Virus record (IMG/VR): IMGVR_UViG_3300036850_000081
Location: 1-41,338 of that record
Origin: a virus
DNA: 41,338 bases
Strand: one strand, 5' to 3'
Under the pieces are notes generated by a model. That model did no database searches. It was not told where the DNA came from and saw nothing but the letters and a program-made list of their open reading frames with translations. This document shows positions 1 to 41,338 of this stretch, in pieces (position 1 is the first letter of the stretch; the number at the start of each line of letters is the position of its first letter). Made by a program: the position numbers and the translations under genes.

Positions 1-27
1 GCTCACGGCGAGAAAAACCGGCGGTGA
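1..27 (+). CDS. 3' end of a gene entering from the left edge
   Basis: The first 27 bases read as eight codons (AHGEKNRR) followed by TGA. The gene that runs off the right edge at 41338 ends exactly on a codon boundary, and its frame continues into these codons if the two ends are joined. The product would then be a 57-residue protein with two membrane helices and a short basic tail. On its own this stretch cannot be shown to be coding. No start codon is present. Confidence 0.4.
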   Translation, partial: AHGEKNRR

Positions 28-66
28 CCAATTTTCCGGCCCAGGTCCGGGTACGGGGGTTCTCAG

Positions 67-645
67 ATGAGCGCGCCCGGGTCCCGGGCGCGCTGCACCG
101 CCAAAACGCGGATCGGCAAGCGCTGCAGGGCATCGGCGATGCCCGGCACGACCCCGGCGCGCTGCGGAATCCACCTGGGTCGCGTCCGGCGCCGGTCGAT
201 CCTCACCGACGACCTGACCAACGAGCTCGCCGAGCTCCTGGAGTGCGGCAACTACGTCGAGACCGCGCTGGCGGCCGTTGGCCTGGGTAAGGCGACCTTC
301 TATGAGTGGCTGGACCGCGGCGATCCGCAGGCCACGAAGCCTGCGGATGCCCCGTACCGGGCGTTTCGGGCGCGCATCGAGCGGGCGCGAGCCAAGGGTG
401 AGGCGCACAACGTCGAGGCGATCGCCGAGGCGGCCGGCGAGGATTGGCGAGCCGCTGCTTGGATGCTCGAGCGCCAGTTCCCCGACCGGTGGGGCCGCCC
501 ATCCCAGCGTCCCTCCCCCGGCGGGCAGCCCGTCGCGCCGGCGGCGGTCACGACCGCCGCGCCCGAGGGGGAAGAGGGCGAAGGCGCCGCGACGGTGACC
601 GCGCTGGACGCGATCCGTCGCCGGGCGAGCGCTGCTGGCAGGTAG
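67..645 (+). CDS. Terminase small subunit (DNA recognition)
   Basis: 192 residues. A Cys-containing N-terminal stretch with CTAKT and CGIHLG is followed by a helical region around residues 45-85. There, ETALAAVGLGKATFYEWL has the look of a helix-turn-helix typical of small terminases. Next comes a charged helix with the phage-typical pattern WMLERQFPDRWG, and the tail is low-complexity and acidic. It would bind the packaging site and hand DNA to the large subunit encoded 3 bp downstream. The ATG at 67 has a G-rich sequence upstream (GGGGG). The call rests on the helix-turn-helix, the WMLER..P..WG motif and the neighbouring large terminase; small subunits are poorly conserved, so the subfamily is unknown. 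Confidence 0.8.
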   Translation: MSAPGSRARCTAKTRIGKRCRASAMPGTTPARCGIHLGRVRRRSILTDDLTNELAELLECGNYVETALAAVGLGKATFYEWLDRGDPQATKPADAPYRAFRARIERARAKGEAHNVEAIAEAAGEDWRAAAWMLERQFPDRWGRPSQRPSPGGQPVAPAAVTTAAPEGEEGEGAATVTALDAIRRRASAAGR

Positions 646-648
646 CGG

Positions 649-2118
649 GTGCGGGGCTTGGACCCCCAGGTCGTCGTCGACTTCCTCGAGCTACTCACGC
701 TCGACAACGGCAAGCGCTGGAAGGTCGAGCCGTTTCAGGGCGACGTCATCGAGGAGCTGTGCGCCGGCGTCCCTGAGACTTGGCTGGAGACCCCCGAGGG
801 CAACGCCAAGTCGACGCTGGGCGCTGGGATCGCGCTCGCCCACGCGCTGCTCGTCCCGCGTGCACGTGTGCTGCTCGCGGCCGCGTCACGCGACCAGGCC
901 GGCGAGGCGACGTTCGGCCAGGCGCTGGGCCTGGTGATGGCCAGCGAGGACGTCCTCGGGGACACGTTCAAGCTGCAACCCGGCCACCGCCGGATCCTCG
1001 TCCCGGATATGGGCTCGCGGATCCAGGTCTTCTCGGCGAGCAAGGCCACCGGGCAGGGCGTCATCCCGACGCTGGTGGAGATCGACGAAGGGCACGTCCT
1101 GCCCGACTTCGGCCTGGTGCGGGTGTGGCGCGGCAAGCTGCGCAAGCGCGACGGGCAGATGCTGCTGTTCTCCAACGCCGGCGAACCGGGCGGCATCTAT
1201 GAGTCGGTGAAAGCCAGGGCGATCAGCCGCTGCCGCGACGTCCGGCGCGACGGGCCGCACGAGATCGCGCGCGGCGGCCAGTTCACGCTGCACCGCTGGG
1301 CGCTGGAGGAGGGCCAGAACGTCGAGGACCTCGATCTCGTCAAGGCGGCCAACCCGCTGCGCTCGCTGACGCGCGACAAGCTGCAGGCCGCCCTGGAGTC
1401 CGAGTCCTTCGACCGCGCCCACTGGTCGCGGATGGTCTGCGGGGTGCCGGTGCGCGGCGAACAGAGCGCGGTCTCACAGCAGGAATGGAAGCGGCTGCGC
1501 CCCGGTGAGATCCCGGCCGGCGAGCCGATCGTCGCCGGGCTGGACCTCGGATGGCGCCACGACACGACCGCGATCGGCCCCGTGTGGGTGCCCGCGCTCA
1601 CACGCCGCGTTATCGGCCGCCCGAAGATCCTGGTACCCCCACGCGACGGAACCAGCCTGCCGTTCACCGACATCAAGGACGCGTTCCTCGGGGTCCATGA
1701 GCGCAACCCGATTGAAATCGTCGCGATGGACCCGTCCGCCGGCGGCCGCGTCGTCGCCGAATGGCTGCAGGACCCCGACGAGGGCATCGGCTGCCGAGTC
1801 GTCGAGGTCTCGCCGGGCAACATCGCCCAGGCGAAGGTCTACGACACGTGGATGGAGAGCGTGCGCGAGCAGTGGATCGAGCACCCGCACGACCCCGAGC
1901 TCGACGCTCACGTGCTCAACGCGATCGCCAAGCCGATCAGCCACGACCGCTACCGTTTTGACCGCCCCACCCCATCACGGGCGGCGAAATTCCAGGATCA
2001 GCGGGTCATCGACGCGCTGATCGCCTCCAGCGGCGCGCTGTGGGTCGCGATCGCCGAGCTCACCGCCGAACCGGAGCCCGCCCTGAACATCGCCGACTAC
2101 CGCATCGAGCGGCTGTAG
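649..2118 (+). CDS. terL: Terminase large subunit (packaging ATPase-nuclease)
   Basis: 489 residues from a GTG start 3 bp after the small subunit. It is the motor that translocates DNA into the prohead and cuts concatemers. The N-terminal ATPase has a non-classical Walker A near residues 49-56 (PEGNAKST) and a Walker B near 142-148 (LVEIDEGH). The C-terminal RNase H-like nuclease begins at about residue 285 with an acidic motif in VAGLDLGWRHD, then IVAMDPSAGG and, near the end, RVIDALIAS. Length is normal for the family. The Shine-Dalgarno sequence is weak, so translational coupling to the small subunit is likely. Confidence 0.93.
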   Translation: MRGLDPQVVVDFLELLTLDNGKRWKVEPFQGDVIEELCAGVPETWLETPEGNAKSTLGAGIALAHALLVPRARVLLAAASRDQAGEATFGQALGLVMASEDVLGDTFKLQPGHRRILVPDMGSRIQVFSASKATGQGVIPTLVEIDEGHVLPDFGLVRVWRGKLRKRDGQMLLFSNAGEPGGIYESVKARAISRCRDVRRDGPHEIARGGQFTLHRWALEEGQNVEDLDLVKAANPLRSLTRDKLQAALESESFDRAHWSRMVCGVPVRGEQSAVSQQEWKRLRPGEIPAGEPIVAGLDLGWRHDTTAIGPVWVPALTRRVIGRPKILVPPRDGTSLPFTDIKDAFLGVHERNPIEIVAMDPSAGGRVVAEWLQDPDEGIGCRVVEVSPGNIAQAKVYDTWMESVREQWIEHPHDPELDAHVLNAIAKPISHDRYRFDRPTPSRAAKFQDQRVIDALIASSGALWVAIAELTAEPEPALNIADYRIERL

Positions 2119-2135
2119 ACCGGGAGGAGGAGCCA

Positions 2136-2354
2136 GTGGTCGATCAACTCGACGTGATGCATCGCTTCTCGTTTCATCCGGCCGACACCGAGTATCGCCA
2201 GCAGGCGCACGAGGCGGTCCGTGCGCAGTGCCTGCGCCTGGCGGTCGCGCTCAACGACCTGCTGCCCGACGGGCGTGAGAAGTCGCTGGCGATCACGAAC
2301 CTCGAGCAGACCATGTTCTGGGCCAACGCCGCGGTCGCGAGGGACACGGCGTGA
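2136..2354 (+). CDS. Acb2/Tad1-hairpin protein, candidate cyclic-nucleotide sponge (anti-CBASS)
   Basis: 72 residues from GTG 2136, which has a strong GGGAGGAGG Shine-Dalgarno 7 bases upstream. An upstream in-frame start would overlap the terminase gene and lacks such a site. The protein is all-helical by eye. It has the family pattern RFSFHPAD near the N-terminus, an R-x-x-C-x-x-L-A-x-x-L-N helix, GREKSLAI and then MFWANAAVAR close to the C-terminus. That E-K/S-L-A ... L-E ... W-A-N-A-x-x-A-R pattern is the hallmark of the Acb2 hairpin domain, whose characterised members sequester cyclic di- and trinucleotides made by CBASS (a related hairpin occurs in the Thoeris inhibitor Tad1). At 72 residues it is at the short end. 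The motif match is direct; anti-CBASS activity is inferred. It overlaps the next gene by GTGA. Confidence 0.75.
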   Translation: MVDQLDVMHRFSFHPADTEYRQQAHEAVRAQCLRLAVALNDLLPDGREKSLAITNLEQTMFWANAAVARDTA

Positions 2355-2710
2355 CGACCGTCCAATTGATCATCGTGTGCGTGACCGTGCTGGCGCTGGC
2401 GGGGATCGGCGCCATCGCCGTGCTCGCTGCTTTCCCTATCCGCGCGGGCGGGGACGGCGGCGAGGCGGCGTTGGGGGCGATCACCGCCCGCCCAGGCGAG
2501 CTCGTCGTCGTGCACACCCGTGACGAGCGTGCCATCCGCGGCGTGGTCACCGACGACTCCAGCGGTGAGGGTGTGGTCGCGCTCAAGGAAGCCACCTACC
2601 TGGCCAGTGGACAGGAGCAACCGATGGGGGGCGTGGTGCTCGTGCCCGTCGACAACATCGCGCTCACCCAGCACCTCAACCCTGTCCCGCGCCTGACGAA
2701 GGTGGGATAG
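2351..2710 (+). CDS. Small membrane-anchored beta-barrel-like phage protein
   Basis: 119 residues. Residues 4-28 are strongly hydrophobic (LIIVCVTVLALAGIGAIAVLAA), predicting one N-terminal membrane helix. After a glycine-rich linker comes a domain at about 50-110 with alternating strands (ELVVVHTRDERAIRGVV; GGVVLVPVDNIALTQHL) resembling a small SH3- or Sm-like barrel. Proteins of this kind sit between terminase and portal genes in many actinophages without an assigned role. It starts in a GTGA overlap with the Acb2-like gene and ends directly before the portal start, so the three are likely co-translated. Confidence 0.6.
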   Translation: MTTVQLIIVCVTVLALAGIGAIAVLAAFPIRAGGDGGEAALGAITARPGELVVVHTRDERAIRGVVTDDSSGEGVVALKEATYLASGQEQPMGGVVLVPVDNIALTQHLNPVPRLTKVG

Positions 2711-4369
2711 GTGCCGGCGGGAACGATCAACCTCATCGACCCGTCCGGCAAGCCGGTCGAGATCGCGCCGGGCCGCGGAGACCTGCGGTACTCCAGCGTT
2801 CCATGGTCGCCGCAGTGGCCGTCGAGCGTCGCGCTCGCCGGCGACAAGACGATCAGCTACGCGAAGCTCTTCGAGACCCAGCCATGGATCGCCGCCGCAG
2901 TCATGCGGATGCTCACCTGGGCGGTCCGCGTGCCGCTGAAGGCCTACCGGCGCACCGGTGACGACAGCCGCGAGCGGCTGCGCTACGGAGATCATCCGCT
3001 CGCCGACGCGATCGTCACCCCGTGGGAGCGCGGGTCGCAGGCCAGCCTGGTGATGTCACTGCTGGGCCCGATGCTCGTCCACGGCAACAGCCTGGACGAG
3101 GTGCTCAATGGGGCTGGCGACGCGATCCGCTTCCAACCCGCGGACTGGCGGTTCGCACGCCCGATCCGGCCGTGGCGCGACACCATCAGCGGCTGGGACA
3201 TCGACCAAGACGATCCGAGTATCCATCGCACCGTGCCCGCCGACACGGTGCTGCACATGGCGTGGTGGTCCCCGCTTGGCCCGCTCGGCGTGAGCCCGCT
3301 GCAGCAGCTCGGCGTGACGCTGAACATCGAGGATGCCGCCCAGCGCTACCAGAAGGCGCTGTTCCAAAACGGCGCGCGGATCCCGTCGGCGGTCACCGCC
3401 TCAGAGCAGTTCCTCGGCCTAGACCAAGCCGAGCGCGGCACGCTGCTACAGAACCTGCGCGACGACATCACCACTCTCTATGCGGGCCCGGAGAACCAGG
3501 GCCGGCCGGCGCTGTTGCCGCCCGGCCTGGACTGGAAGCCGGTCGGCCACAGCGCGGTCGAGGCGGAGCTGATCGATCAGCGCCGGGTGGCGCGCGAGGA
3601 GATCGCTGGCGTCTACCTGATCCCCCCGCCGATGCTCGGGATCCTCGACAAGGCGACCTACTCGAACATCAACACGCAGCGCGAGATGGCATACACCGAC
3701 GCGCTCGGCCCGCCGCTGGTGCTGATCGAGCAGACGATCAACGCCCAGCTCGTCCGGGCGCTGCTGCACGAAGACGACGTGTACGTCGAGTTCGACTTCG
3801 GGCAGGTGCTGCGGGGTGACCGGCTCAAGGAGATCCAGGCATTCCGCGAGGGCATCAGCGCCGGCGTCTACACCCCCAACGAGGCCCGCGGCGCGCTGAA
3901 CCTGCCGCGCAGCGACGAACCTACCGCCGACGAGTTGTGGATGCCCTTCAACAATCTGCGGCCCATGAACGAGCCGCCACCGCTCAAGACCGCACCGCCG
4001 CCACCCCCGGCGAAGGCTGACAGCACCGAGGTGGTCACCAAGGCCATCCGCGACGCCGTCGCGTCGCTGCCGCGCGGCCTGGTCGCCGTCGACGCGCGCA
4101 CGAGCATTGAGCCCACGCAGGTCACCGTGAACACGCCCGACGTGCACGTCGCGCCGGCGGACGTCCATGTGGACGCGCGCACCGAGATCGCCGAGGGCGC
4201 CGTGAAAGCGCCCGACGTGCACGTCGCGCCGGCGGACGTCCATGTGGACGCGCGCACCGAGATCGCCGAGGGCGCCGTGAAAGCGCCGGTGACCGTGGAA
4301 GCCCAGCGGCAGTCCCGGCGGGTCGTGCGCGACAAGAACGGCCGGATCAGCGGCGTGGTGGATGAATAG
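2711..4369 (+). CDS. Portal protein (HK97/SPP1-type phage portal)
   Basis: 552 residues from a GTG start immediately after the previous stop. Portal features include [28 protein letters not shown] near residues 56-83, [36 protein letters not shown] and, late, [24 protein letters not shown]. The portal forms the dodecameric DNA gate at one capsid vertex and docks the terminase and connector. The C-terminal 110 residues are unusual: proline-rich, then an almost perfect 25-residue duplication ([20 protein letters not shown] unit), then a basic tail. The core call is secure; the tail may be fast-evolving. Confidence 0.92.
4134..4287 (+). repeat. 75-bp perfect tandem duplication in the portal gene
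   Basis: Bases 4134-4212 and 4209-4287 are identical (79 bp, offset 75 bp). Each unit encodes 25 residues of the portal C-terminus beginning [14 protein letters not shown]. Because the period is a multiple of three, the frame is kept. Identity at every base including third positions means the duplication is recent. Confidence 0.95.
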
Positions 4370-4705
4370 GTGGCGCTCACCCCCCCCGCTATTTCGTTGC
4401 TCGCACGCGAGCTCAAGCGTGACGCGGCGACGGTCGGCCTGTTCGTCGGTACGCTCGAGCTCTCTGGCGAGGGTTACGAGCGTGTCCCCGCGACGTGGAT
4501 GCAGATTCGCACCGGGCTGGCGAACGCTGAGCCGGTCGAGTTTGCGACCGCGCTAAGCGATTGGGGACGACCAACCGAGTTCGGCGTGTTCGACGCCGCT
4601 GGTCGGCTGCTCATCCGCGAACGCCTCGACCAGCCCACGCTCATCCTTGCCGACGACGTCGCGCGCTTCGACGCGGGTGACCTAACGATCGCGATCACCT
4701 CATGA
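4370..4705 (+). CDS. Gp80-like phage fibre/structural protein
   Basis: 111 residues from a GTG directly after the portal stop. The second half follows a pattern common in small phage tail-fibre proteins of the Gp80 type: a YERVPATW start, ANAEPVEFATALSDWG, FGVFDAAGRLLIRE and a final AGDLTIAI strand. Such proteins are beta-rich and virion-associated. Its position between portal and a repeat-bearing fibre-like protein fits a surface structural role. Host receptor binding cannot be shown from sequence. Confidence 0.55.
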   Translation: MALTPPAISLLARELKRDAATVGLFVGTLELSGEGYERVPATWMQIRTGLANAEPVEFATALSDWGRPTEFGVFDAAGRLLIRERLDQPTLILADDVARFDAGDLTIAITS

Positions 4706-4719
4706 CCCAAGGAGCCGCA

Positions 4720-4764
4720 ATGGCCGAAAGCGCGCTTAGCATCGCCTGGCAACCAGCGGAGTAG
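4720..4764 (+). CDS. Possible 14-residue leader peptide
   Basis: ATG 4720 is preceded by AAGGAG with about 5 bases of spacing and opens a 14-codon reading frame (MAESALSIAWQPAE) ending at 4764, 6 bases before the next ATG. The good ribosome site is the only support. It could be a remnant or a short coupling peptide. Confidence 0.25.
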   Translation: MAESALSIAWQPAE

Positions 4765-4770
4765 CGAATC

Positions 4771-5000
4771 ATGAGGAGTCTCGACGAGGCGGCGACGGAC
4801 GCCCGCAAGCGGCTCTCAGGCGATGTGCTGCAGCAGCGCCTGGACGAGATCCGTGGAAGTGCAAGGCCTGTGGACAGACGAACACGCCGGTCGTTCAGGC
4901 GCGCTCGCAGCTGGGCCCGGACGCCGCGTCAGCGCAGTGGGGGAACATCGCGGCGTGCCCGAACGCGGCGTGCCGGATCGTGTTCTTCGTTCCGGGATAG
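4771..5000 (+). pseudogene. Zinc-ribbon protein gene broken by a frame change near 4848
   Basis: The ATG at 4771 has a GGAG site about 9 bases upstream and gives MRSLDEAATDARKRLSGDVL, helical and protein-like. At about 4848 sensible coding moves to the -1 frame, giving DPWKCKACGQTNTPVV, then NIAACPNAACRIVFFVPG and a stop at 4998-5000. The C-x2-C ... C-x4-C pattern is a convincing zinc ribbon. The second frame has no start codon of its own between its upstream stop (4737) and the ribbon, so the two parts belong to one roughly 76-residue protein. No slippery heptamer is present, so a one-base loss or a sequence error is likelier than programmed frameshifting. Confidence 0.6.
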
Positions 5001-5004
5001 CGCG

Positions 5005-6438
5005 ATGGCGCAGACGACGATCGCTTTCGCGCGGGCGAACACCGATCGGCACGTAGATACGACCGAGGCGGCGTGGACGAACCCGGCCAACGTCCAGTCG
5101 CCCGACGGGACGACCTCACCCGACGACAATGTCGACGCGTCGGGCACCGCGACGCTGCTTGTACCGCTGGGCATCACCGACTGGGCGCAGTTTCATCTGC
5201 TCGCCGCAGAGGCGGGCTCCGTGTTCTCCGGTCTGAAGATCCCGGTCGGCGCGAGCATCCTCGGGCTGCGGTTTCACTTCGAGGTCAACCCGGCGTCGGG
5301 CACGCCGACGCAGTTCTACCGGGTGCGGGTCGGGGGAGCGACGGTCACCGAGCAGAGCACGACGGCGACCGGGCGGGCGGTCCGCACGATCGGCTATGGC
5401 ACGCTGAGCGCCGGATCGACGCACGCGATGGGCAACACGTTCAACGGTCGCGACCTGTCCACCGAGGCCGGGCAGAGCGCCGCCCGCGCGGATCTCGCAG
5501 ACGGCACGCTGGAACTCGGGTCGCGCGGCAGCGACTCCAACGCCGTCACCTCGTCGACGATCGCGCTGGACTACGCCAAGGTCGAGGTGTCCTGGGTGCT
5601 CTACGCCAACGCGACCGGTGGCGCGAAGGCCACCACGACCGCGGCGGACGCGGGCTCAACCCAGCTCGTGACCCGCAGCGGTGGCGCGAAGGCCACCACG
5701 ACCGCGGCGGACGCGGGCTCAACCCAGCTCGTGACCCGCAGCGGCGGGGCGAAGGCCACGACGATCGCGGGCGGTTCACCACACCCACTGGTCACGCAGC
5801 CCGGCGGCGCGAAGGCTGCCGCTGCGACCGCTGGCGATGCCGGGTCCACCCAGCTCGTCACGCAGGCAGGTGGCGCCAAGGCGACTGCCAGCGCGGCGGC
5901 CATAGGCTCGACGCAACTCATAACACCGACCGGTGGCGCCAAGGCCACGACGAAAGCCGGGGGATCGCCGAAGGTGCAGGTGTCCCGGGGGGCCTCGGGT
6001 GCCTACGCCACCGCGACCGCGGGCGGTTCACCACACCCGCTGGTCACGCAGGCTGGCGGCGCGAACGCAGCAACGGCAGGCAGCGACGAAGGCTCCACCC
6101 AGCTCGTCACGGCTAGCGGCGGCGCCAAGGCCACCACGAAGGCGGGCGCCGGGGAAACGACCGTCGTCAGCTACGCGATCGCCGGGTACGCGCGCGACCG
6201 CGCGACCGACGCGATCATCACCACCGGCATCCGGGTCGACGTCTACCGCACCTCCAACCACCAGCACATGGGGCGCGTCACGACCGGCGCGGACGGCAGA
6301 TATGCGGTCGCGATCCCCCACACCGGCAACGAGACCGAGACGTTCTGGGTGCGCTTCAAGCAGACCGGGAGCCCCGACCGCTTCGCGACTGGCCGTGAGG
6401 ACCTCACGCTGATCTCGACCGTCGTGCAGGCCGCCTGA
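5005..6438 (+). CDS. Fibre-like virion protein with GGAKA repeats
   Basis: 477 residues if started at ATG 5005, 4 bases after the zinc-ribbon stop. The frame is open further upstream, but that stretch is arginine-rich antiframe of the zinc ribbon. Residues 1-200 form a beta-rich N-terminal domain. Residues about 205-390 hold nine imperfect 20-22 residue repeats opening GGAKA or a variant and usually ending STQLVT. The C-terminus (about 390-470) resembles a carboxypeptidase-regulatory or Cna-B-like beta sandwich (AGYARDRATD, VTTGADGRYAVAIP). The layout suggests an extended stalk carrying a surface domain. Its place between portal and protease suggests a capsid or neck fibre; the exact location is inferred. 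Confidence 0.65.
   Translation: MAQTTIAFARANTDRHVDTTEAAWTNPANVQSPDGTTSPDDNVDASGTATLLVPLGITDWAQFHLLAAEAGSVFSGLKIPVGASILGLRFHFEVNPASGTPTQFYRVRVGGATVTEQSTTATGRAVRTIGYGTLSAGSTHAMGNTFNGRDLSTEAGQSAARADLADGTLELGSRGSDSNAVTSSTIALDYAKVEVSWVLYANATGGAKATTTAADAGSTQLVTRSGGAKATTTAADAGSTQLVTRSGGAKATTIAGGSPHPLVTQPGGAKAAAATAGDAGSTQLVTQAGGAKATASAAAIGSTQLITPTGGAKATTKAGGSPKVQVSRGASGAYATATAGGSPHPLVTQAGGANAATAGSDEGSTQLVTASGGAKATTKAGAGETTVVSYAIAGYARDRATDAIITTGIRVDVYRTSNHQHMGRVTTGADGRYAVAIPHTGNETETFWVRFKQTGSPDRFATGREDLTLISTVVQAA
5617..6165 (+). repeat. GGAKA-type coding repeat array (about nine units of 60-66 bp)
   Basis: Units 1 and 2 (5617-5679 and 5680-5742) are identical over all 63 bases. Later units diverge (GGAKATTIAGGS, GGAKAAAATAGD, ASGAYATATAGG, GGANAATAGSDE) and use two types of second half, STQLVT or SPHPLVT. 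This is a coding repeat that can change length by recombination. It is not a CRISPR: there are no unique spacers. Confidence 0.9.
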
Positions 6439-6854
6439 TGGCGATCTCCGAGTACGACGGCTGGCTCGACGTGCAGCCACCCGCCACCACCGCGGGGACC
6501 GGGTACGACGGCTACCTCGTGGCCACCGGTCCGACGGGGTCGGTCACCTTCCTCGACGCCACCGGCGGCGCCAAGGCGACCGCGAGCGCAGGTGGCGCCA
6601 TCGTCGCGACGGTCACCGCGACCGGCGGCGCGAACGCAACGGCGACCGCGGGCGCGACGGTCATACTGGTGGCGCCGGCGCCCTCCCCGCAGCCCGCTCC
6701 GGTCATCACGCTCGGGGTGCGCATGCTGCCCGAGCGTCGCGCACCACGGATCGTCCGACTGCGTGGCCACGCCACAGTCCGCGTGCTCGCCACCGGCACG
6801 CTGACCGTCGACCTTGAGCCAGCCGACGAGGTCGCGCTGCTGGCACTGCTGTAA
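6438..6854 (+). CDS. Small structural protein sharing the GGAKA motif
   Basis: 138 residues, starting in a TGATG overlap with the previous gene. The N-terminus is MAISEYDGWLDVQPP. Residues 42-80 carry two units related to the upstream array (GGAKATASAGGA, GGANATATAGAT). A proline-rich hinge and a basic, beta-rich C-terminus follow. The shared repeat suggests it was partly copied from, or interacts with, the upstream fibre-like protein. Function is otherwise unknown. Confidence 0.55.
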   Translation: MAISEYDGWLDVQPPATTAGTGYDGYLVATGPTGSVTFLDATGGAKATASAGGAIVATVTATGGANATATAGATVILVAPAPSPQPAPVITLGVRMLPERRAPRIVRLRGHATVRVLATGTLTVDLEPADEVALLALL

Positions 6855-6880
6855 CCCTCATCCCGCTACTGGAGGACGCT

Positions 6881-8050
6881 ATGCCCCCCACGACCGAGAC
6901 CGTCGCCGACGCCGACGAGCGGCTTGAGCAGGGCGTCCGCCAGGCGGTCAAGCGGATGCCGCTGCTGCACGCCAAGGCGCTGTCGGGCGACGACAAGCCG
7001 GGGACGTTCGAGGCAATCGTCAGCGTGTTCGGCGTCCCTGACATCGTGCGCGACGTGGTGGAGCCCGGCGCGTTTGCGCAGAGCATCGCCGACGAGCTCC
7101 CCAAGGTCGTGTGGTCGCATGACTTCATGACCCCACCGATCGGGGTCACGCTCGAGATGGACGAGCTCGATCTCGCCAAGCTTAAGAAGCTGGCGCCCGA
7201 CGGGGTCCCCGAGGGCGCGACGGGCGGGCTGTACGGCAAGGGTCGGCTGCTGATCGACCAAGACAACGGCGAGGACGTCCCGCTCGCCCGGCACGTATGG
7301 GCGAACTTCAACGCCGTCGGCGGCGACGGCCGGCCCGGGCTGGACGAGTTTTCCTGGCGTGGCGCGGTGATGGTCGAGACGATCGAGCAGCGCGAGGGGA
7401 TGCTGCCGCTCTATCACCTCGACAAGATCGAGCTCGTCGAGTGGGGGCCGTGCCTGAAGGGCGCCAACCCCGAGACGGCGCTGATCGCCGCCAAGTCGCT
7501 CATCGACACCGGCAAGATCACCGTCGCCGACGCGCGCAAGGCGCTCGGACTCGACCCGACCGGCGCGGACGAGCGCGAGAAGGCCGCGTTGGCGCTGGCA
7601 CAGCTGCCGTTCGCCGCGCCCGACCGGCCGTGGGACGCGAGCGCGGCGAAGAACCGGGTGCACGGCTGGGCGGAGAAGCCCGACGGTGGCTATGACTCGG
7701 GCAAGCTCGCCAAGGCGTACCTGTGGCGCGATGGTGGCGCCGACGCATCCCAGGTCACCAGCTACCGCTTCATCGTCTGCGACCTGATCGCCGGCGAGCT
7801 GAAGTACGTCCCGCGCGGCATCTTCGCCGCGGCCAACGTCCTGCAGGGCGGCCGCGGCGGAACCACCATCGGCGACTCCGGCGTCGCCGAGCTTAAGAAG
7901 TCCGTCGAGCGCCTGTACGCGCAGATGCGCAAGGCCTTCGACGACGACTCGATCGTCGTGCCGTGGGCCGACGACAGCAAGTCGGACGGGTCCCGTCCTG
8001 GGGCCGCCACCGAGCAGCGCTTGGCAGTCACCGAGCTGCTGCTGCCGTAA
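6881..8050 (+). CDS. HK97-type prohead protease with C-terminal extension
   Basis: 389 residues; GGAGG lies 7 bases before ATG 6881. The first 200 residues match the caudoviral prohead protease family (peptidase U35/S78): LHAKALSGDD, DVVEPGAFAQSI, His80 in VVWSHD, Ser158 in DEFSWRG, and ELVEWGPCLKGANPETAL. It would cleave scaffold and capsid delta domains during maturation. Residues about 205-370 form an additional domain (PWDASAAKNRVHGWAE, YRFIVCDLIAGELKYVPRGI, GGRGGTTI) that recurs on actinophage proteases and structural proteins. Total length is about twice that of the catalytic domain alone. The capsid gene follows, as expected. Confidence 0.9.
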   Translation: MPPTTETVADADERLEQGVRQAVKRMPLLHAKALSGDDKPGTFEAIVSVFGVPDIVRDVVEPGAFAQSIADELPKVVWSHDFMTPPIGVTLEMDELDLAKLKKLAPDGVPEGATGGLYGKGRLLIDQDNGEDVPLARHVWANFNAVGGDGRPGLDEFSWRGAVMVETIEQREGMLPLYHLDKIELVEWGPCLKGANPETALIAAKSLIDTGKITVADARKALGLDPTGADEREKAALALAQLPFAAPDRPWDASAAKNRVHGWAEKPDGGYDSGKLAKAYLWRDGGADASQVTSYRFIVCDLIAGELKYVPRGIFAAANVLQGGRGGTTIGDSGVAELKKSVERLYAQMRKAFDDDSIVVPWADDSKSDGSRPGAATEQRLAVTELLLP

Positions 8051-8078
8051 CCAGCCCCCCGAAGGAGGGACATACCCC

Positions 8079-9425
8079 ATGACGTACCGTAGAAGCCGGT
8101 TTCGTCGGCCCGATGGCACGCTCCCGCCGCTGGCGGGCTGCGACCCGGTTGGCGAGGCCTCCCTGAAGGACAAGCTCAAGGAGGTCGAGGACGACCTCAG
8201 CCGGCTGCGCGAGGAGCGCGCCGAGAAGGTCAAGGACCGCGACGCCGCCAAGCAGGCGTTCGCCGGCACCGACGGCTATGACACCGACAGCGACGAGTTC
8301 AAGGCCGCCGAGGCCGCGGTGCGCGCCGTCGGCGAGATCGACGACAAGATCGCCGGCGCGCAGAGCGCGCAGGTGGGCATCCTCAAGATGCTCGGCCAGT
8401 CCGATGAGCGGGTCGCCAAGGCAAACGGCGACCCGCGTAGGCGCAACGGCGCCGAGAACCAGCCAGCGGAAGGGTGGGACTCCAAGTCGCTGTTCGATCG
8501 CGACGGGGTCAGCGAGGCGCTCGAGCGCGCCTCGGCGACCAAGGCGCGGTTCGGGTCGATCGAGCTCGGCCAGGTCGCCGACCGCGAGGCGATGAAGGCC
8601 GATATCGCCCCGACGACGAACATGCGCCGCGGCGAGTTCTACGGGGTGCTGCCCCAGCTGTTCCGGCCGCTGCGCGTCCTGGACCTGATCCCGACCGGCA
8701 CGATGGACGCCAACTCGCTCCCGTACACGCAGGAGTCCGGGTCGTTCCTGGCGGCGGAAACCACGGAGGGCGCGCCCAAGCCGGAGGACAGCGTCACCTA
8801 CACGGATGCGCTGGCGACGGCGCAGACGATCGCGGCGTGGCTGAAGATCCGCAAGCAGGCGCTGTCGGACGTCCCGGCGCTGCGGTCGATCATCGACAGC
8901 CGACTGCGCTACTCGGTGCAGCGGCGCCTGGAGGCGCAGATCCTCGCCGGCAACGGCAGCGACCCCAACATCCGCGGGATCCTGCAGACGTCGGGGATTG
9001 GCGCGGTCGACTATGACGCCGCCGAGCTGACGGCCGACCAGGTGCTGCGCGCGATCACGACGGTGCTGCTCGCCGACGCCGAGGCGACCGGCATCATCGC
9101 GCACCCGACCGACTGGCAGAACGCGCTGCTCGCCAAGGCGACCGGGGATGGCCACTACTACAGCGGCGGCCCGTTCAGCGTCACCCCGCAGGTCATGTGG
9201 GGCGTCCCGCTCGTCCCATCGGCGGCGATCGCACAGGGCACCATCCTCGTCGGCGACTTCACGATGGGCGCCCAACTGTTCATCCGCGAAGGAGTCAACG
9301 TCCTGATCAGCGACTCCGACCAGGACGACTTCATCCGCAACCGCGCAACTCTCCTCGGCGAGATGCGGGCCGCGCTGGCGGTCTGGCGTCCCGCGGCGTT
9401 CGCGACCGTCGACCTCACCGCCTAG
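8079..9425 (+). CDS. Major capsid protein (HK97 fold)
   Basis: 448 residues; GAAGGAGGGA lies about 10 bases before ATG 8079. Residues about 28-120 are a charged coiled coil (LKDKLKEVEDDLSRLREERA) that acts as the internal scaffold (delta) domain removed by the protease upstream. The mature part begins around residue 180 and shows MRRGEFYGVLPQLFRPLRVLD, VTYTDALATAQTIAAWLKI, ILAGNGSDPNIRGIL, IIAHPTDWQNAL and GVNVLISDSDQDDFIRN. These are the P-domain, A-domain and E-loop style segments of HK97-like capsid proteins. Length and neighbours fit. Confidence 0.93.
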   Translation: MTYRRSRFRRPDGTLPPLAGCDPVGEASLKDKLKEVEDDLSRLREERAEKVKDRDAAKQAFAGTDGYDTDSDEFKAAEAAVRAVGEIDDKIAGAQSAQVGILKMLGQSDERVAKANGDPRRRNGAENQPAEGWDSKSLFDRDGVSEALERASATKARFGSIELGQVADREAMKADIAPTTNMRRGEFYGVLPQLFRPLRVLDLIPTGTMDANSLPYTQESGSFLAAETTEGAPKPEDSVTYTDALATAQTIAAWLKIRKQALSDVPALRSIIDSRLRYSVQRRLEAQILAGNGSDPNIRGILQTSGIGAVDYDAAELTADQVLRAITTVLLADAEATGIIAHPTDWQNALLAKATGDGHYYSGGPFSVTPQVMWGVPLVPSAAIAQGTILVGDFTMGAQLFIREGVNVLISDSDQDDFIRNRATLLGEMRAALAVWRPAAFATVDLTA

Positions 9426-9442
9426 AGGGAGGGGCCACACGA

Positions 9443-9814
9443 ATGAGCCCGCTCGACCGGCAAGGCAACTACTACGCCGACGAGGTGCTGCGCGCGGACG
9501 CCGCGGTGGCGTCCGCCGCGCGAACGACGACCGCCACCGGCACGGCGTTCAACGTCGACAACGCCGAATCGTTCGAGGCGTTCCTCAGCATCACGGCGGC
9601 GTCGGGGACCACCCCGACGCTCGACGTGGTCCTGGAGACGACCGTCAACGGCGTCGACTGGTACGAGGTCGACGCTTTCGCGCAGAAGACTGGCGTCGAC
9701 GAGGACGCGCGCGCGTTCGGGCCCCTCGGCGACCAGGCCCGCTGGAAGTGGACGATCGGCGGCACGGACACCCCGACGTTCACGTTCAGCATCGCCGTCG
9801 ACGAGAAAACCTGA
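9443..9814 (+). CDS. Probable capsid decoration / minor head protein
   Basis: 123 residues from ATG 9443 with GAGGGAGGGG upstream; longer starts would overlap the capsid gene in another frame. A beta-strand-rich single domain: FEAFLSITAASGTTPTLDVVLETTVNGVDWYEVD, then RWKWTIGGTDTPTFTFSI. Small beta-sandwich proteins right after the capsid gene commonly decorate the shell. No family is recognised with certainty. Confidence 0.5.
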   Translation: MSPLDRQGNYYADEVLRADAAVASAARTTTATGTAFNVDNAESFEAFLSITAASGTTPTLDVVLETTVNGVDWYEVDAFAQKTGVDEDARAFGPLGDQARWKWTIGGTDTPTFTFSIAVDEKT

Positions 9815-9836
9815 CCCCGAAGGAGACCCACTTACC

Positions 9837-10022
9837 ATGAGCCCGTTCTACGAATCAGGCGATCTCCCGATCGCCACGGAGGATGTGGTCGTCCACGACG
9901 ACGCGCTGGGCATCAACCGCAAGATCATCGCGGGGACCCAGGTACCCCCGGATCTGATCGACGCCTACGAGAAGGCGACCGCGCCGAAGTCGTCCAAGAA
10001 GGCGTCGGACGCCGAGAAGTAG
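9837..10022 (+). CDS. Small hypothetical head-region protein
   Basis: 61 residues; AAGGAG precedes ATG 9837. MSPFYESGDLPIATEDVV and an IIAGTQVPPDLIDAYEKA segment are followed by a lysine-rich tail. Short proteins with this IAGTxVPxxL-like ending lie downstream of capsid genes in many actinophages; role unknown. Confidence 0.55.
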   Translation: MSPFYESGDLPIATEDVVVHDDALGINRKIIAGTQVPPDLIDAYEKATAPKSSKKASDAEK

Positions 10023-10028
10023 GACTCG

Positions 10029-10679
10029 ATGCAGGCCGTCGCCTCACAGAGCTTTCAGGCGACGCTGCTGGCGCCCGCCGACGTCGTCGGTCTCGGCGCG
10101 CGCATCGAGCAGCCGGTCACGCGCGCGATCGTGGCCGCGTTCGTGGCTGGCACGAAGGACCCGGTCACCGGCGTGTGGAGCGTCACGCTCGACGCGCCGG
10201 CGACCGCGGGCGACTACCAGCTGGTGTGGCGCACCAGCGACCCCGAGCCCCCCGACTACGAGGTGTTCGTCCCGCTGGTCGTAGTTGGCGCCGGCAGCGG
10301 CGGGGCTGGCGGGTGGACGCCATGGCCGCCACCGGATGTCGATCAGGTCGCCGAGCTGCTGCGCGCCCGCACCAACGTGATGGGCACCGAGCACGGCACG
10401 TTCGATGACGACACCCGCCCGACCGGCGAGCAGGTCCAGGCGATCATCACCACTGCAGTCGGGGACGTCGCCGCCCGGGTCGGCGCGGAGATCCCCGCCG
10501 ACTACCACGCCGACGCGACACGTCTGGCCGCGCTTCGTGCCGCCGCGCTGATCGAGGCGTCGGTCTTTCCCGATCAGCTGGATACCGACCGCAGCGCGCA
10601 TCGCCAGTACACCGCCATGTACCTGTCGGGGGTACAGGCGCTCGCCGCCGCGATCCCGCACGCCATGCGGCTGGCCTGA
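10029..10679 (+). CDS. Head-tail connector (adaptor) with N-terminal beta domain
   Basis: 216 residues. Residues 1-90 are a beta-sandwich-like segment (VWSVTLDAPATAGDYQLVWRT). After a Gly/Trp/Pro hinge, residues 103-216 are all-helical with the connector-1 style pattern VAELLRARTNVMGTEHGTFDDDTRPTGEQV, LRAAALIEASVFPDQ and a final helix. Adaptors of this class sit under the portal. The fused N-terminal domain is extra to the usual connector of about 110 residues. Start ATG 10029 lies 6 bases after the previous stop with little Shine-Dalgarno, so coupling is likely. Confidence 0.7.
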   Translation: MQAVASQSFQATLLAPADVVGLGARIEQPVTRAIVAAFVAGTKDPVTGVWSVTLDAPATAGDYQLVWRTSDPEPPDYEVFVPLVVVGAGSGGAGGWTPWPPPDVDQVAELLRARTNVMGTEHGTFDDDTRPTGEQVQAIITTAVGDVAARVGAEIPADYHADATRLAALRAAALIEASVFPDQLDTDRSAHRQYTAMYLSGVQALAAAIPHAMRLA

Positions 10680-10701
10680 GGCTTTCGGAAGGAGGATTGC
10701 G

Positions 10702-11451
10702 TTGGCGCTCGTCCGCAACACGCTCAACCACGAGATCCCGCTCACCGTCGGACAGATCGGCCCCGACGAGGAGCTCAACGTCGACACGTCGCTGCCCTAC
10801 GAGGCATCCCTGCTCGGCGCCGGCACCCTGGTGATCGTCGATCCCAGCACCCCGCCGCCGGCGCCGGCCAGCATGAACGTCGATCTGCTCGCGAAGGTGC
10901 CGTATGCGACGCCAGCGATCCCGTTCGAAGTCGACCTGAGACAGGCGAGCGGTATCGCGACGCTGGACGACAGCGGCAAACTCAAGCCCGAGCAGGCACC
11001 AATCATCGATCTCGCCAACCTCGGGTTCGACCCGGAAACCGAGAGCGAGGCCGGGGTCGCGCACGCAGCGCTGCAGACCCAGATCGACGCGAAGATCGCG
11101 GCGAGCGAGAAGGGCGCGGCCAACGGCGTGGCGACGCTCGATAGCGCCTTGAAGCTGCCCTCCAGCCAGCTGCCCAGTTCGGTGGTAAGCAGCAGCGCCA
11201 AGCAGCTCGCCGCCGTCCCGGACCTCCTCGTCGCCGGTAGCGGCATCACATACGACAGCAACGGGGTGATCGCCTCCGCCCCGGTTGTATGGCCCGACGG
11301 CGACACTGGCACCTACACGACGACTTCAGCCACGACCGACGGCGTGCTCGCCTACACGGTCACTAAGGGCGCGCTCACCTACACGCAGCCCGCGATGACC
11401 CGCAACAGCGACGGCGCCGTCACGAACCGTCCCGCGATCACGGTGGCCTGA
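10702..11451 (+). CDS. Fibre-like protein with GVATLDS...KLP repeats
   Basis: 249 residues from TTG 10702 with GGAAGGAGG about 8 bases upstream. The N-terminus (ALVRNTLNHEIPLTVG) looks like a small docking domain. The middle carries two copies of a phage-fibre motif (SGIATLDDSGKLKPEQAP and NGVATLDSALKLPSSQLP) flanking a short helical spacer. The C-terminal 45 residues are Thr-rich beta strands. The GxATLDxxxKLPxxQLP motif is widespread in tail fibres and appendages. It sits 2 bases before the spike gene, so it may be the adaptor that attaches the spike. Confidence 0.6.
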   Translation: MALVRNTLNHEIPLTVGQIGPDEELNVDTSLPYEASLLGAGTLVIVDPSTPPPAPASMNVDLLAKVPYATPAIPFEVDLRQASGIATLDDSGKLKPEQAPIIDLANLGFDPETESEAGVAHAALQTQIDAKIAASEKGAANGVATLDSALKLPSSQLPSSVVSSSAKQLAAVPDLLVAGSGITYDSNGVIASAPVVWPDGDTGTYTTTSATTDGVLAYTVTKGALTYTQPAMTRNSDGAVTNRPAITVA

Positions 11452-11452
11452 C

Positions 11453-13696
11453 ATGGGCATTCTTGACGCCCCCGGCATCAGCAAAAGAGCGTTCAACTTC
11501 GGCACGAGCTTCTTCAGCGCCGGCAGCTACGCCGGTGGCAGCAACGGGGCGGCTGGGCAGATCGCGCAGGCCATCACGGACGCGACGGCCACCATCACCG
11601 CCACCAAAGGCGCCACCGTCTACGTGCCAGCGGGGCTCTGGGACTGCGCCGGTGGCGGATCGATCTCAGGAGTGGTCGCGTCGTTGCCGCGCAACACCCT
11701 CAACTGGCTGCGCATCGTGTTCGACGACGCGGCGTACCTGCGGCTCTCCTCGAACATCCCCCGGCTGTTCGACTTCGGCAAAGTCGCCGACCACGACACC
11801 TTCAACAAGATCCTCATCGAGGGCGGCACCATCGACGTCAACAACGTCGGGGGTCGCCACCACGTCATCCTCGGCACCTACCGCGCCGCCGCGTTCCAGA
11901 CGCGCATCAACGTCAAGCATCTCTACGTCCGCGGCGTCGGCACCATCAACGTCCCGGTCGACCCGACCACCACCAACCACCGGCTGAACGTCTGGATCGC
12001 GCCCTACCACGCCGCGCTCAACGAGGCCACGCAGGACGAGGTCTCAGACGTCCACATCGAGGACTGCCGCTTCGAGGGCGGCAACCAGGGCGTTGTGATC
12101 GGCGGCTCGTGGACCGGCGGTGCGGGTGACGGCGTGAACGTCCTCGTGGACGACATCCACATCGAGCGGTGCTGGCACTCCCTGCTCACCGCTCCGACCG
12201 GAGCTTCGTCGGGCGCGAACTTCCACGTCGGCGTGCGCGGCAAGGGCGGCAGCGTCACGATCCGCGACTGTTACGGCTACGGGTCCTCCGACGTCGGCGT
12301 TGAGATCGACGCGATGAGCGACGCGAAGATCATCAACACCACCATCGAGGACTGGTGGAACGCCGCCTTCTATCACACCAACTTCCGCTCCCCGGTCGAC
12401 GTGGACGGCCAGGTCATCAAGTGGATCGACTGCAAGGGCCGACGGCTCAACGTCACCACCCAAGCCCGCGTGTTCCGCGTCGTCGCAACCGAAGACGTTC
12501 GCCTTGGAGCGGTCGAGATCCACAACGGCCAGTCCTACAAGAAGGTCAACGAGTTCGAGACCGACGGCGAATGGCTCAGCGTCGATGGCGGCACCGTCGG
12601 GCTCCGGCGGATCGAAGTCAACGGCCTGGAAGGCATCGCCCAGACCACCTACTCGTCGGCATCCAACGTCCAGCCCGTCGCGATCCGCATCAGCAACGTC
12701 GTCAACGGCGGCGTCGTGAAGCTGTGCAACCTCAAGGGCTTCCTGTCCGGCGCTCGCACGGGCAGCGGCTCGATCGACTGGCGCATGATCGCCGTCACAG
12801 GCGGCGCGCCGTATCTGGAGATCGACGGGCTCTACGTCACGAACACGATGACCGGCTTGAACGCCACCGCCAACCGCATCATCGATCTCGGGCTCGGCGG
12901 GTTCACCACCATCCGCGACGGCGTGATCCGCCGACTCATCATGGGGCCGATCAGCTCGGACAGCGGCCCGGTCGGGATCAACGTGCGCGGCACCGCCTCG
13001 CTGCAGTTCAACGGCATCCTGCGGATCTCGGAGTGCGACTTCTCGCAGGCACCGGGCGGCACGACCGACGTGTTCTTCGTCACCGGCGACGAGAACAAGA
13101 ACAAGGTCTTTTTCCACCGCAACCGCTGGCGCATCATGCCGGGCACGGTGAGGGCCGACGACCTCACCCCGCTAGACCGAGACTTCGGTCAGCCCGGAGT
13201 TCTCGCCCCGACCAGTGGACTCGGTGCCGCAACGAACGTGACATTGGTCGCCAATCAGGCGTTCCTCGCCCGGTTCGTGCCGTCGCGGGACATGACCATC
13301 ACCAAGATCGCGTTCTCCGTCACCACCGCTGCCGGTGCCGACGACGCCTGCGATGTCGGGATCTTCAGCTCCGACCTCGCCACACTTCTCGTCTCCAAGG
13401 GCGCCACGAACGGGCTGCTCAACGGCACCGGCCGCAAGGTGGTCACGGTCGCGTCGACACAGCTGCTCGCTGGTGTCGTCTACTACGCAGCGTTCAGTTG
13501 CGGAACGCTCGGCGGGTCCGCCGCCGTCGTGCAGGGCTTCAACATCAACTCCGGCAGCGTCGGGCAGCTCTTCGGAGACACCATCCCGAACCTGCTCCAA
13601 GCGATCAAGTCCACCGCGCACCCGCTCGCGACCGGCACGATCGGCTCCCCAGTCGCGACCAACGCGACGGTCCTGCTCGCCATCCGGGAGAGCTAG
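11453..13696 (+). CDS. Beta-helix tail spike / appendage protein
   Basis: 747 residues. After a short N-terminus, residues 50-570 are rich in short strands with asparagine and isoleucine ladders (FNKILIEGGTIDVNNVGG, VSDVHIEDCRFEGGNQGVVI, VDDIHIERC, GSVTIRDCYGYG), typical of a right-handed parallel beta-helix of the pectate-lyase type. Residues about 585-745 form a separate C-terminal jelly-roll-like domain (FVPSRDMTITKIAFSV, LLAGVVYYAAFSC). Such proteins bind or degrade host surface polysaccharide. No catalytic residues can be assigned. The gene lies between head connector and neck genes rather than after the baseplate, which is unusual. Confidence 0.75.
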   Translation: MGILDAPGISKRAFNFGTSFFSAGSYAGGSNGAAGQIAQAITDATATITATKGATVYVPAGLWDCAGGGSISGVVASLPRNTLNWLRIVFDDAAYLRLSSNIPRLFDFGKVADHDTFNKILIEGGTIDVNNVGGRHHVILGTYRAAAFQTRINVKHLYVRGVGTINVPVDPTTTNHRLNVWIAPYHAALNEATQDEVSDVHIEDCRFEGGNQGVVIGGSWTGGAGDGVNVLVDDIHIERCWHSLLTAPTGASSGANFHVGVRGKGGSVTIRDCYGYGSSDVGVEIDAMSDAKIINTTIEDWWNAAFYHTNFRSPVDVDGQVIKWIDCKGRRLNVTTQARVFRVVATEDVRLGAVEIHNGQSYKKVNEFETDGEWLSVDGGTVGLRRIEVNGLEGIAQTTYSSASNVQPVAIRISNVVNGGVVKLCNLKGFLSGARTGSGSIDWRMIAVTGGAPYLEIDGLYVTNTMTGLNATANRIIDLGLGGFTTIRDGVIRRLIMGPISSDSGPVGINVRGTASLQFNGILRISECDFSQAPGGTTDVFFVTGDENKNKVFFHRNRWRIMPGTVRADDLTPLDRDFGQPGVLAPTSGLGAATNVTLVANQAFLARFVPSRDMTITKIAFSVTTAAGADDACDVGIFSSDLATLLVSKGATNGLLNGTGRKVVTVASTQLLAGVVYYAAFSCGTLGGSAAVVQGFNINSGSVGQLFGDTIPNLLQAIKSTAHPLATGTIGSPVATNATVLLAIRES

Positions 13697-13734
13697 CTGC
13701 CGTGTCGGGGAACTAACGACAGTCCGCTTAAGCC

Positions 13735-13863
13735 GTGAACGTCAACCCCAACGCGGTCGTGTTCGTCGGCCTGGCTGCCTGCATCGGTGCCCTGCTCGGC
13801 CACACGATCCTCGCGCTCACGATCGCGCTGAGCGTGCTGCTCGTCCTCGCGGTCGTTCGCTGA
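13735..13863 (+). CDS. 42-residue membrane protein
   Basis: GTG 13735 opens MNVNPNAVVFVGLAACIGAL and continues with an almost unbroken hydrophobic run to a final Arg and TGA. It could span the membrane twice with a His/Gly turn in the middle (LLGHTI). No clear Shine-Dalgarno is visible. It lies between the spike and the recombinase leader. Function unknown. Confidence 0.4.
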   Translation: MNVNPNAVVFVGLAACIGALLGHTILALTIALSVLLVLAVVR

Positions 13864-13901
13864 AAGCGGCAGGCAAAACGCGCAACTCCAGCGCCTCAAA
13901 C

Positions 13902-13919
13902 GTGTCGATGTAGCGACAC
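13902..13919. other. Inverted repeat with 6-bp spacer, possible recombinase core site
   Basis: GTGTCG (13902-13907) and CGACAC (13914-13919) are perfect inverted arms around a 6-bp spacer ATGTAG. Two inverted arms around a 6-8 bp overlap region is the layout of tyrosine-recombinase core sites. It lies 63 bases upstream of the recombinase start. The arms are short, so chance is possible and identity as attP is unproven. Confidence 0.25.
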
Positions 13920-13929
13920 CACATAGAGC

Positions 13930-13981
13930 GGCCCGGCGGCGCGTCAACGCCCCGGGCCCGGCACAGGAGATGTGAGCTCCC
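13930..13981 (+). promoter_or_regulatory. Structured leader, copy A (recombinase 5' region)
   Basis: The 52 bases before ATG 13982 contain hairpin I: outer arms GGCCCGG (13930-13936) and CCGGGCC (13952-13958), a bulged C at 13937, inner arms GGCG and CGCC, and loop CGTCAA (13942-13947). A 7-base linker CGGCACA follows. Hairpin II pairs the Shine-Dalgarno GGAG (13966-13969) with CTCC (13977-13980) across 7 bases. A second copy with identical geometry lies on the minus strand at 30741-30792, with two compensatory base-pair changes in hairpin I. This suggests a conserved RNA structure controlling translation. The ligand or binding protein is unknown. No run of T follows hairpin I, so it is not a classical terminator. 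Confidence 0.65.
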
Positions 13982-14716
13982 ATGCAACCCGACCCTACCC
14001 CGGACACCGTCCGCCTGCTCGACGTCTGTGGGCGTCTACGGTCGCCGGCGACGCTGCCCGGCTTCCACGCTGGGCGCCCACCAGCCACGAAGGGCCGACG
14101 CTACCCGGCCGATCCGATCGCCGTCGAGGACATCGCCAAGCTGCTGTGGGCGATCAAGCCCGCCAGCGCCGACCGACGCCACCAGCTCTCCGCGCAGCGC
14201 CTGCGCGCGCTGATCGTGCTGCTGTGGCGCTCGGGGCTGCGCATCAGCGAGGCGCTGGCGCTCGAGGAGCGCGACCTCAACCGCGGTGACTACGCGATCA
14301 CCGTCCGGCGCGGCAAGGGCGACAAGCGGCGCATCAGCGCCATGGACGACTGGGGCTGGCACGAGCTCCAGGCCTGGCTGGACGTCCGCCAGCGCCTGCC
14401 ATTCGGTGCCGTGTTCTGCGTCCTGTCGGGGCCGACGATCGGCCAGCCCCTGTCGTCCACCGATGCTCGCCGGCAGCTGCGCGAGCTCGGAGCGGCGGCG
14501 GGGCTGCGCCGGCGGATCAACCCGCATGCCTTCCGTCACCAACACGCGGTCGAGCTGTGGCGCGAGGGCGTTGACGTGTACGCGATCCAGCGCCAGCTCG
14601 GCCACGCGCGCCTCGACGTGACCGCCGAGTACCTGCGCGGGATCGCGCCGCTCGAGCTGCTCGAGCCGATCGGACGGCGCCGTGCGCCGACGATGGCGGT
14701 GCCGCACGCCGCGTGA
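13982..14716 (+). CDS. Tyrosine recombinase / integrase, catalytic domain only
   Basis: 244 residues. The full active-site set is visible: Arg87 in SGLRISEAL, Lys112 in RRGKGDKRR, His182-x-x-Arg185 in NPHAFRH, His208 in LGHAR and the nucleophile Tyr217 in AEYLRG. Only about 45 residues precede the catalytic domain, so the usual SAM-like core-binding domain of about 100 residues is missing. It would catalyse integration, excision or another site-specific exchange. The gene sits inside the structural module, next to the spike gene, not near the repressor. It has its own leader (13930-13981), which implies separate control. An excisionase-like protein is encoded at 37274-37537. Confidence 0.85.
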   Translation: MQPDPTPDTVRLLDVCGRLRSPATLPGFHAGRPPATKGRRYPADPIAVEDIAKLLWAIKPASADRRHQLSAQRLRALIVLLWRSGLRISEALALEERDLNRGDYAITVRRGKGDKRRISAMDDWGWHELQAWLDVRQRLPFGAVFCVLSGPTIGQPLSSTDARRQLRELGAAAGLRRRINPHAFRHQHAVELWREGVDVYAIQRQLGHARLDVTAEYLRGIAPLELLEPIGRRRAPTMAVPHAA

Positions 14717-14787
14717 ACCAAATCTGGCGCCCCGACGCTGCGATGGACTAGACGCGGCGCCTGCTTTAAGAGGTGAGGGGGTCGAGC

Positions 14788-15231
14788 ATGCGGGTCGACG
14801 TCGTCGTTCGCGGCGCCGAGGAGGCCGCATCGCTGCTCGAGCGCCTCGGACGTCGGCTCGAGGACGGAACGCCTCAGCTACGCAAGCTGGTGGATCTGCT
14901 TGTGGACGCTCAGCTCGAGCGGTTCCACGGCCGCGGGCAGCGATGGCGCAAGCTCGCGAAGTCGACTCTGCGCTGGCACCGCGAGCACGGGGCCGGCACG
15001 CGGCCCTTGATCCTGACCGGCGAGCTGATGAAGTCGCTGACCGTCCGCGGCGCCCGCGGGCAGGTCGTCCGGGTCACCCCGACTTCGCTGTCGTTCGGCA
15101 CGCGCGTCTGGTATGCGCGGTTCCACCACCGCGGGGAGGGGGTGCCGCGGCGCACCGTCGTCGGCCTGACGCGGATCCAGCGCAAGCGCGTCGTCTATGA
15201 GCTGCGTCGCCTTCTCGTGGAGGACCTCTAG
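14788..15231 (+). CDS. Neck / virion morphogenesis protein
   Basis: 147 residues from ATG 14788, preceded by AGGTGAGGGGG; an in-frame GTG at 14773 is possible but lies inside that ribosome site. The N-terminal helices are followed by RPLILTGELMKSLTV, FGTRVWYARFHHRGEG and PRRTVVGL, the pattern of phage virion-morphogenesis and HK97-gp10-like tail-completion proteins. It joins connector to tail. It is the first gene of the tail block and overlaps nothing upstream. Confidence 0.7.
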   Translation: MRVDVVVRGAEEAASLLERLGRRLEDGTPQLRKLVDLLVDAQLERFHGRGQRWRKLAKSTLRWHREHGAGTRPLILTGELMKSLTVRGARGQVVRVTPTSLSFGTRVWYARFHHRGEGVPRRTVVGLTRIQRKRVVYELRRLLVEDL

Positions 15232-15855
15232 ATGCCGGATGACGTCTTCGGTGACATCATCGACGCCGACACCGTCGAGGGATACGTGCGCGACACGTTG
15301 CGGGCGTGGATCGTGGCGCACCTCGCCCACCAGGAGCGTCGCCGCGGCCTCCCGGCCCGCACGCTGCCCGAGCCCCGGTCGTGGCCGACGGTCAGCGAGT
15401 TCGACATCGAGGCGCACGAGCAGATGCCCGCGATCGTGCTCGTCTCGCCGGGCACCGCGGGCACCCCCGAGCACGACCGCGGCGTGTACCGCACCACCTG
15501 GCGCGTCGAGGTCGCGGTCGCGGTCGCTGGGAAGGACGAGACCGAGGGCCGGATGCTCGCCGCGCTGTACCTCGCCGCGATCAAGGGCGCCCTCATCCAG
15601 AACCGCACGCTCGTCGGCAACGTCGAGAACTGCCGCTGGGCCGGCCCGGACGATCACGCCTTCGGGGTCACCGAGCGCGGGGCGCAGCGCGCGATCTATG
15701 GCACGGCATTCGAGGTCACCGTCCGCGACACAGTCAGCAGCCGACTCGGACCACTCGAGCCGCCCGCCGACCCGTACGCGCCGCCCGACGCGCCCGAGAA
15801 CCCCAACGAGGCCGACATCACCGTCATCGCAACCCGGCCGGAGGACACTCCATGA
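15232..15855 (+). CDS. Probable tail terminator protein
   Basis: 207 residues, starting directly after the previous stop. N-terminal helices (YVRDTLRAWIVAHLAHQE) precede a mixed alpha/beta core (MPAIVLVSPGTAGT, YRTTWRVEVAVAVAG, AIYGTAFEVTVRDTV) and a Pro/Asp-rich tail. The position between a morphogenesis protein and the sheath, and an IVLVSPG ... VxVAVxV strand order, fit tail-terminator (gpU-like) proteins. No specific family signature is visible. Confidence 0.55.
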   Translation: MPDDVFGDIIDADTVEGYVRDTLRAWIVAHLAHQERRRGLPARTLPEPRSWPTVSEFDIEAHEQMPAIVLVSPGTAGTPEHDRGVYRTTWRVEVAVAVAGKDETEGRMLAALYLAAIKGALIQNRTLVGNVENCRWAGPDDHAFGVTERGAQRAIYGTAFEVTVRDTVSSRLGPLEPPADPYAPPDAPENPNEADITVIATRPEDTP

Positions 15856-16043
15856 GCAAGACGTTCCTGTTCGTCGGCGACCACGCAGAGACTCTCGCGT
15901 CGGGGATGCACATCGCTCCCGGTGACGCCGAGATCCCCGCATCGGCCGTCGACCCCGAAGCCGACAAGCGTCTGCTCGATGAGCGGCTGCTGATCGAGCC
16001 CGCCGCCCAGAAGGGCACGAGAGACAAGGAGAGCAGCGCATGA
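15852..16043 (+). CDS. Small protein preceding the sheath gene
   Basis: 63 residues, ATGA overlap with the upstream gene and again with the sheath gene. MSKTFLFVGDHAETLASGMH, then IPASAVDPEADKRLLDERLL and a charged tail. Short proteins of this type are common before sheath genes. Function unknown; the tight overlaps show it is expressed with its neighbours. Confidence 0.6.
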   Translation: MSKTFLFVGDHAETLASGMHIAPGDAEIPASAVDPEADKRLLDERLLIEPAAQKGTRDKESSA

Positions 16044-17479
16044 CCCTTCCGGGCTCTGTCGTCGAGATCGTCGACGCGGCACCACCCGCCACCACGCTGA
16101 TCGACACCGGGACCGCGTTCGTGGTCGGCCTCTCCGAGCGGGGGGCGATCACCGGACAGCTCACCCCGGATGACGCGGTCCACTCGCTCGGCGAGTGGGT
16201 GGCAGCCTACGGTGACCGTCAGTCCTACAACGGCCTGGAGTACGACACCGTCGAGGCGTTCTTCGCCGACGGCGGCACCCGGCTGTTCTTCGCGCGCTAC
16301 GCCGGGCCCGCCGCGGTCAAGGCGTCGCGCGCGGTGCCGACGAGCTCGTCGAAGTTCACGGCCACCGCCGTGAGCGAGGGCGCGTGGGGCAACGACATCA
16401 CCGTCGCCGTCGCATCCGGCGTGATCACCGTCAGCGAGGACGGCGTGGTCAAGGAGACCAGCCCGGCGCTCGCCGATATCGCGGCCGCCCAGGCATGGGC
16501 GGCGGCCAGCAGCAGCCTGATCACCATCACACCGCTGACGACCGGGGCGCTCGCCGACTCCGCGGCGCTGGCGCTGCAGGGCGGCGCCGATGATCGCACG
16601 AACGCGACCGATACCGAGCGCACCGCCGCGCTGGCGCGCATGGGTCGTGACCTCGGGCCCGGCGTGGTGCTCATGCCCGGCGACAGCCGCGGCGCAGCGC
16701 ACACATTGCTGGCCACCCACGCCCGCGACAACAACCGCTTCGCCTACGGCGACGCTCCCGACTCTCCCACCGCCGCGACGGTCGCGGCTGCGGGCACCGC
16801 GGTGCGCACCCTCGGCCGCGAGCTCGCGCGTCACATCCAGCTGCTCGAGCCGTGGCTGACCGCGCCGGCATTGACTGCCGGGGGCGCGACCCGCACGATC
16901 CCGCCATCGGGGGTGCAGGCGGGGATGGCGGCACGCAACGACGCCGCCGGCAACCCCAACCGGGCGGTCGCCGGGCGCAACGGCGCCAGCCGCTTCGCCC
17001 TCGGGGTGAAGTACGCGCGGCTGGACTCCGAGCGCGAGACGCTCGCCGACGCCGGCGTGACCGTCATCCGCCTCAAGGACGGTCTGGTGCAGACCTACGA
17101 CGACGTCACCCCGGTCGATCCAGACGCCGACCCCGAGTGGCTGGGCGCAGCCGGCAACCGGCTGGTGATGCGCATCGTCGCCGACGCCTACGACATCGCC
17201 GACGCGCACATGTTCGGCTCGGTCGCGGGCCCCGTCGATCTGGCCGCGTTCGGGGGGGACCTCACCGGGATGCTGTTGCGCTGGTTCCAGGTCGGCGCGC
17301 TGTATTCCGCCGATGGCACCCCGGCGGGCGCGTTCCGCGTCGAAACTGGCGCTGCGGTGAATACGGCCGAGACTCTCGCCGCGCGGCAATTGAAGGCGGC
17401 GCTCGCGCTGAAGATCAGTCCCAACGCCCGTCAGGTGCTGATCGAGATCACCAACACTCCTGTCGAGTCGGCGGTCTAG
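16040..17479 (+). CDS. Contractile tail sheath protein
   Basis: 479 residues. The N-terminus (PGSVVEIVDAAPPAT, TGTAFVVGLSERG), an early FFADGGTRLFFARYAG segment, the EGAWGNDITV motif, ARMGRDLGPGVVLMPGD and the C-terminal AAFGGDLTGMLLRWF followed by NARQVLIEI are characteristic of phage sheath proteins. It assembles around the tube and contracts at infection, which fixes the contractile tail type. Length is typical. It is followed by the tube gene with an AGGAGG site. Confidence 0.93.
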   Translation: MTLPGSVVEIVDAAPPATTLIDTGTAFVVGLSERGAITGQLTPDDAVHSLGEWVAAYGDRQSYNGLEYDTVEAFFADGGTRLFFARYAGPAAVKASRAVPTSSSKFTATAVSEGAWGNDITVAVASGVITVSEDGVVKETSPALADIAAAQAWAAASSSLITITPLTTGALADSAALALQGGADDRTNATDTERTAALARMGRDLGPGVVLMPGDSRGAAHTLLATHARDNNRFAYGDAPDSPTAATVAAAGTAVRTLGRELARHIQLLEPWLTAPALTAGGATRTIPPSGVQAGMAARNDAAGNPNRAVAGRNGASRFALGVKYARLDSERETLADAGVTVIRLKDGLVQTYDDVTPVDPDADPEWLGAAGNRLVMRIVADAYDIADAHMFGSVAGPVDLAAFGGDLTGMLLRWFQVGALYSADGTPAGAFRVETGAAVNTAETLAARQLKAALALKISPNARQVLIEITNTPVESAV

Positions 17480-17488
17480 GAGGACCCG

Positions 17489-17893
17489 ATGCCCCGTAGA
17501 GACCTCGTTCGCACTACCGCGTCCGTCGACGGCGTGCCGCTTGGCGAGTTCCGCACGTTCACCGGTGGCGCGCTCACCAGCGCTGAGATCAAGTCGCCGC
17601 GCGGCGCCGGACAGGGCGAAGTCGCCCGCGGTGGCCGCCAGACCGTCGAGAACGTCACGATCGCCCGCGAGGACCAGGGGGAGGTCGACCTCAAGTGGCT
17701 GGCGTCCCGGCGGGGCCGCGGCCGGATGGTGGTCACCCGCCAGCCGCTCGACGACGATGGCAACCCGCGCGGCAAGGGCATCACCTACACGGGCATCCTG
17801 TTGCGTGTCGCACCCGGGGAGGGGGACACCGGCTCGGACACCGACCTCGACGAGTTCGAGCTGGAGTGCTCGACTGACAGCGTCATCGGATGA
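17489..17893 (+). CDS. Tail tube protein
   Basis: 134 residues from ATG 17489 with TAGGAGG upstream. A compact beta-rich protein: GVPLGEFRTFTGGALTSAEIK, VENVTIARE, RMVVTRQPLDDDGNPRGKGITYTGIL and a C-terminal DEFELECSTDSVI strand. The size, the GG-A-L-T-S style motif and its position directly after the sheath identify the inner tube (gp19-like). Confidence 0.85.
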   Translation: MPRRDLVRTTASVDGVPLGEFRTFTGGALTSAEIKSPRGAGQGEVARGGRQTVENVTIAREDQGEVDLKWLASRRGRGRMVVTRQPLDDDGNPRGKGITYTGILLRVAPGEGDTGSDTDLDEFELECSTDSVIG

Positions 17894-18366
17894 CCTTCCT
17901 CGACGAGCTGCGCGCCGTCCGCGACCAGGTCGTCAAGCACGCCACGCTTGAGGTCCCCGTCCCGCCGGGTGGCCGGCACGTCGTCAGGTTCCGGCCCCCG
18001 CAGGACCGCGACAAGCTCACCGCGGTTGTCGCCGCGTACCGAACGGTCGGGGCGATGTCCGCCGATCAGGAGCGCCAGCTCATCGTCGACTGCTGCGACG
18101 AGATCCTGCGGCGCGACGCGGACACCGGCGAGCTCGTCCCGGCGGAGGAGGGCGGGCCGCTGCGATTCGACGCCGGTGACGAGCGGTGGGGCGACGACGT
18201 GAAGACCGCCCGCGACTGCGTCGCCAAGCTGTACAACCTCGACACCCAGCCGCTCGCGCTCGCGGGGATCGCCGACGCGCTCGTCGACTGGCTGCAGGGC
18301 ATCGACTCCGAGATTGCCGCGAGGATCGAGGAGGCGGGAAAAGCCCAGAGCAACGGGCAACCCTGA
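17890..18366 (+). CDS. Tail assembly chaperone, short form (gpG-like)
   Basis: 158 residues, ATGA overlap with the tube gene. Mostly helical: TFLDELRAVRDQVVKHATLE, ERQLIVDCCDEILRR, DALVDWLQGIDSEIAARIEE. Its place between tube and tape measure is that of the chaperone pair which coats the tape measure during tail assembly. The slippery sequence at 18336-18342 lies near its 3' end, giving a second, longer product. Confidence 0.85.
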   Translation: MTFLDELRAVRDQVVKHATLEVPVPPGGRHVVRFRPPQDRDKLTAVVAAYRTVGAMSADQERQLIVDCCDEILRRDADTGELVPAEEGGPLRFDAGDERWGDDVKTARDCVAKLYNLDTQPLALAGIADALVDWLQGIDSEIAARIEEAGKAQSNGQP

Positions 18367-18515
18367 TCGACGCCGCCCGGCTGCAGATGCAGGGCATGGA
18401 CGGCATGAGGTTCCTCGGCGCCGACCCGTCTCGGCCAGCCGATGACGTCGAGCGCCTCGCGATGGTGCTGCTCAACAACCGGATCGTCGCGGAGCACAAA
18501 CGAGGGGAGGGGTGA
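17890..18515 (+). CDS. Tail assembly chaperone, -1 frameshift product (gpGT-like)
   Basis: Slippage at 18336-18342 would join residue 151 (Lys) of the short form to a 57-residue extension in the -1 frame beginning SPEQRATLIDAARLQMQG and ending RIVAEHKRGEG. The fusion is about 208 residues. The extension frame has no start codon in a sensible place but codes cleanly up to a TGA at 18513-18515 that overlaps the tape-measure ATG. The arrangement matches lambda G/GT and its many relatives. The ratio of the two forms cannot be judged from sequence. Confidence 0.85.
18336..18342 (+). promoter_or_regulatory. Slippery heptamer G GGA AAA for -1 frameshifting
   Basis: In the chaperone frame the codons are GCG GGA AAA GCC, so the heptamer GGGAAAA is in the correct X-XXY-YYZ phase. 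Slipping back one base opens exactly the downstream frame that ends at 18515. GGGAAAA and GGGAAAG are the classical sites in tailed phages. Confidence 0.9.
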
Positions 18516-20179
18516 TGGCCGGCGGCGCGACCGTGGGCGCAGACGGCGTCCTCATCAACATCCGCACCCGCGGCGGCCGTCAGGCCGCCAAGGAGACCGG
18601 GCTCGCCGAGAAGGGCATCCGCCAGATCGGTCGGGCCGCCGAGGCCAGCGGGCGCGGCCTCGACAAGCTCGGGCGTCGGATGATCTCGACGCCGTTCGGG
18701 TTCTTCGCCAACCAGGCCAAGTACGCCGCCTACAGCCTCGAGGCGATCGGCATCTACGCGGTCGGCGCCGGCCTGAAGTTCAACGCGTCGATGGAGTCCA
18801 ACGAGATGGCGTTCACGCACTTCCTCGGGAGTGCGCAGGCGGCGCGCAGCGAGCTGACCACCCTCTACAACCTCGCGAAGGTCACCCCGTTCGAGTTCGC
18901 TGACCTCACGCTGGCGACCCGCAAGTTCCTCGCGTTTGGGTTCACCGTGGAGCAGTCCAACGCGATGCTCAAGACGGTCGCCGACACCGCCAGCGGACTC
19001 GCGCTCGACCAGGGCGGCATCGACCGCATGGTCCTCGCGATCGGCCAGATCAAGTCGAAGGGCACCCTGCAGGCCCAGGACCTGCGCCAGCTACAGGAGC
19101 TCGGCGCCGTCGACATGGCCAAACTCGCCAAGGACCTTGGTGTTACTAGAGAGGAGCTCGGCGACATCGGCAAGCAGCACATCTCCTCGACGAAGGGGCT
19201 GCGCGCGCTCAAGAAGCAGTGGGACGACACGTTCGGCGGGATGAGCGCCAAGCAGGCCAAGACGTTCTCCGGTCAGCTGTCCACGCTGCGCGACAACGTC
19301 AACCAGATGCTCGGCGCGCTCACCGGGCCGCTGTTCAACAAGCTGCGCTCGCGGGTGTTCCCGGCGCTCAACGACACCGCCGAGTCGATCCAGCGCATCT
19401 TCAACCCGCGCAGCGCCAAGTACGGCAAGCTCGACCTGTCCGAGAAGATCGACCTCAGTCGCGACCGGATCCGCCAGAAGCTCGGCCCGCTCTGGGACGA
19501 GCTCGGCGACGCGATCAAGCGACTCAAGCTCGGAGACAAGCTGTCCGACGCGTTCGAGGCCGCCGCCCCGAAGCTGATGAGCGCAGCTGGCAAACTCGGC
19601 GCCGCGGCGGCCAAAGGGTTCTTCCTCGGCTGGTGGAACGCCGGCATCTACGGAAAGCTGTTCGGGCTCACCGTCCTCACCGCGTGGCTGGGCGGGTTCC
19701 GCGCGCTCGGTCGCCTCGCCGCCGCCGCCTTCCGGCGCGGGTGGCGAAGGCGAATCGGCAAGCTGCCGACCCCCACAGGGATTCCACCAATCGGGCCGGG
19801 CGGCGGGGGCGGCGGTGTGCCTACCCCGGTTCCCGCCAAGAAGGGGTGGCTCAAGCGCGCCGGCGGCTGGCTCAAGCGCGCCGGCGGCAGGGTCGTGCGC
19901 CTCGGCCCCAAGTTCCTGAAGTGGGGCGGACCCGCCGCGGTGGCCACCGCGGCCGCCGACTTCTTCCTGAACCCCGACGACGCCGGGCTGCCGCCCGAGG
20001 AGGAGCGCGAGCGGTTCCGACGAGCCTCCCGGGCGCGCACCCGCGGCGCACCGGGGCCCCGCGCCCACGCCGGCCGGGCGCGCGGCGACATCGTGATCCA
20101 CACGCACGTAAAGGTCCACGGCCGAGAGGTCGCGAAGGCCACCGACCGCGTCCACGCCGACCAGAAGGCGCGGAGGTAG
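18515..20179 (+). CDS. Tape measure protein
   Basis: 554 residues from ATG 18515 (a GTG 3 bases earlier is in frame). The GAGGGGAGGGG site and the overlap with the chaperone stop support this start. The N-terminal half shows the tape-measure pattern: NASMESNEMAFTHFLGSAQAA, LYNLAKVTPFEFADLTLATRKF, RMVLAIGQIKSKGTLQAQDLRQL and TFSGQLSTLRDNVNQML. The second half has amphipathic and glycine/alanine-rich segments and a basic C-terminus. The protein fills the tube and sets tail length; at this size the tail should be short. It carries a 21-bp tandem duplication near residue 445. Confidence 0.9.
   Translation: MAGGATVGADGVLINIRTRGGRQAAKETGLAEKGIRQIGRAAEASGRGLDKLGRRMISTPFGFFANQAKYAAYSLEAIGIYAVGAGLKFNASMESNEMAFTHFLGSAQAARSELTTLYNLAKVTPFEFADLTLATRKFLAFGFTVEQSNAMLKTVADTASGLALDQGGIDRMVLAIGQIKSKGTLQAQDLRQLQELGAVDMAKLAKDLGVTREELGDIGKQHISSTKGLRALKKQWDDTFGGMSAKQAKTFSGQLSTLRDNVNQMLGALTGPLFNKLRSRVFPALNDTAESIQRIFNPRSAKYGKLDLSEKIDLSRDRIRQKLGPLWDELGDAIKRLKLGDKLSDAFEAAAPKLMSAAGKLGAAAAKGFFLGWWNAGIYGKLFGLTVLTAWLGGFRALGRLAAAAFRRGWRRRIGKLPTPTGIPPIGPGGGGGGVPTPVPAKKGWLKRAGGWLKRAGGRVVRLGPKFLKWGGPAAVATAAADFFLNPDDAGLPPEEERERFRRASRARTRGAPGPRAHAGRARGDIVIHTHVKVHGREVAKATDRVHADQKARR
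19847..19888 (+). repeat. 21-bp perfect tandem duplication in the tape measure gene
   Basis: Bases 19847-19867 and 19868-19888 are identical and encode WLKRAGG twice. The frame is kept, so the protein is lengthened by seven residues. A third, diverged unit may follow (RVVRLG). Confidence 0.9.
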
Positions 20180-20183
20180 CGCG

Positions 20184-20930
20184 ATGCCACCGGTGACCGG
20201 CGCCGCGTTCGCCGCGGAAACCGTCGACCCCGGCTGGGCGAAGCTCACCGTCGCCGACGACCAGGCGCTCACCCTGATCTGCGAGCTCGGTGAACGCGCG
20301 CCGCTGGTCACGCAGGGCTACGGCGGCTGGGAGGAGGTCGACCGACCGGGCCGCACGTCGCTGACCGCGTGGCGGGGGTTCAAGCCCGTCGGGGTCAGCC
20401 TGCCGCTGATGATCGACAACTACGCCGAGGGCAAGAGCATCGAGGCGGCGCTGACCGTGCTCGAGGCGATGGCCGGCCGCGGCGAACACGAGCACCGCCG
20501 CGTCAGCGAGCCCCCACCGATCGTGGTGGACACCGCCGGCGTGATGCCCCACGACTACCACGCCAGCGAGGACAACCGCTGGGTGATCACCGACCTCGAG
20601 TTCGACGAGGAGAGCGTGATCGTCAACGACGTCTTCCACGAGGGACGCCGGTATGGCAACTGGACGCGCGCCGCGGTCACCGTCAGCCTGCTGCAGCACG
20701 TCACCGACGAGGGGCTCGCCGCGCAGACCGCTCACGCGCGCGAACGCATCCACGCCAAGACGCCCCGGGCGCGCAGCACCTACACCGCGAAGTCGGGGGA
20801 CACGCTCACGTCGATCGCGCGCGCCAAGCTCGGCGACGCCGGCCGCTGGCGGGAGCTCGCGACGCTCAACCCGAAGATCCGCGACCCGCGCCACCGGCTG
20901 ACCGCCGGCACGCACGTCCGGGTGCCGTAG
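20184..20930 (+). CDS. LysM-domain tail/baseplate protein
   Basis: 248 residues. Residues 1-190 are beta-rich (GGWEEVDRPGRTSLTAWRGF, RWVITDLEFDEESVIVND). The C-terminal 50 residues are a LysM module (YTAKSGDTLTSIARAKLGDAGRWRELATLNPKI, then HRLTAGTHVRVP). Proteins of this layout follow the tape measure in many contractile-tailed phages (gp53- or gpU/X-like) and link tube and hub, with LysM contacting the hub or peptidoglycan. Confidence 0.8.
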   Translation: MPPVTGAAFAAETVDPGWAKLTVADDQALTLICELGERAPLVTQGYGGWEEVDRPGRTSLTAWRGFKPVGVSLPLMIDNYAEGKSIEAALTVLEAMAGRGEHEHRRVSEPPPIVVDTAGVMPHDYHASEDNRWVITDLEFDEESVIVNDVFHEGRRYGNWTRAAVTVSLLQHVTDEGLAAQTAHARERIHAKTPRARSTYTAKSGDTLTSIARAKLGDAGRWRELATLNPKIRDPRHRLTAGTHVRVP

Positions 20931-22844
20931 ATGCCCGTCAGGGACGCCGCACCGGCCTGGTCGTTCGGCGCCCGGCTGCGCCAGGCGCAGGGCCACGCCG
21001 CCGAGCGTGGCGCCGGGATCGACCGGCTGTACCTCAACCCGGTCGCCCGCGGCATCCCCGGCGTCGACGTGCACGAGCGGATCGTCGCCGCCCGCGCCCG
21101 CATGACGATCGAGGGTGCCTCCACGCTCGAGGTGTCCGTGCACGACCCCGACTGGCTGATCGAGGCGTCCCAGCTGCTCGACATCGGCCACACCGGCCGG
21201 ATGCACGCCGTCGACGTGCGGCTGGACACGCTCGACTTCCGGCTCGTCAAGGCGTCCCGCCAGGACCCGTCCACACTCGAGCTGACCTTCGAGGACCGCG
21301 TCGTCGCGCTGCTGCGCCAGCACACCAAACCCAAGACCTGGAGGCGCGGCCTCTTCACTCGGGCCGAGGCGATCAAGGCGATGGTCGACGAGGTCAAGCT
21401 CCTCAAGATCCCGTTCTACAGCCCCGAGAGCAGCCGCCGCCAGCCGATCGCGACCCCCGACTACCCGGACGCCAAGCCGCCGCACGGCGACACCGGCTTC
21501 GACGACGGGGTCAAGCTGAAGATCAAGGGGCAGACGGCCGACGCGCAGCAGATGCGCGAGATGGCGACCGCCCTGACCGTCGCCGACCAGATGAACGCCG
21601 GGCCGCGTGCCCGACTGGCGATGCTCGTCGCCGGCATCGGCGAGTCCTCGTTCACCGCCATCCCGAACGCGGCGGGCAGCGGGTACGCCGGGGTGTTCCA
21701 GGCCCACCCGAAGAACATCCCGATGAAGGACACCGAGCAGCAGGCCCGCTACTTCCTCAAGGGCGGCAAGGGCTTCCAAGCCGGCGGGGCGATCAAGCTC
21801 GCCCGGGACGAGCCAAACATCAGCCCGGGGGCGATCGCGACCCGCGTCGAGGCGTCGGGGGAGAACCCCAGCTTCTACGACAAGTACCGCAAGGAAGCTG
21901 ATGCGATCCTCGCCGCCTGGAACAAGGGTGACGGCGCCGACACCGACACGGTGACCTACGCCAAGCAGTACCGGTTCATGCGCGGCTACCCCGACGGACC
22001 CAAGGGCGAGAACAGCTGGGACGCCATGACGCGGCTCGCCGAGCAGGTGCAGTGGCGGCTGTACACCGCCGCCAGCGTCGTGATCTTCGTCTCCGACGAC
22101 CTGCTCATTACCACCCCGGCGAGCCTCGTCCTGCACGACCCGCTCGGCGAGGGTCTCATCGACCGCCCGACGTACGACTGGGACCACGGAAAGCGCGTCG
22201 CCGAGATGGGGCTGCAGGTCCATGCGCGGCGCTGGGAGCTCGTCCCCGGCAGCATCGTCGCGCTGCTCGGCGATAAGTGGGGGCCGGTGAAGGGCCGGTG
22301 GATCGTCAAGGAGGTTGACCAGAACCTCCTCGACCCCACCGACTGCCAGGTGACGCTCACCAAGCCGGTCCCCGCGCTGAAGGAGCCCGCCCCGGACATC
22401 ACGACCCGCGACGAGGACGCGTCGTCGACGCGGAAGGTCAAGAGCAAGATCCCCGACGAGACCGTGGAGCGCGACGGCGCCGCCGGGATCGTCGACCGAT
22501 GCGCCGCGATCGCCAAGTCGTTCGGGACGTACGTGTCGTCCGCCTACCGCCCCGGGTCGATCACCACTTCGGGCAACGTGTCGGACCACTCCCAGAACAA
22601 CGCACACATGGCGGCGCGCGACATCGCCGTCAAGGGGATCGACGCGATCACCGGCCCGCCCTCCCCCAAGCTCGACGACGCCGTCGTGCGGATCGGGTGG
22701 GCATTCGGGCGCAACTACACGCTCGGCGAGACGATCGACGCCGACACGTTTCAGTGGCAGGGCTACCGCATCCAGATCATCTGGCGCACCCCGAAGTACG
22801 GCGGGCACATGGGCCACATCCACGTCGGCGCCCGGAAGGCCTGA
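20931..22844 (+). CDS. Baseplate hub with internal glycosidase-like and C-terminal M15-like domains
   Basis: 637 residues, starting right after the LysM gene. Residues 1-215 resemble a gpD/gp27-like hub (MTIEGASTLEVSVHDPDWLI, LTFEDRVVALLRQH). Residues about 225-340 are inserted and look like a lysozyme/transglycosylase-type domain (ARLAMLVAGIGESSF, GSGYAGVFQAHP, YDKYRKEADAILAAW). The hub fold resumes to about 505 (WELVPGSIVALLG, ILLD-like strand near VTLTKPVPAL). Residues 540-637 are an M15-type zinc peptidase-like module with SSAYRPGS, SDHSQNNAHMAARDI and GHMGHIHVG supplying His/Asp/His. It is therefore likely to puncture and degrade the cell wall at entry. Domain borders are estimates. Confidence 0.75.
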   Translation: MPVRDAAPAWSFGARLRQAQGHAAERGAGIDRLYLNPVARGIPGVDVHERIVAARARMTIEGASTLEVSVHDPDWLIEASQLLDIGHTGRMHAVDVRLDTLDFRLVKASRQDPSTLELTFEDRVVALLRQHTKPKTWRRGLFTRAEAIKAMVDEVKLLKIPFYSPESSRRQPIATPDYPDAKPPHGDTGFDDGVKLKIKGQTADAQQMREMATALTVADQMNAGPRARLAMLVAGIGESSFTAIPNAAGSGYAGVFQAHPKNIPMKDTEQQARYFLKGGKGFQAGGAIKLARDEPNISPGAIATRVEASGENPSFYDKYRKEADAILAAWNKGDGADTDTVTYAKQYRFMRGYPDGPKGENSWDAMTRLAEQVQWRLYTAASVVIFVSDDLLITTPASLVLHDPLGEGLIDRPTYDWDHGKRVAEMGLQVHARRWELVPGSIVALLGDKWGPVKGRWIVKEVDQNLLDPTDCQVTLTKPVPALKEPAPDITTRDEDASSTRKVKSKIPDETVERDGAAGIVDRCAAIAKSFGTYVSSAYRPGSITTSGNVSDHSQNNAHMAARDIAVKGIDAITGPPSPKLDDAVVRIGWAFGRNYTLGETIDADTFQWQGYRIQIIWRTPKYGGHMGHIHVGARKA

Positions 22845-22847
22845 CCG

Positions 22848-23057
22848 ATGGTTCGGCTGCTGGAGGGGTACGTCGCGAGCGACCCCGTCGATGGGCTGGT
22901 CGACGTGACGATCCCCGCCTTCGACGACGACGAGCAGGAGTTCAGCGAGTGCGTGTACATGCCGCGCGGCGCGCTCGAGCCGACGGCAGGCGTGCGCTGC
23001 CTGGTGGCGTTCGACGAGCAGGGCGGCGCCTGGGTCGTCGCCTGGCAACCCGACTGA
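22848..23057 (+). CDS. Small OB-fold-like baseplate protein
   Basis: 69 residues. GYVASDPVDGLVDVTIPAFD and LEPTAGVRCLVAFDEQGGAWVVAW give a five-stranded barrel-like pattern, as in gpV or gp5 OB domains where TxGxxVxVxFxxxGxxWVVxW is typical. It sits between hub and gp25-like wedge, where the spike or its adaptor is expected. It lacks a spike helix, so it may only be the adaptor. Confidence 0.6.
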   Translation: MVRLLEGYVASDPVDGLVDVTIPAFDDDEQEFSECVYMPRGALEPTAGVRCLVAFDEQGGAWVVAWQPD

Positions 23058-23070
23058 GGAGGACGAGCCC

Positions 23071-23379
23071 ATGGCCGACCTGCCGCATATGGCGTGGCCG
23101 TTCCGCCTGGGCGCGGTCGTCGAGCAGGACTCCGCCGAGGAGCTCCGCGGGTCCGCGGCGGTGATCGCGTGCACACCGCGCGGTCTGCGCAACGACAACC
23201 CCGGATTCGGCGTGACCTCCCCGCTGTTCGAGCAGCGCCCGATCGACGTGGACCGGATGGCCGCCGAGATCCGGCAGTCCGACCCGCGGCTGTCGCCCAC
23301 CGTGGACGAGGTCCTCGACCTCCTCAACGCGACGAGGGCCACGATCCGCGTCGACGTCAGCGGGGCGCGGCGTGCCTGA
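23071..23379 (+). CDS. Baseplate wedge protein, gp25/gpW-like
   Basis: 102 residues; GAGGAGGA lies before ATG 23071. AWPFRLG, EELRGSAAVIACTPRGLRNDNPGFGVTSPLFEQ and the C-terminal ATIRVDVSG follow the gp25 pattern (an initial F-G-basic patch, a helix, R-x-N-P-x-F-G and an F-x-P-like segment). It nucleates the inner baseplate and the sheath. The following HNH frame overlaps its last 8 bases. Confidence 0.85.
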   Translation: MADLPHMAWPFRLGAVVEQDSAEELRGSAAVIACTPRGLRNDNPGFGVTSPLFEQRPIDVDRMAAEIRQSDPRLSPTVDEVLDLLNATRATIRVDVSGARRA

Positions 23380-23842
23380 CCTTGCGAAGCGGCTGTGGCG
23401 GCGGGTCGACCGCCGATCGCAAGACGAGTGCTGGCCGTGGACCGGATCGCTCAACCCCGAGCGGTTACGGGCAGATCCGCACCGGAGGCCGGGGCGCGCC
23501 CCGGATCAATGCCCACCGCCTCGCCTACATCATCGGCGTGGGGGCGATTCCAGACGGGCTGCTCGTCTGCCATCGCTGCGACAACCGTACCTGCTGCAAT
23601 CCGGCGCACCTGTTCCTCGGCACCCACAAGGAGAACACCGCCGACATGCTCGACAAGGGCCGCCATCGCGGCGGCCCGCCGTGCGGCGAGCGGAACCACA
23701 AGGCCAAGCTCACGGACGCACAGCGAGCGGACCTCGTGCAGTCCTACCGCTGCGGCGAAAGCCGGGGCTCGCTGGCGCGTCGATACGGCATCGCGTGGGC
23801 ATATCCGTCAACGACATCGTCCGGCGCGCGGAAGGGCGGTGA
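23372..23842 (+). pseudogene. HNH homing endonuclease gene with two frame breaks
   Basis: GTG 23372 gives VPDLAKRLWRRVDRRSQDE and WPWTGSLNP. At about 23459 the coding signal jumps one frame (one base too many) to SGYGQIRTGGRGAPRINAHR, then IPDGLLVCHRCDNRTCCNPA and HLFLGTHKENTADMLDKG. This is a textbook HNH_3 core with the CHxCDN, NPxHL and GTxxEN motifs. At about 23795 it returns to the first frame (one base too few) for VNDIVRRAEGR and a TGA. Read with both corrections it is about 156 residues with an intact catalytic core and a C-terminal LTDAQRADLVQSY type DNA-binding part. Either the gene has decayed or the assembly has two indels. It lies between two essential baseplate genes, as mobile endonucleases often do. 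Confidence 0.8.
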
Positions 23843-23848
23843 TCGGCC

Positions 23849-24994
23849 ATCTCCGACTACATCGACCTCGCCATTACGACCGACGCCACCGCCCTCTACG
23901 AGGACGGCATCGAGGCGATCCAGGCGCTCGCCGAACCGGGGTGGGCGCCGAGCCCGATCGAGGAGTGGATCCTCATCGCGGTCGCGCAGATGGCCGTCGA
24001 GGTCGCCGTCCTCGCTGGACAGGTGCCGCTCGCGATCTTCACGTACTTCGGGGAGGCGGTGCTCGGCGTCCCCGCGCTCCAGGCCGCCCAGGCGACCGGC
24101 ACCGCCACGTTCACGATGGTCGACATTGCCGGATACACGGTGCCGGCCGGCGCGCAGCTCGACATCGACGGCGTCGCATTCCTGACGATCGACGATCTCA
24201 CCGTCGCCGCCGGTTCGAGCAGCGCCAATACCAACATCGAGGCCGTCGACGCCGGCACCCAGGCGAACGACCTGACTGGCGCCACCGTGACCCTGGTCGC
24301 ACCGACCTACGTGTTCGTCGAGTCGGTCGCCCTGTCGGGCACCACGGCCGGCGGGACGGACGCCGAGGATCCCACCGACTACGCCGACCGGCTCGCCGAC
24401 GAGCTGCCTACCCTCTCCCCGAAGGCGATCCTCATCGGGGACTTCGAGGCGCTGGCGCGGCGCAACCCGCTCGTCGGCCGGGCGCTGGCGATCGACAACT
24501 ACGACCCCGGGCCGCCCATCGACGCCGCGGCCGAGGGGCACGTCACCGTCGCCGTCCACGACACGGCAGGCGAGGCGCTGGGCTCCTCCCCCAAGGCGGA
24601 CATCGCCGCCGACCTCGAGGCCAACCGGGTGCTCAACATCGCCGTGCACGTCATCGACCCCACCTACACCACGGTCGACGTCAGCTTCACCGCCACCGCC
24701 TACGACGACTTCGACGCCGCCACCGTCGAGACGGCCGCCGAGCAGGCGATCACCGACTTCCTCGACCCCGCCACCTGGGGCAGACCCCCGGGCGGCGACG
24801 CGACCGCCTGGATCAACGAGACCACGCTGCGGCGCAACGACCTCTTCGGCGTCCTGTACGACGTGGAGGGCATCCGGCACGTCACCGCGCTCACCCTCGC
24901 ACTCGGCGGCGGCGCCCAGGACACGGCCGACGTCACCCTCGCCGGGCCCGCCGCCCTACCGCGTGCGGGAGCCATCTCGGGAAGCGTCTCCTGA
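23849..24994 (+). CDS. Baseplate protein J-like (start codon uncertain)
   Basis: Clear J-family features: QVPLAIFTYFGEAVLGVPAL, TFTMVDIAGYTVPAGAQL, GGTDAEDPTDYADRLADELP, ALARRNPLVGRALAID and RNDLFGVLYDVEGI, ending at 24994. Good coding (ISDYIDLAITTDATALYEDG) extends upstream to 23849, but the frame contains no ATG, GTG or TTG between its upstream stop (23840-23842) and ATG 23990. Starting at 23990 would remove about 47 conserved-looking residues. The ATC at 23849 follows GGAAGGGCGG at reasonable spacing and may serve as a rare start; alternatively the true start was lost when the HNH gene inserted, or a base is missing. Full product about 381 residues. Confidence 0.8.
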   Translation: MSDYIDLAITTDATALYEDGIEAIQALAEPGWAPSPIEEWILIAVAQMAVEVAVLAGQVPLAIFTYFGEAVLGVPALQAAQATGTATFTMVDIAGYTVPAGAQLDIDGVAFLTIDDLTVAAGSSSANTNIEAVDAGTQANDLTGATVTLVAPTYVFVESVALSGTTAGGTDAEDPTDYADRLADELPTLSPKAILIGDFEALARRNPLVGRALAIDNYDPGPPIDAAAEGHVTVAVHDTAGEALGSSPKADIAADLEANRVLNIAVHVIDPTYTTVDVSFTATAYDDFDAATVETAAEQAITDFLDPATWGRPPGGDATAWINETTLRRNDLFGVLYDVEGIRHVTALTLALGGGAQDTADVTLAGPAALPRAGAISGSVS

Positions 24995-25587
24995 TGGCTC
25001 GCCCCACGGTCCCCGATGTCGCCGAGCAGCTATACGACGAGCTCGGGGTCAGCCAACCCGCCGATGAGAGCCTCGACTGGCCATTCCTGATCCTGCTCGC
25101 CGGGATCGCGAGCGCGATGGGAGAGCTGCCGTCCATCGTGCGCGACACCGATGATGGCCCCGGCTGGTCGGCGGTCCTTGACCCCCCGCGAGCGCCCGTG
25201 TGGGCGCTGCCTTGGCTGGCGCAGTTCGCCGGCGTGCGACTGACGCCCGGCCTCACAGACGACGAGCACCGAGCCGAAATCACCTCGCCCCCGGCGTTCC
25301 AGCGCGGCACACCGGCGGCGATGATCGCCACCGCCGCCCGGTATCTGACCGGCACCAAGCTGGTCGTGTTCCGTGAGCGTGACGGCTCCGCCTACCGGGT
25401 GAGCATCTCCACCCGCACCGCCGAGACCCCGGACCCGGCGGTCGTCGAGGCGGCGCTGCGTAGACAGAAGCCCGCTGGTCTGATCCTCGCCTACTCGGTC
25501 GCCGATGGCCCCACCTGGCCTGAGCCCACCTCCACGTGGGCGACGGCGACTGGCACCTGGCAAGACGCGATGAGCACCGTCCCCTAG
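24994..25587 (+). CDS. Tail protein I-like (P2 gpI family)
   Basis: 197 residues from ATG 24994 overlapping the J stop. LYDELGVSQPADESLDWPFL, VLDPPRAPVWALPWLAQFAGVRL and RAEITSPPAFQRGTPAAMI match the gpI pattern, in which an A-P-xx-LPWLA segment is followed by an R-x-x-I-x-S-P-xxx-x-R-GT segment. It links the J wedge to the fibre. The Thr/Trp-rich C-terminus (STWATATGTWQDA) probably contacts the fibre encoded next. Confidence 0.85.
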   Translation: MARPTVPDVAEQLYDELGVSQPADESLDWPFLILLAGIASAMGELPSIVRDTDDGPGWSAVLDPPRAPVWALPWLAQFAGVRLTPGLTDDEHRAEITSPPAFQRGTPAAMIATAARYLTGTKLVVFRERDGSAYRVSISTRTAETPDPAVVEAALRRQKPAGLILAYSVADGPTWPEPTSTWATATGTWQDAMSTVP

Positions 25588-25594
25588 GAGCACG

Positions 25595-26443
25595 ATGCCT
25601 GAAACCGCAAGTGCCCGGCTCGGGCTGGTCGGCCCGTCTGCGACCGATCTGGTCAGCCAGGGTGACGACATCATCCGCGCGATCGTCGCGCAACTTGAAG
25701 TCGTCGCCGCCCGCATCGATTACGGCAGCGCCGCGAGTCGCCCGGCTGCAGGGATCGTCAATCGGTTCTACCGTTCGAGCGACACCGGCGTGCTGTCGCT
25801 GGATACCGGCAGCGCATGGATTGACCTCAACCTCAAGGACGCCGCGGCGGCGACCGCGTCGCTGCGCACGCTGGGCACCGGCGCCAAGCAGGCCGCCGCT
25901 GGCTCTCACGCCGCCCAGCACGCCCGTGGCGGCGCAGACGCGATCCCCGGGCTCCCGCCGATCGGCGGGATGCTGCCCTACGCCGGTAACGGCGATCCCG
26001 CTGGCGGGGACTGGCTGCTCGCCGATGGGCGCCTCATCGACCGCACCACTTACTCGGCGTTCTACACCGCCGTCGGGCATATCTACAACGGTGGTGTAGA
26101 CCCCGGCTCCAACAAGGTGCGCATCCCCGACAAGCGCGGTCGCGCCTCCATCGGTGCGGATAACATGGCGACCGCCCAGGGTGCCGCCGGGCGTCTACCC
26201 AACAGCAACCGGGCGCGCGGCGAGAACGGCGGAGAGGAGCGCCACACCCTCACCAGCGCCGAGGTCCCCAACCTCACCGTCGCCACCGGATCCGCGTCGG
26301 TGCCGGAGACCTCGCCGACCGTCACCGTGCTCGCCCAGCCGGGCACCGGCGGGCCCGTCGACCTCACCGCCAGCGGCGGCGGCGGCGCCCACACCAACAT
26401 GCAGCCCTACGAGTGCGATAACTGGCTGGTGCGGGTCCTGTGA
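25595..26443 (+). CDS. Tail fibre with phage collar domain
   Basis: 282 residues; TAGGAG precedes ATG 25595. After an N-terminal helical part, residues 130-190 are a collar domain: GDPAGGDWLLADGRLIDRTT, FYTAVGHIYNGG, then KVRIPDKRGRASIGADNM. The Gly/Pro-rich end closes with HTNMQPYECDNWLVRVL, the usual end of collar-type short fibres where NMQP is invariant. This is the distal fibre on the baseplate and a likely receptor-contact protein. Confidence 0.85.
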   Translation: MPETASARLGLVGPSATDLVSQGDDIIRAIVAQLEVVAARIDYGSAASRPAAGIVNRFYRSSDTGVLSLDTGSAWIDLNLKDAAAATASLRTLGTGAKQAAAGSHAAQHARGGADAIPGLPPIGGMLPYAGNGDPAGGDWLLADGRLIDRTTYSAFYTAVGHIYNGGVDPGSNKVRIPDKRGRASIGADNMATAQGAAGRLPNSNRARGENGGEERHTLTSAEVPNLTVATGSASVPETSPTVTVLAQPGTGGPVDLTASGGGGAHTNMQPYECDNWLVRVL

Positions 26444-26781
26444 GCTACGTCGTCATCTCCCACACCCACGATGAGGAAGCCAGCATCTACCGGCTCATCG
26501 TCGGCCGAGAAGTCACAGACGTCGTCCCCATGCTCGACGAAGACGGCCTGGCCATGCTCGACGAGGACGGCGAGGCGCTCACCGAGCAGCGCGTCATCGC
26601 TTACGAGGACGTCCGCGACTACCTATTCGCCGACGACGACAAGCGCTGGCAGCGGCGCAGCCTCGAGGACGTCGCCCGCGTGCAGCGCGATCTCGTCCGC
26701 GAGGCGATCGACACCGCCTCCGCCGCCCCGCCGGCCACGCTCGAGCCGCGCGCGCTGCCCGGGGTCGGCGAGGCGCTCTGA
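26440..26781 (+). CDS. Hypothetical protein downstream of the fibre
   Basis: 113 residues, GTGA overlap with the fibre. Contains a short internal repeat (MLDEDGLA, MLDEDGEAL) and a helical, charged second half (DDKRWQRRSLEDVARVQRDLV). The position suggests a fibre-assembly chaperone, but nothing in the sequence proves it. Confidence 0.5.
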   Translation: MSYVVISHTHDEEASIYRLIVGREVTDVVPMLDEDGLAMLDEDGEALTEQRVIAYEDVRDYLFADDDKRWQRRSLEDVARVQRDLVREAIDTASAAPPATLEPRALPGVGEAL

Positions 26782-26800
26782 CCCGCGTCATCGGTGGAGA

Positions 26801-27112
26801 ATGCCCGAGACCGCAGAGTCACGCCTGCTGCGCATAGAGCGGGAGGTGGCGATACTCGCCGAGCGCTTCGTCGACCTGCGCGCCCGCGTCAACGATCTCC
26901 AGCCGCTGGCGCTGAGCGTCACCCGCCTGGAGTCCGCCGCCATCACGCTCGAGCGTGAGGTGACCAGCATCCGCACCGACCTGGCCAAGCGCGACAACGA
27001 GGCCTCAACCGACCGCCGCGCAACCCGCACGGCGCTGTGGGGCCTGACGAGTGCGATCGTGGCCACGATCATCGGGGCGATCGTCGCCCTCCTCATCGCG
27101 GCCCCCCACTGA
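26801..27112 (+). CDS. Holin-like protein (coiled coil plus C-terminal membrane helix)
   Basis: 103 residues from ATG 26801 with GGTGGAG upstream. Residues 5-70 are a heptad-rich coiled coil (LLRIEREVAILAERFVDLRA, LEREVTSIRTDLAKRDNEAS). Residues 80-102 are one hydrophobic helix (LWGLTSAIVATIIGAIVALLI). This XhlA-like layout is found next to endolysin genes and in holin complexes. It is the first gene of the lysis block. The stop codon lies in the loop of a 7-bp hairpin. Confidence 0.65.
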   Translation: MPETAESRLLRIEREVAILAERFVDLRARVNDLQPLALSVTRLESAAITLEREVTSIRTDLAKRDNEASTDRRATRTALWGLTSAIVATIIGAIVALLIAAPH

Positions 27113-27119
27113 GGGGGGC
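27101..27119 (+). promoter_or_regulatory. Hairpin enclosing the holin stop codon
   Basis: GCCCCCC (27101-27107) and GGGGGGC (27113-27119) pair perfectly around a 5-base loop ACTGA that contains the TGA stop. No T-run follows. The downstream arm is also the only purine-rich ribosome site before ATG 27132, so the hairpin could couple translation of the next gene to ribosomes reaching this stop. Confidence 0.4.
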
Positions 27120-27131
27120 TGGGGCCCGCCG

Positions 27132-27464
27132 ATGGATCCCCTCGCGCGTCGTCTCCGCGCTCTGTATGCGGAGGATGAGCGGCTCTCCGCTCAGATCGCG
27201 ACATCCGCAGCCTACGTTGAGCGGGTGCGTGTCCGGGCACAGATCGTCGGGCTCGAGAACGGCACGCTCCTGTGGCTGGAGGAACGCGCGCACCTACCGG
27301 ATAGGGAGCGCATTCCATCCGTGCTCGCTGACTCGCTCGGGATCGCACTCTCTTCGGCCAACGACCGCCTGAACCGCCTCTGGAGGGCTGGTGTTGTGGA
27401 ACGCACGCCGATCTTTCCCGCCCGGGCCGGCAGACGGTGCTACAGCTACAGGGTCCCGACATGA
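27132..27464 (+). CDS. Winged-helix-like protein
   Basis: 110 residues from ATG 27132. Residues 1-60 are a charged helix region (LRALYAEDERLSAQIATSAA). Residues 60-110 read as a winged helix: IPSVLADSLGIALSSANDRLNRLWRAGVVERT followed by a basic wing (FPARAGRRCYSYRV). It overlaps the receiver-domain gene by four bases, so the two are translated together and may act as a DNA-binding and sensing pair. The fold is inferred from pattern only. Confidence 0.5.
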   Translation: MDPLARRLRALYAEDERLSAQIATSAAYVERVRVRAQIVGLENGTLLWLEERAHLPDRERIPSVLADSLGIALSSANDRLNRLWRAGVVERTPIFPARAGRRCYSYRVPT

Positions 27465-27946
27465 TGCGCCTGTTGGTGGTCGAGGACGATCCGCTCGAGC
27501 GTGATCTGCTGGCGGCGCTGCTGCGCGACTATGACCTCACGGTCGCGGTGGACGCCGCTGAGGCGCGCCTAGCCTTGGACGGAGCCCCGTTCGATGTGGC
27601 GTTGTGCGACATAGGGCTTCCCGGCGAGTCCGGAATGAGTCTCATGGCCAGCATCCGCCAGCGCTATCCAGGCACCGCCGTCGTGGCCGTCAGCGGCTAC
27701 AGCGACACCGCCACGCTGCTGTCCGCGCTCTATGCCGGCGTGGACAGCTACGTCGTCAAGCCCTACCGCCTTGCCGAGTTGAACGAGGCGATCGAGCTGG
27801 CGCTAAGCAAGGCGGCGCCGCGGGTCAAGTGGGAGATGGGCGCCCGCCAGTCCCAGCGTGCCATCCGTGTGGCACTGCTGGCGGCGATCACGGTGGTGGC
27901 GGTCGACATCCTGGCGGGCCTAGTTCTTCTCGTCCTGCTCTCGTGA
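27461..27946 (+). CDS. Response-regulator receiver domain fused to a membrane helix
   Basis: 161 residues from ATG 27461 (overlaps the previous stop). Residues 1-118 are a complete receiver: acidic pair Asp9/Asp10 in VVEDDP, phosphoacceptor Asp50 in ALCDIGLPG, Ser78 in AVSGYSD and Lys100 in VVKPY. No DNA-binding output domain follows. Instead residues 121-134 are basic and 135-160 are one hydrophobic helix (VALLAAITVVAVDILAGLVL), ending after Ser161. A receiver tethered to the membrane by its C-terminus is unusual and here lies inside a phage lysis block. It could respond to a host histidine kinase or be a decoy phosphate sink; both are inference. Confidence 0.8.
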   Translation: MMRLLVVEDDPLERDLLAALLRDYDLTVAVDAAEARLALDGAPFDVALCDIGLPGESGMSLMASIRQRYPGTAVVAVSGYSDTATLLSALYAGVDSYVVKPYRLAELNEAIELALSKAAPRVKWEMGARQSQRAIRVALLAAITVVAVDILAGLVLLVLLS

Positions 27947-28671
27947 TGCGCTGGGTCCGTCGGCTCGACCTGCAGACCACGTTGATCGTGGTGCTGAGCT
28001 TCGTCCTCGGCGCGCTCGCCGTCACCGGCGTCGTGCTGGCGATCCTCACTCAAGGCAGGCTCGGCCAGCAGGTCGCCCAGCTCGAGCGAGTGACCAAGGA
28101 GAACCGGGCGCTCATCGAGCGCGTCGACGACAACACCCAGCGGATCTTTGAGCTGCGCCGCGCGCAGATCGACGGGCTGCGCGCCAGCCTGACTCGCGCC
28201 TGCCGGTTCACCAACCGCTCCAACCGGGTGGTCGGCGACCTCGTGAACGTCGCGATCGCCCTGCTGAGCGATCCCGCCTATGCAGGTGTCACCGAGCGCC
28301 AGCGCACCATCCTGCTGCGCCAATACCGCCGGTCCCTGCGCGATCTGCGACCCCGTGACTGCAAGGCGCTGGGCGAGCGCGCGGGCGGGCAGCTCCCGCC
28401 CTCATCATCGTTCGCCCTACCGCCCCCGAACCTACAGCGTGCCCGCGCGCCCACGGAAACCCCGGGGACTCCGGGCCCACGCGGCAGGACGGGAGCCCGG
28501 GGACCACGGGGCAAGCCGGGAGCGGACGGGCAACGCGGCCCACGCGGACCGACCGGCCCCATGGGTCCGCCGGGACCGACCATCGATGACCTTGCCGCCC
28601 AGGTGCGCGTCCTGATCTGCGACCTGCTGCGCCAACTGCCGGGCAGCCTCGCGCGCCGTCTGCCGTGCTGA
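27946..28671 (+). CDS. Membrane-anchored coiled-coil protein with collagen-like repeat
   Basis: 241 residues, ATG overlapping the receiver stop (TGATG). Residues 11-34 are a membrane helix (TTLIVVLSFVLGALAVTGVV). Residues 38-100 are coiled coil (LGQQVAQLERVTKENRALIE). A helical part and a Pro/Ser hinge follow, then 13 Gly-X-Y triplets starting at about residue 175 (GTPGPRGRTGARGPRG through GPMGPPGPT), then a short C-terminal helix. The topology suggests an outward rod. In a lysis cassette it might bridge envelope layers; function unknown. Confidence 0.75.
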   Translation: MRWVRRLDLQTTLIVVLSFVLGALAVTGVVLAILTQGRLGQQVAQLERVTKENRALIERVDDNTQRIFELRRAQIDGLRASLTRACRFTNRSNRVVGDLVNVAIALLSDPAYAGVTERQRTILLRQYRRSLRDLRPRDCKALGERAGGQLPPSSSFALPPPNLQRARAPTETPGTPGPRGRTGARGPRGKPGADGQRGPRGPTGPMGPPGPTIDDLAAQVRVLICDLLRQLPGSLARRLPC

Positions 28672-28689
28672 CCTAATCAGGAGGTAGCC

Positions 28690-28818
28690 ATGTCTCCCCC
28701 CGACGACCGGCCCGCGGGCCGAGGCGTCTTCGGTTTCCTGTCCTCGACGGTGTGGGTGGTCGGCCTGATCGTCATTGCCGTCATCGTGGCGCTCGTCCTG
28801 CTCCTCGGCGGCTGCTGA
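28690..28818 (+). CDS. 42-residue membrane protein of the lysis block
   Basis: AGGAGG lies 7 bases before ATG 28690. MSPPDDRPAGRGVFGFLSST is followed by one hydrophobic helix (VWVVGLIVIAVIVALVLLLG) and ends GGC. It overlaps the amidase start (TGATG). The strong ribosome site supports expression. A small holin or antiholin role is possible. Confidence 0.6.
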   Translation: MSPPDDRPAGRGVFGFLSSTVWVVGLIVIAVIVALVLLLGGC

Positions 28819-29876
28819 TGCGCCGCGTTCTCGCTGCGCTCGTCCTGGGCCTCGCGGTCGTCGCGCTGGGTGGCTGTTCGCTCACATCCAAGGAGGAGAA
28901 GAAGAAGAGCGAAACCCAGCAGGGCGGTCAGCAGGGCAAGGGCGTCGTCGTCGTCAACCTCGACGGCTCCGACGCCAACAAGACGCCGGACCACACGCTC
29001 ACCGTCCCCAAGATCGCGGTCAAGCAGCAGGCCCGCCAGAACGAGGACACCGGGGGCAAGGACGAGACCCCGCCCGGCGTGCCCAAGGCTGACATCGAGG
29101 CCGGCCAAGAGCAGCAGAAGCGCCTCGCGCTCAAGGACCTCCTGCCGCTCAACTTGCCGTTCGCCGCGCCATCGACGCCTGGGTGCCGGTCGAACTTCGT
29201 GGCGAACCACAGCTCCCGCAACGGGGTCGCGCCGCACGTGATCTTCATGCACTGGACGGGCTCCGCGAACACCAAGGGCTGGGGGGATGTCAACGCGATC
29301 ACCGCGTGGTTCAACCAGGCCCGGTCGCAGGCGAGCTCCAACTACATCGTGGACGCCGAGGGCAAGTGCAACTACATCGTCCGCGAGGCCGACAAGAGCT
29401 GGACGCAAGCCGCGCTGAACCCGGTCGGCATCAGCTTCGAGATCGTCCACCCCGGCGGGCCGAACGAGCCGTACTGCCCGGGCGCATGCCGACGCAAGGT
29501 GGCGCACGTCATCGCCGGGATCTCCAAGCGCTGGAAGATCCCGCTGCAGCGCGCGATCGTGCGCGACTGCCGCGTCATCCGGCCTGGCATCACTGACCAC
29601 AGGGCGGGTGGGGCGTGCGCCGGCGGACACCCCGACGTGAGTTCGGCTGGGTTCTCCGTGGACCCGATCATCCAGCTCGCCCGCAAGTACGCCGGGCAAG
29701 TCAAGCACCGCTACAAGCCGACCGCCACGGACCGGGTGACGTGCCGGAAGCTCAACTTCTGGAGGACGCATGGCCGACACCATGGCAAGGCCGAGCGCAA
29801 CGCCGTGCGCCGCAAGAAGGCGCTGGCCAGACGCGGCGTGGTCTGTACCCGACGAGGCCCACTGAGGACACGATGA
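28818..29876 (+). CDS. Lipoprotein endolysin: N-acetylmuramoyl-L-alanine amidase
   Basis: 352 residues from ATG 28818. Residues 1-20 are a lipoprotein signal: MRR, a hydrophobic core and lipobox VALGGC with Cys20 as the acylation site. A Lys/Gln-rich linker follows to about residue 115. The amidase_2/PGRP-like domain (about 125-300) shows zinc ligand His145 in FMHWTG, SNYIVDAEGKCNYIVRE, Glu208 in SFEIVHPGG and the second ligand region DHRAGG...GGHPDV (His261, His271). The C-terminal 50 residues are strongly basic. It would cut the peptide from N-acetylmuramic acid. A lipid-anchored endolysin implies export by Sec and activity controlled at the membrane, not by holin release. Confidence 0.8.
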   Translation: MRRVLAALVLGLAVVALGGCSLTSKEEKKKSETQQGGQQGKGVVVVNLDGSDANKTPDHTLTVPKIAVKQQARQNEDTGGKDETPPGVPKADIEAGQEQQKRLALKDLLPLNLPFAAPSTPGCRSNFVANHSSRNGVAPHVIFMHWTGSANTKGWGDVNAITAWFNQARSQASSNYIVDAEGKCNYIVREADKSWTQAALNPVGISFEIVHPGGPNEPYCPGACRRKVAHVIAGISKRWKIPLQRAIVRDCRVIRPGITDHRAGGACAGGHPDVSSAGFSVDPIIQLARKYAGQVKHRYKPTATDRVTCRKLNFWRTHGRHHGKAERNAVRRKKALARRGVVCTRRGPLRTR

Positions 29877-30055
29877 GACTGCCGAGAATCCGCCGCCGAC
29901 CGACGCCAACACTGCGCGACCGGGTCGTGACAGCGGCCACGCCGACCCCGCGCAAGAACGCGATCGTCGCCGTGCTCCTAGCGCTGCTGCCGGTCGCCGC
30001 GCGTCTGATCGCCAGCCGCCGATTCACAACCCCCGACCAGGAGGAATCGAAATGA
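29873..30055 (+). CDS. Small basic membrane protein
   Basis: 60 residues, ATGA overlap with the amidase. The N-terminus is arginine-rich (MRLPRIRRRPTPTLRDR) and residues 29-48 are a hydrophobic helix (NAIVAVLLALLPVAARLI). It probably sits in the inner membrane with the basic end inside. Likely part of the lysis operon; exact role unknown. Confidence 0.55.
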   Translation: MRLPRIRRRPTPTLRDRVVTAATPTPRKNAIVAVLLALLPVAARLIASRRFTTPDQEESK

Positions 30056-30141
30056 TCCACGCGGAAACCCCGCAGCCGGACCCGGACGACCCCGTCCCCG
30101 GCGAGCCGGAGCCTGAGCCGGAGCCCGAACCGGCCGAATAG
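30052..30141 (+). CDS. 29-residue acidic Pro/Glu peptide
   Basis: ATG 30052 overlaps the previous stop and follows GGAGGAA by about 5 bases. MIHAETPQPDPDDP is followed by GEPEPEPEPEPAE. The good ribosome site and last-gene position before the terminator argue for expression. No function can be assigned. Confidence 0.45.
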   Translation: MIHAETPQPDPDDPVPGEPEPEPEPEPAE

Positions 30142-30180
30142 CGTCAACCGGACCAACCCCCCATCCGGAACGACGAACCA

Positions 30181-30212
30181 GAGCGCCCCGGCCGAACCAG
30201 GCCGGGGCGCTC
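30181..30212. terminator. Bidirectional terminator between lysis operon and lipoprotein
   Basis: GAGCGCCCCGGCC (30181-30193) pairs perfectly with GGCCGGGGCGCTC (30200-30212) around a 6-base loop GAACCA. A 13-bp perfect GC stem lies between the end of the rightward late operon and the end of the leftward lipoprotein transcript. It is followed by GTCATTTC on the plus strand, so the T-tract is weak, as is common in high-GC bacteria. Confidence 0.85.
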
Positions 30213-30228
30213 GTCATTTCAGGGCGCC

Positions 30229-30312
30229 CTACTCGTCGTCGATTCGCCATATCATGGTGGTGGCGACGATCGCCGCGAACGTCCCCCCCGTTTTTGAGCG
30301 CGCGCGGCTCAT
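30229..30312 (-). CDS. Possible 27-residue peptide after the lipoprotein
   Basis: On the minus strand the lipoprotein stop overlaps an ATG (30312-30310) that opens MSRARSKTGGTFAAIVATTM and ends WRIDDE. The ATGA overlap and a short hydrophobic centre are the only support. It would be the last gene of the leftward lysogeny transcript. Confidence 0.3.
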   Translation of the reverse strand: MSRARSKTGGTFAAIVATTMIWRIDDE

Positions 30313-30740
30313 TTGCGGTCGAGGCACATCGCCACGGACTTCGTGTAATGCAGCGGGTCCTTGCCCTTGAGCGGGCCAGTCACGGAGTACTTCCCAGCCA
30401 CGTACGCCTCGATTGCGGAGACCCAGGAGATGGCTTCGATGGCATCTGCTTCGGAACGCTCGCGTTGGACGATGATCGCCGTGCCGTTGATCGGGTTCAT
30501 TCCGCGCCACATCGTCGACATGCGCTGTTCGGGGTCCATCGTGCCCTGCTTACGCAGGCAGCCCATCGGACTCGGACGGTGGGGCTTGGGCGAGGTTCGG
30601 CCCATCGGCGCGCTGTGCTCACGATCTGTGACGCGCTGCTCGCTCGCCGACGGCAGGGAATCGCTGGCGCAGCCAGCACTGAACGCGGCGGCCGCGGTGA
30701 TCAGGGCGAGCATGGTGGCTCGCGTACCCTTGGTGTGCAT
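30309..30740 (-). CDS. Secreted lipoprotein, candidate lysogenic-conversion or exclusion gene
   Basis: 143 residues. The first 24 are a lipoprotein signal (MHTKGTRATMLALITAAAAF then SAGC, Cys24). The mature part has a Ser/Pro/His-rich linker and a C-terminal region with two further cysteines (PMGCLRKQG, AMCLDRK) and GMNPINGTAIIVQRE. The start has AGGAGGAG upstream, inside a structured leader. It is the only non-regulatory gene on the minus strand and lies downstream of the repressor in the same orientation. That is the usual place for a gene expressed in the lysogen. Phage lipoproteins in this position often block superinfection, but no family is recognised here. Confidence 0.75.
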   Translation of the reverse strand: MHTKGTRATMLALITAAAAFSAGCASDSLPSASEQRVTDREHSAPMGRTSPKPHRPSPMGCLRKQGTMDPEQRMSTMWRGMNPINGTAIIVQRERSEADAIEAISWVSAIEAYVAGKYSVTGPLKGKDPLHYTKSVAMCLDRK

Positions 30741-30792
30741 GGGAGATATCTCCTCCTGTGCCGGGCCCCGGACGTTGGCGCGTCGCGGGGCC
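30741..30792 (-). promoter_or_regulatory. Structured leader, copy B (lipoprotein 5' region)
   Basis: Read on the minus strand, hairpin I has outer arms GGCCCCG (30792-30786) and CGGGGCC (30770-30764), a bulged C, inner arms GACG and CGTC, and loop CGCCAA. The linker CGGCACA is identical to copy A. Hairpin II again pairs GGAG with CTCC across 7 bases, one base before ATG. Relative to copy A (13930-13981) there are no indels. Two positions in the stems changed together with their partners (G-C to C-G, and G-C to A-T), and one change is in the loop. Confidence 0.65.
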
Positions 30793-30910
30793 GACGGTGG
30801 CCCGAGCGTCGGGGCCCTACAGTCCGCCCCTCGATCAAGTATCGGCCGTTTCGCGCCCGGCCTGAACTACTAGCGTTGATGCGCCAGGTTCTCGGCGACC
30901 GGGAGGATTT

Positions 30911-30948
30911 CGACCCGTGCCGTGTCGCGTTTGCGAACGCACGGGTCG
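30911..30948. repeat. 10-bp inverted repeat with inner stem
   Basis: CGACCCGTGC (30911-30920) and GCACGGGTCG (30939-30948) are perfect inverted arms 18 bases apart. Within the spacer TCGC (30925-30928) and GCGA (30933-30936) can pair around GTTT. It may be a leftward terminator or attenuator between repressor and lipoprotein, or an integrase or regulator site. No T-run supports a classical terminator. Confidence 0.6.
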
Positions 30949-30984
30949 TATCACATTCGTCAAGATTGCGACGCGAATTGGCCG

Positions 30985-31013
30985 TTGTCGCGTGCTGATC
31001 CGGCCGCTACGGT
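30985..31013 (+). promoter_or_regulatory. Possible rightward promoter
   Basis: TTGTCG (30985-30990), a 17-base spacer, then TACGGT (31008-31013). The start point would fall about 7 bases further on, only a few bases before GTG 31024, giving a near-leaderless message. Two moderate matches at ideal spacing; no further support. Confidence 0.3.
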
Positions 31014-31023
31014 GCCGGTTGAG

Positions 31024-31221
31024 GTGAACGAGCCGATCGCATCGCACCTGTCGGCAGTGGCGACATCCACAGACCCCGCTCAGGCCATCGAGCTGCTCAG
31101 CGCGGCCGCGGACCTGCTCGACGACCATGACGCCCAGATTGTGCGTCAGCTTGCGGCTCAGATCCGCTGGCGGGCCGGGCTTCAAGAGCGCGCTGCATCG
31201 CTTCGTCTCCTAGCTCCGTGA
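31024..31221 (+). CDS. Small helical protein antisense to the repressor 3' end
   Basis: 65 residues from GTG 31024. Mostly amphipathic helix: DPAQAIELLSAAADLLDDHD, AQIVRQLAAQIRWRAG. Codon-level sense looks good. Its last 125 bases overlap, on the opposite strand, the 3' end of the repressor gene. One of the two 3' parts may be non-coding or the repressor may have been extended by a lost stop. Confidence 0.45.
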   Translation: MNEPIASHLSAVATSTDPAQAIELLSAAADLLDDHDAQIVRQLAAQIRWRAGLQERAASLRLLAP

Positions 31222-31549
31222 TCCGCTGCTCGGTCCGCGCGACGCGCGCGACGATGTCTTGCAGCGCCTCGTGGAGCCGATCGAGCTTCGTCTCGATGCG
31301 ATCCAATTGCGGCAGTGGGGCAGGCTCAGTGGCCTCGTCACCGGTCAGGATGAATCGCTCCGAAACGCCGAAGTACCGCGCGATCCGCTCGAGATTGCGG
31401 TAGGTCGGCCGGCTGCTGCCGGCCTCCCAGGCCTGGTAGGTGCGGTGCGCGACACCCATCTCATGGGCGACGACTTCTTGGGGTGGGCTACCTCGAGCGC
31501 GGCGGAGGCCCCCGATCCGTTGAGCGATCTCCTCGCGTCGAAGCGCCAT
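31097..31549 (-). CDS. XRE-family repressor (CI-like)
   Basis: 150 residues from the ATG at 31549. Residues 1-65 are a helix-turn-helix domain: REEIAQRIGGLRRARGSPPQEVVAHEMGVAHRTYQAWEAG followed by RPTYRNLERIARYFGVSERF. Residues 75-115 are a coiled coil (LDRIETKLDRLHEALQDIVA), probably for dimerisation. The last 30 residues are low-complexity and overlap the rightward gene at 31024-31221. It diverges from the XRE gene at 31711 across a repeat-rich control region and should maintain lysogeny. No peptidase domain is present, so induction is not by RecA self-cleavage. Confidence 0.8.
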   Translation of the reverse strand: MALRREEIAQRIGGLRRARGSPPQEVVAHEMGVAHRTYQAWEAGSSRPTYRNLERIARYFGVSERFILTGDEATEPAPLPQLDRIETKLDRLHEALQDIVARVARTEQRITELGDEAMQRALEARPASGSEPQADAQSGRHGRRAGPRPR

Positions 31550-31584
31550 GAGGGCGCGCAGGCTAAGTCCGCTTGCTGACCCTG

Positions 31585-31644
31585 ACCACGCAAACTGCGC
31601 GTATTCCCTCGACGCGCGAAACACTCGCGTCAAGTTTGCGTGGT
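31585..31644. promoter_or_regulatory. Paired operator-like inverted repeats between the two regulators
   Basis: ACCACGCAAACT (31585-31596) and AGTTTGCGTGGT (31633-31644) are perfect 12-bp inverted copies 36 bases apart. Between them GACGCG (31611-31616) and CGCGTC (31626-31631) form a second dyad. Symmetric sites between divergent repressor genes are expected operators; which protein binds is unknown. Confidence 0.6.
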
Positions 31645-31661
31645 AGCGTGCGCGCCGTCAA
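31633..31661 (-). promoter_or_regulatory. Possible leftward repressor promoter
   Basis: On the minus strand TTGACG (31661-31656), 17 bases, then CAAACT (31638-31633). The -10 half is weak, but the -35 and spacing are good and the -10 lies inside the right operator arm, which would allow autoregulation of the repressor. Confidence 0.35.
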
Positions 31662-31662
31662 G

Positions 31663-31710
31663 CGCAGAAACGCGCGCAGAACTAGGCGCAGAACCACGCG
31701 CAGAGCAGCG
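31663..31710 (+). repeat. Four 12-bp direct repeats (CGCAGAA units) before the Cro-like gene
   Basis: CGCAGAA begins at 31663, 31675 and 31687 and, as CGCAGAG, at 31699: exactly 12 bases apart. The array ends at the ATG of the next gene (31711). A period slightly over one helical turn suggests cooperative protein binding over the 5' region. Confidence 0.7.
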
Positions 31711-32055
31711 ATGACGCCAGACGAAACTCGCCTCTCCGAAGCCCGCGCACAACGCATCCGCACCCTCAAGGCGAGCCGCCCCGACCTCACATGGGAACGC
31801 ATCGCACGGGAATGTGGAGTAACCCTGCGCACAGCCCAAACCTGGGGAGAACGCGGCGGTATCGGCTACGAGAACGCACGACGACTCGCCCGAGTATTTG
31901 ACGTCGACGTCAGCTACCTCCTCCTGGGCAACGACACGCCCGTCCTGCCCGAGCATCAAACAGCTCTCGCCCGCATCGAGGCCAAGCTCGACGAGCTGCT
32001 CACGCTCATCGCTGAGTGCGAGCGCCCTGAGCTAGCCGATGCAGAGGCCGCCTGA
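31711..32055 (+). CDS. XRE-family regulator (Cro-like)
   Basis: 114 residues from ATG 31711. Helix-turn-helix at residues 10-70: RIRTLKASRPDLTWERIARECGVTLRTAQTWGER and YENARRLARVFDVDVSYLLLG. The tail has a coiled-coil like that of the repressor (ALARIEAKLDELLTLIAE), so the two regulators share an architecture and may have come from a common ancestor. It is the first gene of the rightward early operon, where a Cro or activator is expected. An in-frame extension upstream is Arg-rich and covers the direct repeats, so it is not used. Confidence 0.8.
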   Translation: MTPDETRLSEARAQRIRTLKASRPDLTWERIARECGVTLRTAQTWGERGGIGYENARRLARVFDVDVSYLLLGNDTPVLPEHQTALARIEAKLDELLTLIAECERPELADAEAA

Positions 32056-32065
32056 TGGGGATGCC

Positions 32066-32368
32066 ATGACCGTGTGGGAAGCCATCCGTGCGCTTGACGA
32101 GCGCAAGGCGGCCGCCCTAGGCGACCCCGACCATCAGCGCACCGGCGAGCGGATGTCCGACGAGGAGTACCGATGCATCCTCGTCGGACTCGACCTTGAC
32201 CTCGCCGAGCTCGACGACGTCGCGCAAGCCATGGCCCGCTACGCCTCCGCGCTCGTCTCGACGGGCAACGTGAGCCTGCCCGAGATGTTCACCACGCTCG
32301 TGAGGGACATGATCATCAGCGGCGTTCTGTACGACCGCGCCCGTCAGCACCAGCAGGCACCGGCGTGA
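32066..32368 (+). CDS. Hypothetical early protein
   Basis: 100 residues from ATG 32066. Helical: TVWEAIRALDERKAAALGDP, SDEEYRCILVGLDLDLAELDDVAQ, then FTTLVRDMIISGVLY. The GTGA overlap with the next gene shows operon structure. Not recognised. Confidence 0.55.
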   Translation: MTVWEAIRALDERKAAALGDPDHQRTGERMSDEEYRCILVGLDLDLAELDDVAQAMARYASALVSTGNVSLPEMFTTLVRDMIISGVLYDRARQHQQAPA

Positions 32369-32592
32369 GAGTCGACGTGCACATGCGCGACGGCCGGATC
32401 GTCCACCGCCTCGCCCGCCGCGCCGACCTCATCATCCTCATCCAGCGCAAGCCGACCGACCTGGAGGAGCAGCGCCCGGTCACCGCCCTCACGCGCTGGC
32501 ACATCAACGACGGGTTCATTCCCTCCCGGCTCATGTACCTCGCGCCCAGCGCGATCAGCCAGGTCATCCAGGTCCCGCCGGAGGCGCAGTGA
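32365..32592 (+). CDS. Hypothetical early protein
   Basis: 75 residues from GTG 32365. Mixed alpha/beta: VDVHMRDGRIVHRLARRADL, IILIQRKP, TRWHINDGFIPSRLMYLAP. Overlaps both neighbours by four bases. Not recognised. Confidence 0.55.
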   Translation: MRVDVHMRDGRIVHRLARRADLIILIQRKPTDLEEQRPVTALTRWHINDGFIPSRLMYLAPSAISQVIQVPPEAQ

Positions 32593-32933
32593 GCACCGCC
32601 CTCGTTCGCCCCGTCGATGCGATCGCTTGGGAGCTGCGAGGTGCTTGGGCGCTCGGACGCAGGATTAGCATCACCATCGACGCCGCCGATGAGGCCCGCC
32701 TTGAGGGAACGGTCCGCCGGGTCGCCGGCACCGGCGCCTACGCCGTCATCGCCGGCGTCCACGTCCCCCTCGACCGCGTCCTCGCCGTCCACCACCCCAG
32801 CCGCCTCGGCGACAGCACCATCCGCGCGGGCGAACCGTCGGCAGGCCCCATCCCGGCTGCGTCGCGCGCCCATCCCGGGCAGTTGCGAATGGGGCCGCGT
32901 GACGCTCCTCAACCCCCCGAAAGGAGACCCTAG
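32589..32933 (+). CDS. Hypothetical protein with small-barrel-like N-terminus
   Basis: 114 residues from GTG 32589. RRISITIDAADEARLEGTVRR, then GAYAVIAGVHVPLDRVLAVHHP reads as a small beta-barrel (Sm-like strand order, ending in a V-P-x-x-R-V-L-A-V strand) similar in style to the protein at 2351-2710. The last 40 residues are Pro/Arg-rich and disordered. Function unknown. Confidence 0.5.
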   Translation: MSTALVRPVDAIAWELRGAWALGRRISITIDAADEARLEGTVRRVAGTGAYAVIAGVHVPLDRVLAVHHPSRLGDSTIRAGEPSAGPIPAASRAHPGQLRMGPRDAPQPPERRP

Positions 32934-33217
32934 TGAGCATTGGTGACACGCGTCGTTACGACGGCGTCGACCTGACGACGGAGCACCTCGAGCGTGTAGC
33001 GCGAGCGAAAGAGAAGACGCGCGTGCAGATGACCAAGATCATCGACGCGTGCGACCAGCTCAAGCGCGTCGCGGAGAGCAGGAATACGTACATGGCGACG
33101 CCGGATCAGTGGCAGCGCATCCTCAACGACGCCCGCAAGGAGATCGACGACGTCGAGATCACCGTCCGGCGCGCCGAGGAGCGCCAGACGCGTGGCAAGC
33201 GTCGCTGGGAGTGGTAG
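32933..33217 (+). CDS. Hypothetical coiled-coil protein
   Basis: 94 residues from GTG 32933 with AAAGGAG upstream. Charged helices (TEHLERVARAKEKTRVQMTK, DARKEIDDVEITVRRAEERQ) and a basic KRRWEW end. Not recognised. Confidence 0.55.
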   Translation: MSIGDTRRYDGVDLTTEHLERVARAKEKTRVQMTKIIDACDQLKRVAESRNTYMATPDQWQRILNDARKEIDDVEITVRRAEERQTRGKRRWEW

Positions 33218-33219
33218 CC

Positions 33220-33420
33220 GTGACCGCTCGCGCGGTCCGCGACGACGATGGCAACACGTTCGAGATCGAGAAGGTTGACGGCTACGTCTGCGTGACCTTC
33301 TTCACCCCCCAGCACAAGACGGTTCCGGAGCCCTGCTCGCGCCTGAAGCCAGACCAGGCCGTGTGGCTGGCGCGCGAGCTGACGGCCATGGCGAACGCCC
33401 GAGACAAGGTGAAGCGATGA
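33220..33420 (+). CDS. Hypothetical early protein
   Basis: 66 residues from GTG 33220. NTFEIEKVDGYVCVTFFTP is a beta-hairpin, followed by a helix (DQAVWLARELTAMANARDKV). ATGA overlap with the next gene. Not recognised. Confidence 0.5.
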   Translation: MTARAVRDDDGNTFEIEKVDGYVCVTFFTPQHKTVPEPCSRLKPDQAVWLARELTAMANARDKVKR

Positions 33421-34067
33421 CGATGACGATGGAACGCGTCGACCTCGAAGAGCCGATCTGGGAGGACACGACGCTCGACCGATGCCGCACGCTCGTCAAG
33501 GCCGGCGAGAGCGCGGCGTGGGAGCTCGGGGACCTGATCCTCGAACTCATGCCGATGGGCCGACCGAACGTTAACACCGGTGTCGCGAAGGCGATCCGGG
33601 CGCTCGCAGTTGAGATCAACGGAGAGCCGCAGACACTCACTGCGTATCGCAAAGTCGCGCACGCATGGCCGGAGGGTACCCGGGTACCCTCCGCCACCTG
33701 GAAGGCCCATCAGGCGTACATGGGCCCGCCGCAGTCGGCGGATGCCCGCCGTCAGACTCTTGAGTCGCTGCCGCGCAACGAGCACGGCATTGTGACCGTC
33801 GCCGCTGTGCGCGCCATGACGAAGGGCAACAGCGGCCCCATGAACCGCCAGGAGCGCATCGGTGGACTCGTCGACGCTGACCGCAAGAACGCAAAGGCGT
33901 GGATCACGTTCGTCGAGCAGCACCTCGGCAGTAACCCGGTGCCTGAGCGGTCACGGCCGTCGCTCGAGCGAGCCCGCGCGATGCATGCGGCGCTGCTCAC
34001 AGTGATCGACGAGCTACTGATTAGCCAGGTGCCAGATACGGACGCACTCCGCGAAGCAGCTGAGTGA
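33417..34067 (+). CDS. ParB/DUF6192-like helix-turn-helix protein
   Basis: 216 residues from ATG 33417. An N-terminal helical part (LVKAGESAAWELGDLILEL) is followed by a DNA-binding-like region, IRALAVEINGEPQTLTAYRKVAHAWP, then a segment with KAHQAYMGPP and MNRQERIGGLVDADR. The order (a TLxxYRxVAxxWP helix, then a short H-containing segment) recalls actinobacterial HTH proteins of the DUF6192/KorB style. The gene contains a perfect 24-bp palindrome, which might be its own binding site. Assignment is by pattern only. Confidence 0.5.
   Translation: MTMTMERVDLEEPIWEDTTLDRCRTLVKAGESAAWELGDLILELMPMGRPNVNTGVAKAIRALAVEINGEPQTLTAYRKVAHAWPEGTRVPSATWKAHQAYMGPPQSADARRQTLESLPRNEHGIVTVAAVRAMTKGNSGPMNRQERIGGLVDADRKNAKAWITFVEQHLGSNPVPERSRPSLERARAMHAALLTVIDELLISQVPDTDALREAAE
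33670..33693. repeat. Perfect 24-bp palindrome inside an HTH gene
   Basis: The left 12 bases are CGGAGGGTACCC and the right 12 bases (33682-33693) are their exact reverse complement, with no spacer. It encodes PEGTRVPS in the surrounding gene. Twelve consecutive matched pairs are far beyond chance at one spot. Confidence 0.9.
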
Positions 34068-34083
34068 ACACTGCGCGAGAGCG

Positions 34084-35049
34084 ATGAGCCGTCGTGAGGA
34101 CATCGACAACGGGTTCTGGTCAGATCCGGACATCCTGGCGCTGAGCCCGACGGCTCGCAGCGTGTTCTTGTGGTCGTGGACGAACCAGCGGTGCGGGATG
34201 GCCGGCCTGTACAAGGTGGCGCGCCCGGCGATGCAGCTAGAGACGGGCTGGGACTCCGACACGCTCGACGCCGCCCTGGCCGAGCTCGCCGAGCACCGGT
34301 TCGCGTTCTACGACGGGCGGGTCATGTGGGTCCGCGCCCGGGTGAAACGGCTGCGTACCAAGTCGCCGTCGATCGCCAAGTCGATCCTGACCGACTTGGA
34401 GAGCGTCGGCGTCGGGCACCCGTTCGTCGCGCGATTCCTCGACCAGTACGCGGATTCTTGGCTGTGGAAGCACGTCCCGCGACCCCAATATGCCCCTGTC
34501 GGGACCCCCTCGGCACCCCCTGCCGACCCCCAGGAGGCCCCCGTCAGCCCGTCCGTTGACCCCCCCGAGGGGTCACAGGGCAAGGGCAACGGCAAGGGCA
34601 CTGGCAAGGGCATGGAAGAACCCACTGAGGCGCCGGTCGCGCCTGCGCGCGCGAGCCGCGCCGCCGTCGACCACGATTCGCTGCCCGACGACTTCCCCGT
34701 CGAGCTCGCGCCGGCGGTCGACGAGACGCTCAGGATGCTCGAGCGGGTCGCCTCAGCGAAGGGCGCGATCGCGGTGGCCCGCGCCGGCGTGGCCCGCACC
34801 ATCGCGGCCCGGCCCCGCAAGCCCCATGCCAAGGCGGCCGCCGACTTTGAGACCTACTGGCTGGACGGCCCCGGGCAGGGTCGAGGGATGCGCGACGTCG
34901 TCGCCTCATTTCGCAACTGGCTGGACCGCGAGCCCGACATGGCGGCAGCCGGGCATCGCCCCACTCCCAGCGATGACCGGGCGCGTCGCGCTCGGCGCGG
35001 CGCCGCGATGCAGGACCTGATGACCCCTGCCACAGGAGGCGTGACGTGA
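34084..35049 (+). CDS. Replication initiator / replisome organiser-like protein
   Basis: 321 residues. The N-terminus (residues 1-115) has the winged-helix pattern of phage replisome organisers: IDNGFWSDPDILALSPTARSVFLWSWTNQR, GLYKVARPAMQLETG, LAELAEHRFAFYDGRVMWVR. Residues 125-200 are a Pro-rich and GKG-repeat linker. A helical C-terminal domain follows (LRMLERVASAKGAIAVARAG, FETYWLDG, SFRNWLDREPD). It would recognise the origin and recruit the loader encoded next. GTGA overlap with that gene. No phage helicase or polymerase is present, so host enzymes are used. Confidence 0.75.
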   Translation: MSRREDIDNGFWSDPDILALSPTARSVFLWSWTNQRCGMAGLYKVARPAMQLETGWDSDTLDAALAELAEHRFAFYDGRVMWVRARVKRLRTKSPSIAKSILTDLESVGVGHPFVARFLDQYADSWLWKHVPRPQYAPVGTPSAPPADPQEAPVSPSVDPPEGSQGKGNGKGTGKGMEEPTEAPVAPARASRAAVDHDSLPDDFPVELAPAVDETLRMLERVASAKGAIAVARAGVARTIAARPRKPHAKAAADFETYWLDGPGQGRGMRDVVASFRNWLDREPDMAAAGHRPTPSDDRARRARRGAAMQDLMTPATGGVT

Positions 35050-35669
35050 GCTGGACCGACGAGCAGTGGGACGCCTTCTGCGGGCTGATCGAGGAGGCGT
35101 GGCCCGGCAGCTTCGACGACCACGCCGCCCAGTCGTGGCGGATCCTTCTCGACGCGCTCGAGCCGCCCGCGGCCGCCGACGGCATGCGCCGACTGCTGCT
35201 GGAGGGTCACCGCTTTCGCCCGAGCGCGAGCGAGTTCCTCGCCGCCGCGCGCCGCGACCCGTCCCGCCCCACGTTCGACGAGGCCTACCGGCTGATCTTC
35301 GGGCCCGGCGGCGCTCTGCGCGCCCAGCCGCCCGCCGGCGCCTACCTGAGCCTGCGCGACCGCGAGGCTGCCCGACGCGCGGCAGTCATGCGCCGTGCCA
35401 CCGAGATGCACCCGCTCGTCGCGTCGTTCATTGACCGCCAGGACGTCGACCGGCTCGGCCAGTTGCCCCTCGAGGATCCCGAGTGGGGCGAGAAGTACCG
35501 CCGCGACCTTCGCGACGCCTGGGATCATCACGTCGAAGCATGCGACGGCCGCGAGGTCGCCGCGCTGGCGCGTGGCCGGCGCAGCGAGCTCGCCCGCCTG
35601 GATCCGCTCTCCGCCTTAGGGCTTCGCGACTCGCCCGCGCTGCCCGTCGGCACCGACGGTGATGCGTGA
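35046..35669 (+). CDS. Helicase-loader-like replication protein
   Basis: 207 residues from GTG 35046. The N-terminal part shows the pattern of phage loaders and G39P-like proteins: WDAFCGLIEEAWPGSFDD, SWRILLDALEPPAAADGMR and HRFRPSASEFLAAAR. The C-terminal half is charged helix. The position after the initiator fits. There is no ATPase motif, so it would be an adaptor-type loader. Confidence 0.6.
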   Translation: MSWTDEQWDAFCGLIEEAWPGSFDDHAAQSWRILLDALEPPAAADGMRRLLLEGHRFRPSASEFLAAARRDPSRPTFDEAYRLIFGPGGALRAQPPAGAYLSLRDREAARRAAVMRRATEMHPLVASFIDRQDVDRLGQLPLEDPEWGEKYRRDLRDAWDHHVEACDGREVAALARGRRSELARLDPLSALGLRDSPALPVGTDGDA

Positions 35670-36013
35670 TGGCCGATCCCGGCCCAAAGGTCCACTTCAT
35701 GCGGCTGCCGATCAGCCTGCCCTGCCCGGTACCGGTCGTCCCCGGCACACCCGATACCTGCCGCGGCGACGAGCCGATCCCGCTCGAGCAGCGCACCGAG
35801 CGTTGCTGCGTGGACGCGTTCTGGATGATCGGCGGCCAGATCACCTGCGACATCCATCTGCGCGAGGCCTGCCGCTTCCTGGGCATCGACTACGACGACC
35901 TGCTCGCCGAAGCCGGCGGTCCGGCCAGTACCGAGGACAAGCCGTGGCACGAGCGCCACCGCTATGCGCAACCGGACGCTGCTGTAATGCCGCCCGCCGG
36001 AGGCGCCCTGTGA
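35669..36013 (+). CDS. Hypothetical Cys/His-containing protein
   Basis: 114 residues from ATG 35669 (GTG 35666 also in frame). RTERCCVDAFWMIGGQITCD, then IHLREACRFLGIDYDDLL. Four cysteines and histidines within 25 residues could bind a metal. Overlaps the VRR-NUC gene by GTGA. Unknown function. Confidence 0.5.
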   Translation: MADPGPKVHFMRLPISLPCPVPVVPGTPDTCRGDEPIPLEQRTERCCVDAFWMIGGQITCDIHLREACRFLGIDYDDLLAEAGGPASTEDKPWHERHRYAQPDAAVMPPAGGAL

Positions 36014-36336
36014 CCGCGTTCGGGCCCAGCGAGGCGAGGTTCCAGGAGCAGGTGCTCGAGCTGGCCGCCCTGTACGGGTGGGGGCTGCGCTACCACACCC
36101 GCGACGCGAGGCGCTCGGACAAGGGTTGGCCCGACCTCGTGTTATGCCGGCCGCCGGAGATTCTGTTCGTCGAGCTGAAGGGCCCGAAGACGCGGGTGAC
36201 CGCCGAGCAGCGCGCCTGGCTGCAGGCGCTGTCGGCATGTGGCCTGGAGACTCATTTGTGGCATCCCGCGGATTTCGACGAGCTGCGCGTCCGCCTCGCC
36301 CGTCCCCGCGCGCAACTGGCAGGGAGCGCCGCGTGA
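36010..36336 (+). CDS. VRR-NUC domain nuclease
   Basis: 108 residues from GTG 36010. SEARFQEQVLELAALYGWGLRYHT, KGWPDLVLCRPPEILFVELKG and TAEQRAWLQALSACGLETHLW give the compact VRR-NUC fold, with the GxPDLxL and ExK catalytic motifs intact. Phage members cut branched DNA. Size is typical for the stand-alone phage form. Confidence 0.88.
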   Translation: MTAFGPSEARFQEQVLELAALYGWGLRYHTRDARRSDKGWPDLVLCRPPEILFVELKGPKTRVTAEQRAWLQALSACGLETHLWHPADFDELRVRLARPRAQLAGSAA

Positions 36337-36536
36337 TGGGCCGCCTGCCCGCCTACCTGTGCCCGTTCAACGCCTGTGACGGGTCGGGCTGGTCGGTCGA
36401 TGAGACCACGCGCCTGGCGACGCGCTGCCAGTGCATGAACGAGCGCATCGCGCTGCGCAACCGCCACGACACCGAGCGCCGCCAAGCTGCAGCCGCCAGC
36501 GCAGCCCGCAGCGATCAGGAGGAGTCGGCGTGGTGA
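36336..36536 (+). CDS. Zinc-finger micro-protein (loader-finger-like)
   Basis: 66 residues from ATG 36336. CPFNACDGSGWSVDE followed by LATRCQCMNERIALRNR: a C-x4-C-x-G-x-GW ... C-x-C pattern as seen at the N-terminus of DnaC-type loaders, here without the ATPase. Possibly an isolated zinc-binding piece or a helicase-interaction module. Confidence 0.55.
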   Translation: MGRLPAYLCPFNACDGSGWSVDETTRLATRCQCMNERIALRNRHDTERRQAAAASAARSDQEESAW

Positions 36537-36739
36537 GCCGCCCTTCGAGTCCTCGGCGCTCCGCGCGCCCCGTCGCCACGGCGCGCATCGGGGCGCCACC
36601 GGCCTGGCAGCAGCTGGACCCGGCGGAGCTGTGCGCGATGGCTGAGGACGACCTGGACGCCTTCGAGCAGGAGTGGGCGCGGCGTGATCGCCTGGACGAT
36701 CACGCGCCCCGCCGCGACATGGAGAGCAGGAGAGCCTGA
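36533..36739 (+). CDS. Hypothetical early protein
   Basis: 68 residues from GTG 36533 (GTG 36530 also in frame), AGGAGGAG upstream. A basic, Arg/Pro-rich N-terminus and an acidic helix (LDPAELCAMAEDDLDAFEQE). Overlaps both neighbours. Not recognised. Confidence 0.45.
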   Translation: MSRPSSPRRSARPVATARIGAPPAWQQLDPAELCAMAEDDLDAFEQEWARRDRLDDHAPRRDMESRRA

Positions 36740-37071
36740 TGCCCCGGACCCCCTGGCAGGTGCCCAATCACATGCGGTTGCGTCGCGCGGCGCTGCGCAG
36801 CCGGATCGCCTACCCGCGCACGAAAGACCAGTCAATGGCCGTCTGCGCGAACGTCCTGGCGGAGCGCCACGACTGCCTGCAGACCACCAGGTTGTGGGAC
36901 GTGCTGCTGTGCTGCCGGCGGATGGACAAGACCACCGTCCACCGTGTGCTGGCGCACGCTGGCGTGATCGACATGTACCGCCTGATCGGGCAGCTGACTG
37001 ATCGCCAGATTGACGTGATATGCCTCGTGCTGCGCTCCCCGTCGATCCTGCGCTCAGGACGCGCGGCGTGA
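36739..37071 (+). CDS. Hypothetical helical protein
   Basis: 110 residues from ATG 36739. Basic N-terminus, then NVLAERHDCLQTTRLWDVLL, CCRRMDKTTVHRVLAHAGVI and LTDRQIDVICLVLRSPSIL. May contain a helix-turn-helix in the KTTVHRVLAHAGV segment. Not recognised. Confidence 0.5.
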   Translation: MPRTPWQVPNHMRLRRAALRSRIAYPRTKDQSMAVCANVLAERHDCLQTTRLWDVLLCCRRMDKTTVHRVLAHAGVIDMYRLIGQLTDRQIDVICLVLRSPSILRSGRAA

Positions 37072-37277
37072 CCGACCGCGAGCTCATCCGAACGTTCCCC
37101 GCCGTTGCGTGGGGCCGTGCCCTGCCGATCCATGTCCCCGGTGTCGGGCATGGCCTCGCCTGTCGCCTGTGTGTCGCCCATCACGGGCTGCGCGCCGACG
37201 AGATCCCGCAGCTGCCCAAGGACGGCGACGCGTTCGCGCAGCACATGCGCAACGAGCACCCCGAAGTGTTGGCGTGA
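37068..37277 (+). CDS. C2H2-type zinc-finger micro-protein
   Basis: 69 residues from GTG 37068. LACRLCVAHHGL and, 20 residues on, FAQHMRNEHPE give a C-x2-C ... H-x4-H arrangement like a classical zinc finger with a long loop. Single C2H2-like fingers are common in actinophage early regions; target unknown. Confidence 0.6.
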   Translation: MTDRELIRTFPAVAWGRALPIHVPGVGHGLACRLCVAHHGLRADEIPQLPKDGDAFAQHMRNEHPEVLA

Positions 37278-37537
37278 CCCACGAGCTCATGACCGAAGAC
37301 ACGGCGGCAGGACGCCTCTTGACGGCGGCCGAGGTCGCCGAGCGTCTTGGGGTGACTGCCCGTTACGTCTATGGGCTCGGCCGCAGAGGGGTACTGCCAC
37401 GAGTCGTTCTGCCGGGTGAGGTCGTGCGCTTCGAGGAGGCAGCCGTGGACGCCCTGATCGAGACCCACCGCCAGCAAGGGCAGCCGGAGCATCCAGTCCG
37501 GCGTCGCCGTCAACCGACTATCCCGGAGCGCTTCTGA
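37274..37537 (+). CDS. Excisionase/MerR-type HTH protein (Xis-like)
   Basis: 87 residues from GTG 37274. LLTAAEVAERLGVTARYVYGLGRRGVLPRVVLPGEVVRFEEAAVDALIE is the HTH_17/excisionase fold: a short winged helix with a GVLP turn and a V-R-F-xx-xxV-D-xL end. It may direct the recombinase encoded at 13982. Basic C-terminus. The distance from the integrase gene is large, so the role as Xis is inferred. Confidence 0.7.
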   Translation: MTHELMTEDTAAGRLLTAAEVAERLGVTARYVYGLGRRGVLPRVVLPGEVVRFEEAAVDALIETHRQQGQPEHPVRRRRQPTIPERF

Positions 37538-37571
37538 TCGCTGACGACCCCCGCCGAGTGAAGGCGCTGCC

Positions 37572-37679
37572 GTGACGACTTGGGCGATGACGATGATCAG
37601 CCGCCAGATCGCAAAGGCGGTCCTGTTCGTGATCGCGCTCGCCGACCGCGTCAACACCTGCAGAAGGTTTGGCCAATGA
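37572..37679 (+). CDS. Possible 35-residue hydrophobic peptide
   Basis: GTG 37572 opens MTTWAMTMISRQIAKAVLFV then IALADRVN and stops at 37679. One short hydrophobic stretch. The next frame overlaps its end. Coding is weakly supported. Confidence 0.3.
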   Translation: MTTWAMTMISRQIAKAVLFVIALADRVNTCRRFGQ

Positions 37680-37917
37680 CCAGCCCCTGGGACTGGTGAT
37701 TGGCGTGCCGGAGCAGGTCATCACGCTCGACATGCATTACGCGCTCGTCGACGAGCTCGCCAGCCGAGTGCACTGCCTGCAGGCTGAACTCAAGCGTCAT
37801 CGGCTGGCGCTCGAGTGGATCGCCACACGGCACGACGCAAACTCACTGGCGCTGGCGCAGCATGCGCAGGAGACCCTCCGGTCGGGAGTGCTCGTCATGC
37901 GGGAGGGGCCAGCATGA
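37669..37917 (+). CDS. Hypothetical helical protein
   Basis: 82 residues if started at TTG 37669; in-frame GTGs at 37696 and 37705 are alternatives. A long helix (MHYALVDELASRVHCLQAEL, LALAQHAQETLRSGVLVMRE). Overlaps the next gene by ATGA. Not recognised; the start is unclear. Confidence 0.45.
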   Translation: MANDQPLGLVIGVPEQVITLDMHYALVDELASRVHCLQAELKRHRLALEWIATRHDANSLALAQHAQETLRSGVLVMREGPA

Positions 37918-38363
37918 AGCCGCCCGACGACCTGAAGGACTGGTCCAAGAACAACCTGATCCGCGAGGTCCAGCGTCTGCGCGCTGTGATGCGCGAGCAC
38001 ACCGAGCAGGTCAACCCATCGCACTCCGGCGGCGGCGTCGTGGACGTCGCCGGCGACCCTCACGCCAAGGGCGGCGCGCTCATCGACGCCCGCGGCGCCG
38101 TCCTGCTCGACAGCAGCGAGGTCGTCCTCGTGGACACGAAAAAGGACGAGCCGGTCGCGATGATCCTGCGGCTCGCCGGGCGGATCAACTACTCCACCGA
38201 GCGCGCCGACACCGCCTACTTCATCAACACCGACGGCGCCGCCGCCATCGTCAGCGAGATCGTCGGCCTCGCCGCCCGCGCCGGTGGCGCCGACGAGCAT
38301 GGCACCCGCTTCGCGGAGCAGTTCCAAGCCGATCTCAAACGTCGCATGGAGGGGCTGCCGTGA
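37914..38363 (+). CDS. Hypothetical protein of a common actinophage type
   Basis: 149 residues from ATG 37914. A helical N-terminus (LIREVQRLRAVMREHTEQV), a repetitive beta part (GGVVDVAGDPHAKGGALIDA, RGAVLLDSSEVVLVDTKKDE), then AMILRLAGRINYSTERADTA and ADTAYFINTDGAAAIVSEIV. The layout suggests a two-domain protein. Unknown function. Confidence 0.6.
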   Translation: MKPPDDLKDWSKNNLIREVQRLRAVMREHTEQVNPSHSGGGVVDVAGDPHAKGGALIDARGAVLLDSSEVVLVDTKKDEPVAMILRLAGRINYSTERADTAYFINTDGAAAIVSEIVGLAARAGGADEHGTRFAEQFQADLKRRMEGLP

Positions 38364-38557
38364 TGCGGGATTTGGGGCAGCCAGAGGAATGGCCCGTCGA
38401 GTCGGTCCACCTCAACCACCTGGAGGCCATGGGCATCGCCATGGCGCTCTACGCCGAGAAGGGTCGCGATGGCCTGAGCCAGCCGCAGCGCGACGCGCTG
38501 GACAAGATCGAGACTGCGCTAGCCGGGCTGCTCGATCAACTCGGGAGGCCCGCATGA
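38363..38557 (+). CDS. Hypothetical early protein
   Basis: 64 residues from ATG 38363 (GTG 38360 in frame). MRDLGQPEEWPVESVHLNHL followed by helices (DALDKIETALAGLLDQLG). The first bases (GCGGGATTTGGGG) resemble the start region of the gene at 40449. Not recognised. Confidence 0.5.
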   Translation: MRDLGQPEEWPVESVHLNHLEAMGIAMALYAEKGRDGLSQPQRDALDKIETALAGLLDQLGRPA

Positions 38558-38841
38558 CGCGGGATAGGCGAGCGCCAGCCGTTGAGCCTTGGATGCGCGA
38601 TCCAGAACTGTCGCCCTACGAGGAGACCGAACCATTCAACGCGCTGCGCGACCTCCGAGCCGTCGCGCTGGCACAGGAAGCCGAGAACGAGCGGCTGCGC
38701 GAGGCGCTGCGTGAGATCGCCGATCTACCCGAGGCTGTTGACGAAGGGCCTTCCGAGCGCCGCTGGGCGGTCATCGGCTACAGCGCAGTCCGACTCGCCC
38801 GCGATGCGTTGGCTGCTACTGAGCGGACGGACCAGCCATGA
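38554..38841 (+). CDS. Small early protein with junction-type C-terminus
   Basis: 95 residues from ATG 38554; CGGGAGG upstream. Central coiled-coil (LAQEAENERLREALREIADL) and the terminal LAATERTDQP shared with neighbouring genes. The N-terminus MTRDRRAP resembles that at 40237. Function unknown. Confidence 0.6.
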   Translation: MTRDRRAPAVEPWMRDPELSPYEETEPFNALRDLRAVALAQEAENERLREALREIADLPEAVDEGPSERRWAVIGYSAVRLARDALAATERTDQP

Positions 38842-39059
38842 CCGAGTTCGCACGCAAGGGACGGACTTGGGACTTCTGGCCTGAGGACGGCGGGCCGGGC
38901 CTGTACACCCGAGAACCGCAGAAGCGGCTCTATCGGCGGCTTTGCCTGACCTGTGGATTCGTCATCACCGGACTCTACGAGCGCCGTCCGTTCCCCATCG
39001 TGCGGCGCTGCAAGCTGTGCGCGCCCTTGGCTTCTCCTTCGCGGACGGAGCGTTCGTGA
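38838..39059 (+). CDS. Zinc-ribbon micro-protein with junction-type C-terminus
   Basis: 73 residues, ATGA overlap. RRLCLTCGFVITGLYERRPF and VRRCKLCAPL form a C-x2-C ... C-x2-C ribbon. Ends LASPSRTERS, the junction motif. Unknown target. Confidence 0.6.
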   Translation: MTEFARKGRTWDFWPEDGGPGLYTREPQKRLYRRLCLTCGFVITGLYERRPFPIVRRCKLCAPLASPSRTERS

Positions 39060-39280
39060 GGTACGAGGACTTCCCGAAGTGGCCGCCGACGCCGAGCGTT
39101 GATCTGAGCCTGACGGTCGGCCAGGCCATGGTCATCCTCGCCGCACTCGAAGACGACCGCTATCCGCTGAATTGGGGCCGTAACCGCAGGGCCGCGATCC
39201 GGGCGAAGATCCTCGCCGCACTGCCCGAGGATGCGCGCGAGAGGCTGGCTTCTGCTGGGCGGACCGAGGAGACGCCATGA
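39056..39280 (+). CDS. Small early protein with junction-type C-terminus
   Basis: 74 residues from GTG 39056. LTVGQAMVILAALEDDRYPL and WGRNRRAAIRAKILAALPED, ending LASAGRTEETP. Helical; not recognised. Confidence 0.5.
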   Translation: MRYEDFPKWPPTPSVDLSLTVGQAMVILAALEDDRYPLNWGRNRRAAIRAKILAALPEDARERLASAGRTEETP

Positions 39281-39456
39281 CACGGTCGTGGAAGCGCGGC
39301 GCGAAACTACCCAGCAAGTGTCCGCATTGCCGCTCGGCCAAGACGTTCATCTACACGTCCTGGCCCGGTCGCTGCGGCTGCTACGCCTGCTGCCGAACAT
39401 GGGACGCGCTCGACCTGACCGTGTCCACGTCTCTCAAGAACCCGGAGGCAGCGTGA
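39277..39456 (+). CDS. Zinc-ribbon micro-protein
   Basis: 59 residues from ATG 39277 (ATGA overlap; CGAGGAG site about 5 bases upstream). SKCPHCRSAKTFIYTSWPG then RCGCYACCRTWDALDLTV: a C-x2-C ... C-x-C-x2-CC ribbon. Coding is supported by the tight overlaps at both ends. Confidence 0.6.
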   Translation: MTRSWKRGAKLPSKCPHCRSAKTFIYTSWPGRCGCYACCRTWDALDLTVSTSLKNPEAA

Positions 39457-39569
39457 CGACGGCCGAGTTCATCGCCTCATTCGTCGGATCGTCGGTCGCG
39501 TGCTACTGGGTCGGCTACTTCGTCGGGCGGGCTTCTACTAAGCGGACCCATGGGAAGCTGACGGAATGA
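39453..39569 (+). CDS. 38-residue single-pass membrane protein
   Basis: GTG 39453 gives MTTAEFIASFVGSSVACYWV, then GYFVGRASTKRTHGKLTE. One membrane helix with a basic C-terminus. The end corresponds to the junction repeat. Expression inferred from overlaps. Confidence 0.5.
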   Translation: MTTAEFIASFVGSSVACYWVGYFVGRASTKRTHGKLTE

Positions 39570-39784
39570 GCGGCTACGAGAGGTTCCCGGTTGGTCCCTG
39601 CCCGTCATGCGGCGAACCTCTGACGATCCGTCAGGGCGACTCAGTTACGGCGTACATCGACTACGACCCGACGACTGGGAAGCCCCTCGACGTCAGAGTG
39701 GGCTGGTGCCCCCGATGCCAACGCGAGTGGGAGCGAAGGTACGCGATGGCTGCTGGATCGCGGACGACCGGGGGGACGCCATGA
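39566..39784 (+). CDS. Zinc-ribbon micro-protein with junction-type C-terminus
   Basis: 72 residues from ATG 39566. GPCPSCGEPLTIRQGD and GWCPRCQREWERRYAM form a clear C-x2-C ... C-x2-C ribbon around a strand pair. Ends AAGSRTTGGTP (junction motif). Confidence 0.6.
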   Translation: MSGYERFPVGPCPSCGEPLTIRQGDSVTAYIDYDPTTGKPLDVRVGWCPRCQREWERRYAMAAGSRTTGGTP

Positions 39785-39966
39785 CGGCACGCGAGGAAGC
39801 GGCGCAGAAGTGGCCCAAGCCGCCTCTGCCCGCGACGTTGGACGAGGCCGAAGTCGCTTACGTCAACGCCCTGTTCGGCGTCGGGCCGGAGCCGTACACG
39901 CTGGAAGAACTTGACGCGCATCGCCGGGCGTTGGCTGCCGTATCGCGGACCGAGTCCAAGCCATGA
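39781..39966 (+). CDS. Small early protein with junction-type C-terminus
   Basis: 61 residues from ATG 39781. MTAREEAAQKWPKPPLP, EVAYVNALFGVGPEPYTLEE, ending LAAVSRTESKP. Not recognised. Confidence 0.5.
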   Translation: MTAREEAAQKWPKPPLPATLDEAEVAYVNALFGVGPEPYTLEELDAHRRALAAVSRTESKP

Positions 39967-40037
39967 GCTGGCCCGACGTCGCCACGCTCGCGATCGGCGC
40001 CGCGTTCCTCGCGTTCGTCTGGAGGCTTAACCGATGA
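39963..40037 (+). CDS. 24-residue membrane peptide
   Basis: ATG 39963 overlaps the previous stop; the frame is MSWPDVATLAIGAAFLAFVW then RLNR and a TGA that overlaps the next ATG. One hydrophobic helix. Both ends in ATGA overlaps make expression plausible. Confidence 0.4.
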   Translation: MSWPDVATLAIGAAFLAFVWRLNR

Positions 40038-40240
40038 CGCCCGAACGGTGGGACGAGGGGCAGCCAGCGATGATCGACGTGCACCTCGTTTTCGAGCTTG
40101 CCGTCGAGGGCGACGCGGACGCAAAGCGAGTCGGCCAGGAGTTCTGCCGACTCATCAACGACATGCCGCAGATCGGGAACGCGGACTGGATCGCTACGCC
40201 GAGATCGGTGTCGTTCGTCGCAGCGAAGGAGCGGCCATGA
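40034..40240 (+). CDS. Small early protein
   Basis: 68 residues from ATG 40034 after GGAGG. MTPERWDEGQPAMIDVHLVF, then a helix (ADAKRVGQEFCRLINDMP). The N-terminus resembles MTSERRDEQQP at 40693. Not recognised. Confidence 0.5.
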   Translation: MTPERWDEGQPAMIDVHLVFELAVEGDADAKRVGQEFCRLINDMPQIGNADWIATPRSVSFVAAKERP

Positions 40241-40449
40241 CGCGGGATCAGCAGAAGCCAGACCTTGAGGCCGTGGGCATCGGCTTCACGCTCGCGACGG
40301 GCGAGCTGTGGTGCTCGATGACGGCGCTCCAGGCGTACGCCGAGGAACTTCTCGGGGGGCCAGTGATGACCCACGACTTCGCGATCCGCGACACCTGGGA
40401 CGAGCTACGCGACGCGTTCCGGGACCGCGTGAGGGAGGCGAACGCCTGA
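40237..40449 (+). CDS. Small early protein, DUF7736-like
   Basis: 70 residues from ATG 40237; GAAGGAG upstream. GIGFTLATGELWCSMTALQA and EELLGGPVMTHDFAIRD follow a pattern of small phage proteins with a (G)PVxTHxxA motif, sometimes grouped as DUF7736. No known activity. Confidence 0.5.
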   Translation: MTRDQQKPDLEAVGIGFTLATGELWCSMTALQAYAEELLGGPVMTHDFAIRDTWDELRDAFRDRVREANA

Positions 40450-40703
40450 TGGCCGAACAGCGGGATTTGGAGAAGCTGGCCGACGAGGTGTTCTCAGACG
40501 ATTGGGGCACCTTCTGGGTCCCGATGTGGCGCTGCGGCCCCATCGAGGCGATACAGATCGTCGCGCGGATCGAGGGTGCGCCTGAGACTGAGTTCGAGGT
40601 CGGCCAGGTCCGCGCTGACGTCGATTACGTCGACGGTGAGGCGCGAGTCCGCGTCCGCGATGACGGCGCGCTGAAGTTCTGGGAGGTCGTCCATGACGAG
40701 TGA
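40449..40703 (+). CDS. Small early protein
   Basis: 84 residues from ATG 40449 (TGATG overlap). LEKLADEVFSDDWGTFWVPM, then an acidic beta-rich half (VGQVRADVDYVDGEARVRVR). N-terminus MAEQRDLEK shares bases with the gene at 38363. Not recognised. Confidence 0.5.
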   Translation: MAEQRDLEKLADEVFSDDWGTFWVPMWRCGPIEAIQIVARIEGAPETEFEVGQVRADVDYVDGEARVRVRDDGALKFWEVVHDE

Positions 40704-40938
40704 ACGGCGGGACGAGCAGCAGCCCGTGGGTCCGGTCATCACGACTGAGATGTACGGCTATCGCGTCGACACGCTGTATCGCGAGGTCGAGTCGCGCCTG
40801 TCGTCGGAAGCGGCGAAGGCAGCCCACGGCGCGGCGGGATGGATTGCGGACGCGGTGCGCGAGGCGTACCTGCGCGGCTTGCAGGACGGCTTCGCGCAGG
40901 GATCGTTGGCTTCCGTATCGCGGACGGAGAAGCCATGA
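40693..40938 (+). CDS. Small early protein with junction-type C-terminus
   Basis: 81 residues from ATG 40693, overlapping the previous gene by 11 bases. MTSERRDEQQPVGPVI, a helical centre (YREVESRLSSEAAKAAHGAA, ADAVREAYLRGLQDGFAQG) and the ending LASVSRTEKP. Not recognised. Confidence 0.55.
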   Translation: MTSERRDEQQPVGPVITTEMYGYRVDTLYREVESRLSSEAAKAAHGAAGWIADAVREAYLRGLQDGFAQGSLASVSRTEKP

Positions 40939-41195
40939 CCGACTACGCGCGCTACATGGCCCAGCAGGCAAGTGAACGCCGCGAAGCGGAGATCATCGCT
41001 GGGCTTGAGGCCGAGATCGAGCGGCTGCGCGACGAGCGCGATCGGTTGCTCATGGCGCTGAGCGAGGCGCGGCCGTACGTCTTCAACCGCACGCAGGGAA
41101 CGGACTGGCGAGCGGAGACAGCACAGCAAATTCTCGCCAGGGTGGACGCCACGCTAGCTGCCGCAAGGCGGACGACTGAGAGGATCGACCCATGA
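40935..41195 (+). CDS. Coiled-coil protein with junction-type C-terminus
   Basis: 86 residues from ATG 40935 after GGACGGAG. Strong coiled coil (AGLEAEIERLRDERDRLLMA). Ends LAAARRTTERIDP. Not recognised. Confidence 0.55.
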   Translation: MTDYARYMAQQASERREAEIIAGLEAEIERLRDERDRLLMALSEARPYVFNRTQGTDWRAETAQQILARVDATLAAARRTTERIDP

Positions 41196-41338
41196 CCTTT
41201 CAGTTGCTGTTGCGGGCGCTGTGCCTCGTCGTGGGCGTCGTGAGCGTCGCGTGGGGCGTTTCGCATGAGGCGCGATGGCTAGATGACGCTGCGCTGCTCG
41301 CTGGCGGGGCGCTTATCGCGGTCTACGCGCTGTCTGCC
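41192..41338 (+). CDS. Two-helix membrane protein, runs off the right edge
   Basis: 49 codons from ATG 41192: MTFQLLLRALCLVVGVVSVA, WGVSHEARWLDDA, ALLAGGALIAVYALSA. Two hydrophobic helices with a short polar loop. The window ends on a codon boundary. If the molecule is circular, it continues with AHGEKNRR and stops at base 27, giving 57 residues. Confidence 0.55.
   Translation, partial: MTFQLLLRALCLVVGVVSVAWGVSHEARWLDDAALLAGGALIAVYALSA

What the first reader, a model, noticed from the sequence alone, without database searches (positions are those of the whole stretch)
13930..13981. Two-copy structured leader with compensatory changes (copy A; copy B at 30741-30792 minus)
Seen: the 52 bases before the recombinase ATG and the 52 bases before the minus-strand lipoprotein ATG align without gaps. 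Hairpin I (29 bases) has the same 7-bp outer stem, one bulged C, 4-bp inner stem and 6-base CGYCAA loop. Of five differences in it, four form two compensatory pairs (13935/13953 G-C versus C-G; 13939/13950 G-C versus A-T) and one is in the loop. The linker CGGCACA is identical. The Shine-Dalgarno GGAG pairs with CTCC just before the start in both, across a fully diverged 7-base loop. Similarity stops abruptly 5' of the hairpin. Inference: a cis-acting RNA (riboswitch-like or protein-bound) that co-regulates translation of two lysogeny-type genes, or an element copied with its moron. I know of no described family with this shape.
Basis: partly seen in the sequence, partly recalled or inferred. 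Interest (0 to 1): 0.87.

Follow-up and report, generated by a model that had tools for sequence, protein, structure and literature searches.

The report
Antisense RNA gene over start codons
The two matching hairpin pairs in this phage belong to a new, widespread family of probable small antisense RNA genes that lie across the start sites of mobile-element genes such as integrases, where they would act as private off-switches for translation.

Summary
A model built from five viral copies found over 100 members in soil virus contigs, Solirubrobacter and other Thermoleophilia (43 of 299 genomes), Streptomyces and Streptomyces plasmids. Covariation is very strong: 98% of pairs are kept and 15 of 17 pairs show double changes.

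In helix pairs the coding strand shows A·C 30 times and G·U once, and 27 to 0 in members outside the training set. A·C on the coding strand is G·U on the other strand. There, hairpin II is one continuous 9-bp helix, a TANNNT -10 box sits 6-7 nt before its first base in most members, and hairpin I is often followed by U-rich sequence.

Best reading: each copy is a ~65-nt cis-antisense RNA gene covering the leader, Shine-Dalgarno and start codon of the gene it overlaps, mostly integrases, also HTH regulators, casposase-like Cas1, HNH proteins and plasmid replication genes. It would block translation, like IS10 RNA-OUT or R1 CopA. In a viral subset it covers a short upstream ORF coupled to the integrase. 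Transcription and repression are inferred, not shown.

The parts
13920..13985 (-). Copy A: predicted antisense RNA, 5'-GCAUGGGAG..., from about 13985 (5' end) to about 13920 (3' end)
   Evidence: antisense model R2 match, 81.7 bits, E 4.9e-15 (copy A is in the training set)
13961..13985 (-). Copy A hairpin II: 9-bp helix with tandem U.G/G.U and 7-nt loop; on the sense strand it holds GGAG (13966-13969) and AUGC
13930..13958 (-). Copy A hairpin I: 7-bp stem, one bulged G (C on the sense strand), 5-bp inner stem, 4-nt loop; probable terminator hairpin
13920..13929 (-). Copy A moderately U-rich tail after hairpin I (GCUCUAUGUG)
   Evidence: the generic terminator scan did not call it
13992..13997 (-). 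Copy A antisense -10 box TAGGGT inside the recombinase reading frame
   Evidence: position conserved in 78 of 106 members at offset 10 or 11
13982..14716 (+). Tyrosine recombinase, 244 aa, target gene of copy A
   Evidence: Pfam Phage_integrase E 1.2e-26
30737..30802 (+). Copy B: predicted antisense RNA
   Evidence: R2 match, 72.7 bits, E 3.2e-13 (copy B is in the training set)
30737..30761 (+). Copy B hairpin II
30764..30792 (+). Copy B hairpin I; no U-rich tail follows (GACGGUGGCC)
30725..30730 (+). Copy B antisense -10 box TACCCT inside the lipoprotein reading frame
30309..30740 (-). Lipoprotein-like ORF, 143 aa, target gene of copy B; no Pfam or NCBIfam family

Best explanation
Each copy is a small cis-antisense RNA gene. 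A promoter whose -10 box lies in codons 4 to 6 of the target gene fires backwards. Transcription starts opposite the C of AUGC and makes a ~65-nt RNA with a 9-bp 5' hairpin (II), a short linker and a GC-rich terminator-like hairpin (I) with a U-rich tail. This RNA is complementary to the target's leader, Shine-Dalgarno and start codon. By pairing with the nascent mRNA it would block ribosome binding and expose the duplex to RNase III, keeping integrases, regulators and replication genes of mobile elements low. The hypervariable loops would give each copy its own specificity. In a viral subset the blocked ORF is a short leader ORF to which the integrase is translationally coupled. Shown here: family, covariation, strand, -10 position, U-rich tail, gene context. 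Inferred: transcription, pairing, repression.
For: Strand: over helix pairs of 101 members the coding strand has 30 A.C/C.A cells against 1 G.U. In 31 further members (15 from the Streptomyces genus search, 16 from other Actinomycetota genomes), aligned with the sense-strand model, 27 to 0. The sense 'internal loop' columns are C.A in 88 of 101 and A.C 49, C-G 33, A-T 5, G-C 5, which are all pairs on the antisense strand. On alignment A6 one antisense pair is G.U 12, C-G 6, U.G 2. The antisense fold is more stable than the sense fold in 105 of 106, median 5 kcal/mol. Promoter: ANNNTA (TANNNT on the antisense strand) at offset 10 or 11 from the A of ATG in 78 of 106, and in 85 within offsets 9-14; shuffles mean 4.7, maximum 12. 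Tail: A in the 10 nt before hairpin I averages 4.8, background 1.7; at least 5 A in 59 members against 1. Four of five ATG-less members keep the antisense -10 and hairpins by inspection. No consistent divergent gene upstream (30 forward, 20 reverse, 23 unclear, 33 too short). Target: start-codon position is ATG in 97 and GTG in 2 of 106, and an annotated Kitasatospora plasmid CDS starts exactly there. A sense TANNNT promoter 22-30 nt before hairpin I is enriched (about 75-80 of 106, shuffles at most 22). Loops differ between copies in one genome.
Against: No transcript data. The antisense promoter has no -35 consensus, while the sense one has a weak one. Copy B has no U-rich tail, and a generic terminator scan calls none at copy A. 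Neither window copy has a strict TANNNT sense promoter. The sense mRNA also folds and sequesters its own Shine-Dalgarno, so the leader could act without the antisense RNA. Cells count related sequences, so the counts are not fully independent.
Confidence: 0.8

Rival explanations
1. Sense-strand leader: the mRNA 5' UTR is a riboswitch-like, protein-bound or self-repressing element that hides the Shine-Dalgarno and start codon. The antisense transcript does not exist or does not matter.
For: The sense leader folds with SD and AUG sequestered. A sense TANNNT promoter is enriched at the right distance. Start codon and SD are conserved at fixed positions.
Against: Sense-strand pairs avoid G.U and show A.C instead, 30 to 1 and 27 to 0. 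The A.C columns vary almost only among combinations that pair on the other strand. A -10 box inside codons 4-6 and a U-rich stretch (antisense reading) beyond hairpin I are unexplained.
Confidence: 0.09
2. The antisense-strand RNA exists but works in trans or as a leader: a stand-alone small RNA acting on other mRNAs or on a protein, or the 5' UTR of a divergent transcript, only by chance over the start codon.
For: Multiple copies per genome. Fold and -10 box are kept in members that have lost the ATG. Upstream genes are reversed in 20 of 73 cases examined.
Against: The fixed register with the sense start codon (ATG 97, GTG 2 of 106) and the sense promoter. No consistent divergent gene. Loops differ even between copies in one genome.
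Confidence: 0.08
3. DNA-level element: a recombination site or dyad operator next to the integrase, with hairpins as a by-product of palindromes.
For: Often next to integrases (38 of 111 downstream proteins). Inverted arms around a variable 7-base spacer resemble a recombinase core site.
Against: Stems change freely while pairing is kept. The bulge and loop conservation and the wobble asymmetry are strand-specific. Targets also include non-integrase genes on plasmids and chromosomes.
Confidence: 0.03

Closest known systems
IS10/Tn10 RNA-OUT and RNA-IN
   Same: Antisense RNA over the ribosome binding site of a recombinase gene, blocking its translation (PMC7968456)
   Different: Here two hairpins, many unrelated target genes, no insertion sequence; no Rfam match; repression not shown
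Plasmid R1 CopA/CopT with tap-repA
   Same: Antisense RNA over a leader; in the viral subset a short leader ORF whose stop overlaps the integrase start, as repA is coupled to tap (PMC5717011)
   Different: Most members cover the target's own start codon, and the targets are not mainly replication initiators
Phage antisense RNAs P22 Sar and lambda OOP (own knowledge)
   Same: Short antisense RNA with a terminator hairpin against a phage regulatory gene
   Different: Those are single-locus RNAs; this family is on over 100 loci in Actinomycetota phages, plasmids and chromosomes
Rfam cis-regulatory leaders (riboswitches, SD sequestrators)
   Same: Structured leader hiding SD and AUG
   Different: No Rfam match on either strand; selected fold is on the antisense strand

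Membership tests
Cis-antisense RNA controlling translation (RNA-OUT/CopA kind) | RNA encoded opposite the target's ribosome binding site | tested here: met
   Structure selected on the antisense strand: A.C against G.U 30:1 and 27:0; covers SD and AUG
Cis-antisense RNA controlling translation (RNA-OUT/CopA kind) | Own promoter and terminator | tested here: inconclusive
   -10 box at fixed position in most members and U-rich tail on average, but no -35 consensus, no U-tail in copy B, no terminator called at copy A
Cis-antisense RNA controlling translation (RNA-OUT/CopA kind) | Transcript made, pairs with mRNA and lowers translation | not testable with these tools
   Needs RNA and reporter experiments
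IS10 RNA-OUT | Single long hairpin against a DDE transposase mRNA (own knowledge) | tested here: not met
   Two hairpins; downstream proteins are tyrosine recombinases, HTH proteins, Cas1 and others
R1 CopA/tap-repA type leader-ORF control | Short leader ORF overlapping and coupled to the next gene | tested here: inconclusive
   ATGNNTGA-type overlaps of leader-ORF stop and integrase start in many of 20 members, absent in most others; coupling itself not tested
Riboswitch | Sense-strand aptamer with conserved structure | tested here: not met
   Sense strand lacks wobble pairs and carries A.C instead; ligand binding not testable
Any Rfam 15 family | Match above gathering score | tested here: not met
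   0 matches in the window, both strands; only chance-level hits elsewhere in four loci
Tyrosine-recombinase attachment site | Found only with recombinases; strand-symmetric core | tested here: not met
   Also before lipoprotein, HTH, HNH, Cas1 and plasmid ATP-binding protein genes; conservation is strand-specific

The most novel reading that the evidence does not exclude
A portable antisense-RNA control module of Actinomycetota mobile elements: one conserved two-hairpin RNA scaffold with private hypervariable loops, attached to unrelated recombinases (tyrosine integrases, casposase-like Cas1), phage-type regulators and plasmid replication genes. The shared scaffold, such as the conserved tandem U.G/G.U helix and the fixed linker, may be read by one host or phage protein so that all copies form a common regulon.
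Probability: 0.3. Interest if true: 0.87.

Novelty: new variant of a known kind. Interest (0 to 1): 0.79.

Why it matters
Known antisense RNAs of mobile elements are mostly single systems tied to one gene. This is a covariation-supported family of probable antisense RNAs found in roughly one in seven sampled Thermoleophilia and Streptomyces genomes, tied to genes that decide integration, excision and replication. It offers a testable general way by which actinobacterial phages and plasmids keep integrases silent, and a strand test (A·C against G·U) that reassigns a leader-like motif to the antisense strand.

Tried and rejected
Rfam search on both strands: nothing. BLAST with the hairpin in 50,697 phage records: only weak chance-level hits, none with a second consensus. 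Megablast of window bases 1-25000 against phages: none. Programmed +1 frameshift between ATG and the integrase frame in viral members: considered because integrase-like residues run upstream of the later start, set aside because the leader-ORF stop overlaps an in-frame ATG/GTG in many members and other members read straight through from the ATG. Attachment-site reading: rejected on diverse targets and strand-specific conservation. DNA-palindrome reading: rejected by wobble asymmetry. -35 box for the antisense promoter: looked for, not found. Literature searches (Thermoleophilia riboswitches, antisense RNA with integrases, pFP11) gave no description of this element.

Full report
Observation. 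Copy A (13930-13981, +) lies before a tyrosine recombinase (Phage_integrase E 1.2e-26) and copy B (30792-30741, -) before a lipoprotein-like ORF. The core never occurs in shuffles of the window. The window is a virus record of a tailed phage (contractile tail by own reading of the ORFs). Rfam has no match on either strand.

The family. BLAST with the bare hairpin found the same architecture in Streptomyces plasmids, including pFP11. A pattern scan of viral contigs gave four more true copies. A covariance model from A, B and three of these (R1) then found the plasmid copies, which it had not been trained on, at E about 3e-7 to 5e-7, about 20 further viral members, members in named Solirubrobacter soli DSM 22325 and Streptomyces swartbergensis contigs, and 43 of 299 Thermoleophilia genomes with up to five copies each. 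An antisense-strand model (R2) found 26 of 397 Actinomycetota genomes at E 1e-3 and 39 of 247 Streptomyces at E 1e-2. E-values are rough and the genome samples are not weighted for relatedness.

Covariation. On 101 aligned members 98.2% of cells pair, 15 of 17 pairs have double changes, and the score is 0.421 against 0.124 shuffled and at most 0.067 for slid controls. The alignment was fitted to the structure, so this leans towards it, but double changes such as GGAG/CTCC to CGAAG/CTTCG and GGCA/ATGC to GACA/TGTC are plain by eye.

Strand. Of all non-Watson-Crick cells, RNA selection on the coding strand should favour G·U. Instead there are 30 A·C to 1 G·U, and 27 to 0 in 31 members not used for training and aligned with the sense model. 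A·C on one strand is G·U on the other. The sense 2x2 internal loop is a tandem U·G/G·U continuation of the helix on the antisense strand, and one of those pairs covaries there (G·U, C-G, U·G). The antisense fold is more stable in 105 of 106.

Transcription signals. On the antisense strand a TANNNT -10 box sits at offset 10 or 11 from the A of ATG in 78 of 106 (85 in offsets 9-14; shuffles at most 12), which puts the predicted start at the first base of hairpin II. Hairpin I is followed by a U-rich tract on average. No -35 consensus was found. A sense TANNNT box 22-30 nt before hairpin I is also enriched, so the antisense RNA would be complementary to nearly the whole sense leader. In the window both copies have the antisense -10 (TAGGGT, TACCCT), copy B lacks the U-rich tail, and neither has a strict sense TANNNT.

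Targets. Of 111 downstream proteins 38 match Phage_integrase, 6 HTH_3, 3 Cas1, and others HNH or SWIM. The start codon appears real: ATG 97 and GTG 2 of 106, and a Kitasatospora plasmid CDS is annotated from it. In about 20 mostly viral members the ATG opens a short ORF and the integrase runs in the +1 frame; in many of them the short ORF's stop overlaps the integrase start, often as ATGCGTGA, which recalls tap-repA under CopA (PMC5717011).

Mechanism. The best-supported reading is a cis-antisense RNA that blocks translation initiation, as RNA-OUT does for IS10 transposase (PMC7968456). The strand, the position over SD and AUG, and the family are shown by sequence. Transcription, pairing, repression and the role of RNase III are inferred. 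Loops vary even between copies in one genome, which fits private specificity but was not tested.

Novelty. The mechanism class is known. The family, its spread over unrelated target genes and its absence from Rfam are new as far as these searches reach. Most subscription papers and all bioRxiv preprints were outside the searched library.

Noticed in passing
L360:107-1504 (-), L386:382-1770 (+), L398:327- (+): Cas1 proteins with an N-terminal zinc-finger-like segment in Thermoleophilia sit behind this element; the best PDB match of L360 is 6opm, a casposase by own recollection. Possible casposons in this class; neighbouring genes not examined.
   Followed up: partly
L086, L148, L165, L179, L159, L166, L162, L200 and others: Viral integrases preceded by a 14-29 codon ORF whose stop overlaps the integrase start as ATGNNTGA; integrase-like residues also run upstream of that start in the integrase frame.
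   Followed up: partly
L433-L447: In Streptomyces the element precedes a family of proteins starting M(R/Q)xHR with a weak HTH_36 match, possibly replication-initiator-like, of unknown function.
   Followed up: partly
L327, L331, L333, L350, L367, L377: A family of 82-97 aa proteins, winged-helix-like by eye, lies behind the element in Thermoleophilia; L327 has no Pfam match.
   Followed up: no
window 30309-30740 (-): Phage-encoded lipoprotein-like ORF on the strand opposite most neighbouring genes, no known family; looks like a moron.
   Followed up: no
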